Assembly (NCBI GenBank): GCA_030696775.1
Contig: JAUYRN010000031.1
Coordinates: 248,001 to 312,000, forward strand
Length of the DNA stretch: 64,000 nucleotides
Direction: 5' to 3'
Origin: Sulfuricurvum sp.
GTDB lineage: Bacteria; Campylobacterota; Campylobacteria; Campylobacterales; Sulfurimonadaceae
Position numbers and translations under genes: made by a program. Position 1 is the stretch's first letter; the number at the start of each line of letters is the position of its first letter. This document shows, piece by piece, positions 1-64,000 of this stretch. The notes beneath the pieces are model-generated. The model was not told the DNA's origin and did no database searches. It worked only from the letters and a program-made list of their open reading frames with translations.

Positions 1-1
1 T

Positions 2-472
2 ATCCCCATCCAGCCTACCCTCACTCCCCCAATCAAGCCGGCACCTATTGTCCCACGTCCCGTGATACCTGTAGTACAAACGATTGCAAAAGCTCCTTCT
101 GTTGTTGCAACCCCAGCACCTGTTACACCGCCAAAAGTACTCGATGCTCCAAAAGCTCCTCCAGCACCGCCGCCTCCCGTCAATGTCGAAAAAGAATTTT
201 TAAACGCCCATTTAGGTGAAATTCGAGGATTATTGCTTCAAAATCTGAAATATCCAAAAATGGCACAAAAGTTAAAAATGCAAGGGGAAGTCCGGATTGC
301 GTTTACGTTGGGAGCCGATGGAAGCGTAGAGGATATTAAAATAATAGAGGGTTCAGGGTTTGATTTATTGGATGAAGATGCGCGAACACTGATTGAAAAA
401 ACCGCCTCTAAGTTTCCAAAACCTTCCAAATCGGTTCGGATCAGCGTTCCCTTGAGCTACGTACTGCGCTAA
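2..472 (+). CDS. Energy transducer TonB-like protein, C-terminal part (5' end outside window)
   Basis: Frame stays open to the window edge with a Pro-rich stretch, followed by a TonB C-terminal-like domain (YPKMAQKLKMQGEVRIAFTLGADGSVEDIKIIEGSGFDLLDEDA). Confidence 0.85.
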   Translation: MPIQPTLTPPIKPAPIVPRPVIPVVQTIAKAPSVVATPAPVTPPKVLDAPKAPPAPPPPVNVEKEFLNAHLGEIRGLLLQNLKYPKMAQKLKMQGEVRIAFTLGADGSVEDIKIIEGSGFDLLDEDARTLIEKTASKFPKPSKSVRISVPLSYVLR

Positions 473-475
473 AGT

Positions 476-1216
476 TTATTCCAAAACCTTAGCAATACTG
501 TACTTCATATCTTCGTCAAGATTTTCCATATTGGCGAGCATCCATGACAGATACCCTTTATCCGACATCACAATCTCGCTGAGAGTTTTTCCCTTATGTT
601 TGCCGAACTTTAAAGGACGGGTAATCAATACAGGAGTTTGGGTCAGTTCGACCATCTTATCGATGGGATTTACATTACCGAAACGTTCAGTCAGTTTTTT
701 GCGTAGTTCCGTGAGAAAAAGCTTCAGTACTAATACATCACCGATAGCATCGTGCGCTTTGACAACGATTCCCAGAGCATCCGCTTCCGCTTGCTCGAGC
801 TTATACAACTCCAAGCGATAACGGAAAAACTGTAACCGATGCGCTTCCTCTTCATCAAAAAGGTGTTTGGCGCAACGCAGAGTATCGATCAGACGCATTT
901 TAGAGGTAAAATTTTCTTTTGCCAACATTCCCAAATCAAACGGTGCATTATGAATAATCATCACGTTATCGGGAGTATTTAACACTTCCAATGCCTTAAA
1001 TGCGGATGTTTCAACGCACGACGGCTTCCCTTCGATTTGATCAGGGGTGATACCGTGAACTTCCATCGCGCCGTATCCGATGGGGACAGGACTGGAGCAT
1101 AGGTCATTATGAACCTGAACGTTTTTACCGTCCAAAACCATAAAGCCAAGCTGTATTACACGATCATTCTCTCCGGCACCTGTTGTTTCGGTGTCTAAAA
1201 TGATGTATTTAGCCAT
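476..1216 (-). CDS. 3'-5' exonuclease, DnaQ/ExoX-like
   Basis: N-terminal IILDTETTGAGENDRVIQLG exonuclease motif; C-terminal FGKHKGKTLSEI..KGYLSWMLAN resembles the ExoX C-terminal motif. Confidence 0.85.
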   Translation of the reverse strand: MAKYIILDTETTGAGENDRVIQLGFMVLDGKNVQVHNDLCSSPVPIGYGAMEVHGITPDQIEGKPSCVETSAFKALEVLNTPDNVMIIHNAPFDLGMLAKENFTSKMRLIDTLRCAKHLFDEEEAHRLQFFRYRLELYKLEQAEADALGIVVKAHDAIGDVLVLKLFLTELRKKLTERFGNVNPIDKMVELTQTPVLITRPLKFGKHKGKTLSEIVMSDKGYLSWMLANMENLDEDMKYSIAKVLE

Positions 1217-1569
1217 TAATACTGGTCATCTTCTTTGTCAATATCAAACTCATCGTAATCGTCTTCGTCCTCTTCTTCCTCTTCATCGTATCCAAGGTCA
1301 TCCTCATCTTCGTCACCGCCCTCACGCATAGCCGTAAGTTCCGTATAAAGCTGCTCAGCCTCTTCTTCGTCAATCTCACCGCTTTCGAGCTCTTTGAGCA
1401 ACTCTTTGTATTCATCACGAAGCGCTTGCATGTCTTCGAGTTCTGCACGCTCTTGCACGGTTGCATCTTTAGCCGACGCGATTCCTTCAAACAGTTCGTC
1501 AATATGATCTTCAACATCGGGGATAAGTTCGGTTTGAATCAAATGTTTTAGTTGTGTAATATAAGCCAT
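1216..1569 (-). CDS. Small hypothetical protein with highly acidic C-terminal tail
   Basis: 117-aa ORF abutting the exonuclease gene; C-terminus DEDEDDLGYDEEEEEDEDDYDEFDIDKEDDQY. Confidence 0.7.
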   Translation of the reverse strand: MAYITQLKHLIQTELIPDVEDHIDELFEGIASAKDATVQERAELEDMQALRDEYKELLKELESGEIDEEEAEQLYTELTAMREGGDEDEDDLGYDEEEEEDEDDYDEFDIDKEDDQY

Positions 1570-1622
1570 GATAGTTCCTTGTAGTATAATGTCACAATTG
1601 TAGCAAAAGAAAAGAAAAATAA

Positions 1623-2846
1623 ATGAAATTACCCTTACTTTTATTGGTATCGCTTACACTTTATGCCGATACCTCACTCTCTTCCCTCATCGAATCCGCT
1701 CAACGCAATGAAAAAATCACAGCACTGGAACAACGTTCCCATGCAGCTGGTTTAAACTATCAAGCTACCAAAAGCTCCTATCTTCCTCGTGTTGATGGAT
1801 TTGGAAAAGGTGATTATGTCGATAACAAAGGGGGATTTGATGCCGCCCAAAGTTATAACACAGGAGTGAAGGCAGAAATCGTCCTTTTTGATGGGTTCAA
1901 ACGTGAAAATCGATTGGATGAGATTAAATCCCTCAAAAATTCCGCAAATTCCAACCTCGATGCAGGAAAAAAGGAGCTTTCGCTTAACGTCATAAAACGT
2001 TATTTTGAAATTCAAAACACTCTCGAAGAGATTCATACCTATTCGTTGACCCGAGATCAGCTCCAAGCGCAGCTAAAGCGTCTTGAAAAATTTCTAAGTG
2101 CCGGACTGGCAAGCGAAGATGCCCTGATGCGGATACGTTCAGAACTTGCTAATGCTGATTATGAGCTCGAAGATTTAGGCTATCAAAGCGATCGTCAAAA
2201 AGCTGATTTGGAAACCATCACCAATACCACTTTTACCGAACTTTCCCCTGCCAGCATCATCGAACCAAAATCCACACCCATTAAAGAACTCGATTTTCTG
2301 CAATCTCTGCGCTATTCGCGTGATGCTACCACCTATCAGGCACAGCAAAGTGATGTGGGATTTCTCCCGACTCTAAGTCTTGCAGATCAATACACGTTCT
2401 CACATTATGTGGATGATCCTATGGCGTCCATGAGAGTCAGTCATCAAAACAAACTAAGCCTCTCACTGACGGTCAATTTGCTCGATTTCAACATCATGTC
2501 TACCACCAAGCAAGCACTGATCGCCCAATCCAATGCACAAACCAATGACCTCACCTACGCGTCCAAAGAATCAGCAACAAACCTCGCAATGGCACAACGG
2601 TACATTGTCCGTTCTCACTCTCTTATCACCGCAGCTCAAAGCTCTTTTGATGCTTCACAAAAAACCTTTGAGGCGGTCAAACAAAAATACGAAGCACGCA
2701 TTGTCGATTACGTCACCTACCTCGATGCCCTTCGCTCACTTACAAACTCCACCAATCAACTAAGCCGCGCCAAACGTTCTCTCAATTATGCCTATGCAAC
2801 CTATTACTATTATGCGGGATTAGACCCGAAGGAGTTTGTACAATGA
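1623..2846 (+). CDS. TolC family outer membrane protein
   Basis: Signal peptide, long coiled helical repeats typical of TolC; first gene of an efflux operon. Confidence 0.9.
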   Translation: MKLPLLLLVSLTLYADTSLSSLIESAQRNEKITALEQRSHAAGLNYQATKSSYLPRVDGFGKGDYVDNKGGFDAAQSYNTGVKAEIVLFDGFKRENRLDEIKSLKNSANSNLDAGKKELSLNVIKRYFEIQNTLEEIHTYSLTRDQLQAQLKRLEKFLSAGLASEDALMRIRSELANADYELEDLGYQSDRQKADLETITNTTFTELSPASIIEPKSTPIKELDFLQSLRYSRDATTYQAQQSDVGFLPTLSLADQYTFSHYVDDPMASMRVSHQNKLSLSLTVNLLDFNIMSTTKQALIAQSNAQTNDLTYASKESATNLAMAQRYIVRSHSLITAAQSSFDASQKTFEAVKQKYEARIVDYVTYLDALRSLTNSTNQLSRAKRSLNYAYATYYYYAGLDPKEFVQ

Positions 2847-3586
2847 AATATCTGTTCTCTTTTTTTCTCCTTATCACTTCATTAATGGGTGAAGAGATTT
2901 ATGCAACATTCGATGTTGTTGCCGCCAAAGAAGCCAATCTGGCACTCACTACTTCCGGTGTTGTCAAAACACTGCGTGTCGATGTCGGAAGTTATGTCAA
3001 AAAAGGGGATATTCTCCTCGAAATCGACAATGACAACCTTACCGCAAGCGTTGAGTTAGCCAAAGAGAGTCTTAAAAAAGCACAAATCGAAGAGCAGTTT
3101 GCAAAACAAACCTACGATCGGTACAAAAAAGTCGAAAGTGTGATTGACGCTGAACTTATGGATCAAAATACCCTTACGTATCGTAAATCCTCCGCAGCAC
3201 TCGGGGAAGCCAAAGCACAGCTACGCTACCAAAGCACCCTTGTTGAAAAAACACGTCTTTGTGCCCCGTTTAACGGTGTCATTTCCGAACGTAACATCGA
3301 ACTAGGCGATGGCGTAGGCGGCGGATCAATGCCTCTGTTTAAACTCATCAGCTCCCCCGATGTCAAACTCTTGGTTAGGTTCGATGAAAAATATCTCTCC
3401 CGTGTGAAAAAAGGGTCTGCCGTTCGCTATCGTATCGACGGAGAGAACCAATGGCGTAACGGACGTATTAGCAAGCTCTATCCGACAATCGATCCAAAAA
3501 CTCGTAAAGCAACCGCCGAAGTGCTCGCCTCCAAAATCGCTCCCGGGCTTTTTGGTGAAGCGTATATTATTGGAAAACAACTCTAG
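2843..3586 (+). CDS. Efflux RND transporter periplasmic adaptor subunit
   Basis: Biotinyl-lipoyl-like hairpin (VVKTLRVDVGSYVKKGDILLEID) and APFNGVISERNIELGD; overlaps TolC stop by 4 nt. Confidence 0.9.
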   Translation: MKYLFSFFLLITSLMGEEIYATFDVVAAKEANLALTTSGVVKTLRVDVGSYVKKGDILLEIDNDNLTASVELAKESLKKAQIEEQFAKQTYDRYKKVESVIDAELMDQNTLTYRKSSAALGEAKAQLRYQSTLVEKTRLCAPFNGVISERNIELGDGVGGGSMPLFKLISSPDVKLLVRFDEKYLSRVKKGSAVRYRIDGENQWRNGRISKLYPTIDPKTRKATAEVLASKIAPGLFGEAYIIGKQL

Positions 3587-3617
3587 TAGCCTCTACTTTT
3601 AATAATGAAGTATTCCC

Positions 3618-3671
3618 GTCATTCCCGTGAAGACGGGAATCTAGCTGGATACCCGCCTACGCGAGTATGAC
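3618..3671. repeat. Palindromic intergenic repeat (GTCATTCCCG-type), copy 1
   Basis: GTCATTCCCGTGAAGACGGGAATCTAGCTGGATACCCGCCTACGCGAGTATGAC; 8-bp arms ATTCCCGT/ACGGGAAT plus outer GTCAT/ATGAC. Confidence 0.75.
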
Positions 3672-3713
3672 AAACATCAGCTATTCAAGATTAGAAATCA
3701 GCAAGGAATCAAA

Positions 3714-6700
3714 ATGTATAAATTTGCCATCAACCGTCCTATAACGACGTTAATGCTCGTCATGAGCTTTATCGTTTTTGGTCTTATTTCATTTCGTGCT
3801 ATGCCCGTTGCCCTCTTCCCGAATATCGATTTTCCCATTGTCACAATACAAACCTCGTATCCGGGTGCCGATCCTGAAACCGTAGAATCCAAAGTCACCG
3901 ATAAAATCGAAGAAGCCGTTTCCGGAATCGATGGAATCGACAAGCTGATTTCTACAAGCTACGAAGGTTTAAGCGTTGTCACCGTTCAGTTTGAGCTCAC
4001 CAAAGACATTGAAGAGGCCGCCAACGATGTTCGCGACAAAGTAGGAACCATCAATCTTGACAGTGATATTGAATCTCCTATTGTCCAAAAAGTAAGTGTT
4101 TCAGGCGCTGCTTCTATCAAACTGTTTGTGAGTACCAAAACAGGGGACACCGTTGCTTTGATGCGTTTAGCCGATGAAAAAATAAAACCGAAGCTACAGC
4201 GTATTGAAGGTGTTGCAAATGTTAAGATTGTAGGATATCGTGATCGTGAAATCCGTATCTTTACCGACCCATACCTCCTCAACAAATACGGCATCTCCTC
4301 TGCAGAGCTCCAACGTCTTATTGCACGTGAAAATGTCCGCTCTGGCGGTGGAAAACTTATTTCGGATAAAAATGAACTGGTTCTTAAAACCCGAAGTGAT
4401 GCCACAAGCATCGATGATCTCAAAAAGCTCCTCATTGCTCCGGGATTACGACTGGAAGATGTTGCCCGTGTCGAAGACGGCCTCAAAGATGCGAAAAGCT
4501 ATTCCGCGTACAATGGACATGAAGGTGTACTGCTGGAAATACAAAAAATTTCAGGTGCTAACGATTTAGAAGTGATCAAAGGGGTCAAAAAAGTGATGCC
4601 AGAATTGGTGGTGTTAGCCTCCAAAAACCACACGTTACAACTCGTCGAAGATCAATCCAATAAAATTCTCGTCAATATCGATAACGTAAAATTCGACCTC
4701 CTCTTCGGTGCATTTTTAGCGGTGCTCATCGTCTTTTTCTTTTTGCGTAATCTCACGGCAACCCTCATCTCTGCCCTTGCTATTCCAACCTCGATCATCG
4801 GAACCTTTGCCCTCATAGATGCACTGGGCTATGATCTAAACCGGCTTACTCTCATTGGTTTGACCCTTGCTATCGGGATCTTTATCGATGATGCGATTGT
4901 CATCATCGAAAACATTTCTAAAAAAATGGAGTCAGGAATGGAGCCGTTCCAAGCCTCTTTTGAAGGGGTAAAAGAGGTCGCTTTTTCAGTTTTGGCGATT
5001 TCTGCGATGTTGCTTGCGGTGTTTGTCCCCGTCGCTTTTATGGGAGGAATTGTCGGAAAATTCTTTAACTCGTTTGCCATGACCGTAGCATCGGGAGTTC
5101 TTATCTCCTATTTTGTCGCCATCATGTTTATCCCTACCCTAGGAGCACGACTTCTAAACGGTAAAGAAAATGCTTTTTGGGAAAAAACGGAACCGATGTT
5201 TCAAAAAGTAGATCAAGCGTACCGAAAACTTTTAGCCTTTTTACTCCGTTTCAAAATCACAACGCTCATCGTTGTCCTTGCGGTGCTTATTTTCTCTTTT
5301 TCTCTCGCAGGTAAAGTAGGAGGAACCTTTGTCCCGATGGAAGATATGTCTGAAATGCGCGTCATGGTCAAAGCTCCGGTAGGAATATCACTCGAAGCCA
5401 TGAAAAAAGAGATGGCACCGCTGGTAAGCACCTTGCAAAAAGACAAACGAATTGAGACAGTCGTCTTAACCATCGGCTACAATCCAGCGAAAGAGGCCCA
5501 CAAAGCGATGATTTACGCCAAACTGCTTCCGGTTGAACAACGCGAAGGACTTGAAGCTATTATCGCATCGTATCGCGATACATTCAAAATTTATTCTCAT
5601 CTCATCATCAGTGTTGAAGATGTCCCACCTATCGATACGGGTGAGAGCAATGCCCCAATCCAGGTCGTCCTCACGGGAGCGGATCTCAAAGTTCTGGAAA
5701 CCAAATCAGCCGCACTGATGAAATTGCTAAAAGACAGCAACGGGACGACCGACAATGACAGCGATTTTGAACCGGGAAAACCGGAAGTTCGTATCACCAT
5801 TAATCGAGAAAGCGCTCAACGCCTTGGAATTACCGCTCAAGCGATTTCCAATGCCATTAATGCCTCCTACTCCAGCGACAGTGCCATCTCAAATTTTGAG
5901 CAGGAAGGTCGCCAATTTGATATAACACTTCGAAATGCAGATCAATACCGCAAAACTGTCGACGATCTCAAAAAGATACAAATCCCAAGCTCTACAGGAG
6001 AATTGATCTCGCTTGACGGTCTGGTTAATCTTGAAACAACTCAAGGAACGGCATCCATCAACCGTTTTGATCGCGAGCGCAAAATTTTAGTCACCTCAAA
6101 CCTTGACGGTGCGCCGTTGGATTCCATCGTCACAATGATCGATTCCAAACTCCCATCTATGCTGGGTGAAGGATACCACTATCGATATACAGGAGACATT
6201 GAACGGATGCAGGAGACGATTTCGGCATTTGGATTTACGGTAGGCTTAGCAGTCATTTTAATCTATCTCATCCTTGCCGCGCTCTATGAATCGCTTATTC
6301 AGCCTCTTATCATCATGGTTGCTATGCCGCTGAGTTTTACTGGTGTTATCCTTGCTCTGTATCTCACTGGAAATCCTTTTAGTATCTTTGTCATGATCGG
6401 GATTATTTTGTTACTGGGAATGGTCGGAAAGAATGCAATTTTAGTCGTCGATTTTGCCAATACCGCAATCAAGAATGGCAAATCGGTCAACGATGCACTC
6501 TTGGAAGCAGGAGAAAAACGGCTGCGCCCTATTCTGATGACCACATTTGCCATGATCTTTGCCATGCTTCCCCTCGCCCTTGCCGGTGGCGCAGGTCATG
6601 AAAGCAATGCCCCTATGGCGATTGCTATCATCGGAGGACTTATCAGTTCGACACTACTTGCATTGTTCATCGTTCCAATACTGTATCGCATTATGTACCC

Positions 6701-6746
6701 ACTGGATGCATGGCTACGTCGTCATTATGAGAGAGAACTCTTATGA
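3714..6746 (+). CDS. Efflux RND transporter permease (HAE1/AcrB-like)
   Basis: 1010 aa, RND architecture (FAINRPITTLMLVMSFIVFGLISFRAMPVALFPNIDFPIVTIQTSYPGADPETVE). Confidence 0.95.
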   Translation: MYKFAINRPITTLMLVMSFIVFGLISFRAMPVALFPNIDFPIVTIQTSYPGADPETVESKVTDKIEEAVSGIDGIDKLISTSYEGLSVVTVQFELTKDIEEAANDVRDKVGTINLDSDIESPIVQKVSVSGAASIKLFVSTKTGDTVALMRLADEKIKPKLQRIEGVANVKIVGYRDREIRIFTDPYLLNKYGISSAELQRLIARENVRSGGGKLISDKNELVLKTRSDATSIDDLKKLLIAPGLRLEDVARVEDGLKDAKSYSAYNGHEGVLLEIQKISGANDLEVIKGVKKVMPELVVLASKNHTLQLVEDQSNKILVNIDNVKFDLLFGAFLAVLIVFFFLRNLTATLISALAIPTSIIGTFALIDALGYDLNRLTLIGLTLAIGIFIDDAIVIIENISKKMESGMEPFQASFEGVKEVAFSVLAISAMLLAVFVPVAFMGGIVGKFFNSFAMTVASGVLISYFVAIMFIPTLGARLLNGKENAFWEKTEPMFQKVDQAYRKLLAFLLRFKITTLIVVLAVLIFSFSLAGKVGGTFVPMEDMSEMRVMVKAPVGISLEAMKKEMAPLVSTLQKDKRIETVVLTIGYNPAKEAHKAMIYAKLLPVEQREGLEAIIASYRDTFKIYSHLIISVEDVPPIDTGESNAPIQVVLTGADLKVLETKSAALMKLLKDSNGTTDNDSDFEPGKPEVRITINRESAQRLGITAQAISNAINASYSSDSAISNFEQEGRQFDITLRNADQYRKTVDDLKKIQIPSSTGELISLDGLVNLETTQGTASINRFDRERKILVTSNLDGAPLDSIVTMIDSKLPSMLGEGYHYRYTGDIERMQETISAFGFTVGLAVILIYLILAALYESLIQPLIIMVAMPLSFTGVILALYLTGNPFSIFVMIGIILLLGMVGKNAILVVDFANTAIKNGKSVNDALLEAGEKRLRPILMTTFAMIFAMLPLALAGGAGHESNAPMAIAIIGGLISSTLLALFIVPILYRIMYPLDAWLRRHYERELL

Positions 6747-9550
6747 CGTATCAAAAATAACTCAAACGCTTTTTCATCAAGCGGGCGGGCGTACATATAT
6801 CCTTGCCCTTGCATGCATCCTGTCTCTTTTAAAAATTTTGCCTGAGCATCTTCTTCAATACCCTCAGCGATAGTGATAAATCCAAAGACATCTGCCATAG
6901 CAATAATCGCTTTGACAATCGCACTGTCCTGCTCATTTTCAGGAAGTCCACTTACAAAAGACTGATCGATTTTAAGCTTATCGATCGGAAATGTTTTAAG
7001 ATAGCTCAAACTCGAATAACCTGTACCAAAATCATCAATCGCGATCTCAATACCTAACGCTTTTAAAGCAATAAGCTTTTCCCCTAACACGCTTGGATTA
7101 CTCATCAACACGCTTTCCGTGATCTCTAATTCAACGTATTGGGGCTCAAGCATACTCTCATTTATAATTCGAAAAATCGTCTCTACTGTATCCGGAAGTT
7201 TAAACTGCTTCCCCGATACATTGACGGATATTCTTCCTGGAAAAAGGCCCTCTTCCTTCCACTTCTTTACCGCAGTGCACGATTGCAGCAATACCTCTTC
7301 GCCTATGGGAATAATGAGATTACTGCTCTCTGCAAGAGGAATAAATACATCTGGTGCAACGATTCCCAATGTTGGGTGCTGCCATCGTACCAATGCTTCC
7401 GCTCCGCAAACAGCTCCCGTTAAAAGATCCACTTGAGGCTGATAATAAACAACAAACTCCTTCTCCTCTATCGCACGACGCAGCTCCCTTTCCATCAAGA
7501 CTCGCTCTAGCAACCGTACACTCATCTCATGTGTAAAAAAACAATAATTATTCTTACCCATCTCTTTTGCTTGGTGCAGTGCAATATCTGCATTTTTTAA
7601 CAATGTTTCGCCACTCTCAGCATCGTCTGGATAGAGAGAAATTCCGATACTGACGCTCAGTTTTAGCGCCCCGACAGGCGTATCAATCGGTGCTTTAAAA
7701 AATTCCATGATCTTTTCTAAAGTACGTTCGCATTCAGTAGTTTTTTGAATCTTTTCGAGAAGAAAAACAAACTCATCTCCCCCAATGCGACTAATCGTAT
7801 CATCACGACGTATCAACCCAGCCAGCCTGGAAGCTACTTGTTTGATAAGAAAATCTCCTATACTGTACCCATACGATTCATTAATGTCTTTAAAGTTATC
7901 GATGTCAACATACAACAAAATAAGCTTTGTTTTTTCACGCTGGGCTCGCTGTAGAGAATGTTCAAGTCTTGCACTCAAAAGCAGACGATTTGGCAATTCA
8001 GTGAGCGTATCATAATGGGCTATTCGATCAAGTTCTTTCTCTGACTCTTGAATTTTTGTAATGTCTTCGCCGGATGAAAACGTTCCGGTAATTACTCCGC
8101 TAGAATCTCGCAGAAGTGCATTGTGCCATGCAATCATGCGCATTTCTCCACTGGCCGTACGTACCGCATTTTCATAATATTCTACTATCTCTTTTTTTCC
8201 CTCTATGATGTCGGTAAAAAATGTTTTGGTTTGTAGTATTTCTTCCTTCGCCACAAAGGTATTGAACCAATTTTTTCCAATAGCTTCCTCTTTTGTTACC
8301 CCCAGTATCTCACATCCCTTGGGGTTCAGAAGCACTATTGTTCCCTCTCCATCCAATGCCAGACATATTACCGATGTTACATCCAAATAAAGTCTGCTTT
8401 TTTCTTTTTCCAGCTCTATCGTATGCGTCAATGACATAGAAAGCTCTTCATTCAGGCGTACAAAATCACTAATATCATTCAAAAAAAGTTTCAAGATTGA
8501 TTTACTATTTACTTCTGCTTCCATAAGCGTTAGCTCATAGATCCGTCCTTTTACCTCGATTCTTTCATGCTCAACACCTCGATTTACTCTAAACGAATCC
8601 ATAATGCGATTCCAATTTTCCGATCCAAGCATTCGCGATACACTATCATCTATTTTGACTTGAAAATTCAACATTGCTTCCGCATTTAGCCATTTGATAA
8701 TTTGTATTTCTCCCAAATCAACTATCTCACAAAACGCAAGCCCCAAAAGATTATACGTTGCTCGAGCATCACGAAGCTTCGCTTCAAGAGTCACTTCAAG
8801 TGAAGTGGTATAACTTAAGAGCAAGTCCTTTTCATTCAAAATATAAATGTCTTCTTCCCGATAGACTACTAAATGATGAATTTTTTTCTCTCTCATCATT
8901 TCAACAGCATTATGTATCTTCTCATCTGCCCCAGTACTGATAATGGACGTATGCATACACGTCGAAATCAACTCACTGCTTGGAAGATTTTGATATACAA
9001 ATTTTAATATATCTTTTTCGGTCACAACGCCAAGTGTTTTAGTCTGGCCCATCACCAGTAATACATCACGATGCTCATCTCGCATGAGACGAATCGCTTC
9101 TTCGATCGTAGCATTATCATTGATTGCTACTGCACGGTTTCGCTCGTGAAGACACTGCGATATTTCATTAGTAGAATGAAGGTTGTTTTCATAGTAGCGA
9201 AGAATATCATTTTGCATAAGCGTACCGATATAATGATCATTTTCATCAATCAACACAATGCGGCGTATTTCATAATCAATCATCATTTCAACGGCCATAT
9301 CCAGAGGACGATCATTATGAATGGCTATGATAGGATATGTAGCAAACTCTATTGCCTTGCTTTCTCGTTGTATCCCTGACGCATATAGCTCTATAATATT
9401 TTTAAGAGTCAAAATTCCTATCGCGATGGAACCGTCTAATAATACGATATGACTCTCTTGTTCTTGTTCCATTCGTTCAATCGCATCACCTAACGACGCT
9501 TCTATACTCAAATGGTCATTAGTATAGACAACAAGATTACTCAATAACAT
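6725..9550 (-). CDS. CBS-domain (about four) / PAS / GGDEF / EAL cyclic-di-GMP turnover protein
   Basis: Two Bateman-like CBS pairs at the N-terminus, PAS (LDVTSVICLALDGEGTIVLLNPKGCEILG), intact RIGGDEFVFLLE and GAEALVRWQHP motifs. 3' end overlaps the convergent RND permease by about 22 nt. Confidence 0.93.
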   Translation of the reverse strand: MLLSNLVVYTNDHLSIEASLGDAIERMEQEQESHIVLLDGSIAIGILTLKNIIELYASGIQRESKAIEFATYPIIAIHNDRPLDMAVEMMIDYEIRRIVLIDENDHYIGTLMQNDILRYYENNLHSTNEISQCLHERNRAVAINDNATIEEAIRLMRDEHRDVLLVMGQTKTLGVVTEKDILKFVYQNLPSSELISTCMHTSIISTGADEKIHNAVEMMREKKIHHLVVYREEDIYILNEKDLLLSYTTSLEVTLEAKLRDARATYNLLGLAFCEIVDLGEIQIIKWLNAEAMLNFQVKIDDSVSRMLGSENWNRIMDSFRVNRGVEHERIEVKGRIYELTLMEAEVNSKSILKLFLNDISDFVRLNEELSMSLTHTIELEKEKSRLYLDVTSVICLALDGEGTIVLLNPKGCEILGVTKEEAIGKNWFNTFVAKEEILQTKTFFTDIIEGKKEIVEYYENAVRTASGEMRMIAWHNALLRDSSGVITGTFSSGEDITKIQESEKELDRIAHYDTLTELPNRLLLSARLEHSLQRAQREKTKLILLYVDIDNFKDINESYGYSIGDFLIKQVASRLAGLIRRDDTISRIGGDEFVFLLEKIQKTTECERTLEKIMEFFKAPIDTPVGALKLSVSIGISLYPDDAESGETLLKNADIALHQAKEMGKNNYCFFTHEMSVRLLERVLMERELRRAIEEKEFVVYYQPQVDLLTGAVCGAEALVRWQHPTLGIVAPDVFIPLAESSNLIIPIGEEVLLQSCTAVKKWKEEGLFPGRISVNVSGKQFKLPDTVETIFRIINESMLEPQYVELEITESVLMSNPSVLGEKLIALKALGIEIAIDDFGTGYSSLSYLKTFPIDKLKIDQSFVSGLPENEQDSAIVKAIIAMADVFGFITIAEGIEEDAQAKFLKETGCMQGQGYMYARPLDEKAFELFLIRHKSSLS

Positions 9551-9670
9551 AAAATATCCTCAACTAAAGTGATGGATTATACATGATTATGGGTCTAAAT
9601 TTGATTGAAAGGATAAGAATAGAGAGAAAGAAAATAAAAAGATTGAAAAATTATTGAAGAAAAGAGTTGG

Positions 9671-9751
9671 TGCGGACGGGGGGATTTGAACCCCCACACC
9701 TGTTGGCACTACCACCTCAAGGTAGCGTGTCTACCATTCCACCACGTCCGC
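9671..9751 (-). tRNA. tRNA-Leu (anticodon GAG)
   Basis: Reverse complement GCGGACGTGGTGGAATGGTAGACACGCTACCTTGAGGTGGTAGTGCCAACAGGTGTGGGGGTTCAAATCCCCCCGTCCGCA: 7-bp acceptor stem, D loop, anticodon GAG, variable arm, GTTCAAATC T-loop. Confidence 0.95.
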
Positions 9752-9799
9752 AGTAAAAAAGGTGATTAGCCGAAGCTAATCTGAGGTTTATTGAGTAAC

Positions 9800-10177
9800 T
9801 TACGCTACTAAATAAGGATTTGCGTAAAGCGCGATAAGAGCGATTACCAAGGTATAAATAACTTGTGCTTCGATCATAGCAAGAGCGATGAACATAGTTG
9901 TCATCAATTTTCCGCCAAGACCTGGGTTACGTGCAGTACCAGCGATAGTTGCAGCAGCAGTGCTACCCATACCGATAGCTCCACCAAGAGCAGCTAAACC
10001 AAGACCAACACCAGCAGCGATCATAGAATACGCTTTCAATGTTTGGTTAGCAACGTCTCCAGTTGCAGCTGCAACAGCAGGTGCAACATCAACAGTTGCT
10101 TCAACAGCTGCTACTACTTCATCAGCACCGAATGCTGCAGCAACAAGAGCGATCATAAGAAAAAGAACTTTTTTCAT
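9800..10177 (-). CDS. atpE: F0F1 ATP synthase subunit c
   Basis: Two TM helices with GVGLGLAALGGAIGMGSTAAATIAGTARNPGLGGKLMTTMFIALAMIEAQVIYTLVIALIALYANPYL; N-terminal signal-like extension. Confidence 0.93.
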   Translation of the reverse strand: MKKVLFLMIALVAAAFGADEVVAAVEATVDVAPAVAAATGDVANQTLKAYSMIAAGVGLGLAALGGAIGMGSTAAATIAGTARNPGLGGKLMTTMFIALAMIEAQVIYTLVIALIALYANPYLVA

Positions 10178-10314
10178 AGGTTATCTCCGTAATTAATATC
10201 AAAGTCTGTTCGGATAGTGTCCCTACTTATCACTTTGTGGACGGCATTATAAAGCTCTAGAGCTAAAAGGTTACTGAATAGAATGTTTTTTACTTTTAGA
10301 GTTATAAAAATTCT

Positions 10315-10333
10315 CAAAAAACATCGTTTTTTG
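10315..10333. terminator. Candidate bidirectional terminator hairpin downstream of pnp
   Basis: CAAAAAAC-ATC-GTTTTTTG perfect 8-bp inverted repeat between pnp and atpE. Confidence 0.4.
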
Positions 10334-10351
10334 TAGCTTTAGGGGGATGCA

Positions 10352-10394
10352 AGGGACATTTGTCCCTGCCAGCAAAACGGATACATTCGTTTTG
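10352..10394. repeat. Two tandem hairpins immediately 3' of pnp
   Basis: AGGGAC-ATTT-GTCCCT followed by CAAAACG-GATACATT-CGTTTTG. Confidence 0.55.
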
Positions 10395-10411
10395 GTGCAT
10401 AACATTAAAAA

Positions 10412-12589
10412 TTATTTAGCTCGCCCTAGTCCTATCTTATTTCCTTTGAATTCGACGATTTCTACCATCAATTCATCCCCCTCTTTAAACACGTCGCTGA
10501 CGCGTTCAACACGCTCATCCGAAATTTTAGAGATGTGCATAAGACCGTCGATACCGCCAGGAAGCTCGATGAATGCTCCAAAGTCAACAATTTTTTTCAC
10601 TTTTCCGTTAACGATATCGCCTACTTTGTATTCAACTTTAGGGGTTGACTCTATTCCGCTTACGATACCCTCGATGTGATCACGTGCGCCTTTGATCCCA
10701 TCACGATTTTTACCTGTAAGCTTAACCGATCCTTTTTTCTTATCGATATCGATAGCAACGTCAAACTTTTCGATAATCTCACGAATAGTTTTGCCCGCTT
10801 GACCGATAATATCACCTATAAAGCTTGGGTCAATATGGAACAACTCAGTACTTGGTAATGTCCCTTCGTTCAGTTCAATACTTTTTTCTGCATTGATCAT
10901 AATATCAATGATATGAGCTCGCGCCTCTTTAGCTTGATAAAGGGCTTCACGTAAAATATCCAATGCTATTCCACCCAGTTTAATGTCCATTTGCATTGCT
11001 GTAATACCAAACTTAGAGCCCGTTACTTTAAAATCCAAATCACCGTCATGGTCTTCCAGTCCCATAATATCGCTCAAAATAGCGTGACGATCTCCCTCTT
11101 GAACCATACCCATTGCAACGCCGGCAATAGGCTCACACACTTCGATATCTCCTGCACGAAGTGCCATGTAGCCACCACATACTGTTGCCATTGAGGATGA
11201 ACCATTGGACTCTAAAATCTCTGATACAAGACGGATCGTTTGACCATTACGTACAGTAGAACCTTCAAGCGCACGTTTTGCAAGATTTCCGTGACCCAAT
11301 TCACGACGGCGAGGCGCTCCTATCGGAGATGGTTCTCCGACACTAAACCCTGGGAAGTTGTAATGAACCATAAAGGCATCATTTTGAGTCCCACTGTCAG
11401 TAAGTCCCTCGTACATTTGAGCATCTTTAGCACCGCCAAGAGTCAATATCACCAATGCTTGCGTTTGTCCGCGAGTGAACAGTGCCGAAGCATGAGCACT
11501 TGGTAAAATATTAGTCTCAATCGTAATAGGGCGAACTTCAGTAAGAGCACGTCCGTCAGCACGTACTTTTTCATCCAAGATCTGAGCACGTACCATCGAG
11601 CGTTTCACCTGCTCAATCGCTTTTTTCAACTCATGCTCATTCCACTCCGGCTTTTCAACCATAATGGTTTTACGGATAGTACGAAGAGCTTTTGAACGCT
11701 CTGTTTTTGCCATTGCAGCGATACCGCGTTTCAAATCATCCGTATGAGTCGAACGTACATATTCAGACATCGTTGCATCGATTTCACTCACAACGTATTT
11801 TAATTCAAACGCAAATTTAGCGAGTGGTTTAAAGGCGTGCTCGTAAGCGGTATTAGCTGTTTTGAGCTCGGCCTGTGCTAACGCCAATACTTCGATCAAC
11901 TCATCTTCTGCCATCGCGTTGCTTTGACGCTTTAATAATGTTTGATTCGTAAGAACAGGATCAATAAAAGGCTCTACGCCGCCCATATCAAGGATCATAA
12001 CCTCATCACTTCCGTTGGCTTGCATCTCGATCATCAGCATATCATCACGACTGCCTGCAAGGTAAAGGTCTAAGGTGCTTTGCTTTAACTGCGATAAAGT
12101 CGGATTGACAATGATTTCTCCATCTATTTTACCAATACGCACAGCACTTACCGAGGTAAAAATATCAATATCAGAAACATATAAAGCTGCTGATGCTGCA
12201 TTAAGAGCCAATACCTGCAAATCGGATTCATTGTCACTGCTCAAAACCAAAATAGAAATTTGAATCGGGTTGGCAAATCCTTTTGGAAATAAAGGGCGTA
12301 ACGAGCGATCTACGATACGAGACGTAAGTGCTTCAAAATCGCTTGGTTTGGTTTCACGTTTGATAAATCCACCCGGAAACTTTCCTGCTGCGTAACTTTT
12401 TTCTAAATATTGCACGGTCAATGGGAGGAAATCTTCATCGACAAAATCAGTCTCATCGACAACTACGGTTGCCAAAATAACTGTATTTCCTGATTTGAGC
12501 CATACCGCTCCATTGGCTTGTGCCGCTACTTGGTTAAGCGCATACGACTCTTCTTTGTTAGTCAGTGCTAATGTAATATCATATTTCAT
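10412..12589 (-). CDS. pnp: Polyribonucleotide nucleotidyltransferase (PNPase)
   Basis: 725 aa with two RNase PH domains, KH and S1 domains (KVEYKVGDIVNGKVKKIVDFGAFIELPGGIDGLMHISKI). Confidence 0.97.
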   Translation of the reverse strand: MKYDITLALTNKEESYALNQVAAQANGAVWLKSGNTVILATVVVDETDFVDEDFLPLTVQYLEKSYAAGKFPGGFIKRETKPSDFEALTSRIVDRSLRPLFPKGFANPIQISILVLSSDNESDLQVLALNAASAALYVSDIDIFTSVSAVRIGKIDGEIIVNPTLSQLKQSTLDLYLAGSRDDMLMIEMQANGSDEVMILDMGGVEPFIDPVLTNQTLLKRQSNAMAEDELIEVLALAQAELKTANTAYEHAFKPLAKFAFELKYVVSEIDATMSEYVRSTHTDDLKRGIAAMAKTERSKALRTIRKTIMVEKPEWNEHELKKAIEQVKRSMVRAQILDEKVRADGRALTEVRPITIETNILPSAHASALFTRGQTQALVILTLGGAKDAQMYEGLTDSGTQNDAFMVHYNFPGFSVGEPSPIGAPRRRELGHGNLAKRALEGSTVRNGQTIRLVSEILESNGSSSMATVCGGYMALRAGDIEVCEPIAGVAMGMVQEGDRHAILSDIMGLEDHDGDLDFKVTGSKFGITAMQMDIKLGGIALDILREALYQAKEARAHIIDIMINAEKSIELNEGTLPSTELFHIDPSFIGDIIGQAGKTIREIIEKFDVAIDIDKKKGSVKLTGKNRDGIKGARDHIEGIVSGIESTPKVEYKVGDIVNGKVKKIVDFGAFIELPGGIDGLMHISKISDERVERVSDVFKEGDELMVEIVEFKGNKIGLGRAK

Positions 12590-12614
12590 GTATTTCCTTA
12601 AAGATTAAAATGTT

Positions 12615-14015
12615 TTATTTTGCTAACGAACTTGCGCCCGATAAATATTTGAGATCGTTGTCGATGAAACGAAGACCTAACCCAAAAAAGAAATTTTGAG
12701 ATGCAGAGTTAAGAAAGTTATCCCATCCTCCGTACAATTCCATGTGCTTTAGTATTTGATAACGTGCCTGTGCTTTTAAATGAGGATTCGTCCCTCGTAT
12801 ATCATTCACCGCATTCCAATCAAAGGCTTCACCTGAAAATTTAATTTTGTCATGATTCATAAAATAATCAACCCCAATACCGCCCGTTGACTCAATAGCA
12901 CCAAAACGAAGTAAAGTGTTATCAAAACGTTTTCCGTATTGCGCAGAAACATAGGTTTTTCCTTCAATATTTTTTCCAGGAGGTCGATTATAAAAATCTG
13001 AGTAATCATCAGTACTGACCAAATCCAGCATATAATAGGTCTCTGGATTAGGGAGATACGTAACTCCTAAATAGGTTTTAGCGTATGCATCTTTCATCAT
13101 ATAGTCTGTATGAATCGCCACTTGAAGTTCGCTTGTGGTAAATGTAGAGAGAAGCGTGTCTACTTTATCAAATGCAATTTCAGCACTTTTGAAAAAAGTA
13201 CCAGCGGAGTCTATAGTCGTTTTTAAACCTGCACGGTTTTCAACTAAAATCGTACTTACATTATCTTCAATCCCGACAAACTTAGTCACGGCCTCTGGAA
13301 GCGTATGTTCCAATGCGCCGCTAATATTATCCATTCGTGTTGATAAAGAATCGATACGCGCCATAATGGCGGGAAGGTCTTTATTGATAGTATTAGCAGT
13401 TTGGGTAAATCCTGCACTCATGGCTCTAAAATTACTAATTGCTGCATGTAATTCCTCACGGTTGTCGATAACGACTCCGTTAAGGTTAACACCAACATCT
13501 CTAAATGCGATAATGGCATCTTGAATGGCTTTACGGTGCTCTTCGTCAAGCGTTGAACGAAAATCATGCATTAGCAATTCAAGCTCTTTAGCCGCAGCAT
13601 TGACCGAATCACTGGTTTGATCGAACGAAGCATACCGCTTTGATTGTTCTAGTCCACCGCCTGCTTTAAGATTTGAAGCAGAATCACCAACTAGAATATT
13701 CAAAACCTTGGACCCCAGTAACGATTCTTGTGCCACAATAACCGATGAATCATCCGGGATTTTAACACCGTCATTAATCATCAAAGCTAGCCGTACGCGC
13801 TTCCCCTCAATCGTAATGTCTTGCACTTCACCAATGACAACACCATTCATTGCCACGTGTGTTTGCTTTTCTATTCCCGAAGCATCTTCGACATACGCTT
13901 CAACAGGATAACCCTTTTGACCCCATTTTCCGAGTGATGTTACTTGTGTTGATAGCAACAAAAGTGCTCCAAGAGCTACTGCCACAAACAATCCGATTTT
14001 TGCTTCTAGTTTCAT
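12615..14015 (-). CDS. MlaD/MCE family protein with C-terminal outer-membrane-like beta region
   Basis: N-terminal TM + MCE domain (VEAYVEDASGIEKQTHVAMNGVVIGEVQDITIEGKRVRLALMINDGVKIPDDSSVIVAQESLLG), long helical region, then Tyr/Gly-rich beta-strand-like C-terminus ending ...FFFGLGLRFIDNDLKYLSG. Confidence 0.85.
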   Translation of the reverse strand: MKLEAKIGLFVAVALGALLLLSTQVTSLGKWGQKGYPVEAYVEDASGIEKQTHVAMNGVVIGEVQDITIEGKRVRLALMINDGVKIPDDSSVIVAQESLLGSKVLNILVGDSASNLKAGGGLEQSKRYASFDQTSDSVNAAAKELELLMHDFRSTLDEEHRKAIQDAIIAFRDVGVNLNGVVIDNREELHAAISNFRAMSAGFTQTANTINKDLPAIMARIDSLSTRMDNISGALEHTLPEAVTKFVGIEDNVSTILVENRAGLKTTIDSAGTFFKSAEIAFDKVDTLLSTFTTSELQVAIHTDYMMKDAYAKTYLGVTYLPNPETYYMLDLVSTDDYSDFYNRPPGKNIEGKTYVSAQYGKRFDNTLLRFGAIESTGGIGVDYFMNHDKIKFSGEAFDWNAVNDIRGTNPHLKAQARYQILKHMELYGGWDNFLNSASQNFFFGLGLRFIDNDLKYLSGASSLAK

Positions 14016-14025
14016 CTTGCCCTCA

Positions 14026-16182
14026 TTAATTTTTGGTAAGTTTATAGTTAAATTCAGATCCGCCTAATGGTTTTAATATAACGGTAATAAAAATATAAGA
14101 ATCATCCACCGAATTACTTCCCGTTGTATTGGTCAAAATCGGTCTACGATTTTGAACAAATTTTAAACCAAAATCCAAACAACGCTGTGTGTATAAAAAT
14201 CCAATTTCACTCCGCTTTAATAAGGCTTCATGATAATCGTATGCGACCTGACCAAAAATTTTAGTATATCGATTGTATTGATACGCCAAATCAGCAGTCC
14301 AATACGATGCGTACTGTGGAATTTTACCAAGCTGATCCGTATAATAATTACTAACGCTCCCGTTTATGATACTGTCATTATAGCGAAGGGTATTTTGTTC
14401 TTTCGTCACACGATCACGGTCATGATTATAGGACGTTTGATTGTAATATGAAATTGCTTTGGTAATTTTCCATTCTAACTCGTTTTGTAACTCTCCATAA
14501 TAGCTTCCCGTATCATCATAACTAAAGGTTTGAGTTAGTCTATCTACGAGCCATTGTTGTCCATCTTCAAACAAAAAATTGTTCAGACCCAATGAAAGAC
14601 CGTCCTTCGGTTCATTTAATGTATAAAATTCACACGGATAGTTGGCAGAACTGCATTGCCCGTGTCGATCTTCATAGTATCCGCTGTAAAGGCGTGTCCC
14701 GGCTTTCGTGTAACTAATATTCGGGGCAATAACATGGGTTATCGTTTCATATGGGCGCACCAACGTTGCCCCCAATGAAAGTGTATGGTCAAGCTGTGCA
14801 TAGTATCCCGATGGGTAATTACTATTATCATCAGGTGTAACAGGTAATGTACTGCTTGCTGTAGTGGTAAGTGGATTACCATAAAAACTAATTGCCCGTG
14901 TCGCTGCATTAGCGGTATAGCTTAAATCTAAATACTCATCAAACAAACTCGTTTGCAATGTCACAGGAATATTAATATCCGCTTGAACTGCTCGCTTACC
15001 ATCAGGACGATAGAAATTACTCGCCTGTGCATCGCCGCTCGCCAAAAGATGATCACCAAAAAAAGTTTCTAAATATCGATGATACTGAAGCGTTGGCAAG
15101 GTTTGAAGCGTTTGCGCATTATCAATCTCTGGATTTAAATATTGGTAGTGCTTAAAATAAGCTCCTGCATAATTATCTTCACTGCTGTAATATCCATTGA
15201 TACGAGAAAAGACTTGGTTGGATGTCACGTTTTGCGTTTGGTCACTTTGTTGTAGATTTAGATAATCAACGTCATTCATCCACTTACCGTTGACATACAA
15301 CCCTGACTCGCCTTCCAGATCAACACCAAACCAATTTTTTAAAAAATCATTATTGCGATAATCAACGGCAAATCCATAATGTTGATCATGCGCCAAATCA
15401 TATTCTTTGGCATAATCCGCTTGCTCTTTAAAATATCCAAGCCTGATAGAACCTTTTGACGAAGCACTATCAACGAAGCGTATATCCGTATAGATTCCAG
15501 AACCGCGTGATGTCCGTATCTGAGGTCGAAAATCCGCATCAAACCAGTTGGTAGGTGCCCAATAAACAGGTTGTTGGTAATAAAACCCTTCAGCACTGGA
15601 AAGTCCAAAAGAAGGCATCAGTAATCCGCTTCGGCGTGTTTTGTCGGTTGGATATCCAAAGTAAGGTAAATACATAACGGGAACATCATCGATGTACAGC
15701 AAGGCATTGTACATATTAACCCACATATTTTCCGTGTTGTAATCTGCACTGCTAAAATGGATTGTCCAAAGAGGATCAGTGGAATTGCAGCCCGATACCA
15801 TTCCATTGACTAAGTCAATATCATTTTGACATCCTGTTGCCTCATCCGTACTCATCCAAACACCTGTGGTGGTATCAAGTGCGTAATAAGGCTTCGAGTA
15901 ACGGGTATCTTCATTCAAATTTAATCGTGAATAGTCACTGATTGCATGATATTGCCCTGCTTTAAATGCGTTAACATGACCAAAAGCCTCAACGACACTG
16001 CTGTTACGATCATAAGTCATTGTTTCGGCACTTAAAATCTGATCTTGATAGACAAGTGTGGGATGGGAAGTTGAATGGACAATTGAACCGTTTACATCCA
16101 CTTGAGAAGCAATAATCTCAATGCGTTCCCCGCCGAGCAATATGCTTGCACTTACGATGCTAAGCAGTAAGATCTTATGCAT
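14026..16182 (-). CDS. lptD: LPS-assembly protein LptD
   Basis: Signal peptide MHKILLLSIVSASILLGG, OstA-like N-terminus and large beta-barrel. Start chosen at 16182 rather than the extended ORF start 16308, because the extension is out-of-frame reading of the upstream RDD gene. Confidence 0.9.
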   Translation of the reverse strand: MHKILLLSIVSASILLGGERIEIIASQVDVNGSIVHSTSHPTLVYQDQILSAETMTYDRNSSVVEAFGHVNAFKAGQYHAISDYSRLNLNEDTRYSKPYYALDTTTGVWMSTDEATGCQNDIDLVNGMVSGCNSTDPLWTIHFSSADYNTENMWVNMYNALLYIDDVPVMYLPYFGYPTDKTRRSGLLMPSFGLSSAEGFYYQQPVYWAPTNWFDADFRPQIRTSRGSGIYTDIRFVDSASSKGSIRLGYFKEQADYAKEYDLAHDQHYGFAVDYRNNDFLKNWFGVDLEGESGLYVNGKWMNDVDYLNLQQSDQTQNVTSNQVFSRINGYYSSEDNYAGAYFKHYQYLNPEIDNAQTLQTLPTLQYHRYLETFFGDHLLASGDAQASNFYRPDGKRAVQADINIPVTLQTSLFDEYLDLSYTANAATRAISFYGNPLTTTASSTLPVTPDDNSNYPSGYYAQLDHTLSLGATLVRPYETITHVIAPNISYTKAGTRLYSGYYEDRHGQCSSANYPCEFYTLNEPKDGLSLGLNNFLFEDGQQWLVDRLTQTFSYDDTGSYYGELQNELEWKITKAISYYNQTSYNHDRDRVTKEQNTLRYNDSIINGSVSNYYTDQLGKIPQYASYWTADLAYQYNRYTKIFGQVAYDYHEALLKRSEIGFLYTQRCLDFGLKFVQNRRPILTNTTGSNSVDDSYIFITVILKPLGGSEFNYKLTKN

Positions 16183-16624
16183 CAATAACCAAAGTTCGCG
16201 CACTAAGATCATGCCATGATCTACGATAAGGATCAAAAAAGGCCCAAGCAAAACCCAGATAAAAAAGAATCTCACTGACAATTCTAAAAACACTCCGATT
16301 AAATGCACTCAAAAAGCCTGGATTTGAAAGTGTTTTGATCTCAACAATTCGTATTTTCATCACGATTTTTCCCAATGTAGCGCCATACTGCATGGTAAAA
16401 AAAGTTTGATAAAGTATTTTGATCATCATGTATTCTAGAATAAAGGTGTTAACGACTTCAATCATTGCTTCTACGCTTGCAGCGGCCGAAATCGAATCCC
16501 ACAAAATAACAAACAAAATGATTGAAAGTAAAAGCTCATCAATTCCAAATGCTGCCACACGAGAACGAATACTTGCAAGCTGAAGCTTTTCTCGTGAAAT
16601 AAGAGTTTCGATTTCGTTATTCAT
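16175..16624 (-). CDS. RDD family membrane protein
   Basis: RSRVAAFGIDELLLSIILFVILW ... YGATLGKIVMKIRIV ... RSWHDLSARTLVID: RDD family motifs. Confidence 0.88.
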   Translation of the reverse strand: MNNEIETLISREKLQLASIRSRVAAFGIDELLLSIILFVILWDSISAAASVEAMIEVVNTFILEYMMIKILYQTFFTMQYGATLGKIVMKIRIVEIKTLSNPGFLSAFNRSVFRIVSEILFYLGFAWAFFDPYRRSWHDLSARTLVIDA

Positions 16625-17892
16625 TAACGCAATGCTTGATACGCGATATCAGTACGAAGTTTTTTACCCGCAAAATGAACTTGCCCACAAAGCATATAAG
16701 CACGGTCTCGTGCTTCTTTAATACTCTCGCCCACACCGACACATACCAGTACTCGTCCACCATTAGCATAGAGTTTTCCGTCTTCTTCACTCACACCTGC
16801 ATAGGCTATATGGGTATTTTGAGCAATCTCATCATGATGAATCTCATCCACCACGATTTCAGCAGGAACTGAGTTGTCAAAAGGATAGTTTTTACTTGCC
16901 ATCACTACACCGACGGCATATTTATCGTGAAACTCGACGTTAAGCGTATCCAGCTGTTTGGTTGCCGCTTTGTAAAACAGTTCACGAGCAGGAGTTTTGA
17001 GTAGTGGCATCAAAATCTCGCACTCCGGATCACCGAAACGAACGTTAAATTCGAGCGTAATAGGCTCACCGTTGACCACCATAATCCCGATAAAAAGAAC
17101 CCCTTCAAAAGGTGCTCCCTCTTGTTGCATTCCTAATAGTGTCGGACGAATTACCCGTTCTTTAACTTTTTCGTAAATAATCTCATCGACGAGCGGTGTC
17201 GGAGCATATGCACCCATACCACCCGTATTTGGACCTTCATCGCCATCTAAAAGACGTTTATGATCTTGCGCGGCAGGGAGGAGAATAAAATCTTTTCCAT
17301 CACAAAGTGCAAACATGGAGAGTTCATAGCCGTCCAAAAATTCTTCGATAATGACGCGCAAACCTGCATCTCCGAATGATTTTCCACTGAGCATTTCCGA
17401 CACGGCTACTTTGGCTTCATCGTGACTCTGTGCAATAATGACACCCTTACCTGCACATAATCCATCGGCTTTAACTACGATAGGAGCTGTAAGGGACTCG
17501 ATAAATTTAAATGCATCACCAATATGAGCCGTTTCAATGTAGCGTGCTGTTGGAATATTGTATTTAGCCAAAAAGTTTTTCATGTAAACTTTTGAACCCT
17601 CAAGCTGTGCAGCGGCTTTGGATGGACCAAAAATGACCAATCCTCGCGCCTTGAAAATATCGACAACGCCATCTGTCAATGGACCTTCAGGACCTACGAT
17701 GGTTAAATCAATCGCATTATCCACTGCAAATTGCGCCAATTTTTCATAATCTTTGATGGCAACGTTTTCACCCAACATCGTCGTAGCACCATTACCGGGA
17801 GCAAAATAAAGATTGGCAACCTCAGGGTCTTGTTTTAATACCCGTCCAATCGAAAATTCACGTCCGCCGCTGCCGATTATCATTATGTTCAT
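16624..17892 (-). CDS. purD: Phosphoribosylamine--glycine ligase
   Basis: [23 protein letters not shown]...; ATP-grasp; ORF track start (17937) probably extended. Confidence 0.96.
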
Positions 17893-18007
17893 ATATTGCC
17901 CCAAAAAATAGTTGATTCTCTCATCTAAAAGCCCCAATGGATTTTTAAATAAAGTAAATTTTAAATCTGCTTCGTTAGAAGTCAGCTTCAGTAGCCCAAG
18001 CGGCTAG

Positions 18008-18190
18008 CGTAGATGGAGGGACAAGTTCCTCTATCGACAAATCAAAAGTAAAAGCCCAGGCGGGCGTTTCGCAGTAGCTTTGGTTCTTCAAAGCTGTAAT
18101 TGCGCCACATCGAGCGTCTCTTCCGGCGGCAATCTCTCACGTTTAAACGCTCAAACAAGACCACCGACACACCGAAACGTCTACGGATGT
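18008..18190 (-). ncRNA. Candidate structured RNA upstream of purD (possible epsilonproteobacterial 6S / purD-motif RNA)
   Basis: ~180-nt ORF-poor interval with closing helix CGTAGA(18008-18013)/TCTACG(18180-18185) enclosing hairpins GAGGGAC-AA-GTTCCTC, GCCC-AGGC-GGGC, AGCTTTG-GTTCTT-CAAAGCT and a GAGCGT/ACGCTC helix; TATACA -10-like element on the minus strand at 18198-18203. Confidence 0.55.
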
Positions 18191-18250
18191 GACTAGTTGT
18201 ATATGTAGAACCCTCATATTGCGGTTACTCGCTGCGCCCAGAGTTAATAA

Positions 18251-18919
18251 TTATAACCTCAAAAAGCTTAATTCTTGTGCTTTTTCTACGCAGGATTCTA
18301 CGCTTGTTGTCTCACTAAGAGTTGACTTAATCCCCAATGGCAAAGCATTTTGTGTCGTTTTTCCAATAACTACAATGTCGTACGTAGGTTTAAAAAGATA
18401 TTTTTGCAGAAAACATTCAATACTCGATGGAGAGGTAAAAATCAGCACACCATTATCCTCAAGCTCTTTCTGCTTCATGGCTTCATTGCACGTTGTCTCA
18501 TAGATAATCACCTCATCGATAATCAAACCAGCTTCACGAGCACGTTGCGGCCATGAAGACGCAATCATTTTAGGACGACAGTAGAGCCATTTTCCTTTGT
18601 ATTGTCGCAGCACATTAAAAATAGTTTCACCATATCCAGCTGCACTTTCAATATGTACGGCACCCAGCTGCTTCATCGCCTCTGTCGTTGATTCACCTAC
18701 ACAGACAACCTGAAGTTTTTCCCAATTTACCGAATAATGATTAAGCGCAAGAGCCCCTTGTTTAGACGTAACAATAATCCCATCATAGAGATCAAAATCA
18801 ATATCAGGCGTTAAAAAATGAATGGAGAGAATAGGAATATGAATGACTCCCATCTTCTGATGGGATGAAGTTTTAGAGATGAGATAGATGGGGCGCAAAC
18901 GCGTACCCTTTATTCCCAC
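18251..18919 (-). CDS. hemD: Uroporphyrinogen-III synthase
   Basis: IYLISKT..., [47 protein letters not shown]; overlaps the guaA 3' end by 10 nt. Confidence 0.85.
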
Positions 18920-20454
18920 TCGATTGTAGCAGGAGGCTTGGAACTGATATCATAAACAACACGATTGATGCCATTGACTTCATTGATAATACGACGGCTG
19001 ATACGTTCTAGCAGTGTGTGTGGAAGATGAGCAAAAGTCGCTGTCATACCATCGACAGCTTCGACGACACGAACACAGACGGTGTTATCATACGTACGGT
19101 TATCCCCCATAACTCCAACACTTTTGACATTAAGCAGTACTGCAAATGCCTGCCATGTTTTGCTGTAATATCCGCTTGCTTTTAGCTCTTCCAGTAAAAT
19201 CGCATCGGCTTCGCGAAGGATATACAAATCGTCTTTGTTGACTTCACCCATGATGCGAATCCCCAAACCCGGTCCAGGGAACGGATGGCGATTAACCAAA
19301 TAATCAGGAAGTCCAAGCTCAAGCCCGAGTTTACGGACTTCATCTTTGAACAAATCACGTAATGGCTCAATAAGCTCAAAATCCATCCAATCAGGAAGAC
19401 CGCCGACGTTGTGATGCGATTTAATAGTCACAGATGGACCATTGACAGAAACCGATTCGATAACGTCCGGATACAATGTACCCTGTGCCAAGAATTTGAT
19501 GCCATCGTGTTTTTTCGCTTCTTGTTCAAATACTTCGATAAACGTATGTCCGATGATTTTACGCTTCGTCTCAGGATCAGTAACCCCTACGAGCTTGCCC
19601 AAAAAATTCTCTGATGCATCGGCAACGACGAGAGGAACTTTGAGGTGAACTTTAAAGATGTTTTCGACTGATTCACGTTCACCTTTACGCAAAAGACCAT
19701 TATCAACAAATACAGGAATCAACTGATTACCGATTGCTTCGTACAAAAGTGCCGCAACAACAGAGGAATCAACACCGCCACTAAGAGCACAAAGGACTTT
19801 CCCCTCACCCACTTGCGCACGAATTTTGACAATTTGTTCTTTGAGAAAATGACCCATATCCCATTTGTCCGTAATACCGCAAATGGTACGGGCAAAGTTG
19901 CGGAGCATCAAATATCCCTCTTCAGAGTGGTTCACTTCGGGGTGATACTGCATTGCATATACTTGTCGCGCTTCATCAGCGATAGCAGCATACGGAGAAT
20001 TTGGTGAATAGGCAATAGGAACAAAGCCTTCAGGTAGAACATCCACTTTATCCGAATGGCTCATCCATACAGCACGTTCATCTTCACAATGTGCAAACAA
20101 GGGTGACTGTTGTGTCATGTCTATCGTAAGCTCAGCTTTACCGTATTCATGATGATCACTTCGAATCACTGAACCGCCAAAATCGACAGCAATACGCTGC
20201 ATCCCATAACAAATACCCAAAACAGGAATACCAAGAGCATAAACACCTTGATCAACGGTATAGGCATCTTTATTATAAACCGATGAAGGACCACCGCTAA
20301 GGATGATACCTTTTGGATTTTTTGCTTTAATTACATCGATTTTTGTGTGATACGGAAGAACTTCACAATAAACTTTGTCTTCGCGCAAACGGCGAGCAAT
20401 AAGCTGAGTGTACTGGGAACCAAAATCGAGTACGATAATATTGACATCTTTCAC
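18910..20454 (-). CDS. guaA: GMP synthase (glutamine-hydrolysing)
   Basis: [59 protein letters not shown]-terminal KPPATIEWE. Confidence 0.98.
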
Positions 20455-20516
20455 GAATAAGCCTTTGGGTGCAAGATTTGAATAAATTTAAGTATGCAAT
20501 AGTATTCTAATCTTGT

Positions 20517-21842
20517 TTAATAAATCCCAAAAATAATAAATTGTACATACCAAATTGCTATAGAAACAACATATCCAACCAAAACCGTCCACGCCAATTT
20601 CATGTGCGAAGAAAACGTATAGATGCCATGCATTTTACCCATCACGCCAACACCTGCTGCACTCCCAAAACTGATAAGAGAGCCTCCGACACCTGCGGTT
20701 AACGTCACCAGCATCCATTGGGCATGATCGATAGCCGGATTTGATTTTAAGACAGCAGACATAACCGGAACATTATCAACAATCGCCGATACGAATCCGA
20801 TTCCAATATTGACATAAATCGGATTGTATACATCATATAATTGGGTGATATATCCTAAAAATCCAGCAAAATACAAAGCTCCTACCGCCGCTAAAATACC
20901 AAAAAAGAAAAGAAGTGTATTGTTTTCAACTTTACTGATGGATTTAAAAATATTGACATCCTGCTTGTGTCGCCGCTTCAATCGATACGTGTACAACTGC
21001 AAGACAGAGAGTCCAAAAAGCATCCCCCACATTGGTGGCAACTGCATTACCTGTTTTGCGACAACCGACATAGCAATAGTAGCAATTCCAATAGCGATAA
21101 TAACTTTTCCGCCTTTGAGAATCTTAATTTTTCCAGCAACCTCTGGATCACCCTCTTTATTCGGATCTAAATCAGGAACATAGCGCACGAGCAGATAAGC
21201 CGTAACCATCCATCCGATAAATGCAGCCGGAAAAAGATAAAGAAAATCAGCAAATTGCCCTTTTTGAGCTGTCCACGCCATGAGAGTTGTAATATCCCCA
21301 AACGGACTCCAAGCACCACCGGCATTCGCGGCAACGACCACGTTGATCGCACTGGGAACTAAAAAAGCTTTGTTTTTTTGCTCAATCGTCACTAAAACGG
21401 TAGAAAGAATAAGGGCTGTTGTCAGATTGTCAGCGATCGGTGAGATAAAAAACGCTAAAAATCCGGTAATCCAAAAGAGTTGTCGATAGCTGTAACCTTT
21501 GGCAATCAGCTTACCTTTGAGCGCATTAAAGACTCCTCTCTCGATAAGCGCTTCGACAAACGTCATGGCAACAAATAAGAAAAAGAAAATCTCAGCGATT
21601 TCATAGACTAAATGGGTGATTTCTCGTTTGAATGGGATAAAATTGAGACCATAAAACGCGTAAAAGCCTCCAATGAGGATAAACATAAACGTTCCGATAA
21701 ATAGGGCCGGTTTCGATTTATCAAGATGGTATTTGTCTTCTCTAGCAATAAAATAATACCCGATAACAAAAATCGCAAGAAGCATCCAGCCGAAGGGATG
21801 CGTTGACAAATCAATGCCGTCTAACGCTACTGGTGTAGTCAT
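20517..21842 (-). CDS. nhaD: Na+/H+ antiporter NhaD (copy 1)
   Basis: 441-aa polytopic protein; FISPIADNLTTALILSTV, NAGGAWSPFGDITTLMAW, VSAIVDNVPVMSAV motifs. Confidence 0.92.
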   Translation of the reverse strand: MTTPVALDGIDLSTHPFGWMLLAIFVIGYYFIAREDKYHLDKSKPALFIGTFMFILIGGFYAFYGLNFIPFKREITHLVYEIAEIFFFLFVAMTFVEALIERGVFNALKGKLIAKGYSYRQLFWITGFLAFFISPIADNLTTALILSTVLVTIEQKNKAFLVPSAINVVVAANAGGAWSPFGDITTLMAWTAQKGQFADFLYLFPAAFIGWMVTAYLLVRYVPDLDPNKEGDPEVAGKIKILKGGKVIIAIGIATIAMSVVAKQVMQLPPMWGMLFGLSVLQLYTYRLKRRHKQDVNIFKSISKVENNTLLFFFGILAAVGALYFAGFLGYITQLYDVYNPIYVNIGIGFVSAIVDNVPVMSAVLKSNPAIDHAQWMLVTLTAGVGGSLISFGSAAGVGVMGKMHGIYTFSSHMKLAWTVLVGYVVSIAIWYVQFIIFGIY

Positions 21843-22151
21843 AACTTTATCCTTTTTATCAATTTTATGCTCTGAGTATTGAACAATATATGGTTAACTA
21901 AGCTTTTACACTATAGTAGAAAAGAGTAAATGTACCAAATTTCACCCCTATTCGCCTCTATAAAAATGCGTATACCTCTCTAATTCATAAGCTCTATTAT
22001 TCAAAGAGACGCTAAAATGTTTATACGAAATTTTAAAAAACACTATACAGTCAAGGTATTTTTGATTGGAAACCATGTTGCTCAAAATGAGAACAAAATC
22101 GGATAACGTTAAACTAATCGTGAATTAATCTTATGGAGTGAAGGTGATAAA

Positions 22152-22796
22152 ATGCAGTTTTTTAATGAAAAAATTACTCCCGATGAACGGTGGCTATTTA
22201 GCATAATTCTTTTGCTTGCAGTTACTGCGTTCATTACTTTGGTTCTTTTTATTCGTAACGACCATCTGGCACAATTTGATCACGCTGTCCTAAACTGGTT
22301 TCATAAAATCAAAAATCCGACACTGGATCACTTCTTTTCCTCTATGACGTGGTTAGGTTCTTTATGGGTACTATTACCCCTTTATATCGTACTGACATTA
22401 TTTCTTTCACGCTATTTTGAAGATTTTGAGAAACTATTGGGGATTGGCTTCTGGGGAACGGTTCTAACAACCTACGCTCTCAAATATGAGCTTGAACGAA
22501 AACGACCACATCTTTTTCCCTCCCTCAACGAGCTACCGATTGATCCCTCTTTCCCCAGTGCCCATACCGCTCAAATTGTTGCTTTTACTCTTTTACTCTG
22601 GCTCATTGTCTATAGCGGACCTTCACTGCTTGGCATGCTTTTTACCACTGCATTGATCTTCATTGCCTTAGGTGTTGCGTTCTCACGTATGTATTTACAA
22701 GTACATTTTCCTACCGATGTCCTTGCTGGAGGGCTAATCGCAATTATTTGGACCTGCATAGCCGTATTGGTTGTCAAATCAGGAGCATTACCATGA
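22152..22796 (+). CDS. PAP2-family phosphatase
   Basis: KYELERKRPHLFPS, PSAHTAQI, SRMYLQVHFPTDVLAG phosphatase motifs. Confidence 0.93.
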   Translation: MQFFNEKITPDERWLFSIILLLAVTAFITLVLFIRNDHLAQFDHAVLNWFHKIKNPTLDHFFSSMTWLGSLWVLLPLYIVLTLFLSRYFEDFEKLLGIGFWGTVLTTYALKYELERKRPHLFPSLNELPIDPSFPSAHTAQIVAFTLLLWLIVYSGPSLLGMLFTTALIFIALGVAFSRMYLQVHFPTDVLAGGLIAIIWTCIAVLVVKSGALP

Positions 22797-23176
22797 AAAA
22801 TAAATTTTTAGAAACAGGCGAACATGGATATCACCCTTTTCGGAAATTTAAAATTATTCTATCGGGTTTACGATTTGCGGTACTTTATGATTTCAGTGTC
22901 CTGTATAAAATCGTCATATCCGTTCTCATTCTCATACCGGTTTTTATTTTTAATGCCTGGATTGACGCTTCATTGATTATCTTAGCTACTGGAGTCATGC
23001 TTTCAGCAGAGGTATTTAACACTGCCATCGAAGCGATCTGTGACTTCATGGAAACCCGTTCTAACGAAAAAATTCGGATTATCAAAGATATCTCAGCCGC
23101 TGCTGCCGGAATTACTATTTTTGTGTGGATTATTGTCCTTTGTCTGGAAGTTATTAAAGTATTCAGGGCCTTTTGA
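22793..23176 (+). CDS. dgkA: Diacylglycerol kinase
   Basis: AEVFNTAIEAICDFMETRSNEKIRIIKDISAAAAGI; ATG at 22793 overlaps the PAP2 stop (ATGA). Confidence 0.92.
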   Translation: MKNKFLETGEHGYHPFRKFKIILSGLRFAVLYDFSVLYKIVISVLILIPVFIFNAWIDASLIILATGVMLSAEVFNTAIEAICDFMETRSNEKIRIIKDISAAAAGITIFVWIIVLCLEVIKVFRAF

Positions 23177-25725
23177 CAATGAAACTCCCTAAAACGCCAT
23201 GGGCTCTAAGCACTGAAGAGCTTTTAAAAGGTCTTCAAACAACTCTGGATGGGTTGGAGATTGCCGATGTCAAAAAACGCCATAGCGAATTTGGTTCCAA
23301 TGTTTTACTGGAAGAACAGCGCTCCTTTATGGCCATTTTTATAAGCCAGTTCAAGAGTCCCATTGTCGCTATTATGCTTGCTGCAGCACTTTTATCATTA
23401 GCGATGGGCCATACTGCTGACAGTATGATTATTATGGGTATATTGATTATTAATAGCCTTCTTGGGTTTTTTCAGGAATACAAAGCTGAGACATCGATTC
23501 GCGCCCTTAAAAAGTTAACCGAAACACATGTACGTGTAATGCGTATGGGAGTAGAAGCACTTATCCCCTCCGATGATCTTACCCCTGGAGACGTAGTATT
23601 TTTAGGGGAAGGAGATCTGGTTTCAGCCGATATCCGGCTCATCGAATCACACGGGCTGCAAGCAGATGAAGCAACACTTACGGGAGAATCGATTCCAAGT
23701 AACAAACAATCTCTTCAAATACTTCCTCTGGAAACTCTTCCCTATGAAAGAAGCAATATGCTCTTCTCCGGGACCCACATACTTAAAGGAGTATCAACCG
23801 GTATTGTTACCGCAACGGGTGAACAGACATACCTGGCATCCATTGCCAAAAGTGCACAGGAAAAGTCACCTCATTCACCCCTAACACGATCATTAGCTAT
23901 TTTTTCCAAACGACTTATTGCTCTTTTAGTCGGAATTTTAATTTTTGTAGGGATTGCCGGTCTCCAGCAGGGAAGAAGCGCTGAAGAGATGGCTTCTATT
24001 TTGATTGCAGAGCTTGTTTCAGCTGTTCCAGAGGGACTTCCAATTGTGGTCACTCTGATTCTGGCATTAGGCGCCTTTCGTCTTAGCCGCCACAAAGTTC
24101 TCGTTCGCCATCTCCCCTCCGTAGAGTCATTAGGAAGTGCATCGGTGATAGCTACCGATAAAACAGGTACTATCACCGAAGGATTTTTATCCGTATCTCA
24201 GATAGAAGCACTGGATAAAGAGGATTTAAAAGTGTGCGCTGCATTGTGTAATGATGCCACAAACCAGCGCGGAGATCCCGTTGATATGGCATTAGCCCGA
24301 TGGATTTCAGATGAGTACATCTCTCTTCGAAACGATAATCCCCGTATTTTTTATCATCCTTTTGATCCAAAAGTTCGGCTGATGGCCACTGTCAATCAAA
24401 ACCACACGACAGAACGTCTCTATATCAAAGGAGCCTATGAAGCACTCAAAGAGATAGCACTTAATACCCCCAAAGAATTGGAACGACTCAATACTATTCA
24501 CGATACGATGGCGGCAAAAGGATTGCGCGTTTTGGCTTTTGGAATCAGCGACAAAGAGTGGCAAGATCCGGCACAGTGGAGTATCCGGCTTGTCGGCCTG
24601 ATCGGGTTTGCTGACGTAGCAAAAAGTGGTGCGGCAGATGCTGTTCACCAGGCTAAAGAGGCAGGGATACGGGTCATTATGATTACAGGGGATAACCCTC
24701 TAACCGCACACGTCATTGCCAAAGAAGTCGGAATATGGCGAGAAGGTGATAATGTTTTAAACGGGCAAGCCATTGAAACGATGAATGACGAACAGCTTCA
24801 ACATGCACTAAAAAAGTCTACTGTAATCGCACGAGCACTCCCTGAACATAAATACCGGATTGTTAAGCTGCTCCAAGCAAAGGGTGAGATTGTAGTGGTA
24901 ACGGGTGATGGCGTCAACGATGTCCCAGCGCTTAAAGCTGCCGATTTGGGTATTGCAATGGGAAACGGAAGCGAAGCAGCAAAATCGACGGCAAAGATGG
25001 TAATTACCAACAACAATCTTTCCGTAATTGTCGATGCAATACGTCAAGGAAGAATCATCGCTGCCAACTTGCGGAAAGTTATTTTTTATCTTGTTGCTAC
25101 TTGTTTTGACGAAATAATTCTAATTAGCGGAGCGATTATCATGGGACTTCCCCTTCCCATTCATCCAACGCAAATTTTATGGATCAACGTTGTTACCGAC
25201 GGAGTAACCGATAAAACATTTCCAATGTGTAAAGAGGAAGGGGATGTGATGAAAAACAAACCGCGCCGCCTTGAAACACAGTTTTTTGACCGTTGGCAAA
25301 TGGCACGGATAGGCTGGGTTTCATTGGTCAATGCATCCGTGACTCTGGCTGTTTTTGTTCATCTTCTAAGCAGCGGACATAACTATGAAATGGCCCTTAC
25401 GGTCTCTTTTTGCATCATAGTCACGGCACAGTGGGTCAACGGTATTCTTGCCCAAAAAGAGGAAGAGCCTTTTTTTCACAATATCCGAAATAGTCTAACG
25501 ATCAATCCGTGGATATGGGTTGGACTTAGTATTGGCATCTTGCTTCAAGCCTTTGCCTTGTACGCCATTCCTGAGTGGTTCCATGCAATACCTCCGACTC
25601 CTGAGATGCTGCGCTATATCGGTGGCGCTACAGCAGTTATTTTTATACTGATCGAAAGTTATAAATGGGGAGAGTGGAGATTAAAGAGATGGACAAAGTG
25701 GCAAAGAGCGAAAACGCTCTTTTAA
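23173..25725 (+). CDS. Cation-translocating P-type ATPase (P2-type, Ca2+/Na+-ATPase-like)
   Basis: TGES, PEGLP (M4), DKTGTITE, TGDGVNDVPALKAADLGIAMG, NVVTDG (M6). TTG start at 23173 or ATG at 23179. Confidence 0.92.
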   Translation: MTMKLPKTPWALSTEELLKGLQTTLDGLEIADVKKRHSEFGSNVLLEEQRSFMAIFISQFKSPIVAIMLAAALLSLAMGHTADSMIIMGILIINSLLGFFQEYKAETSIRALKKLTETHVRVMRMGVEALIPSDDLTPGDVVFLGEGDLVSADIRLIESHGLQADEATLTGESIPSNKQSLQILPLETLPYERSNMLFSGTHILKGVSTGIVTATGEQTYLASIAKSAQEKSPHSPLTRSLAIFSKRLIALLVGILIFVGIAGLQQGRSAEEMASILIAELVSAVPEGLPIVVTLILALGAFRLSRHKVLVRHLPSVESLGSASVIATDKTGTITEGFLSVSQIEALDKEDLKVCAALCNDATNQRGDPVDMALARWISDEYISLRNDNPRIFYHPFDPKVRLMATVNQNHTTERLYIKGAYEALKEIALNTPKELERLNTIHDTMAAKGLRVLAFGISDKEWQDPAQWSIRLVGLIGFADVAKSGAADAVHQAKEAGIRVIMITGDNPLTAHVIAKEVGIWREGDNVLNGQAIETMNDEQLQHALKKSTVIARALPEHKYRIVKLLQAKGEIVVVTGDGVNDVPALKAADLGIAMGNGSEAAKSTAKMVITNNNLSVIVDAIRQGRIIAANLRKVIFYLVATCFDEIILISGAIIMGLPLPIHPTQILWINVVTDGVTDKTFPMCKEEGDVMKNKPRRLETQFFDRWQMARIGWVSLVNASVTLAVFVHLLSSGHNYEMALTVSFCIIVTAQWVNGILAQKEEEPFFHNIRNSLTINPWIWVGLSIGILLQAFALYAIPEWFHAIPPTPEMLRYIGGATAVIFILIESYKWGEWRLKRWTKWQRAKTLF

Positions 25726-27047
25726 TACCATCCTAAAATAAAAAATTGAAAATACCACACTGCGACTGAAACTGCATAGCCGACCAACACCGTCCATGCA
25801 AGCTTAATATGAGATGCAAACGTGTAAATCCCGTGCATTTTCCCCATCACACCAACACCTGCCGCACTTCCAAAACTAATTAACGATCCACCGATACCCG
25901 CTGTCATGGTCACTAACATCCATTGTACGTGATCGATAGTAGGATTGGCTTTGAGCACTGCAGACATAACCGGAACATTATCGACAATAGCAGATAAAAA
26001 TCCTATGCCTATATTAACAATCGTCGGATCAAAAAGTTCATATAATTTTGCTGCATGTGTTAAAAATCCAGCAAAATGCAAAGCACCAACAGCGGCTAAA
26101 ATACCAAAGAAAAAGAGCAATGTATTGTTCTCGATTTTACTCATAGCCTGAAAGATGTCCACATCTTGATTATGATTTTTTTTGAGTGTGTACATATATA
26201 GCTGTAAAAGTGAGAGTCCAAAAAGCATCCCCCACATCGGAGGTAAATGCATGACCTGCTTACAGATAACCGCCAGAGCTATCGTTACTACGCCCAAAGC
26301 AATAATAACTTTCCCCCCTTTTAAAATTTCGATTTTCTCGGCTGCTTCTGGATTGCCCTCTTTAAAAGGATCTAAATCAGGAACATATTTCACCAACAGA
26401 TACGCCGTGATAAGCCATCCAAGCAATGCAGCAGGAAAGAGATAAAGGAAATCGGTAAAAACCCCTTTTTCTGCTGTCCACACCATAAGAGTCGTGATGT
26501 CTCCAAATGGGCTCCAAGCTCCTCCCGCATTCGCGGCAACCACAACATTGATAGCACTTGGAACTAAAAACGCTTTATTCTTATTCTCAATCGTCATTAA
26601 AACCGTAGAGAGGATTAAAGCTGTTGTCAGATTATCCGCAATAGGTGAGATGAAAAATGCCAGAAATCCCGTAATCCAAAAAAGCTCGCGATAACTGTAT
26701 CCTTTTGCAATCAGTTTCGATTTAAGAGCATCAAATACCCCCCGCTCGATCAATGCTTCTATAAAAGTCATCGCAACAAATAAGAAAAAGAAAATCTCGG
26801 CAATCTCTAAAATCAAATGGGAAATTTCAACTTCAAACGGCTGAAAATTCAGTCCGTTAAATGCATAAAATCCTCCGATGAGAATAAACATAAATGTGCC
26901 GACAAACAAAGCCGGTTTTGCTTTATCGAGATGATATTTATCTTCCGTCGCAATAAAATAATATCCTAAAATGAAAATGACGAGCAAAAGCCATCCAAAC
27001 GGCTGAACCGCTAAATCGATACCGCGCTGCGCCATTGGTGCTGTCAT
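25722..27047 (-). CDS. nhaD: Na+/H+ antiporter NhaD (copy 2)
   Basis: 441 aa, same length as and very similar along its length to the product of 20517..21842. Confidence 0.92.
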   Translation of the reverse strand: MTAPMAQRGIDLAVQPFGWLLLVIFILGYYFIATEDKYHLDKAKPALFVGTFMFILIGGFYAFNGLNFQPFEVEISHLILEIAEIFFFLFVAMTFIEALIERGVFDALKSKLIAKGYSYRELFWITGFLAFFISPIADNLTTALILSTVLMTIENKNKAFLVPSAINVVVAANAGGAWSPFGDITTLMVWTAEKGVFTDFLYLFPAALLGWLITAYLLVKYVPDLDPFKEGNPEAAEKIEILKGGKVIIALGVVTIALAVICKQVMHLPPMWGMLFGLSLLQLYMYTLKKNHNQDVDIFQAMSKIENNTLLFFFGILAAVGALHFAGFLTHAAKLYELFDPTIVNIGIGFLSAIVDNVPVMSAVLKANPTIDHVQWMLVTMTAGIGGSLISFGSAAGVGVMGKMHGIYTFASHIKLAWTVLVGYAVSVAVWYFQFFILGWY

Positions 27048-28525
27048 TTTTGACCGCCATGATACATATAATGCACCCCGATCGATTCTGTCCTCTTTAA
27101 TGCCGATTCAACAATAGCTTGCGCACTGAGAAGCCGTAATCGCAACAATCGTCCTACCTTCGAATCCAGCATCACCTGAATTTCCTCTAACGCAGATCGA
27201 AGTCCCTCAGGAGTACGTACAATAGAGACTTTATCCCACATAATACGACGCAATCTGTCTTTTTTCTCTTTATCCTCATCCATCTCTAATGATATAGTGG
27301 AAAGATTAAACTTTCCAACACACGGTGTCGCCGGTGAAGTAACGATCGTTTCCGATACACGTTTCCCGAACACAAGTCCCTCGAGAAGTGAATTACTGGC
27401 CAGACGATTGGCTCCATGCACTCCAGTACACGCCGCTTCGCCGATAACATACAGCCCTTTAGTATTGGGAACACGTCCCTCCAAATCGCTCTTAATTCCC
27501 CCAATAGAATAATGAAACGCTGGAGAAATAGGAACACGCTCCGAGGGAAGGTTATACCCCAAATCCCGTAATGCTTTATAAATATTTGGGAAACGCCCTT
27601 GAAAATACTCTTTATCGAAATGGGCACATGAGATATAGACTTGGCTGGACGTTCGCTGTTTGTAATCAAATATTGCCCGACTCACTATGTCTCTGGGTGC
27701 CATCTCACCACGCTCATCGTATTCGAACAAAAAGCGATACCCGCTTTCATCCACAATCCACGCACCTTCGCCGCGAAGTGCTTCGGTTAGTAAAAGCTTA
27801 CGAGCACCCGAACCCGAAACAAAAACCGTCGGATGAAACTGCATCATCTCCATAGATTCCAATGCAATCCCTTTTTCGAGACAAATGCCATGGATGTCTG
27901 CGCTGATTGCATGCGAGTTCGTATGATACTCATACAACGATCCAACCCCGCCACTGGCAATGATTACGTTGTTGGCATAAATAAGTTTTCTGCTTCCTTC
28001 GCTGAATACTTCCACACCGCAGCATTGATCGTCTTCCATCAACAAATCCGTTACCGTTGCATTTGAGAGCATCGGATGAGGATTTTGCTGCAGTAAAAAC
28101 AGATGCAAATAACGCCCCGTAGCATCCCCGCCTGCATGTAAAATACGATTACGTGAATGGGCAGCTTCTTGCGTATAAAGAAGATTCCCCTGCGTATCGG
28201 TATCAAATAAAAATCCCCGCTGCATCAAATCATGTATCACTTTTTGAGATTGCTCACTCATAAACTGTACTGCATCACGGCTGCACATGCCAGCACCTGC
28301 TTCAAGAGTATCTGAGACATGAAGAGGTATATCTGCGTCATTGTACGCCGTCGTAACACCACCTTGAGCATAATACGTATTACATTCCCACGGATGCGAC
28401 TTGCTAAGGACGAGCACTTTTAAATGCTTTGGAAGTCCAATTGCTGCGTAGAGTCCGGCAACACCCGCACCGATGATGACAACATCATAACGCAACGCTT
28501 TTTCCCTCTGTTGATGGTTTTTCAT
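27044..28525 (-). CDS. nadB: L-aspartate oxidase
   Basis: DVVIIGAGVAGLYAAIGLP, YYAQGGVTTAYNDADIPLHVSDTLEAGAGMC, HPTVF, GEAACTGVHGANRLASNSLLEGLVFG. Confidence 0.94.
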   Translation of the reverse strand: MKNHQQREKALRYDVVIIGAGVAGLYAAIGLPKHLKVLVLSKSHPWECNTYYAQGGVTTAYNDADIPLHVSDTLEAGAGMCSRDAVQFMSEQSQKVIHDLMQRGFLFDTDTQGNLLYTQEAAHSRNRILHAGGDATGRYLHLFLLQQNPHPMLSNATVTDLLMEDDQCCGVEVFSEGSRKLIYANNVIIASGGVGSLYEYHTNSHAISADIHGICLEKGIALESMEMMQFHPTVFVSGSGARKLLLTEALRGEGAWIVDESGYRFLFEYDERGEMAPRDIVSRAIFDYKQRTSSQVYISCAHFDKEYFQGRFPNIYKALRDLGYNLPSERVPISPAFHYSIGGIKSDLEGRVPNTKGLYVIGEAACTGVHGANRLASNSLLEGLVFGKRVSETIVTSPATPCVGKFNLSTISLEMDEDKEKKDRLRRIMWDKVSIVRTPEGLRSALEEIQVMLDSKVGRLLRLRLLSAQAIVESALKRTESIGVHYMYHGGQK

Positions 28526-28595
28526 AATACGGAGCTGCTTTGTATCCGCATCCGCTAAAAATAAGTATGACTAAAAAAAAGAGTATCGTTTTCAT
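28485..28595 (-). CDS. Small LptM/YifL-like lipoprotein (36 aa), not in supplied ORF track
   Basis: Hand translation MKTILFFLVILIFSGCGYKAAPYYEKPSTEGKSVAL*; lipobox FSGC followed by CGYKAAPYYEKP, resembling the LptM motif CGxKgPLYxP. Overlaps the nadB 5' end by 41 nt in another frame. Confidence 0.72.
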   Translation of the reverse strand: MKTILFFLVILIFSGCGYKAAPYYEKPSTEGKSVAL

Positions 28596-28670
28596 TAAAT
28601 TCCTAAGCAGATTAAAACATATAGAGGGATGTTATAATAGCTACTATAAATTATTGATTAAGTGGTTTGA

Positions 28671-30476
28671 ATGATCGACATAATACGTTCCCTTCCTCAC
28701 AATGCAGGAATTTACCAGTACCTTGATCCAAAAGGGCGGATTCTTTATATTGGTAAAGCAAAAGACCTATCAAAACGGGTCAAAAGCTATTTTAACCTTA
28801 CTCCAACACTCCAGCCAAAATCAACCTTATCATTGCGCATCCAAAAAATGCTCTCCGAAACCGTATCTCTCCACTACATTGTCGTTGAAAACGAGCACGA
28901 TGCTCTGATCCTTGAAAACTCTCTTATCAAACAACTCGCCCCACGATACAATGTTCTTTTACGCGATGATAAAACCTACCCTTATATTTATGTAGATTTA
29001 AATGACACCTACCCTCGTTTTGACATTACACGTAAGATTATCACCGGTAAAAATGTTCGCTATTTTGGTCCATTTTCCACGGGTGCTCGTGATATTCTCG
29101 ATTCACTGTACGAAATACTCCCTTTGGTACAAAAAAAAAGTTGCTTAAAAGGAAAAAAAGCCTGCCTCTTTTATCAAATGCATCAATGCCTTGGACCTTG
29201 TGAATTTCCGGTTAACACAACCTATTATAAAGAGCTTGTTGATACCGCAATATCCTGGATTCAAAACAAAAATCTTCTCCTTCCGAAACTTACTGAAAAA
29301 ATGGAATTTTATGCTGAAGAACTTCGTTTTGAAGAGGCAATGCAGCTTCGTGACAGACGTGAGCGCATCGAAAAAAGCTGTGTCACTTCCACCATCGATC
29401 TTGCCCGAAATGTAGCGTATGATATTTTTGCCATTGCCACGCTCAAAGAGCGCGGATGCATCGTACGAATGTTTATACGTGATGGAAAAGTAGCTTCCAG
29501 TTCGCATGACTTTTTCACAGCACACGAAGATTTTTCTCTTGATGAGGGATATGAGCGTGCATTGGTTAATTATTATGGGACGGTCAAGCCGCCGATTATC
29601 GTTCCGATTTTAACGGCACACTCTTTTGAAGAAAAAGGGTGGATTGAAGATCATCTGAGCATTGTATTTGAAAAGAAAGCCCTTCTTGAAGCTCCCCAAA
29701 AAGGGATCAAAAAGCAGCTTGTCACCCTCGCCCTTACCAATGCCCAAGAGCTTCTCAAAACACATAAATCCAACAATAGCGATATATTAGCATCACTAAA
29801 AGAACTTTTCTCGCTCCAAAACTTCCCCAATCGAATTGAAACTTTCGATAACTCTCATTTAGGAGGTGTTGCAACCGTAGGAGCAATGGTTGTCTATCAA
29901 GATGGAGTATTTGAAAAAAGTTCTTACCGTCAATACCATCTGCACGAACGGGATGAATACGGACAAATGCGTGAAATGCTCACTCGCCGAATCGAGAGTT
30001 TTTCTACCAATCCACCTCCTGATTTATGGGTGCTTGACGGTGGGACAACCTTGCGTACGCTTGCCACAGATTTACTGCAATCATCCGGAACGAGTTTGGA
30101 CGTAATCGCTATCAGCAAAGAAAAATTAGATGCCAAATCACATCGAGCCAAAGGGTCTGCTCGTGATAGTATTCATACTAAAAACGAAACATACACATTA
30201 GAACCCTACGATAAACGCCTACAATTCGTACAGCTTTTACGTGACGAAGCACACCGAAGTGCCATCACTTTTCACAAAAAAACCAAACTAAAACAGGATC
30301 AAGAATCAAAATTTCTTTCCCAAAAAGGGATAACTCTCCCTAAAATTATTAAATTATTGGACTATTATGGTACTTTTGAAGCAGTCAAAAATGGTACTTT
30401 TGAAACCCTTAATGAACTAATTGGAACAAAAGATGCCAAAATTATTCAAAATTTATCACAATCAGATACAAACTAA
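28671..30476 (+). CDS. uvrC: Excinuclease ABC subunit C
   Basis: GIYQYLDPKGRILYIGKAKDLSKRVKSYF (GIY-YIG), UVR motif, FDNSHLGG, C-terminal HhH. Confidence 0.97.
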   Translation: MIDIIRSLPHNAGIYQYLDPKGRILYIGKAKDLSKRVKSYFNLTPTLQPKSTLSLRIQKMLSETVSLHYIVVENEHDALILENSLIKQLAPRYNVLLRDDKTYPYIYVDLNDTYPRFDITRKIITGKNVRYFGPFSTGARDILDSLYEILPLVQKKSCLKGKKACLFYQMHQCLGPCEFPVNTTYYKELVDTAISWIQNKNLLLPKLTEKMEFYAEELRFEEAMQLRDRRERIEKSCVTSTIDLARNVAYDIFAIATLKERGCIVRMFIRDGKVASSSHDFFTAHEDFSLDEGYERALVNYYGTVKPPIIVPILTAHSFEEKGWIEDHLSIVFEKKALLEAPQKGIKKQLVTLALTNAQELLKTHKSNNSDILASLKELFSLQNFPNRIETFDNSHLGGVATVGAMVVYQDGVFEKSSYRQYHLHERDEYGQMREMLTRRIESFSTNPPPDLWVLDGGTTLRTLATDLLQSSGTSLDVIAISKEKLDAKSHRAKGSARDSIHTKNETYTLEPYDKRLQFVQLLRDEAHRSAITFHKKTKLKQDQESKFLSQKGITLPKIIKLLDYYGTFEAVKNGTFETLNELIGTKDAKIIQNLSQSDTN

Positions 30477-30551
30477 GAATTCTTTTACCTTCTTTATGCC
30501 ATATTCTTTAAATTATATTTATCAGTATTTTTTTAGCTAAGGAGATGAATT

Positions 30552-30965
30552 ATGGAAAGACCCGTTGCAGTCGATGAAGAATACTTTTTTGAAGGACGTG
30601 CCATCGTCAGTGAAACGGACTTAGACGGAGTTATTACTTTTGCTAATCGTCGATTTTGTGAAATATCCGGTTACACTACAAGTGAACTCGTTGGTCAACC
30701 CCACAATATCATTCGTCATCCCGATATGCCAAAAGCTGCGTTTGCTCAAGTATGGAGAACCATTCAATCCGGAACGATTTGGCATGGTTTAGTCAAAAAT
30801 CTACGAAAAGATGGTAAATTTTATTGGGTAGACACCGAAGTCTCTCCTATATATGATAACAATGGTATTGTCAAAGGATATATGGCCGCTCGAAAACCTG
30901 CATCTCGTAAAAATATTGAAGAAACTGCCGAGATTTATAAAAAAATGATTGAGCAAGAAAGCTAA
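30552..30965 (+). CDS. PAS domain sensor protein (Aer/CetB-like)
   Basis: RAIVSETDLDGVITFANRRFCEISGYTTSELVGQPHNIIRHPDMPKAAFAQVWRTIQSGTIWHGLVKNLRKDGKFYWVDTEVSPIYD. Confidence 0.9.
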   Translation: MERPVAVDEEYFFEGRAIVSETDLDGVITFANRRFCEISGYTTSELVGQPHNIIRHPDMPKAAFAQVWRTIQSGTIWHGLVKNLRKDGKFYWVDTEVSPIYDNNGIVKGYMAARKPASRKNIEETAEIYKKMIEQES

Positions 30966-30976
30966 AGGGAGAAAAC

Positions 30977-32605
30977 GTGTTACTATACAATCACAAACAA
31001 GAGTTTATCGGTATTGACGAAGAAGGCTTACGTCTCCTTAACTATGCCACGCTGGATGAACTTCTCAATGTTTGCTCGGACGTTGCCGATTTGTTTGCCA
31101 ATGAACCGGGATACATTCATAATTTTAAAAATTTCGGTTGGATCAATTTTCTTCTACATGCAGACTCAGATGCAGCTAGTGCTATTGTTCACGCTAATGG
31201 GCGTGTATTTAGCTGTAAACTTATCGTTAGTAAAATGTATCTTTGTGAAAACCCTTCTCAAAATGGCTATAACATTGAGATGTCCCAAATTAAAGCCATT
31301 AGCGGTGAAGATGTTAAACCGCATATTATTGCTCAAAAAACCCACAAAAATGAGTTTGTTGCCCATAAAAATGAATCTCACTACGAAAGTAAGCCATCGC
31401 CTTTACCTGATTACTCTCACATTGCCCCAATAAAACTTAGTGAACCAGGAGTCTTAGATATCCCAGACATTGAGTCTTCTTCGTTGGATGAAATTGATGA
31501 TATGTATCCGGATCTGGGTAGAGAAATTGAAGTATCTCATTTTAAAGAAATACTTAAAGAACCAGGCATTGAAGCCACTCCTCTAAAAGCTCCTTCAATG
31601 CCTGGAAGTGCTAAATACAGTGCTCAAGAAAAAGAATTTATCTCTCATCACAAAGTAAAAAACGACTACTCATATGATCCCCATGTAGCTTCTAATGAAC
31701 TTGGGCTACCAGTTGACCTCATAGAAGAGTTTATTGGTGATTTTATTCAGCAGTCGCTCGACTTTAAAGCAGACCTCTTTGAAGCAGCTTTGAAAAATGA
31801 TTTTAATAATTTACATATTTTATCCCATAAGCTGAAAGGGGTAGCCGCTAATCTTCGAATTGAAGATGCTTTTGAGACACTGAGCTTTATCAATGCTTCA
31901 ACCGATCTTACAGAAATCGAAGCAAATCTCAAATATTACTTTGAGATTATTTCAAAACTCTCTGGAGAAGAGATTGTTCAAGAGAACACAACAAGTGAAA
32001 CATTGGAGATTCAAAGCAATGCTAATACACCGGTTCTTCCAGACGAAAAACCTTCTGCTGTTGCAAATGAAGTAGTTGAAGACATTTACTCCTTTGGACT
32101 TAAGCAGTACGATAATGAATCACTTATTGTTCATGAGGAAGAGATAGCCTCCCCTGAAGAACTTCTCGCACCATTACCTCACAAAGAAAATATATTTAAA
32201 AAAGATTTACTGGATCTTGAAAATATTACCACTGAATCAGAACCTGAAACAGATGTTCAGGTAATAAAAGAAGAAATCAATGAAAATCCTGTAGCAAAAC
32301 TACCTCAATTTCATTACGATTCTCAAAGTGCAGCAAGGGAATTAGGAATGGAAAAAAGTTTTTTTGATGAGTTGCTTTTTGATTATAAAACTGATGCTAA
32401 TCTCATCAGCAATCAAATCACTCAAGCTATTATTGCTTTTGACACCCATACATGGAGAGCTAGTGCAGCTAAACTCAAAGGAATTAGTGATAACCTTCGT
32501 ATGAACGAAATTTCTGAAGAGCTTGCAATTTTGTCAAAAACAAACGATGCACAAGAAGCTAAAAAAGCTTCTGCGCGACTTAACAACTATCTCGATCAAC
32601 TTTAA
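30977..32605 (+). CDS. PAS-like / dual HPt-domain protein (one canonical, one lacking His)
   Basis: GTG start; HPt1 LHILSHKLKGVAANLRI; HPt2-like WRASAAKLKGISDNLRM; acidic linker between them. Confidence 0.75.
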   Translation: MLLYNHKQEFIGIDEEGLRLLNYATLDELLNVCSDVADLFANEPGYIHNFKNFGWINFLLHADSDAASAIVHANGRVFSCKLIVSKMYLCENPSQNGYNIEMSQIKAISGEDVKPHIIAQKTHKNEFVAHKNESHYESKPSPLPDYSHIAPIKLSEPGVLDIPDIESSSLDEIDDMYPDLGREIEVSHFKEILKEPGIEATPLKAPSMPGSAKYSAQEKEFISHHKVKNDYSYDPHVASNELGLPVDLIEEFIGDFIQQSLDFKADLFEAALKNDFNNLHILSHKLKGVAANLRIEDAFETLSFINASTDLTEIEANLKYYFEIISKLSGEEIVQENTTSETLEIQSNANTPVLPDEKPSAVANEVVEDIYSFGLKQYDNESLIVHEEEIASPEELLAPLPHKENIFKKDLLDLENITTESEPETDVQVIKEEINENPVAKLPQFHYDSQSAARELGMEKSFFDELLFDYKTDANLISNQITQAIIAFDTHTWRASAAKLKGISDNLRMNEISEELAILSKTNDAQEAKKASARLNNYLDQL

Positions 32606-32616
32606 GAGGAACAACC

Positions 32617-35600
32617 ATGACTTTAGGACTTAAAAATCGACTTCGCCTCATCAGTCTCCTTCCGATTCTGATTTTGTTTTCGCTTGCTAGTTATTATGTT
32701 TATACGTCGTACTTGAGCTTTCAATCGGCCCAAACACTTCAATCACGCCTCGAAGAGAATAAACAGCTTAATGACTTAATTAATAATATTTCCCGCGAAC
32801 GCGGTATGACCGTGATGTATTTGGGTAATGCATCCGCTACAACGCTAGCTTCTCTAAAAGCTCAACGTGCCATTGTTGATCAAAAGATCAAAGCCTTTGA
32901 TACAAGCTATACTTCACCTAAAACTACCGCCATGATCGCAGCATTGGAAAAAGCGCGACACCAATCAAAACCTTCTGTCGATAATCAAACGGCTGATTTT
33001 AATGAAATTTTTGATGATGTCTATGGAAAATCACAAACAGCATTGATTGGTGAACTCTCCTCACTAGCAGCTCTCCAACTAGATGACCAAGTTTCCGCTA
33101 TGGAGAACAGCTACCTTTCTTTAGTGCGTGCCAATGAGCACACCAGTTTAGAGCGTGACTATATTACCTATATTCTCTCCCGCGGAACTGCATTAGAAGA
33201 CGAAGAACTCAACCGATGGCTTAGTTTTGTTGCAAAAGCTGATGCATTAAATTTTGATTCTATTGTCAATAAACCTTTGCGTGATTCCTTAAATACTTCT
33301 CTTTTCACCGAGGACAATACAGAATTATTTCAAGACATTACTGCGGAGCGCGGTGTTATTTTGCGAACAGGCAGTGATGCAACGTATGAAACGAAATCAG
33401 GTATCTGGTTTGCTATGCTTTCTGAAAAAATCAATGCTATCAGTGAAACTGAAAAAATTCTGCTCGACAGCATGGATACACGTGCAAGTGTGATTAAAAC
33501 TCAAGCCATACAGCTCCTTATTAGTACGATTACCGTGTGGTTAGTATCCGTTTTACTTGGTATATTAGGATACTTGCTTTCCAATGAAATTGCAAAAAAT
33601 ATTAAAAATCTTGAATCCGTTCTTAAGCGTGTTGCTGAAGATACACACGATAATGAAGCGGATGCTCTGAGCAAGTCCATCAACCTTGATACTTCAGCGG
33701 GTACAGCACAAGCCTATGCCCTCTTAGAACGTATTATCGAACAGACACTTGGTGATAAACAATTTGCACAAGAAGCCAGTGAAGCAAAATCAATGTTCTT
33801 GGCAAATATGTCTCATGAAATTCGAACACCGCTTAATGGAATTGTTGGATTTACGGAACTTCTCAAAGATACTGAACTCCATGATGAACAACGAGAGTTT
33901 ATTGATATTATCGAAAAAAGTTCTGAGAATCTTCTTGAAATTATCAATAATATCCTTGACCTCTCTAAAATTGAAAGTAATAAACTTGAAATTGAAGACA
34001 TCGCCTTTAATCCTATGGATGAGTTTGAAAGCGCTGTTGAAGTGTATGCAGTTCGTGCTTCTGAAAAACACATTGACCTTGGTTGTTTCATTGACCCAAG
34101 TCTTGAGCGCCCACTCAAAGGAGACCCGACCAAAATAAAAGAAGTTATTATTAATCTTCTTAGTAATGCGGTCAAATTTACCAATAGTGGCGGTTCAGTT
34201 AACGTTGATGTTCGCCGTATCGAATCAGAAGAACCTAATCGTGCACGCGTTCGCTTCCAAGTCAAAGACAGTGGTATCGGTATCACCAGTGAGCAAAAAT
34301 CCCGTATTTTTGAAGCATTTGGTCAAGCAGATACGTCCATTACTCGCAAATACGGAGGAACAGGTCTTGGTCTTACCATTTCCAGTCGTTTTGTTGAGCT
34401 TATGGGTGGAAAACTCGACCTTGAAAGTCAACCAGGAGATGGAACAACATTCTTCTTCGTACTATCATTTGATGAGATTGAAACACTGAACGAACCAGTC
34501 AAAGGTTCGTTCTCTAATATCAACGCAGTGATTCATGAAAGCAAAACAAAGAAAAAACTGCAAAGTACCTATCTCAAAGAGTATCTTGATTATCTTGGTG
34601 TAAGCTACACCACATTTACTGAGATTGAAGAATTAAGAATATTAGAACGCCAAGTAAACTATGATCTTCTCTTTGTTGACAACGATTTCACTGATGATGA
34701 TGGTCTCATTTCATTTGCTTCGGCCAATGAACAAACTGTTCTGATTACCAAATCGTATTACATGAAAAAAATCGATTCGATGGGTCTTGATTTATTCAAA
34801 GTTCTTTATGAGCCATTAAACAGTTCAAAAATACGTGCTGTATTGGAATCGTACGATGCAGAAGCATTTAATACGCGTAAACAAAAAACGTCACGACGTA
34901 AAAAGTTTGATGAAAAGAATTCCCGTTTTGCTGCCAATGTTCTAGTAGCAGAAGACAATGTTATTAACCAAAAACTGATCAAACGTACATTAGAAGATTT
35001 AGGACTAACCGTAACTCTTGCAAACAATGGGCTTGAAGCGTTTGAAAAACGTAAAAATGGAGAATTCGATCTCATTTTCATGGATATTCAAATGCCTGTA
35101 CTTGATGGCTTGGAAGCAACACAAGAAATTTTGGACTTCGAAGAGGACTATGATCAACACCATACTCCGATTATTGCACTTACAGCGAATGCGCTGAAAG
35201 GTGACCGTGAGCGTTTTATGGCTGCAGGAATGGATGAATACACAACTAAACCATTGGTTCGCAGTGATATTATTGCTTTGCTCAATAATTTTCTTTCTCA
35301 TAAAATTATTGATTTAAATATTATCCCTAAATCCGCTGATGAGCTTGTCGGATATAACGATACCAATGAGAGTAATGCAAGCAATGATAGAGAAGAAATA
35401 ATTCAAATCAAACCTCTATACGAAGAGGTACTTGTTGAAAACACTTTGATGGATGATAAATTAGAGATTACTACAACTACCAATGAGGAAGTCAAGATTG
35501 AAAGTAATAATGATGAAACTCTTGCAGTTGAGAGTGTCACAGAAACTTTAGAATCCGGTGAAGCTCCTACTATGCACGAGTCTGTATATGATGCTGATAT

Positions 35601-35937
35601 TTTGATAGCAAAACAAAGCTCACTAGAAATGAAGCTCTTTACCCGTATTCTTGATGATCTGGGCTATACCTATGTCAGTGTAAACAATGTAGATGAACTC
35701 TACTCAAATGTACAAAACAAGCGATATAAGGTTGCATTATTTGATAAAGGACTAGCGAGTCTTAATCTAAAAGAACTCTCTGATATAATTCGTGAAAATG
35801 ATAGTGATATTTCTTTGATTATGCTGGTTGATCCATCACTAGATAATGATAAGAACGATACGCTTTATGTCCATGAGATGATTAAAAATATTGTTAATAA
35901 AGACTTATTACGTCTTGTGTTTGAAAAATTTATCTAA
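32617..35937 (+). CDS. Hybrid sensor histidine kinase with canonical REC and additional REC-like regions
   Basis: NIT-like periplasmic region (ISRERGMTVMYLGN), SHEIRTPLNGIVGF H-box, N/G boxes (LLSNAVKFT, GTGLGL), REC VLVAEDNVINQKLIKRTL..LIFMDIQMPVLDG. Confidence 0.93.
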   Translation: MTLGLKNRLRLISLLPILILFSLASYYVYTSYLSFQSAQTLQSRLEENKQLNDLINNISRERGMTVMYLGNASATTLASLKAQRAIVDQKIKAFDTSYTSPKTTAMIAALEKARHQSKPSVDNQTADFNEIFDDVYGKSQTALIGELSSLAALQLDDQVSAMENSYLSLVRANEHTSLERDYITYILSRGTALEDEELNRWLSFVAKADALNFDSIVNKPLRDSLNTSLFTEDNTELFQDITAERGVILRTGSDATYETKSGIWFAMLSEKINAISETEKILLDSMDTRASVIKTQAIQLLISTITVWLVSVLLGILGYLLSNEIAKNIKNLESVLKRVAEDTHDNEADALSKSINLDTSAGTAQAYALLERIIEQTLGDKQFAQEASEAKSMFLANMSHEIRTPLNGIVGFTELLKDTELHDEQREFIDIIEKSSENLLEIINNILDLSKIESNKLEIEDIAFNPMDEFESAVEVYAVRASEKHIDLGCFIDPSLERPLKGDPTKIKEVIINLLSNAVKFTNSGGSVNVDVRRIESEEPNRARVRFQVKDSGIGITSEQKSRIFEAFGQADTSITRKYGGTGLGLTISSRFVELMGGKLDLESQPGDGTTFFFVLSFDEIETLNEPVKGSFSNINAVIHESKTKKKLQSTYLKEYLDYLGVSYTTFTEIEELRILERQVNYDLLFVDNDFTDDDGLISFASANEQTVLITKSYYMKKIDSMGLDLFKVLYEPLNSSKIRAVLESYDAEAFNTRKQKTSRRKKFDEKNSRFAANVLVAEDNVINQKLIKRTLEDLGLTVTLANNGLEAFEKRKNGEFDLIFMDIQMPVLDGLEATQEILDFEEDYDQHHTPIIALTANALKGDRERFMAAGMDEYTTKPLVRSDIIALLNNFLSHKIIDLNIIPKSADELVGYNDTNESNASNDREEIIQIKPLYEEVLVENTLMDDKLEITTTTNEEVKIESNNDETLAVESVTETLESGEAPTMHESVYDADILIAKQSSLEMKLFTRILDDLGYTYVSVNNVDELYSNVQNKRYKVALFDKGLASLNLKELSDIIRENDSDISLIMLVDPSLDNDKNDTLYVHEMIKNIVNKDLLRLVFEKFI

Positions 35938-35952
35938 ATCAGGAACCTATAA

Positions 35953-36330
35953 ATGGATGTAAAAAAACTTAAAGTTTTAGCAGTAGATGATGATTTAATC
36001 AACTTAAAACTGTTAAAATCAATGCTTATGAAGTCGCCTAATGTAGCACAAGTTATAGAAGCAAAAAATGGTGCTGATGCTATCGGTATTCTCAAATCAC
36101 AAGATGATATTGACATCATTCTACTCGACATTATCATGCCAGTAATGGGTGGTATCGAGATGCTTAAAGTCATCCGTGCAGATGATTCACTACGTCAACT
36201 TCCAGTGATTGTTCTTACAACGGATGAGACTAAAAAAGGTGAAGCATTGGATTGCGGAGCAAACGGTTTTCTAATGAAACCCATCCGTGAAAAAGATGTA
36301 GTTTCTAAAATAGCACAACTCACTATATAA
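35953..36330 (+). CDS. Stand-alone response regulator receiver
   Basis: VLAVDDDLINLKLLKSMLMKS ... IDIILLDIIMPVMGG ... VIVLTTDETKKGEALDCGANGFLMKPI. Confidence 0.93.
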   Translation: MDVKKLKVLAVDDDLINLKLLKSMLMKSPNVAQVIEAKNGADAIGILKSQDDIDIILLDIIMPVMGGIEMLKVIRADDSLRQLPVIVLTTDETKKGEALDCGANGFLMKPIREKDVVSKIAQLTI

Positions 36331-36344
36331 TACATTCTTCTCTC

Positions 36345-36387
36345 GTCATTCCCACCTTCGCGGGTGAAGTGCTATCGGGTGAATGAC
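36345..36387. repeat. Palindromic intergenic repeat (GTCATTCCC-type), copy 2
   Basis: GTCATTCCCACCTTCGCGGGTGAAGTGCTATCGGGTGAATGAC; outer arms GTCATTC/GAATGAC. Confidence 0.7.
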
Positions 36388-36393
36388 GGAAAA

Positions 36394-36852
36394 TTACAGC
36401 TTCTGCCATGTTCGCTTATGAACTCGTATTGGTTCTGTAGAAAGGTTTGTGCCAGATGTTGTTGTGACCGTAACATCAAGTAACATCATTGTATTATTTC
36501 CCGTCAATTCTGTTAATGTATTACACAGACCATTAGCAGGTTCTAATCCCTTAAAAGAATAGTGGAAGGTAACATTAGCATCAAACATAGCTGACCCAGC
36601 AGCGTCTTGAACAGTGATATTCAGCTGATTAAGACAATTAGCACCTGATGTATTAAAATCTTGCGCTCTCATCACTGCATACTCAGTAGCACTCATTGCC
36701 AATAACTCAGCTTGCGCCTTGAGGTAATTATCACCTATAGACTTACTCCCAATAGATGCATTACCAAGTAGCATTACCCCGCCTAATGCTATAAGTACCA
36801 CTACAAATATTGCTAATATCATGGCAAAACCAGCGCGTTTAGTAGCGTACAT
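36394..36852 (-). CDS. PilX-like minor pseudopilin / hypothetical
   Basis: MYATKRAGFAMILAIFVVVLIALGGVMLLGNASIGSKSIGDNYLKAQAELLAMSATEYAVM; start at 36852 preceded by GGAAAG; single N-terminal TM. Confidence 0.65.
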   Translation of the reverse strand: MYATKRAGFAMILAIFVVVLIALGGVMLLGNASIGSKSIGDNYLKAQAELLAMSATEYAVMRAQDFNTSGANCLNQLNITVQDAAGSAMFDANVTFHYSFKGLEPANGLCNTLTELTGNNTMMLLDVTVTTTSGTNLSTEPIRVHKRTWQKL

Positions 36853-37783
36853 GAACTTTCCTTTCACGGCATATTGCTGATGCCGCAATGTCACTGGTAG
36901 AGAGGTTTGATTCTAACCCCCGCATACATACTTTCAAACGCCATATACTTCCTCTGTCACCATAGGAATTGGTGTTGTTAAAATCAGCGTAAAAACTTGC
37001 AACATCTCGACCTAAAATACTTGTTTTCCCACCAGTATAAGGTTCAGCTGGTATTTTCCATGGTCTGAAATTAGAATACATCATAAAATCACCTGTATCT
37101 AACACCCGAAAAGCATATCCTGTACGAATAAGGTACTTTTGACTTCCATCATCTCCTCCTCCAGGATTTGTTAGAGATAAATTATGAATTGTAGCCCCTG
37201 TGATAGGATAATAGCCCTGTAAGCCTCCTGACGCATCCCAGTTAAAATGACTGCACGAACCTACAAGTCCCTGATGGTTATAAATCACTGACTCTGCAAG
37301 ACTAGAAGCAGGATAGAGCGCTTTAATCACGTTATCAGCAGCAGTAAAATTAGCATCATTTGACGTTAGTGTAGGCGCTAAAGGTACTGTAAAATTTATT
37401 ATAGGTTGTTCACTCCATCCTGGTATACTCCCAGTACGTAAACTATCTACATCTACTCCCAAGAAAGCTACCGTATAATCATGTGCAGTGGCTTGATCAG
37501 CCTCTATTCCCGGTTCTGCACAATTTCCACCATCGAGTGCTGCATCGACTTTATCTTGATCTAAATTTACGATAGACATATCTATAGCATTTTCAAAATA
37601 TTTAGAGAGTTGATCAAGGATATGATCCGCTTCATTGACACGCTGGGTATACGTTTGAGTACGATAAATTCCCTCATAATAGAGACGAATAGCCTCAAGG
37701 GCTATCCCTCCGACAATTCCTAAAATAACAATCACAAAAAGCAGCTCAATAAATGTAAAACCACGTCGTAAACTTATTTTCAT
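36839..37783 (-). CDS. Type IV/T2SS pseudopilin-like protein
   Basis: Prepilin motif RRGFTFIELLFVIVILGIVGGIALE. Confidence 0.82.
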   Translation of the reverse strand: MKISLRRGFTFIELLFVIVILGIVGGIALEAIRLYYEGIYRTQTYTQRVNEADHILDQLSKYFENAIDMSIVNLDQDKVDAALDGGNCAEPGIEADQATAHDYTVAFLGVDVDSLRTGSIPGWSEQPIINFTVPLAPTLTSNDANFTAADNVIKALYPASSLAESVIYNHQGLVGSCSHFNWDASGGLQGYYPITGATIHNLSLTNPGGGDDGSQKYLIRTGYAFRVLDTGDFMMYSNFRPWKIPAEPYTGGKTSILGRDVASFYADFNNTNSYGDRGSIWRLKVCMRGLESNLSTSDIAASAICRERKVHVRY

Positions 37784-38490
37784 TGGTTGTTGCCTTTATT
37801 GGATTTAAAAAAGGAAAGTGTGGTATCAACACCCAAATCATCATTCCAAAAACGTACTACTACTCGCTTGAGATGGGTTTTATTGGTTAATGAGCCATCA
37901 ATATTTTGGGTAATTGCTCCTGATGAGCCAAGACGCCATGTAGTAGTTACAGTATTACCAGCGATAGCTGTCAGCGCAGAAGGGACGTATCGTACATTAT
38001 AGGTTGCATTAATATCAAAAGTTTCTCCTGTCGATGATGTTACGCTTAGTGTCTCTGTTCCTGCATTTAGCATCTCAAGACCTTTGGAAACATTACCATC
38101 AGCTCCAGCACCAGTGGTAGCTGGAATGTCAAGAGGGATTTGCGTTAGATTGCACTCAGTCGTAGAATCAGGGTTAGAACGAAAAACTTGCGTTCCTACA
38201 ATTCTAGAACAATTCAAATCTGCTATTGTCGCTATTGTCGACATATAAGTTGGTGTTGAATCATTCGTATCATATACATATTCACCCCCCCATCTAGCCT
38301 GGAATTTGTCGATCATCTGACCGCTTAAACGTGCCATCACATCATCATCAATAGCAATTCTTTTACTTGCTTGATCTGCAATATTCATCATCGAAGGGAT
38401 TGTCATTACGCTAATTGCGATAATAACAATTGCAAAGATTAGTTCTATCATTGCCATAGCTTTACGCATCATTACCATACCTGATCTCAT
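37780..38490 (-). CDS. Type IV/T2SS pseudopilin-like protein
   Basis: N-terminus RKAMAMIELIFAIVIIAISVMTIPSMMNI (prepilin-like with Ala at -1); 4-nt overlaps with neighbours. Confidence 0.75.
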   Translation of the reverse strand: MRSGMVMMRKAMAMIELIFAIVIIAISVMTIPSMMNIADQASKRIAIDDDVMARLSGQMIDKFQARWGGEYVYDTNDSTPTYMSTIATIADLNCSRIVGTQVFRSNPDSTTECNLTQIPLDIPATTGAGADGNVSKGLEMLNAGTETLSVTSSTGETFDINATYNVRYVPSALTAIAGNTVTTTWRLGSSGAITQNIDGSLTNKTHLKRVVVRFWNDDLGVDTTLSFFKSNKGNNQ

Positions 38491-41400
38491 CGAACAGACG
38501 GAGCATATTCGCTAGTACTATGCCACCCTGTTCCGGATGATGAATTTTTATTGGCTTTAGCATTTTCCGATTCCGTTTTCGCACTACCTGTATTTCCGAT
38601 TATCCGTCCAAATGTAATGTTAAAACACGGATGATTATCGCAATCATTGCCTGCTGTGACTGGATTAACTGGATCTTTATAGATATCTGCAGCTACGCCA
38701 TTCCATAACCACCCCTCAGTGTCGATATGTGCTTTATAGCCCTGACGAACCGTAAATGCATTAAACTTATACGTCTCAATTCCAGCTGCATAAGTGGATG
38801 TTAGAATGTTAGGAAGAGATGATCCTGTAGTAGGATCAACAACAGTTACACTGGCATCACCATATGTTAACTCGTTATGTAATGTATTAATATACCAGTC
38901 ACCATAGTCCGGATCTACTGTCAATAGGGTTCCAAAAATATGATCCGTTTTATACACTTCATATCGTGCAAGTCCATCAAACGCTATTAATCCCATTACT
39001 CTTTGATCTTTGGCAATCACACGGCCATACGTATGAGTGACATTAAAGTCCATAGCACTGCTTCCTACAGCAGTATTAGGTGTACTGTTACGTATAGAGC
39101 TTTGATTACAATCTGCACTTAAAGCACAAGTAACGTTAATATCTGAATACGTCACCGTCTGAGGGTCATGCGGTGTTGTTTGATTCCGATCAAAATTGAA
39201 CCGTATGGTATTTACAAGTGCACCATTATCCGCTTTTGTAAAATTAGTATCATCAACTGTAGCAATCCAATTTGATGCTTGAGCGGTCTCCAAAGAGTCA
39301 TAGGTTTGCACGTTTGCAATCGTGGAATTGATTATACGCGTTACAAACGGAGTTGTATACGTAAGATTCGCATCATGCATTGCAGTTACATTAAGATCTT
39401 TTGCGAAACATCCCCCAACAAAGTTAGTCGTGAGTACACCATCTGCACCTAATGCTCTAATCTGTCCAGTAGAGCGAACTGACATATTCATGTCATTCGT
39501 ATTATTAAGATCACTCATATAGACAAACCCTTGTCCTCCTGCAGTTATCGTTGATGCAACAGTTTTACCCAAGCTGTAACTAAAAGGTAAAGCAAATTGT
39601 GCAGGTTTAAAGTTCATATTTTGATCTTTATATTGCAAAGAGCCATTGATATGCTGACTTGAAATATCGCATCCATATGGTGCTACTGCGCCCGTATCAT
39701 TATTGCCAACGAGACAATCAGTACCAGCATCAAACCCATTATTTATAGTATGTATATGGGCCGCCTGATCTACTGCTGTCCAGCTTGTGTCGATCATATT
39801 GAGGCGATAGTCACCCACTTGATCAAGATGTTCTTGTTGATTTGCTCTCATTCCATTAGCGATAAAAAATGAAAGACTTCGCCCCGCAACATCATTACAT
39901 ACTGCATTGCTCAGAGGAGAATCCCACATCATAGTGATATTGTAATCTGATCTTGGGCCATTAAAATATCGAGTATATCGTGGTACCGCAGTTAATCCAC
40001 TCACATTTGCTTCAGTTCCAGTTGCATTAATATCATATTTATAATCATATCCAGCGGCAAGATTGATTCTCGGTGATGTTGCAGGAACTGTTGTTGCATT
40101 TTTATCAGGTGCTGTACCATATACATCATGTGATAAATCAGTATTTACCCCAGCCCCATCATAATCTTTAATCCGAATATCAAATGCCTCAGGGCGAACT
40201 GAAAAATTATCTCGTGAACAAAGCGGTTTTCCGTAATTATTTTTCATACAGGTAAAACATCCTAAAGATGCAGGATTCCCTCCATATGTTATATTACATG
40301 AGCTATTACAATCACCATGGCTATTAGGATCATACAATGATCCGCTAATACCTGTCATCGATTTATTGGCATTTGAAACTCCTACTGGACTCCAATTGCG
40401 TAAAGCACCATTACTGTCAGTAAAATACCATACACGAAATGCACCGTTTTTGAGTGCAAAATTATGATAACTACTATCTTGAGGAGTAACCAATGCTTGA
40501 TACTTTGGTGTTGTTATTAATGGAAATGCAATAGGAACAAACACTGGGGTAGAGACACTGGCGTCCGGATTCGCACATGATGCATTTATATCCGCAAAAG
40601 CATCCACATCGATCATTTCTACTTGAACTGTTGTGTTAACAGCTGTACTACCGGTAGGAGCATAATTATCTCCCGTTGTAATTGTACTATCATATATTAC
40701 ATCTACATTGAAAGGTTTACGAGAAATTTGTGTTGTTAGATTGTTGGTTTGCAATCCATGTTGAACAACGTTAAATAGACCCCATGTCGGAGTATACGAA
40801 GAGACTTGTGTACAAATCGGCACCGTTGAGCTCCCTAATACGTAATCCGTATAGGGCATAGTCACTCCACCGGCAGTAATTTGATAATCTATCGTTAATC
40901 CAAGTGATTCATTAACATCGCCAATCACCCCACTAATGGCTTTTGGCTGCAGAATAAATTTATTATATATATACTGCTCACTTCCTAAAGAACCGACTCC
41001 TTTACGAACACGGCGTTGATCATCATCCATGGTTAATAGATTGTTGTCTAAATACGCTACACATCCTGGATTACCTATTCCATTTCCGGTTGCCATATCA
41101 TAAATACAGCTTGCAGGCACATTGCTGGCAGGGACTCCTCGATCGATCAATGCCGATCCGTTAGGATTAGAAACATATATCGGATTACTCATCGTATAAT
41201 CGAAACGAGATGCATTAAGGTCGGCTTTCAACGAGATATCCTGAGCCATAATATCCGCCTCTTTATTACGTAAATAGACCGTTAGCTCTAATGGTGAGCT
41301 GGTGATACCTTGGTTGATTTGCGCTATCGGATTTGAACGGTCGATACTCAAAAATCGCCCATCTTGTTTCAAAGAGTAATCGTAGCAAAGTTTTGGCATA

Positions 41401-43877
41401 TACAGTTCGGTTGAGAAAGCAAACACTCCCGGAAAGTATTGATCATTTCCGGTACCTTTTAGGCTCACCGTTGTGCTGGTTTGATTGTTTCCGATAATCG
41501 AAGTAGTACTGGATGTTCCGACACTAAAGGTACGCATGTCAATTCCAATAGTATTTTGACAATTTGGGTTTCGATTTATTACATTCACTCCGTCAATGTC
41601 CTGACTCGAGCCCCACACACTTGTTGTTCCTGATGGAGTTCCTGGAGCGTTAGGTAATGAAATAGCTGTACCTGAAGAGTTTGTCAATGTTAAACCATCA
41701 GAGTAACTAATATCCCCTTCTCCTCCAAACATCAAAAACTTTGCATCGACCAAACCGGTTTTAGGGGTCAAAAATCCGTTCAAAGTAACTGTTTTATTGC
41801 TATTAAATACTTCAAGATATCCATCAAATAATGTAACACTTCTGAATTTTACAACGGGATCTGGATCTTTATAAACCACCACAAGTGACCATGCACCAAA
41901 ATCATTATCACCACTTGATAATCTAGCATATACATCAGCACCCCATACCGGATAATCATATCCGCTCGCGTTAATCGTTGCTAATGACACTTGATCGATA
42001 CTGTGTTTAATCTGGTTAGTGACATCAGCAGAACCTTGATAATCTCCATCACCGTTCCAGTTAAATTTTGATGTGTTGGTATCGATAGTCGTATAAGCTG
42101 TATCTCCATACGTTTTAAGTTTCATTGTTTTACCGTTTACGGTATAAGATGACCCATTTGTACGCCCTTGCCAATAGAGGTAGGCATATTGGATTCTTGT
42201 ACTATCTACCCCTTTTGGAAGCTTTAGATTAGCAGAGGTAGAATTAAAAGTTCCGCTATCACTATCTCTATCCGCAAACATCGCATTGACATTATTATTA
42301 GGTGTGCCATTGTCAGCACATCCGCCAGCACCACTATTCTTAGAACTGTCAAGCATGATAGAGTTCCCGATAATTTGCATATCTCCGTAAATGTTATCTT
42401 GGCGTTGAAGGGTGAAATCTCTAATATTGCTGTTTGAATAACTTGGATAAACAGTTATCGTAAACGTATCGGACATAGAACCTTGGCTATTACTCACTGC
42501 AATCGTATAGCTAGTTGTCGCGGTAACCGTTGTCGGTGTACCAGTAATAGCATGTGTACTACTACTGTACGACAGTCCAGCAGGGAGACCTACTATAGAA
42601 GTAGGAAAAGTAATCGCACCATTGTTTGAAGTAAAATAATTATCCAAATCAAGCGCCGTCATAGCAGTGCTGACGTTTAAATATTGATCGGGAACACTTC
42701 CGGTTGGAGGAGAGAGTACACTCACAACAATCGAAAATTCATCCACATTAGAAGTACCATCCTTATCAGTAGCCGTTACGCTCATAGCAGTGGTTCCAGT
42801 AGCTGTCGGTGTACCGCTAATAATATGGGTTGTTGTGTCGTAAGTCAATCCTGCCGGCAATGTACCCGTTAGAGTTATAGCGGTTATTGGATCACCATTA
42901 GTAGGTGTGACATAACTGTCTAAATCGACACTGAAAGCTGTATTTACTGTAGCTGGTTGATCAGGTACAGCGATGGTCGGCGGGGTTGGGGCGACAGCGG
43001 GAGTAAATACAACATCAAGCTGATGCTCAATATTACTATTAGATCCTGATACATAATAAATATAGACATAAAAATCACCTGCAGCAGCAAAATTTAGAGA
43101 ATTTGTCGTTAAATTTTGTAATGTTGTCGGACAGGAGCTTTGCGCAACACTAAATTTTGCTTGATTATTATCAATACGAGTTAAGTCGATATCAACTGTT
43201 CCTGCACCACTAACTGTAAAATGATAAGCACGGGCAAGTGTTCCGCCAGTTGAACTTGGTCCAACATTCCAATCATTTGTATTATAATGAGAGCTATTAC
43301 TATAACTTGTATGTGCACTCGTTAAATTATCTGAATCTCTCAAAGTAGCGCATGATAGTGATGCTGTAGTGGGGCTAAATGTCATAGGTAAATTATACGT
43401 TGTAGTAGCACTATCCTGTTCACGTTTAATTCGTATATAAACCGTAGTGCTTGATCCAATAGTAATTGCAGATGGTGTTGAATAACTAGTTCCATTATCA
43501 AGTACTTGATCACTATCACAACTTGTTGTCGAAACTTTAAGATCAGTAATTTGATCAGAAGTATAGGAATTAATAGTTAGTATCCCAGCAATACCCGGTG
43601 TAAAATAATAGTAGTCATTGTCATCATCTGTGCCTGAACCATCATAAAGAGTCCCTGTTTCCGTTCTTGATGTAGTTGATGAAATACCATGAAGCTCACT
43701 TATTAGTTCTCCGTTACAACTGCCATTGGAACTGCTGTCCCCCCACCCCGACACGGCGAACATCATCAGCAGTCCAAAAAGAGCAAATATCCGCGACATA
43801 AGTTTGAATGCTGGATTCCGTGACGTGGCACGGAATGACAGGAGTGTTGTGTCGCTAAATAATGTTAAGGTTTTCAT
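38487..43877 (-). CDS. Giant secreted/surface protein with tandem putative-Ig (He_PIG-like) domains (MshQ-like context)
   Basis: 1796 aa; two tandem domains (VPDQPATVNTAFSVDLDSYV...LPAGLTYDTTTHIISGTPTATG and VPDQYLNVSTAMTALDLDNYF...LPAGLSYSSSTHAITGTPTTVT); SD AAGGAGG upstream of the ATG at 43877; downstream pseudopilin genes overlap by 4 nt. Confidence 0.8.
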   Translation of the reverse strand: MKTLTLFSDTTLLSFRATSRNPAFKLMSRIFALFGLLMMFAVSGWGDSSSNGSCNGELISELHGISSTTSRTETGTLYDGSGTDDDNDYYYFTPGIAGILTINSYTSDQITDLKVSTTSCDSDQVLDNGTSYSTPSAITIGSSTTVYIRIKREQDSATTTYNLPMTFSPTTASLSCATLRDSDNLTSAHTSYSNSSHYNTNDWNVGPSSTGGTLARAYHFTVSGAGTVDIDLTRIDNNQAKFSVAQSSCPTTLQNLTTNSLNFAAAGDFYVYIYYVSGSNSNIEHQLDVVFTPAVAPTPPTIAVPDQPATVNTAFSVDLDSYVTPTNGDPITAITLTGTLPAGLTYDTTTHIISGTPTATGTTAMSVTATDKDGTSNVDEFSIVVSVLSPPTGSVPDQYLNVSTAMTALDLDNYFTSNNGAITFPTSIVGLPAGLSYSSSTHAITGTPTTVTATTSYTIAVSNSQGSMSDTFTITVYPSYSNSNIRDFTLQRQDNIYGDMQIIGNSIMLDSSKNSGAGGCADNGTPNNNVNAMFADRDSDSGTFNSTSANLKLPKGVDSTRIQYAYLYWQGRTNGSSYTVNGKTMKLKTYGDTAYTTIDTNTSKFNWNGDGDYQGSADVTNQIKHSIDQVSLATINASGYDYPVWGADVYARLSSGDNDFGAWSLVVVYKDPDPVVKFRSVTLFDGYLEVFNSNKTVTLNGFLTPKTGLVDAKFLMFGGEGDISYSDGLTLTNSSGTAISLPNAPGTPSGTTSVWGSSQDIDGVNVINRNPNCQNTIGIDMRTFSVGTSSTTSIIGNNQTSTTVSLKGTGNDQYFPGVFAFSTELYMPKLCYDYSLKQDGRFLSIDRSNPIAQINQGITSSPLELTVYLRNKEADIMAQDISLKADLNASRFDYTMSNPIYVSNPNGSALIDRGVPASNVPASCIYDMATGNGIGNPGCVAYLDNNLLTMDDDQRRVRKGVGSLGSEQYIYNKFILQPKAISGVIGDVNESLGLTIDYQITAGGVTMPYTDYVLGSSTVPICTQVSSYTPTWGLFNVVQHGLQTNNLTTQISRKPFNVDVIYDSTITTGDNYAPTGSTAVNTTVQVEMIDVDAFADINASCANPDASVSTPVFVPIAFPLITTPKYQALVTPQDSSYHNFALKNGAFRVWYFTDSNGALRNWSPVGVSNANKSMTGISGSLYDPNSHGDCNSSCNITYGGNPASLGCFTCMKNNYGKPLCSRDNFSVRPEAFDIRIKDYDGAGVNTDLSHDVYGTAPDKNATTVPATSPRINLAAGYDYKYDINATGTEANVSGLTAVPRYTRYFNGPRSDYNITMMWDSPLSNAVCNDVAGRSLSFFIANGMRANQQEHLDQVGDYRLNMIDTSWTAVDQAAHIHTINNGFDAGTDCLVGNNDTGAVAPYGCDISSQHINGSLQYKDQNMNFKPAQFALPFSYSLGKTVASTITAGGQGFVYMSDLNNTNDMNMSVRSTGQIRALGADGVLTTNFVGGCFAKDLNVTAMHDANLTYTTPFVTRIINSTIANVQTYDSLETAQASNWIATVDDTNFTKADNGALVNTIRFNFDRNQTTPHDPQTVTYSDINVTCALSADCNQSSIRNSTPNTAVGSSAMDFNVTHTYGRVIAKDQRVMGLIAFDGLARYEVYKTDHIFGTLLTVDPDYGDWYINTLHNELTYGDASVTVVDPTTGSSLPNILTSTYAAGIETYKFNAFTVRQGYKAHIDTEGWLWNGVAADIYKDPVNPVTAGNDCDNHPCFNITFGRIIGNTGSAKTESENAKANKNSSSGTGWHSTSEYAPSVR
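43811..43841. repeat. Palindromic repeat (GGATTCCGTG...CACGGAATGACAG), copy 3, inside the N-terminal coding region
   Basis: CTGGATTCCGTGACGTGGCACGGAATGACAG; 8-bp arms ATTCCGTG/CACGGAAT. Confidence 0.65.
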
Positions 43878-44113
43878 TTTATCCTCCTTGGGATTTTTAA
43901 GGCATACACTATCAGGGCTCGGTAAAATTTAAATATAAAAACCCGATTTCAGTACCACATTATCGGCAAATTGAGCCGATTTTAAAACTTTCATTTTAGT
44001 CTCTTAAAAAAAGAAAAAACGCCATAATACAAAGTGTATTCCAGCTCATATTAAAGTATGATTAAATTGTGTTATTAGATATTATATTTATCAATTTTTA
44101 CTCATAATTACTA

Positions 44114-44142
44114 TTGAACCGTTGATTTTTCTGTGTTATAAT
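44114..44142 (+). promoter_or_regulatory. Sigma70-type promoter upstream of hpf
   Basis: TTGAAC (44114-44119) - 17 nt - TATAAT (44137-44142), 38 nt upstream of the hpf ATG. Confidence 0.7.
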
Positions 44143-44179
44143 CGACTTCACTTCAAAATTTACATTAAGGCAGTACCCC

Positions 44180-44716
44180 ATGAATATTTCTCTCGTCGGA
44201 CGCCACATCGAACTTAGCGATGCGATCAAAGATCATCTAATGCATTCCATCGATACTCTCACTAAATTTCATCTCGACCTTATCAGTGTTAATGCTATCG
44301 CCAGTATGAATGAACGTAAAAAAGGGGTTACGATTGAGTTTACTATCAATGTAGCTGGAAAAAATACCGTAGTTATCACCCAACGAGACAATGATCTCTA
44401 TGCCGCGATTGACATAGCCATTGAGCGTGCTCAAAAAGCACTTCGCCGTCTGCACGATCGTTTGAGTGATCATAAAAATGAAGGGTTAAATGAGGCTAAA
44501 AATGCCGCTGCCCATACGGTTGACTTGCATGCCGTTGGTGAAGCAATGGAGGATGAGATTGTCCCGATGGAACTAGAGCTTTATAAACCTCAAGAGGTAG
44601 CTGACGTGCTCGAAAGCCTCAAGGACGGCGGGAAGCAGTTTGAGGTGTTTTACGACATTGAGGGGAAAATGCGGGTGCTCTTTAAACGTAATGATGGAAA
44701 GTTTGGGTTGTATTAA
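44180..44716 (+). CDS. hpf: Ribosome hibernation promoting factor, long form
   Basis: MNISLVGRHIELSDAIKDHLMHSIDTL ... C-terminal domain KPQEVADVLESLKDGGKQFEVFYDIEGKMRVLFKRNDGKFGLY. Confidence 0.95.
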   Translation: MNISLVGRHIELSDAIKDHLMHSIDTLTKFHLDLISVNAIASMNERKKGVTIEFTINVAGKNTVVITQRDNDLYAAIDIAIERAQKALRRLHDRLSDHKNEGLNEAKNAAAHTVDLHAVGEAMEDEIVPMELELYKPQEVADVLESLKDGGKQFEVFYDIEGKMRVLFKRNDGKFGLY

Positions 44717-44725
44717 AACTTATTA

Positions 44726-44752
44726 TTCTTTTCTTTTTAGTAAAGAAAAGAA
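44726..44752 (+). terminator. Candidate hpf terminator
   Basis: TTCTTTTCTTT-TTAGT-AAAGAAAAGAA 11-bp inverted repeat right after the hpf stop. Confidence 0.35.
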
Positions 44753-44806
44753 CCAAAACAAGGGAACCGCTTTTGCAAAGCAAAATGTTTCTGTGAAAAG
44801 AAAATC

Positions 44807-44881
44807 GCCTCCACAACAAATCGCTGTCGGTACGCTTTCGTACGTCTGCGAGCGACCTTGCTCTTCGTGTGTTGTGGAGGC
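44807..44881. repeat. 75-bp nested inverted-repeat element between convergent hpf and recG
   Basis: Outer perfect 12-bp arms GCCTCCACAACA/TGTTGTGGAGGC; inner TCGCT/AGCGA and GTACG-CTTT-CGTAC. Confidence 0.7.
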
Positions 44882-46675
44882 CTAATTATTATTTTCTAAA
44901 TATTCTTTAACTTCTTTTACTATCTCTTCATCTTCACCAATATCCGCCCATCGAAACTTTTTACCGCTTTGGATGCTTCCTTCTAGCAAATCTCCTGATG
45001 AGCGAAACTTGAGGTCTAATGCCGCAATCTCAAAACCGCTGACGCAACTGCCAAACGATTCTAAGCGTGCATTTTTACCCGATGTGTTGGTATAGAGGTA
45101 GCAATAACCCTGAAGCCCAGTACGGCTTACTCGTCCTCTCAGCTGATGGAGAGTGGAGAGTCCTAATCGTTCGGCTCCTACGATGATGACCGTGGTGAGG
45201 CGTGGGAGGGAGATGCCTACCTCTACGACTGTTGTAGCGATGAGTAGGGAGCCTTTCTCACGAAACTCGCGTAATACTGACTCTTTTTCTTTGTCTTTAC
45301 CGTGGGTGACGTAGACATTATCAAATTTCTTTTCCCAAAAGCCTCTAGCTTCATCAATACTTTGGTAGTTAATACTCTCACTTTGCTCTACTAGCGGATA
45401 GACAAGCAATACTTGATGGTCTTGCGCTATTTCACTTCGTATATGCTCTAGTAATAGATTGAAATCATTTTTATGGATGATTTTTGTTTCAATGTTTTTA
45501 GTAAAAGGTGTTTGAACGATTAAACTTACATCGATGTGAGCCGATTCGATCATCGCTAATGTTCGAGGAATCGGGGTTGCTGAGAATTGGAGAAAATGGG
45601 GGGAGGAGTCGTTTTCGGTGAGTTTGGAGAGGGCATGGCGTTGTGCAGTGCCAAAACGATGCTGTTCATCCACCATAACTAGCCCTGCTTCTGGTAGTTC
45701 ACGGTGAAGGAGTGCGTGAGTACCGATGATGAAATCATACTCCTCTAATGATCCTTTTTTCGTCGCGTTGGTCACCAAGGCAATGCGTAAATCGGGAAGA
45801 AACTTTTGCGCTTCCTCATACAATTGTGCTGCAAGTATCGTCGTAGGTGCCATAAGAATGGAGCGATAGGGACGCATCAGCATTACAGAAGCTAAAATCA
45901 CCATCGTTTTACCCGATCCAACATCCCCAACGATCATACGACGTGCCGCGACTTCACCCGATAAATCGGCTTTGATTTCTTTAATCGCTTTTTTTTGATC
46001 GTCTGTGAGAGTGAAAGGGAGAGTTTTACTCCACTTTTCAATCTCTCCCTTGGCTTTATAATGTGTAGGATGAAAACGGCGTTTGAGTTTAAGACGGCGC
46101 ATATAGTCATAAAGCTCCGTAAATTTAAGGGCATACAGCTGATGGTCACTAAGGAGCATAGGAATTTTAGCAAAATGAATGTCGTAGAGTGTTTGTGCAA
46201 TATTCTCTGGCAAGCCATCGGCGATGAGAGCCTCTGTCGTAATGTGTTTTTCGATAAGACGGCGCATCACATCGACACGCAAAGGAGTTTTATAGATGGG
46301 AACCAATGCGCCGACAGCGGAGATTTTTACGGGCTGTATTATCTGCCAGCGACCATTTTCCAAGACTGCTTTCCCTGTGAAAAAAGCTCTTTGGTGGGAT
46401 GGAAACTGATGGATCATATACGATTGCGGATGAAAAATGACCCCCTCTATTCGCTCCTCTACGTTATGAGCAAAAAAGATGATTTTGAGAGTTTTAGGGG
46501 TACGAACAACACTCTTAACCGTAGCATCGATTACGCATGAGGCATTTGTAGTGAGTTGGGTGCTTAGACGGCGATCTTCAAAAGAGGTGGGGGCGATGAG
46601 GGAAAGAGCTGTGATACTCCCCACTCCTAGACGATGAAACTTATCGGCATCGTCGTTATTTGGTAACAATCGCAT
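44882..46675 (-). CDS. recG: ATP-dependent DNA helicase RecG
   Basis: RMIVGDVGSGKTMVILASVMLM, VMVDEQHRFGTAQRHAL, LLIATTVVEVGISLPRLT, LHQLRGRVSRTGLQGYCYL. Confidence 0.93.
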   Translation of the reverse strand: MRLLPNNDDADKFHRLGVGSITALSLIAPTSFEDRRLSTQLTTNASCVIDATVKSVVRTPKTLKIIFFAHNVEERIEGVIFHPQSYMIHQFPSHQRAFFTGKAVLENGRWQIIQPVKISAVGALVPIYKTPLRVDVMRRLIEKHITTEALIADGLPENIAQTLYDIHFAKIPMLLSDHQLYALKFTELYDYMRRLKLKRRFHPTHYKAKGEIEKWSKTLPFTLTDDQKKAIKEIKADLSGEVAARRMIVGDVGSGKTMVILASVMLMRPYRSILMAPTTILAAQLYEEAQKFLPDLRIALVTNATKKGSLEEYDFIIGTHALLHRELPEAGLVMVDEQHRFGTAQRHALSKLTENDSSPHFLQFSATPIPRTLAMIESAHIDVSLIVQTPFTKNIETKIIHKNDFNLLLEHIRSEIAQDHQVLLVYPLVEQSESINYQSIDEARGFWEKKFDNVYVTHGKDKEKESVLREFREKGSLLIATTVVEVGISLPRLTTVIIVGAERLGLSTLHQLRGRVSRTGLQGYCYLYTNTSGKNARLESFGSCVSGFEIAALDLKFRSSGDLLEGSIQSGKKFRWADIGEDEEIVKEVKEYLENNN

Positions 46676-47942
46676 AACTTAGTTGCGTTATCTCATTATG
46701 ACGTTTGATAAATTCGTTCACATCGTCGAGGCTTAAGTGTCGAATCATCTCTAACTCTTTGAGTGAATGACCCAGTTCTTGTCCTTGATAATATTCGGTA
46801 AACGTTCTTCCCAATCGCTGAGAGAGGGTTTCAACCCGTAATGGCTCAGAACCAAGAAGAAATTTACGCGCTTGATCAAGTTCGCTTTGAGTCACTCCTG
46901 TTTTTACAAAGGTATCAATAACTTCGATGACACTTTTTTTTGCTTCGTCTTGTGATTCGAGTTTGGTTTGGAGGTAACCGCTAAAATAGGTATTGGTTTT
47001 CGCAACTCCTAAACGTGAATACGCCGAGTATGCCAATCCGCGCTTTACCCGAATCTCTTCCATCAGCCGACTGCCAAAACCGCTGGAGCCCAAAATAAAC
47101 ATTGCTACGCGCGCTTTGTAAAACTCAGGATCTCCCTCATTCATAACAAAAGGTGCCCCAAAATACAGGTACGCTTGTTCCGTTTGAGATCGCTTTAAAA
47201 TGGATTCTTTTGGAGATTTTCGAGGTTCATAATGACGTTCCGATGCCACTTTTCCTACCGATAATGGGGAGAGAAGTTTCGTTACCTTTTCTTGTGCTTC
47301 TGAGAGATTTAAATCGCCCCCAATAACGACGAGTAGATTGGAAAGAACCATTTTTTCATGCAAAAATGTTTCAACATTTTTTAGCTTTATTTTCTCGATG
47401 GATTCTTTTGTTCCGATATTTGGCGTAGCAATCGGAGTTCCCTCAAACAAAATCGCTTTGAGTTCATCAGAAGCTACGGTATCAAAATCGGCTTCTTTAC
47501 GAGCAATGTCGCTTTGAGTAAGGGTTTTTACTTTTTCCAATGTCTCTTTAGTCAGATTGGGAGAACGCAACAGCTCGCTCATAAGAGACAGCCCCATATT
47601 AAACTCATCTTTGAGCGTTCCCAGCTCCATTACAAATGTCTCAGAACCGGCATTTGTACTGAGCTGAATGGCACGTGCATCGAGCGCATCAGCAAATCCG
47701 ACTGCACCACGTTTTAACGTCCCCTCATTCATCATCTTCGCACTCACACGTGCTAATCCAGGATTATTACCCTCATCAATGCTTCCACTGCCGGTAAACA
47801 CGACCTGCATAGAGACGATCGGCAGACGCTTATCCTCTTCGTAAATAAAGGGAACTTTTACCCCTTTTATCTCTATAAATTCTAATGTACTTGCCATAAG
47901 TGTATGCCCTAAAAATAAAATAATAACGGTTAAAAACTTCAA
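46656..47942 (-). CDS. M16-family (pitrilysin-like) protein, zinc motif apparently degenerate
   Basis: Signal peptide; FGSRLMEEIRVKRGLAYSAYS is a strong M16 C-domain signature; HxxEH not seen in the N-terminal half. Confidence 0.88.
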   Translation of the reverse strand: MKFLTVIILFLGHTLMASTLEFIEIKGVKVPFIYEEDKRLPIVSMQVVFTGSGSIDEGNNPGLARVSAKMMNEGTLKRGAVGFADALDARAIQLSTNAGSETFVMELGTLKDEFNMGLSLMSELLRSPNLTKETLEKVKTLTQSDIARKEADFDTVASDELKAILFEGTPIATPNIGTKESIEKIKLKNVETFLHEKMVLSNLLVVIGGDLNLSEAQEKVTKLLSPLSVGKVASERHYEPRKSPKESILKRSQTEQAYLYFGAPFVMNEGDPEFYKARVAMFILGSSGFGSRLMEEIRVKRGLAYSAYSRLGVAKTNTYFSGYLQTKLESQDEAKKSVIEVIDTFVKTGVTQSELDQARKFLLGSEPLRVETLSQRLGRTFTEYYQGQELGHSLKELEMIRHLSLDDVNEFIKRHNEITQLSYAIVTK

Positions 47943-48985
47943 GCAAATTTCTCAAGTATCTCATACGCTGTATTACGAATCGCCGGAGTTTCCCCGATGT
48001 CATGGATGAGACGTATCATCTCTTCTTTTGCCATCCGAAATCCTGCCCCTGCACTGCGCACGACATTCTCTTCCATCATTGTGGAACCCAAATCGTTAGC
48101 TCCGTACAAAAGTGCCATCTGACCGATATACGGTCCTTGGGTTACCCATGAACTTTGAATGTTCTCGAAATTGTCCAAAAATAATCGTGATACTGCAAGC
48201 AGTCTCAAATAACGATTAGAAGATTGCTTCTCAATTTCCGGATGTTCTTCCATAAGTTGAGTATTCATCCCCTGAAATGACCACATGATAAAAGCTCTAA
48301 AACCGCCCGTCTCATCTTGGAGATCGCGGATTAGATTCCAGTGTTCGATAATCTCTTCATCTGTTTCTACTGTTCCATACATCATCGTTGCGGTGGATTT
48401 AATCCCCAGCTTGTGCGCTTCACGATGAACATGGAGCCATACTTCACTGTCAATCTTTTTCGGAGCGATGATGTCACGGACTCGGTCACTGAGGATTTCT
48501 GCACCCGCACCCGGAATAGACGCAAGCCCTTTGGCATGTAAACGTGCCAAGCACTCTTGGATAGTGATATGAGAGACTTTGGCGATGTAATCCAGCTCAA
48601 TCGAAGAAAAACCGTGAATCGTAATCGTTGGATATTTGATGTGAATATGCTCAACCAAATCTTCATACCAGTCGATTTTGAGCTTCGGATGAACACCGCC
48701 TTGGAACAAAATCTGCGTTCCGCCAATCTCTAAAAGCTCATCAATTTTTTGATCAATTTCTTCGAACGTAAGAACATACGCTTCTTTGTCTTTAGGGCTG
48801 CGATAAAAAGCGCAAAATTTACAATCAACCCAACAAACATTGGTATAGTTAATGTTTCGGTCAACGACAAATGTAGTAATTCCCTCAGGATGAAGCTCTT
48901 TTTTACGCGCGGTTGCCATGCGACCGAGTTCTTTTAAATCCCCATTTCGAATGTAATCTAGAGCTTGTTCTTTAGTGAGTCGCAT
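47939..48985 (-). CDS. mqnC: Cyclic dehypoxanthine futalosine synthase (menaquinone futalosine pathway)
   Basis: Radical SAM motif CWVDCKFCAFYRSPKDKEAYVLTFEEI, GGTQILFQGGVHPKLKIDWYEDLV. Confidence 0.88.
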   Translation of the reverse strand: MRLTKEQALDYIRNGDLKELGRMATARKKELHPEGITTFVVDRNINYTNVCWVDCKFCAFYRSPKDKEAYVLTFEEIDQKIDELLEIGGTQILFQGGVHPKLKIDWYEDLVEHIHIKYPTITIHGFSSIELDYIAKVSHITIQECLARLHAKGLASIPGAGAEILSDRVRDIIAPKKIDSEVWLHVHREAHKLGIKSTATMMYGTVETDEEIIEHWNLIRDLQDETGGFRAFIMWSFQGMNTQLMEEHPEIEKQSSNRYLRLLAVSRLFLDNFENIQSSWVTQGPYIGQMALLYGANDLGSTMMEENVVRSAGAGFRMAKEEMIRLIHDIGETPAIRNTAYEILEKFA

Positions 48986-48993
48986 CTACTAGT

Positions 48994-49392
48994 CTACTTG
49001 TCTTTTGAAATCGCGTCTAGGACACCATTGATGAATTTTGGGGATTGCTCGCTTCCAAATGCTTTGGTCACTTCAATCGCTTCATTGATAATAACGGCAG
49101 AATCAAGTTCGCCGTACATAATCTCATACGCGCCCAAACGAAGTGTTGCACGCTCAATAGAACCCAAGCGGTCAAAATCCCAATCTTTAAGATGTTTTTC
49201 AATCGCTTCGTCCACGGCAACCAAATGCTCCGTTACACCACGAAATAAATCCATCGCAAAATCGCGTTGTTTATTACGAATTTTCTTCTCTTCCATAATC
49301 TCATCGCTAAAATCTGCGATACTTTTATTGCCTAAATCATAAGCATAAAGAAGACTGACAACTGCCATACGGGCTTGATGACGTGTTGCCAT
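48994..49392 (-). CDS. nusB: Transcription antitermination factor NusB
   Basis: RHQARMAVVSLLYAYDLGN ... LGAYEIMYGELDSAVIINEAIEVTKAFGSEQSPKFINGVLDAI. Confidence 0.95.
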   Translation of the reverse strand: MATRHQARMAVVSLLYAYDLGNKSIADFSDEIMEEKKIRNKQRDFAMDLFRGVTEHLVAVDEAIEKHLKDWDFDRLGSIERATLRLGAYEIMYGELDSAVIINEAIEVTKAFGSEQSPKFINGVLDAISKDK

Positions 49393-49862
49393 TATGCGCC
49401 AATCGCTTCGTATAAATCTAACATTTCAATAACTACTGTCATGGCTTCAAATCCTTTATTTCCTGCTTTTGTCCCTGCACGCTCAATGGCTTGCTCAATG
49501 GTATCGGTGGTCAATAGTCCAAATGCAACCGGTTTTTGATGTTTTAAACTCATCGTTGCAATTCCTTTGGTAGCCTCAGCTGAAACATAATCAAAATGAG
49601 GGGTAGAACCGCGAATAACAGCACCTAATGCACAAACCGCATCGTATTTCCCCGTCGATAAAAGCTGATCAATAACCATCGGAAGCTCATACGCTCCAGG
49701 AGCTAAAACATGGGTCAAATCGTCATCATTTCCGCCATGTCGTGAAAAAGCATCTTTTGCCCCTTCAACGAGTCTGTCTACGATAAAATGATTCCATCGT
49801 GTACTTACGATTGCGACTTTTTTGCCGTTTTTAACGCTTAATTTACCTTCAATAAGTTTCAT
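49392..49862 (-). CDS. ribH: 6,7-dimethyl-8-ribityllumazine synthase
   Basis: [20 protein letters not shown] ... [25 protein letters not shown] ... [11 protein letters not shown]. Confidence 0.97.
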
Positions 49863-49894
49863 CTTTTTCCTTTGTGGGTTTTGTTTTTATTTTT

Positions 49895-49920
49895 GTCATC
49901 CACGCCTACGCGGGAATGAC
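49895..49920. repeat. Palindromic intergenic repeat (GTCATCC...GGAATGAC), copy 4
   Basis: GTCATCCACGCCTACGCGGGAATGAC between kdsA and ribH. Confidence 0.65.
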
Positions 49921-49923
49921 GGG

Positions 49924-50733
49924 TTATTTTATTGCATCCAACTGCAACAACTTCTCACTTAGTTCTTCTAATTGTTCTAATTTTAGCATATTTGGACCAT
50001 CACTCAACGCACAAATAGGATCAAAATGAGTTTCGAAGAAAAATCCATCTACTCCGACGGCGGCAGCGGCACGTGCGAGATGAGGAACCATAGAGCTGTC
50101 GCCGCCTGTTTTCCCCGTTCCCGTTCCAGGCATCTGAACAGAATGGGTCGCATCGAAGATAACCGGAGCAAACTGTCGCATAATGACGAGCGAGCGCATA
50201 TCGACCACGAGATTACCGTATCCGAATGTCGAACCGCGCTCACATAAAAGGACTCCATTTTTTTGCGATGCTTCGTATGTCACCTCATCACATCCACGGG
50301 TTTTGAGCACTTTTGCGACCGAAAACTGCATATCTGCCGGAGTCATAAACTGACCTTTTTTGATATTAACGATTTTATCTGTTTTCGCTGCGGCAACCAG
50401 TAAATCGGTTTGACGGCATAAAAAAGCAGGGATTTGGATCATGTCAATCACTTCTGCTGCGATGGGAACCTGGTAGCTCTCATGGACGTCCGTGACAATC
50501 TTATAGCCGAAATCGTCTTTGACCTTTTGCAAAATTCGCAAGCCCTCTTCGAGTCCGGGTCCACGGTAACTGTCCAATGACGTTCGATTAGCTTTGTCAA
50601 AACTCGATTTAAAATAAAAATCAAATCGCGGATCATTATGATAACGCTCTAAACTTTTGGCAATTTTAAATATCGATTCTTCGCTCTCAATGACACAAGG
50701 TCCCGCTAGAAGTATCATACGCAAGCTCCACAT
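49924..50733 (-). CDS. kdsA: 3-deoxy-8-phosphooctulonate synthase
   Basis: [56 protein letters not shown]. Confidence 0.96.
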
Positions 50734-50769
50734 CTTTAGGTTTAATGGGACATTTTACTCAAGGTAAGA

Positions 50770-51993
50770 TTAAAATCCACAATGGCTTTTTGGATTAGAC
50801 ATTTTATTAATCCCTTTTTTGCATTGAACATGAAGCATGTAACGATAGCTTCGCATAATGACCGTTTTAATCAGATGTCCAAGAATTCCACTGACTCGGA
50901 TCCATCCCAACAATGAGACACTCGCATAATTTCCACCAAGTGCGATCATCATCCCTCTCATCTGAATATCTGAAGCCTTCATCTCTTTTCCTTGGATCAA
51001 GGCTAATATATTATGGGCTGCATGCACACCACTTTGTTCAGCGCTTTGCGCTGTGGAAGGGAGCAATTTACCGGTCGTTTCCCGAAGCTCAGTAATATCT
51101 CCAGCTGCAAAAATACAATCATGAGAAGGTATGCGTAAAAACTTATCCACAATGAGCTGCGATTTTTTATTTTTTTCAACCTTTAATTCGCCGGTGAGGG
51201 TGGAGGCTACGATCCCTCCTGTAAAGATCATAAAATCAAAACAAATCGATTCGGTTCCATTCAAGATCAAGCCGTGTTCTTCGACAGAAGTAATACGTGA
51301 ATGGTTGATAATTTTTACCCCTAGCTTCAAAAGCCGCTTAGTTGCTTGCGTGATTAAATAGGACTCCATTCCCTCTAAAACATTTTCATGAGGAATGATT
51401 AAAAAGATATGAATATTGTCACACGTCAGAGTGTTGTCTTGGTGAAATACACGAATATAATGGGCCATTTCAGCTGCAATCTCAACACCGCTGAGCCCGC
51501 CTCCACCGATAACAACATTAAAAGGTTCACTGCACCATCCCCCCTCACTCTCCATGCGCTGATAGAGCCTTTGTTCAAATTGCTGCTTGAACGCCAATGC
51601 ACTTGGCAGAGTTTTGACCCCGTGTGAATATTCTCGCAGCCCGTCCGCAGCATTACTGTACGCTGTTCTGCTCCCAGTACAGATGAGCAAATAATCATAC
51701 GAATGACCTGATGTTTGACCGATGATATGGTTGGACTCAAAATCAATCGTACGAATGGTGTCTTTTATATAGCTAACATAATCTCCATAACTGAGACATA
51801 AAGCCAATAAATCAATCGTAACGCGGGTCATTGAACACTCATTGGCAATGAGCTCATACGCTTCTGTTTGGAGATAATGATAGGGATGCTGATCAATGAG
51901 GACTACATCGCAAAGATCTGAATTAGCCAAAACTTTTAGCGCCTGGACTCCTGCATAGCCTCCACCCACGATAATGACACGTTTGCGCTGCAT
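50770..51993 (-). CDS. NAD(P)/FAD-dependent oxidoreductase (NDH-2-like)
   Basis: MQRKRVIIVGGGYAGVQALKVLA ... YDYLLICTGSRT ... CIFAAGDITEL; start reassigned to 51993. Confidence 0.88.
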   Translation of the reverse strand: MQRKRVIIVGGGYAGVQALKVLANSDLCDVVLIDQHPYHYLQTEAYELIANECSMTRVTIDLLALCLSYGDYVSYIKDTIRTIDFESNHIIGQTSGHSYDYLLICTGSRTAYSNAADGLREYSHGVKTLPSALAFKQQFEQRLYQRMESEGGWCSEPFNVVIGGGGLSGVEIAAEMAHYIRVFHQDNTLTCDNIHIFLIIPHENVLEGMESYLITQATKRLLKLGVKIINHSRITSVEEHGLILNGTESICFDFMIFTGGIVASTLTGELKVEKNKKSQLIVDKFLRIPSHDCIFAAGDITELRETTGKLLPSTAQSAEQSGVHAAHNILALIQGKEMKASDIQMRGMMIALGGNYASVSLLGWIRVSGILGHLIKTVIMRSYRYMLHVQCKKGINKMSNPKSHCGF

Positions 51994-52030
51994 AAAATAT
52001 CCCTTGCAAAAAGCTTTTGGATTGATTATA

Positions 52031-53191
52031 TCAATATTCCAAATAGTTATTAACAATTCCTGATGAACATACTACGGCTGAACTAAACGCCCATTGAAAG
52101 TTATATCCCCCAAGCTCTCCCGTAACATCCACCGTTTCACCGATGAAATAAAGCCCCTTTATCCTCGTACTTTCCATGGTTTTAATCTCTAGCTCCTCAT
52201 GCGCCACACCGCCACGGCACACTTCCGCTTTGCTCATTCCAAATGTCCCTGAAGGTGCCATTGTGTAGTTTTGAAGTTTTGATAATTTTTCGCGCTCATC
52301 GGGGTTTAGACGATTGCATGGTTTATCGTCCAAAGAAATTGCTTCTAAAAATGCTTTGATAAATCGCTTGGGCAATGGAAGTGCGGTGCTGAGTAATTTT
52401 TTCTCTTTAAAGAGTTTTTCCAGCTCTAAATCGGGGCAAAAATCAAGCGCTATCTCTCCACGATGCCAATACAACGATGTGGAAAGAACTACGGGACCGC
52501 TAATCCCCTTGTGCGCAAAAAGCAAATCTTCATCCAGTAACTTTTCACCCACACGAATACGAGCAGGAAAACTAATCCCACTGAGCTCTTTCATCCAAAA
52601 CTCTTTGGGCTGAAGAGTTAAACCCACCAGTGCCGGAGCAAAAGGGATAACTTTATGCCCGTACTCTTGTGCGATTTTAAGTCCAATATCACTTGCACCG
52701 AGTTCTTTGTAACTCGCACCTCCCGTTGCAACGACGATATTGGAGGCACTGAATTTCCCCTTATCGGTCGTCACCACAAAAGGAGCATTCCCCGCAACGC
52801 TCAAAATTTTATGCCCCAAAAGCATATCACATCCGCGAGCACGTCCCAATAAAATGGAAATCACCTCATCCGAACTCTTCGGACAAAAATAATAGCGCTC
52901 TTTACGAATCACAGGACGAAGCCCGCCATTATGAAAATACTCCAATAACGCTTCTTTGGAAAATGCCCTGAGCGCATTTGACACCAAAGATTCATTTCCT
53001 AAAAAATGGCTCGCATCCACTTCCACATTGGTGAGATTGCATTTTCCTCCACCAGAGGCTTTGAGTTTTAATGCGGGCTTCGTATTTCCCTCGATGATGG
53101 CGATTTTTAGAGAACTTTTTTCTGAAAGCTGTGCCGCACACATCAATCCGCCAGCCCCAGCTCCTAAAATAATGACATCAAATTGTTTCAT
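52031..53191 (-). CDS. HI0933/BaiN-family NAD(P)/FAD-dependent oxidoreductase
   Basis: DVIILGAGAGGLMCAAQLSEK, LKASGGGKCNLTN, GGVAHEELEIKTMESTRIKGLYFIGETVDVTGELGGYNFQWAFSS. Confidence 0.93.
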   Translation of the reverse strand: MKQFDVIILGAGAGGLMCAAQLSEKSSLKIAIIEGNTKPALKLKASGGGKCNLTNVEVDASHFLGNESLVSNALRAFSKEALLEYFHNGGLRPVIRKERYYFCPKSSDEVISILLGRARGCDMLLGHKILSVAGNAPFVVTTDKGKFSASNIVVATGGASYKELGASDIGLKIAQEYGHKVIPFAPALVGLTLQPKEFWMKELSGISFPARIRVGEKLLDEDLLFAHKGISGPVVLSTSLYWHRGEIALDFCPDLELEKLFKEKKLLSTALPLPKRFIKAFLEAISLDDKPCNRLNPDEREKLSKLQNYTMAPSGTFGMSKAEVCRGGVAHEELEIKTMESTRIKGLYFIGETVDVTGELGGYNFQWAFSSAVVCSSGIVNNYLEY

Positions 53192-53790
53192 CGCTTTAAC
53201 AACCGTAATGCCAACAATGAAAAAAGTGTTCCTACGACTGCCACGTGGGTAATCGTAATCGTTTTATGACTCATTAAATAGTGGATCGCAATCAAAACAA
53301 TCGCGATATAGACCAGCTTATGCCATGATCGAAATTTAGCAAACAGTTTCTTAGTCGACGTCAATGCCATCAGCAATAAAATCAAAAATGCACCCATCCC
53401 AAACGCGATAAAAGGTTTAGTCAATACTTCATGGTTTACACCTATAAAATCAAACTGCTGATCGACACCGATAAACAAAAGAGCATGAATCAATGCGTAA
53501 AAAAAGGCAAATAATCCTAAAAGGCGACGGTATTTCAAAAAATTAATCCCGATATAGCTTCGTAATGGTGTCACCATCAACGTAATAGCCAACATACACA
53601 ACGCACTGTTCCCCGCCAAATCACTCGAAAATTTCAATGGATCTGAAGGAATTTTGGTCAATATTACCTGCAAATACTGCTCCATAAATACCAAAATATC
53701 ATGTACTATTTGCGGATGAAATTCAACACTAAAACGCAATGCCGCATAGACTATCGGTAACAGTGCCCCGATCCAAATCAAAATTCTCAT
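53188..53790 (-). CDS. msrQ: Heme-binding subunit MsrQ
   Basis: Ferric-reductase-like TM protein (MVTPLRSYIGINFLKYRRLLGLFAFFYALIHALLFI, WHKLVYIAIVLIAIHYLM) next to msrP. Confidence 0.9.
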   Translation of the reverse strand: MRILIWIGALLPIVYAALRFSVEFHPQIVHDILVFMEQYLQVILTKIPSDPLKFSSDLAGNSALCMLAITLMVTPLRSYIGINFLKYRRLLGLFAFFYALIHALLFIGVDQQFDFIGVNHEVLTKPFIAFGMGAFLILLLMALTSTKKLFAKFRSWHKLVYIAIVLIAIHYLMSHKTITITHVAVVGTLFSLLALRLLKR

Positions 53791-53800
53791 TAACCCTCTT

Positions 53801-54730
53801 TTAGTAAAACTTTTTTAAATCTACGCCTTTGTACAGTGAAGCAACTTCTTTACCGTACCCGTTGAACATCAATGTATCTTGCTTGAAAAAATGACCCAAC
53901 GGACGTTCACGCGCCTGTGACCAACGCGGGTGATCGACAGTTGGATTCACATTGGCAAAAAAACCATATTCTTTGGGTGCCATTTCATTCCATGTTGAGC
54001 GGGTTTGCTTCTCTTTGAGAGTGATACTGACAATGCTTTTAATACTTTTAAATCCGTATTTCCAGGGCACAACTAAACGGATTGGAGCACCATTTTGTGG
54101 CAAGAGCTCTTTTCCGTATAGCCCAACAGCTAACAGCGTCAAAGGATTCATCGCTTCATCGATACGCAGTCCTTCTCGATATGGAAATGCAATACTACCA
54201 AAACTTTGCCCCTGTGCCGGAAATTGTTTCGGATCAAACAACGTTTCAAATTCGACGTATTTAGATTTTGACGTTAATCCTACATATTTTAGTACCGATG
54301 CAAGAGGAATCCCAACCCACGGAACCACCATCGACCACCCCTCAACACACCGAAAACGATATATACGTTCCTCTGACGGAATCAATTTTAGTAACTGATC
54401 AATATCAAAAGTCACTTTTTTTTGCACTTCTCCCTCAATACGCAATGTCCATGCTCGCGGTTTAAAATATTTGGCAAGCTTTGATGGAGCCTCTTTATCG
54501 GTTGAAAACTCATAAAAGTTATTGTACGTCGTAATCTGATCATAAGAGGTAAGCTTTAAACTGCGAGACTCTTTCTCCCTCTCATAACTCAATGCCGAGA
54601 ACAAAGGTGTCCCCGCTAATACTACAGCAGAAGCCGCAAGTTTCATAAGCTCTCGGCGCTCTTTATACACACTCTCAGGAGTGATTTGATTTGAGGGGAT
54701 CAAGTTGGGGTAATTTTGACGCGTAAGCAT
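53801..54730 (-). CDS. msrP: Protein-methionine-sulfoxide reductase catalytic subunit MsrP
   Basis: YNNFYEFSTDKEAPSKLA, RCVEGWSMVVPWVGIPL, PWKYGFKSIKSIVSI; RR-containing Tat-like leader; start at 54730. Confidence 0.93.
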   Translation of the reverse strand: MLTRQNYPNLIPSNQITPESVYKERRELMKLAASAVVLAGTPLFSALSYEREKESRSLKLTSYDQITTYNNFYEFSTDKEAPSKLAKYFKPRAWTLRIEGEVQKKVTFDIDQLLKLIPSEERIYRFRCVEGWSMVVPWVGIPLASVLKYVGLTSKSKYVEFETLFDPKQFPAQGQSFGSIAFPYREGLRIDEAMNPLTLLAVGLYGKELLPQNGAPIRLVVPWKYGFKSIKSIVSITLKEKQTRSTWNEMAPKEYGFFANVNPTVDHPRWSQARERPLGHFFKQDTLMFNGYGKEVASLYKGVDLKKFY

Positions 54731-54782
54731 GGCAAATCTCCAGTTGGCTATAATTGCACTAATAATATCCAAGGGTTGGTAA

Positions 54783-54818
54783 ATGTCTAAAAAACTTCAT
54801 ATTGTTCCCTGGATTTAA
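54783..54818 (+). other. Upstream mini-ORF / decayed duplicate of the rimO start (MSKKLHIVPWI*)
   Basis: ATGTCTAAAAAACTTCATATTGTT matches rimO start ATGTCCAAAAAACTTCATATCGTA at 21/24 positions; all three differences are third-position synonymous. Confidence 0.75.
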
Positions 54819-54912
54819 ACGCTAAATGAGCAAAGCCCATTTAGCTACGCTCGCCGCTATGGCACTAAAGCTTGCCCTTAAAAGGGCAAAAAATAAAAAT
54901 TAAGGTTTATTT

Positions 54913-56229
54913 ATGTCCAAAAAACTTCATATCGTATCATTGGGTTGTACCAAAAATCTCGTTGACACCGAGGTCATGCTAGGACGGCTTCAAAACTATA
55001 CCATGACGGATGATGGTACGGATGCGGATGTTATTATCGTCAATACGTGCGGATTTATCGATGCAGCAAAACAAGAGTCACTCAATACGGTTTTCAACCT
55101 CAATGCAGGACGTAAAAAAGAGTCTGTACTAGTCATGGCAGGATGTTTGAGCGAGCGCTATAAAGATGATCTCGCAAAAGAACTCACTGAAGTAGATATT
55201 TTTACAGGCGTTGGTGATTACGATAAAATCGATGAACTTTTAGCCCTTAAACAAAGTCGTTTTTCTCCTGAAGTATACCTCATCGACGGAGCAGAGCGTG
55301 TCGTGACGGGTTCGACGTATCATGCCTATATCAAACTCTCTGAAGGGTGCAATCAACAATGCAGTTTTTGCGCCATTCCGTCGTTCAAAGGGAAACTCAA
55401 CTCGCGTGATTTAGAAAGTGTGGCACGTGAAGTCGAAGGACTGGTTGTGAAAGGATACTATGATTTTAGTTTCGTTTCTCAAGATTCCAGCTCCTATTTA
55501 CGGGACCAAAATATCCCTGATGGACTTATCCATCTTATCAAGCGAATCGAGCTCATCGACGGTGTTAAAAGTGCACGGATTTTGTATCTCTATCCTTCGA
55601 CTACAACCCTAAAACTTATCAAGACTATCGGCGATTCCAAGCTGTTTCACAACTATTTTGATATGCCTATCCAGCACATCAATGATGAGATGCTTCGCAT
55701 CATGAAGCGCGGTTTTGGAAAAGAAAAAACGCTCGAACTTCTCAATGCCATGAAGGCATTGCCAAACGCATTCATCCGTACCAGCTTCATCGTCGGGCAT
55801 CCTTTCGAAACTGAAGCAATGTTTGAAGAGATGGCAGAGTTTGCCGCTTCTTTTGGCTTTGACCGTCTCAATGTCTTTAGCTACTCGGATGAAGAGGGGA
55901 CAAGTGCCTATACCTTAGGAGATAAAATCCTTACAAAAGTCATCAACGCCCGTGCCAAAAAACTGGGGAAAATTGCCTCTAAAATCGAAATCGAAAGCCT
56001 CCAAAAACTGGTTGGAACTGAAATTTCTCTCGTTATCGACGGAGAGAGTGACGAACATGAGTTTCTCCTCAGTGCACGTGCTCTCAACTGGACACCTGAT
56101 GTGGATGGGGAAATCTATGTCAATGACCGTGAGATCGAAAGTGAGCTGACGTACGGAAAAATGTACCGTGCCCGCATTACTGAACTCTCAGGAACTCATC
56201 TCCTAGCGACCATCACAGGCGATGCGTAA
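54913..56229 (+). CDS. rimO: Ribosomal protein uS12 methylthiotransferase RimO
   Basis: IVSLGCTKNLVDTEVMLGRL, VNTCGFIDAAKQES, EGCNQQCSFCAIPSFKGKLNSR. Confidence 0.97.
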   Translation: MSKKLHIVSLGCTKNLVDTEVMLGRLQNYTMTDDGTDADVIIVNTCGFIDAAKQESLNTVFNLNAGRKKESVLVMAGCLSERYKDDLAKELTEVDIFTGVGDYDKIDELLALKQSRFSPEVYLIDGAERVVTGSTYHAYIKLSEGCNQQCSFCAIPSFKGKLNSRDLESVAREVEGLVVKGYYDFSFVSQDSSSYLRDQNIPDGLIHLIKRIELIDGVKSARILYLYPSTTTLKLIKTIGDSKLFHNYFDMPIQHINDEMLRIMKRGFGKEKTLELLNAMKALPNAFIRTSFIVGHPFETEAMFEEMAEFAASFGFDRLNVFSYSDEEGTSAYTLGDKILTKVINARAKKLGKIASKIEIESLQKLVGTEISLVIDGESDEHEFLLSARALNWTPDVDGEIYVNDREIESELTYGKMYRARITELSGTHLLATITGDA

Positions 56230-57238
56230 GCTTTTACACCTCCAACAGCTTCGTGAGGGGAAAGTTCTCTTAGCCTTTTCCGGTGGAGTCGATTCTACCG
56301 CCCTCTTCCATCTTCTCCTCGATAGCAAGATTGATTTTGATATTGCCCACGTCAACTACCATGCTAGACCTACCAGCGACCATGAAGCCGCCAGTGCCGA
56401 ACTGCTCGCACAATCGCACGGCTTACACTGCTATGTCCACTCTTGTCATCTCAACGGCAGTAATTTTGAGCACCATGCACGTATTGAACGGTACCAATTT
56501 TTTGACTATCTGATAAAAAAGCACCACTACACTTATCTTCTCACCGCCCATCAACTCAATGATCGTTTGGAGTGGCTCATGATGCAGTTGTGTCGCGGTT
56601 GTGGATTACCTGAGTTGCTCGGTGTCAAATCTATGGATAAACGAGGGGATATTACCCTCATACGCCCTCTCCTCCAACACGATCGTCAAGAGATCGAAGC
56701 GTATTTAAATGAGCGTAATCTCTCTCATTTTATCGATGAAAGCAATTACGATGAGAAATACACTCGCAACCGTTTTCGGCATCAATTCAGCACTCCTATG
56801 ATGCGTGAGCATACTGATGCCCTGCGACGAAGTTTTCGTTATCTCGAAGAAGACAACGAGAGTCTCATCGAAACCATTAATTTTGAAGAGTGTGATGGAT
56901 TGTATTGGAGTAAAAATCCCATCAATCTGCGCTCTCTCCTATATGGAATCGATCAGCATTTAAAATCGCTGGGGACACTCATGAGCGGCAGTGAAAAAGA
57001 AGATTTAAAAAAAGAAAAAAATTGCGTTATTTCAAGAACTATTGTAGTTTCAATCGAGGAAGAATACACGTTCATCGCCCCCTATCATGCCAATGTGATT
57101 ATGGATAAAGGGTTTCGTGAAGAGTGCAGAAAACTCAAGATCAACCCAAAATTACGTGGGTTTCTTTATGGCTCTCCTAAAGCCTATACGACTATACGTC
57201 GATTAAAAGAGCAGCTAAAACCTCTTCTATGCGACTAA
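56222..57238 (+). CDS. tilS: tRNA(Ile)-lysidine synthase
   Basis: VLLAFSGGVDSTALFHLLLDSKIDFDIAHVNYHAR (PP-loop); 8-nt overlap with rimO. Confidence 0.93.
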   Translation: MRKLLHLQQLREGKVLLAFSGGVDSTALFHLLLDSKIDFDIAHVNYHARPTSDHEAASAELLAQSHGLHCYVHSCHLNGSNFEHHARIERYQFFDYLIKKHHYTYLLTAHQLNDRLEWLMMQLCRGCGLPELLGVKSMDKRGDITLIRPLLQHDRQEIEAYLNERNLSHFIDESNYDEKYTRNRFRHQFSTPMMREHTDALRRSFRYLEEDNESLIETINFEECDGLYWSKNPINLRSLLYGIDQHLKSLGTLMSGSEKEDLKKEKNCVISRTIVVSIEEEYTFIAPYHANVIMDKGFREECRKLKINPKLRGFLYGSPKAYTTIRRLKEQLKPLLCD

Positions 57239-59618
57239 CTCCACGGATTTCAAGAACATTTTTAACTTCATCCGGAATATCGTCGAGATCACGCTCATAA
57301 TTTTTTTGCGGAATAAGCGCTAACTTCATCCCTGCACGATGTGCCGCGATCAGCTTTTCTTTGAGTCCGCCGATAGGAAGAACATTTCCGGTCAACGATA
57401 CCTCACCTGTCATTGCGATGTCAGCACGCACTTTTTTCTCCGTTAAAATCGAAGCGATAACCGTACACATAGCGATTCCGGCACTCGGTCCATCTTTAGG
57501 CGTTGCACCATCGGGAACGTGGATGTGCAAATCAAAACGCTTATAGACTTCACTTGCATCCACGGCAATAGCACTCTCACGCTCTGCAACGCTGAGAGGG
57601 ATGATAGAATGATCAACAGTAATTTTGCCCGTGTCGATAAGTGTTTTCACGACTGAGAGGGCGATACGTGCGGATTCTTTCATCACGTCACCCAGACTTC
57701 CGGTAAGTTGAAGGGTCCCTTTTCCATTGATGCGAATGGCTTCAATCTTAAGTACGTCTCCCCCGACCGCAGTCCACGCCAAACCATTCACCACACCAAT
57801 ATGGTTAATATGATCGGTTTTTTCAATCTCAAAAACTGTTTTTTCCAAAAAGTCTTTGAGGTTTTTAAGCGTTACACTCACCTTTAAAGTACTCGGATCT
57901 TCGAGAATCCTTTTCGCTGTCTTACGAACGATGTCCGCTATGCGACGACGCAAATTACGTACGCCCGCTTCTCGTGTATGTTTTTCGATAACATCAAACA
58001 AAGCTGTTTTAGAAATCGAAAGTTCCGAGGTTTTAAGTCCGTGTTTTTTCAGCTCTTGCGGAATGAGATACTGTTTCGCAATCTCGTATTTTTCCTGCGG
58101 TGTATATGAGCTGACGGGAATAAACTCCATGCGATCACGCAACGGTCCAGGAATTTGTCCTACATCATTCGCCGTAGCAATGAAAATTGCCTTGCTCAAA
58201 TCGAGATTAAAGTTAAGATAATAGTCTCTAAAATGAGTATTTTGCTCAGGATCTAAAATCTCCAACAATACTGCGGTTGGATCTCCCCTGTGCGATTTTG
58301 CAATCTTATCAATTTCATCGAGCACAATAATCGGATTCATTTTTTTAGCTTCAATCACCCCTTGAACGATACGCCCCGGCATTGCTCCCACATAGGTGCG
58401 TCTGTGTCCTCGAAGCTCATTAACGTCTTCGAGCCCACCCAATGCAATTCGTACAAGAGGACGCTTAAGCGCCGTCGCAATCGAGTTCGCAAGTGAGGTT
58501 TTACCCACACCCGGAGGACCCGCAAAACATAAAATAGCCCCACGCCCCTCTTTATCCGCTTGACCACGTAACTCCAGCAGTTCACGAACGGAAAAATACT
58601 CTGAAATTCGCTGCTTAGGCTTTCTAAGTGAAAAATGGTCTTTATTGAGTTGTGCTTCAACATCATGAACATTAAGCGCTTTTTTGGACTCTTCTCCAAA
58701 AGGGATCTCAAGAACGTATTCCAAATACGTCTGCAACATTCCCGCATCACCACTGTCCGGGTGCATACGAGCAAATCGCTCGAGCTGCTTAGAGGTCTCT
58801 TTGTACGCATCGGCGTGCATTTTGTCTTTTTTGGCTTCAAGCTTTTTTCGGAACTCTTCGATCTCTTCTTCACGATGTGTATCCGTACCCAACTCTTTTT
58901 GTATCTGTTTGAGCTGTTCTTTGAGAAAATATTCTTTGTTTACTTTCTCTATTCGGGTATGAACCTTGGAGCGGATCTCTTTTTGAAGTTTATTGGCTTC
59001 TGTCTCTTCGATAAGCTCATCGATCAGCATCAAAAAGCGTTTTTCAGGATCACGTTCGATAAAAAGTTTGTACGCATTCTCTTTTTTCATTTTAATGGAG
59101 CTGGAAATCAGGTCTACGATACGATTGTACTCATGATTTTCCTCTATAGTACGGAGTAAATCAGGAGGAAAATAGTTACTTACTTGTGAAAGTGCACGAA
59201 CTTTTTCACGTAAAATTTCCAATATGGCATCCATCTTAAGAGCATTAACACTCGATGATTCGATAAGATCGACCTGTGCACGTAATGGATTATCATGAAT
59301 CATCTCAGTAATGTGCCCACGGGCTAATCCCTGAAATAAAACCTTAATCCGTCCATCAGGGAGAACAACTTTACGCATAATTGAGCCGATTACTCCTGCA
59401 TCATAGATGGCATCTGTTTCACGCGATCCTTCATGTTCAGGCTTTACGGGACACACGATGATCAATGAATTATTTTCAATCGCTTCAGCGGCAGCTGCAA
59501 TGTTTTTTTCATCACTCAAAAAGAGAGGTGAAATCATAAAAGGGTATAAAAAAAGCTCATCCTCGGCAATGACAGGAAGTGTCGTTGGAAAAGCGGCATA
59601 GTTACTTAGTTGCATCAA
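57192..59618 (-). CDS. lon: Lon protease
   Basis: FAGPPGVGKTSLANSIA, VLDEIDKI, DGATPKDGPSAGIAMCTVIAS catalytic Ser, GGLKEKLIAAHRAG catalytic Lys. Confidence 0.97.
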   Translation of the reverse strand: MMQLSNYAAFPTTLPVIAEDELFLYPFMISPLFLSDEKNIAAAAEAIENNSLIIVCPVKPEHEGSRETDAIYDAGVIGSIMRKVVLPDGRIKVLFQGLARGHITEMIHDNPLRAQVDLIESSSVNALKMDAILEILREKVRALSQVSNYFPPDLLRTIEENHEYNRIVDLISSSIKMKKENAYKLFIERDPEKRFLMLIDELIEETEANKLQKEIRSKVHTRIEKVNKEYFLKEQLKQIQKELGTDTHREEEIEEFRKKLEAKKDKMHADAYKETSKQLERFARMHPDSGDAGMLQTYLEYVLEIPFGEESKKALNVHDVEAQLNKDHFSLRKPKQRISEYFSVRELLELRGQADKEGRGAILCFAGPPGVGKTSLANSIATALKRPLVRIALGGLEDVNELRGHRRTYVGAMPGRIVQGVIEAKKMNPIIVLDEIDKIAKSHRGDPTAVLLEILDPEQNTHFRDYYLNFNLDLSKAIFIATANDVGQIPGPLRDRMEFIPVSSYTPQEKYEIAKQYLIPQELKKHGLKTSELSISKTALFDVIEKHTREAGVRNLRRRIADIVRKTAKRILEDPSTLKVSVTLKNLKDFLEKTVFEIEKTDHINHIGVVNGLAWTAVGGDVLKIEAIRINGKGTLQLTGSLGDVMKESARIALSVVKTLIDTGKITVDHSIIPLSVAERESAIAVDASEVYKRFDLHIHVPDGATPKDGPSAGIAMCTVIASILTEKKVRADIAMTGEVSLTGNVLPIGGLKEKLIAAHRAGMKLALIPQKNYERDLDDIPDEVKNVLEIRGVSRIEEVLAALLIDV

Positions 59619-59639
59619 AAATCCTAATTAAATTGTAGT

Positions 59640-60365
59640 TTATTTGCTTTCGTTATCGTCCATCGAAACAACGCTTCGAGTTTGTGGAATCATAAACGCA
59701 TACCAGCTGCTTGATCCATCACCCTCAAATATCTTTCGATACCACGGAATATCTGCAGGAATAACAGTAGAGTGATCGATCCATGTTACGGGTGAAATAT
59801 TCGAATAATAATCTGCTCCCTTTGGTTTTCCCAAACGAGTATAGAGTTGAGCGATTTGATCATTCAGCGTCCCGCGTGCGAGCTGTAATTGTGTTTCCAT
59901 CGTATTAACGAGAGGCATATAGGTCGAATGAGGGTAACTTGCTCGAAACACATTGACCCCTTTTAAGGTCTCATCAATAAGACCTTGATCCCGTCCCGGA
60001 TTAGGCAATGCTAAGAATTTTGATTTTATCTTCAAAAATTCCGAGTACTCACGGCCTTCACGTGTAGCGTATCGACGATTGTACTCATCTAAAAAGTGTT
60101 CGCTTAGCAAATACTCTTCGTATGCCATATGCGCTTGAGCCATAATCAACGTTGCTTCAACCAGCAATGGCGAACCGATATGTTCACTTTGCAAGGAGCT
60201 AAAATAGCTGTCTGCTTTTTCAAGATTACCGTTTGATACTGCCGAAATCATTTTTTCATACCAGTAGTCAGCAGGCTTATTATATTCATCCAACTCTTTA
60301 CTGCTGCATCCACTCATAAAAAAAATCACTGCAACTGTCGCTATCACACCTCGAATCATCTTCAT
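59640..60365 (-). CDS. bamD: Outer membrane assembly lipoprotein BamD
   Basis: Lipobox FFMSGCSS, YWYEKMISAVSNGNLEKADSYFSSLQSEHIGSPL..AQAHMAYEEYLLSEHFLDEY. Confidence 0.88.
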   Translation of the reverse strand: MKMIRGVIATVAVIFFMSGCSSKELDEYNKPADYWYEKMISAVSNGNLEKADSYFSSLQSEHIGSPLLVEATLIMAQAHMAYEEYLLSEHFLDEYNRRYATREGREYSEFLKIKSKFLALPNPGRDQGLIDETLKGVNVFRASYPHSTYMPLVNTMETQLQLARGTLNDQIAQLYTRLGKPKGADYYSNISPVTWIDHSTVIPADIPWYRKIFEGDGSSSWYAFMIPQTRSVVSMDDNESK

Positions 60366-60477
60366 CGCTTATCCATTTTTTATTAAAGTAGTGACAATTT
60401 TACCAAAAAGAGATTAATACTACATTGTTGAACCTTTTTTGTGTTAAAATCAAACTAATTTCTAAACTACAGAGGTA

Positions 60478-60870
60478 ATGATGCAATTTGAATTAAAGCT
60501 CCCACTCCTTGGATTTGAGTCTATCAAACAAATGGAACTCAAGAAAATCGATGATATTTTCATGCGTCTCGAAAGCGTTGGAGAGGGTCCATCGTTTACT
60601 CTCATCAATCCTTATGTTTTACGTGAGTATGCTTTTGATATTCCAGCTTCATTGCAAGCACTTATGGAAATTGACGAAAATAGTAATCTTCTTATTTATG
60701 CAATTGTTATTCTCACAACACCCATTGAAAATTCTAACATCAACTTTGTAGCACCCGTGATTTTTAATACCGACAATGGACAAATGGCTCAAATCATCAT
60801 TGATAACCGTTCTGAATTCAGCATTGCAGAGCCGATTAAAAATTACCTCAAAGATCGAACCGATGACTAA
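60478..60870 (+). CDS. fliW: Flagellar assembly factor FliW
   Basis: LPLLGFESIKQMELKKID..FTLINPYVLREYAFDIPASLQALMEI..IVILTTPIENSNINFVAPVIFNTDNGQMAQIIIDNRSEFSIAEPI. Confidence 0.93.
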   Translation: MMQFELKLPLLGFESIKQMELKKIDDIFMRLESVGEGPSFTLINPYVLREYAFDIPASLQALMEIDENSNLLIYAIVILTTPIENSNINFVAPVIFNTDNGQMAQIIIDNRSEFSIAEPIKNYLKDRTDD

Positions 60871-61627
60871 ACACTCCATCACCATCATCGGAAATGGAAA
60901 AATGGCACTTGCCCTTGCACAAGGATTAAAAAAGAATTATTCTCTCGAAATCATCGGACGAAATACCAAAAAATTAGACGATTTTGAAGTACAGCTAGGG
61001 ATCAAGATCGAAAAAACTCTTTATGCCGATGCAGCTATTGGCGGCAAGACTATCATTCTTTGTGTCAAGCCGTCTAATCTTACAGAGATAGCCCCATCGT
61101 TAAAAGGAAAAGCTACTAATCTCTATTCAGTACTTGCTGGAACATCCTTAGAATCCCTTCGCAGTATTGACGCCCATCAATATGTTCGTGCTATGCCCAA
61201 TCTGGCTGCTGAAAAAGGGGTCTCGATGACCGCCTTGGTGGGTGACATTGCTTTACGCGATGAAGCGCTTGCACTATTTGAATCCATCGGAATGAGCATC
61301 TGGCTAGGAAGTGAAAAAGAGCTGGATATTGCAACTGCTCTCAGCGGAAGCGGTCCTGCTTACTTAGCACTGATCGCTGAAGCACTGTGTGATGGAGCGG
61401 TACGTGAAGGGCTCAAGCGGGATGATGCCCTCACTCTTATGCGCGGTCTTTTCAAAGGCTTTGGCGAACTTATCCAAACCATTCATCCAGCACTGCTTAA
61501 AGACAACGTGATGAGTCCAGGAGGAACGACTGCTGCTGGATATGGCGCCTTAGAAAAATCGGGGGTACGTGAGGGATGTATGCAGGCGATACAAGCAGCT
61601 CACGCTCGCGCTAAAGAGATGCAATAG
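60863..61627 (+). CDS. proC: Pyrroline-5-carboxylate reductase
   Basis: SITIIGNGKMALALAQGL ... ALSGSGPAYLALIAEAL ... VMSPGGTTAAGYGALEKSGVR. Confidence 0.94.
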   Translation: MTKHSITIIGNGKMALALAQGLKKNYSLEIIGRNTKKLDDFEVQLGIKIEKTLYADAAIGGKTIILCVKPSNLTEIAPSLKGKATNLYSVLAGTSLESLRSIDAHQYVRAMPNLAAEKGVSMTALVGDIALRDEALALFESIGMSIWLGSEKELDIATALSGSGPAYLALIAEALCDGAVREGLKRDDALTLMRGLFKGFGELIQTIHPALLKDNVMSPGGTTAAGYGALEKSGVREGCMQAIQAAHARAKEMQ

Positions 61628-61631
61628 GGAT

Positions 61632-62240
61632 TTAATGCCCTTTATTATGCACTTCTTCGTGCTGCGCATCGACTGGCTTTAAATCTGCCTTCACTTCATG
61701 AGCTTTATCCTCTTCTTTTACTTCTGAAAAATGATGTACTTTCATCGTAAAAGAGAGTTTGATCAGGTCTTGATCCCGTTCAAAATGAACGGGAAAATGA
61801 ACTCCGATAACCCATCCACTGTGATTTACTTTTTCTAAAAAGTGATAGAACGCTTCCGGAGAAGTAATTTTTGTCGTGGCATTGACTTCATAGACTTTAA
61901 ATGACTTATTTTGATCGGTAACATGAAGCTCCGTCAAAAACAGGTCTTGCAATTGGGTCCGATTAAGCCGTGTAAACTTTACAGGATCAAAATTCGTTCG
62001 ATACGCTTTAATTGTTTCCTTGTTCTTCTCTTCAAGCTTTTTTAATTTTTTCTCCGTTACGTCATAGTGCTCACGCGTTGTATCCATAATGGTTTGCTCT
62101 TTTTTATTCTCAAGTCGTAATGAACGATATTCTTTCCCCTTTGGGATTAAAACAAACGTAGAAAATGCAATAATACTCACTAAAAGCAATAGAGACAGAA
62201 GGATTAAATAAAACGTCCGATAATAAATGCGTACACTCAT
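61632..62240 (-). CDS. PilO-like inner-membrane protein (hypothetical)
   Basis: Single N-terminal TM, coiled-coil, periplasmic alpha/beta domain; third in a 4-nt-overlapping trio. Confidence 0.55.
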   Translation of the reverse strand: MSVRIYYRTFYLILLSLLLLVSIIAFSTFVLIPKGKEYRSLRLENKKEQTIMDTTREHYDVTEKKLKKLEEKNKETIKAYRTNFDPVKFTRLNRTQLQDLFLTELHVTDQNKSFKVYEVNATTKITSPEAFYHFLEKVNHSGWVIGVHFPVHFERDQDLIKLSFTMKVHHFSEVKEEDKAHEVKADLKPVDAQHEEVHNKGH

Positions 62241-62767
62241 TCACTTACCTCCGCAGCACTCTCATCATCCAAATAATTCGTTGAGACAAAACGATACCAG
62301 CCATTTTCAATCGGATAGAAGCTCGTATACGTTCGATGAAAAATAGATTTTAAAGGGGCTTCGAGCATAAAATTATAGGTATCTTTGTTAGGCGTAATTC
62401 CATACAGTATAAGCGATTTTTCTTCTAATTCAGCGCGCATTAACGTAATGTTATCCGGCGTTAAATCGAAAATATTACGAATACTCTCCGCCATAACCGT
62501 ATTGTCGGTTGAAATTTGCTCATGCTTTTTGATTTCAGTTTCAATGGTTGCTGTTTTTTCTTCCAATACATTTATAGAGTGTTCAAGCTGCTTCATATTG
62601 GTCGCGAACGAGGTGTGCTTTTCTTTAAATATAACCGTTTTATACGCCAAAAAAAGATAGGCAAGAGTCATCATTGCGATATTAACCCCAAAGAAAAAAA
62701 GTGCTAATCGCATTTCGCCGCTGATAATTCGTTTAGAGCGCGGAGTAATAAAGCTGTACTTCATCAT
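62237..62767 (-). CDS. PilN-like inner-membrane protein (hypothetical)
   Basis: Short cytoplasmic N-terminus, one TM, coiled-coil, small C-terminal domain; overlaps both neighbours by 4 nt. Confidence 0.55.
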   Translation of the reverse strand: MMKYSFITPRSKRIISGEMRLALFFFGVNIAMMTLAYLFLAYKTVIFKEKHTSFATNMKQLEHSINVLEEKTATIETEIKKHEQISTDNTVMAESIRNIFDLTPDNITLMRAELEEKSLILYGITPNKDTYNFMLEAPLKSIFHRTYTSFYPIENGWYRFVSTNYLDDESAAEVSE

Positions 62768-63807
62768 AGTCCCTCCACTTCCACTTGCGCAAGAGCATTA
62801 ATACCTTCACACACATCCACTTTACGAATCAATACATTCAAAAACAGTTCTTCTTCTAAATAACGTTTCAACTCATCACCGCCGCTACTCGAATCTGCGA
62901 TGCAAACCGTTTCTATAAAACGATTATGGCAATGAGAGCTGGCATAAAAGCGCTGCAATGTTTTTTGAATAAATTCAAAACGTGCATACTCTTCACTCGA
63001 ATCATCAATTTCATTTTTAACCGCATTTGTATTATGATCACGCTCTTGTCGTATTTCTTCAGGTGTCAGAGTGTCTTCACTAAACTCACTCACTTCATCC
63101 AGATCATCAAGATCCGCGATATCTCCGAAACTGTCCAAATCATCCAACAAATCAAGATCTTCAAGATCCTCTATGTCATCCAATAAAATAGATCCCTCCG
63201 GCACCTCATGCCCCAATGAAGAAGACGTAAATTCCATTTCAGAAACTTCTTCATCAATACTGGCACTTTTAGAACTTCCACGTGCATAATGGTGAGCATA
63301 TTCAAGCTTACCGCCATCAAAGATAGCAACGCTAAAAAGCTCCGGCATCCCAAAAGCATACAATGCAAAAGAGTTTTTAATCTTATCGGCAAAATAAAAT
63401 TCAATCATTGAAAAGGGAGAAAAAATAAAATCCAGTCCAATCGTATTGTACTGAGAGCGTAACTGATAAAGAGCATCTTGGGAGGCGTATTGCGTCCATT
63501 TCTCATCACGACAGAGAGTTTGAATTCCAACAGCATCTTGACTTTGAAGCGATTCAGGTGGCTTGGAGCATCCATCGTATGCCCCTTGGTTGGCATGAAG
63601 GTTTAATGTACTTATATAAAAAAACGGAGAAGGATCAATAACATCATTAATGTAACGGATCATTACGGGAGAAGGAACATCGCCTTCAAAATGACGAGAT
63701 TCTTTATGAAGAATCTTTTTCTTTTTGACCACAATAGTTTGGATATCATATCCATCTTTATCGGAAATAATAGCTACAAATATTTTTTGAAACAGTCCTG
63801 CCAGCAC
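62764..63807 (-). CDS. PilM-like cytoplasmic protein with acidic Leu/Asp insertion (hypothetical)
   Basis: GTG start immediately after the upstream TGA; soluble, acidic insert DDIEDLEDLDLLDDLDSFGDIADLDDLDEVSEFSED; position in a PilMNO-like order. Confidence 0.5.
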   Translation of the reverse strand: MLAGLFQKIFVAIISDKDGYDIQTIVVKKKKILHKESRHFEGDVPSPVMIRYINDVIDPSPFFYISTLNLHANQGAYDGCSKPPESLQSQDAVGIQTLCRDEKWTQYASQDALYQLRSQYNTIGLDFIFSPFSMIEFYFADKIKNSFALYAFGMPELFSVAIFDGGKLEYAHHYARGSSKSASIDEEVSEMEFTSSSLGHEVPEGSILLDDIEDLEDLDLLDDLDSFGDIADLDDLDEVSEFSEDTLTPEEIRQERDHNTNAVKNEIDDSSEEYARFEFIQKTLQRFYASSHCHNRFIETVCIADSSSGGDELKRYLEEELFLNVLIRKVDVCEGINALAQVEVEGL

Positions 63808-64000
63808 TCAAGAATCCTCTGTTTTAGTGCACAAGGGATGCGCATGTAAATAGTTTTCCATTTTTAATGCGCTCCCTAATTTAGTATAAATCTGTGTCGT
63901 TGCCATACTTTCATGACCGAGTAATTCACTAACATCGGCGATTCGAGCACCATTGTTTAACAACTCTGTTGCATAGGCATGTCTGAGCTGATGGGGAGTT
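63808..64000 (-). CDS. Tyrosine recombinase (Xer-like), C-terminal fragment (5' end outside window)
   Basis: Hand translation TPHQLRHAYATELLNNGARIADVSELLGHESMATTQIYTKLGSALKMENYLHAHPLCTKTEDS*: HxLRHxxAT, LLGHxSxxTTQIYT catalytic motifs. Confidence 0.9.
   Translation of the reverse strand, partial: TPHQLRHAYATELLNNGARIADVSELLGHESMATTQIYTKLGSALKMENYLHAHPLCTKTEDS

Follow-up and report, generated by a model that had tools for sequence, protein, structure and literature searches.

A His-less HPt domain beside an active HPt in a Sulfuricurvum PAS-HPt protein: a likely docking domain

Pseudo-HPts, in which an HPt domain lacks the phosphorylatable His, are already known from AHP6, FimL, ChpA and the CheA3 of Rhodobacter sphaeroides. 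AHP6 (APHP1) of Arabidopsis is a separate plant pseudo-HPt with Asn at the phosphorylation site, and it competes with active HPts (PMC7402358). Hpt domains without the His are rare, accounting for 90 of 10,312 sampled (0.9%; PMC12632262), and the role of the bacterial ones has been stated as undetermined (PMC10542144). A literature search that took in few subscription journals found no account of a Campylobacterota protein of the kind described below, though CheO (PMC9665402) surfaced in it. What is new at this locus is the order-wide recurrence of an HPt docking face without its nucleophile, accompanied in the same polypeptide by a live HPt and, in the kinase, by a candidate dead-receiver partner that is co-lost with it.

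The locus lies in a window of 64,000 nucleotides from Sulfuricurvum sp., by which we mean the whole stretch of DNA analysed. An operon running from uvrC through a PAS gene, a PAS-(HPt)n gene and a NIT hybrid kinase gene to a receiver gene (28671-36330) is strongly conserved, and the signalling genes are found beside uvrC across much of the order for no evident functional reason. Its features in the window are as follows.

28671..30476, + strand: uvrC, the conserved operon neighbour
30552..30965, + strand: upstream single-PAS protein of 137 aa (PAS_3, 5e-18), adjoining the PAS-HPt gene in most relatives
30977-32605, + strand: open reading frame of the PAS-HPt protein, 542 aa, GTG start
30977..31312, + strand: PAS-like N-terminal domain, residues ~1-112 (from secondary structure, pLDDT ~88 and Foldseek)
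31661..31972, + strand: HPt1, of active type, His284 codon at 31826-31828
31973..32308, + strand: acidic disordered linker, residues 333-444 (from pLDDT, composition and a dN/dS of 0.41)
32309..32602, + strand: HPt2, a His-less HPt, Ala498 codon at 32468-32470, with K501, G502, D505 and N506 retained
32617..35937, + strand: hybrid histidine kinase with NIT sensor, HisKA (His400), HATPase and three receiver-like domains; BarA-like core
34510..34881, + strand: RECa, a degenerate receiver, Lys replaced by Glu in 50/51 of the family
34936..35292, + strand: RECb, a canonical receiver, five active-site residues present in 81/81
35596..35934, + strand: RECc, a pseudo-receiver, with Lys-Gln (35611-35616) standing where receivers have the Mg-binding acidic pair
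35953..36330, + strand: stand-alone CheY-like receiver with a canonical active site

In the full-length AlphaFold model of the PAS-HPt protein, the PAS-like domain (residues ~1-112), HPt1 (235-328) and HPt2 (449-541) are folded, while residues 336-438 are disordered with a pLDDT below 50. An earlier note on this DNA, made from the sequence alone, had described two HPt-like domains separated by a long acidic linker, and the linker is indeed both: residues 333-444 hold 26 D/E vs 7 K/R in 112 aa and lie mostly below a pLDDT of 50. Absent from that note was the PAS-like domain, for which a Foldseek search with the full-length model returned, among others, LOV/PAS structures, and which is conserved order-wide, with profile matches in other families. 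The motif LSHKLKG of HPt1 starts at residue 282, so that its His is residue 284; SAAKLKG of HPt2 starts at residue 496, which makes Ala498 the aligned residue. The note had read the second site correctly, with Ala in place of His and KLKG retained.

Several lines of evidence bear on whether HPt2 folds as an HPt bundle, a point on which the note had staked its proposal. Profile-profile comparison with hhalign aligns HPt1 with HPt2 at 99.5% (E 4.7e-23), and the local BLOSUM62 score of the pair is 96 against 29 +/- 5.7 for shuffles (z 11.8, 0/2000 as high). Modelled alone with AlphaFold, HPt2 forms five helices with a pLDDT of 96.5, and its best folds in the PDB are all HPts, namely those of C. 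thermophilum (TM 0.86), Shewanella (0.77) and E. coli BarA (0.73). HPts also rank first when the HPt2 family profile is compared with PDB sequences. Pfam Hpt (PF01627) matches 24/41 HPt2 domains, the best at 1.6e-8; the window's own HPt2, searched alone, gave no Pfam Hpt match. By sequence and predicted fold, HPt2 is a genuine HPt.

Within the window's family, Sulfurimonadaceae, the gene was matched in 145/151 genomes, and the named relatives are mostly Sulfuricurvum. Sequence variance was read from an alignment of 71 proteins including that of the window. The phosphorylatable His that marks a phosphotransfer-competent HPt is present in HPt1 of 71/71 orthologues and in HPt2 of 0/70 (one contig-truncated row being omitted from all HPt2 counts), so none of these orthologues keeps the residue, whose retention would have counted against the note. 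Since HPt2 has the fold and sequence of an HPt but lacks the residue that defines phosphotransfer, it can be classed as a pseudo-HPt; like AHP6, it combines the HPt fold and a replaced His with retained partner-facing residues. In HPt1, the stretch LSHKLKGVAANLR (31820-31858), 13 consecutive residues, is invariant in 71/71 proteins from many genera, which is unusually strict for an HPt.

The position of the lost His is among the freer ones of HPt2. It is occupied by A in 17 proteins, S in 14, L in 9, I in 8, T in 8 and F in 5, with others including Val, Met, Arg and Lys, and it ranks 77th of 101 columns by entropy. Around it, Lys is retained at H+3 in 67/70, Gly at H+4 in 67/70, D/E at H+7 in 70/70 and Asn at H+8 in 69/70, and all four positions are in the top six conserved. 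The Lys at H+3 and the Gly at H+4 of Ypd1 line a channel formed with the receiver (PMC6341664), and the conserved face of HPt2 made up of H+3, H+4, H+7 and H+8 is, judged by these positions, the receiver-binding face. Median dN/dS is 0.058 for the PAS domain, 0.070 for HPt1, 0.097 for HPt2, and 0.31 and 0.41 for the linkers. Together with the residue conservation, these values show that the nucleophile of HPt2 has been given up while its docking face remains under selection.

Two other readings of HPt2 can be judged on the same data. One holds that it is the remnant of a duplication and is decaying, and HPt2 does diverge faster than HPt1 (mean distance 1.43 vs 0.50). A dN/dS of 0.10, near-invariant surface residues and the presence of dead HPts in about nine families nevertheless contradict decay; we rejected the relic on the selection test and give it almost no credence. 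The other holds that HPt2 is phosphorylated on Ser or Thr instead of His, a possibility also weighed for ChpA and its His-less Hpts. Ser or Thr does stand at the acceptor site in 22/70 orthologues, but only in those; the rest carry Ala, Leu, Ile, Phe, Val, Met, Arg, Lys or others, the window has Ala, and the site keeps no conserved residue type of any kind, for which reason an alternative phosphorylatable residue was rejected. The His-less Hpts of ChpA were, moreover, unphosphorylated in vitro (PMC10542144), and we find this reading scarcely credible.

The conserved docking face turns attention to the receivers encoded next door. In the kinase, the HisKA His is retained in 81/81 sequences. On its sequence RECc is a receiver domain, the second Response_reg stretch in the kinase, and it lacks active-site residues as pseudo-receivers do. 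Its first acidic residue is replaced by Lys in 51/51 kinases of the family, in 27/30 outside it, and in nearly all relatives with a dead HPt; the second acidic position is Lys or Gln in most, with Lys-Lys in most relatives, and the Asp is retained. This RECc, with Lys-Lys or Lys-Gln and a retained Asp, occurs almost order-wide (kinases of L031-L155). It is an unusual pseudo-receiver, since among pseudo-receivers in general only ~20% have a non-acidic residue at the first acidic position (PMC12632262).

Across the order, a match to the protein is present in 100/160 genomes, and His-less HPts occur in the PAS-HPt protein of about nine families (families, loci and genomes are referred to below by our own f, L and G numbers), sometimes without any active HPt. 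In f1 and f15 the architecture is PAS, live HPt, dead HPt, and in f18 it is PAS, one or two live HPts, dead HPt. A single dead HPt with no live one in the PAS-HPt protein is found in f7, f20, f22 and f10; f23 has a dead HPt, and no kinase was found in the stretch read; f16 has a live HPt only. A search of four f20 genomes revealed no HPt1-like domain outside this protein, and the operon is absent beside uvrC in the checked genomes of f9, f11 and f14. A tree of 94 HPt domains was too poorly resolved to count the origins of the dead HPts, be it one or several. A scan of the operon for promoters and terminators gave nothing clearly above shuffles.

Other arrangements were met along the way. In f4 (L120-L124, L152) the order is reversed, to PAS, dead HPt, live HPt. 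The f6 protein has a live HPt, and in some members (L147:4681-5991, L148:4755-6017, L184, L185) there is also a more degenerate first copy that has decayed by another route: this first of two HPts is without the H+3 Lys and H+4 Gly, and from one member to the next it has either His or another residue at the site. At L059 one locus encodes the PAS-HPt1 part and the dead HPt in two different reading frames, an apparent split that may be an assembly error. In G019 (L195:1669-2634) the kinase orthologue and HPt2 are lost, and a shortened PAS-HPt1 gene of 322 aa remains beside uvrC.

Natural variation of this sort can be used to ask which kinase domain goes with HPt2. As a measure of RECc integrity we took the RECc HMM score over that of the kinase core plus RECb. 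In a first comparison, with two contig-truncated rows omitted, it was 0.115-0.20 in relatives with a docking-competent dead HPt vs 0.034-0.084 in those without (f6, f16, L133). A written prediction was then checked on fresh genomes of the same families, which gave 0.116-0.163 with a dead HPt vs 0.018-0.083 without. The exception among the fresh genomes is L193, with a good RECc and no HPt detected; in L192 the H+3 Lys of the dead HPt is lost, and in L181 the kinase is incomplete. A further point counts against a tether through RECc, namely that most f6 relatives retain Lys-Lys in an otherwise decayed RECc without having a docking-competent dead HPt.

A natural deletion was found in G095, a complete chromosome (L208:4040-9553), in which the PAS-HPt gene and the RECc of the kinase are both cleanly missing. 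There the kinase gene follows immediately on the upstream PAS gene, and its product stops after RECb with NIT, HisKA, RECa and RECb intact. Among 141 kinase-bearing genomes it is the only surveyed family kinase found without RECc beyond contig-end or frameshift cases; of the other short kinases three were opened, two of which stop at contig ends, and the third (G314) has its RECc in the next reading frame.

On its own, G095 cannot tell which domain RECc binds, because PAS, HPt1 and HPt2 were all lost together. It would fit equally with a partnership between RECc and the PAS domain or HPt1, in which HPt2 is otherwise employed and the RECc of G095 went after the whole protein had gone; the loss of both a recognisable PAS and a docking-competent dead HPt in f6 and f16 leaves room for the same view. 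The remaining families separate the domains. RECc is retained in f20, f7 and f22, where the live HPt is absent, and it has decayed in L133 and L175, which keep the PAS domain and two live HPts and whose third HPt is without docking residues. Retention without HPt1 in f20 and f7, set beside decay with PAS kept in L133 and L175, makes HPt2 the most consistent partner of RECc, and we consider a PAS or HPt1 partnership very improbable. Taken with the joint absence of the kinase and HPt2 in G019, the co-loss comparisons, which cover few events, most of them not phylogenetically independent, and which serve an idea formed post hoc, point to HPt2-RECc rather than to HPt1-RECc or PAS-RECc.

Other candidates and approaches gave less. 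RECa was rejected as the partner of HPt2, being lowest in f7 despite a dead HPt there and retained in G095. Mirror-tree comparison of domain distances, with UvrC as control, singled out no receiver, HPt2 correlating about equally with everything. Several families with the Lys pair in RECc (f4, f20, f7) have a non-acidic H+7, and for this reason we gave up the idea that a charge match between that pair and the H+7 Asp holds generally.

The earlier note had suggested a decoy or docking pseudo-HPt, and the two halves of that suggestion fare differently: docking is likely, given the conservation pattern and the co-loss with RECc, and a decoy that competes with HPt1 for an active receiver is less likely. 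The decoy is best put as an AHP6-like competitor, in which HPt2 would occupy RECb or the stand-alone receiver and damp the flow of phosphate through HPt1. Retention of receiver-facing residues without the nucleophile is what such a competitor would need, and competition with active HPts for kinases has been reported for AHP6 (PMC7402358). However, some families retain the dead HPt although their PAS-HPt protein offers no active HPt for it to rival, and in the f20 genomes searched no HPt1-like domain turned up elsewhere either. Its presence also tracks RECc, not RECb, which never varies, and we regard competition as rather unlikely.

HPt2 could also be a generic scaffold that dimerises or binds an unrelated protein, as in FimL, and meets no receiver at all. 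In FimL both putative acceptor positions are Gln, and a role in protein interaction has been proposed for it (PMC3019171); bacterial His-less Hpts in general have no established role (PMC10542144). Against this, the face that is conserved in HPt2 is the receiver-binding one, and HPt2 goes together with the kinase operon and with RECc; a scaffold of this kind seems decidedly unlikely.

We propose instead that HPt2, dead for phosphorylation, serves as a docking domain: it would tether the PAS-HPt protein, which would be the phosphotransfer component of a Campylobacterales phosphorelay, to the kinase, most probably through RECc, a reading we hold to be evenly poised. The NIT-domain hybrid kinase would phosphorylate its own receiver RECb, and His284 of HPt1 would take the phosphate from RECb and pass it to the stand-alone receiver, a direction of flow suggested by the established phosphorelay logic of BarA and Sln1-Ypd1. 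HPt2 would grip RECc independently of phosphorylation and so tether the PAS-HPt protein to the kinase, and, with HPt2 still bound, the acidic linker would let HPt1 reach both RECb and the stand-alone receiver. That the dead copy holds the protein on the kinase is the most likely reason why live and dead HPts are kept as a pair across much of the order. A bolder form, which we offer tentatively and doubt slightly more than we believe, is that the pseudo-HPt and the Lys-pair pseudo-receiver are a dedicated pair of dead domains, an order-wide lock and key that tethers the phosphotransfer protein on its kinase. If this is true, the HPt-receiver interface, which is normally transient and catalytic, has been converted into a stable assembly interface.

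In this family selection on the dead HPt is clear, a live HPt in the same polypeptide can serve as control, and both a candidate partner domain and natural deletions are at hand, which makes the function of a dead HPt directly testable. A confirmed tether would show a transient HPt-receiver contact evolving into a permanent assembly contact. Among described systems, the kinase is closest to the BarA/GacS type: its core, with a pseudo-receiver followed by a receiver, aligns with BarA over residues 381-899 (E 6.3e-127). BarA carries its HPt at its own C-terminus, whereas the C-terminus of the present kinase is a Lys-bearing pseudo-receiver and a second protein carries the HPts. Active and His-less Hpts also share one polypeptide in ChpA of P. 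aeruginosa and in CheA3 of Rhodobacter sphaeroides (PMC10542144); both are CheA-type chemosensory proteins, whereas the PAS-HPt protein here is separate and has no kinase core, and its dead HPt is traceable across the order. FimL of P. aeruginosa (PMC3019171), likened here by description only, is likewise a bacterial signalling-pathway protein whose HPt-like domains lack the His, both sites being occupied by Gln, but no active HPt has been described in it and it serves the Chp/cAMP system rather than a NIT hybrid-kinase operon. AHP6 is likewise an HPt protein in which the phospho-His is replaced and partner binding is thought to be retained; in the present case, an active HPt lies in the same chain as the dead one, whose probable partner is a dead receiver.
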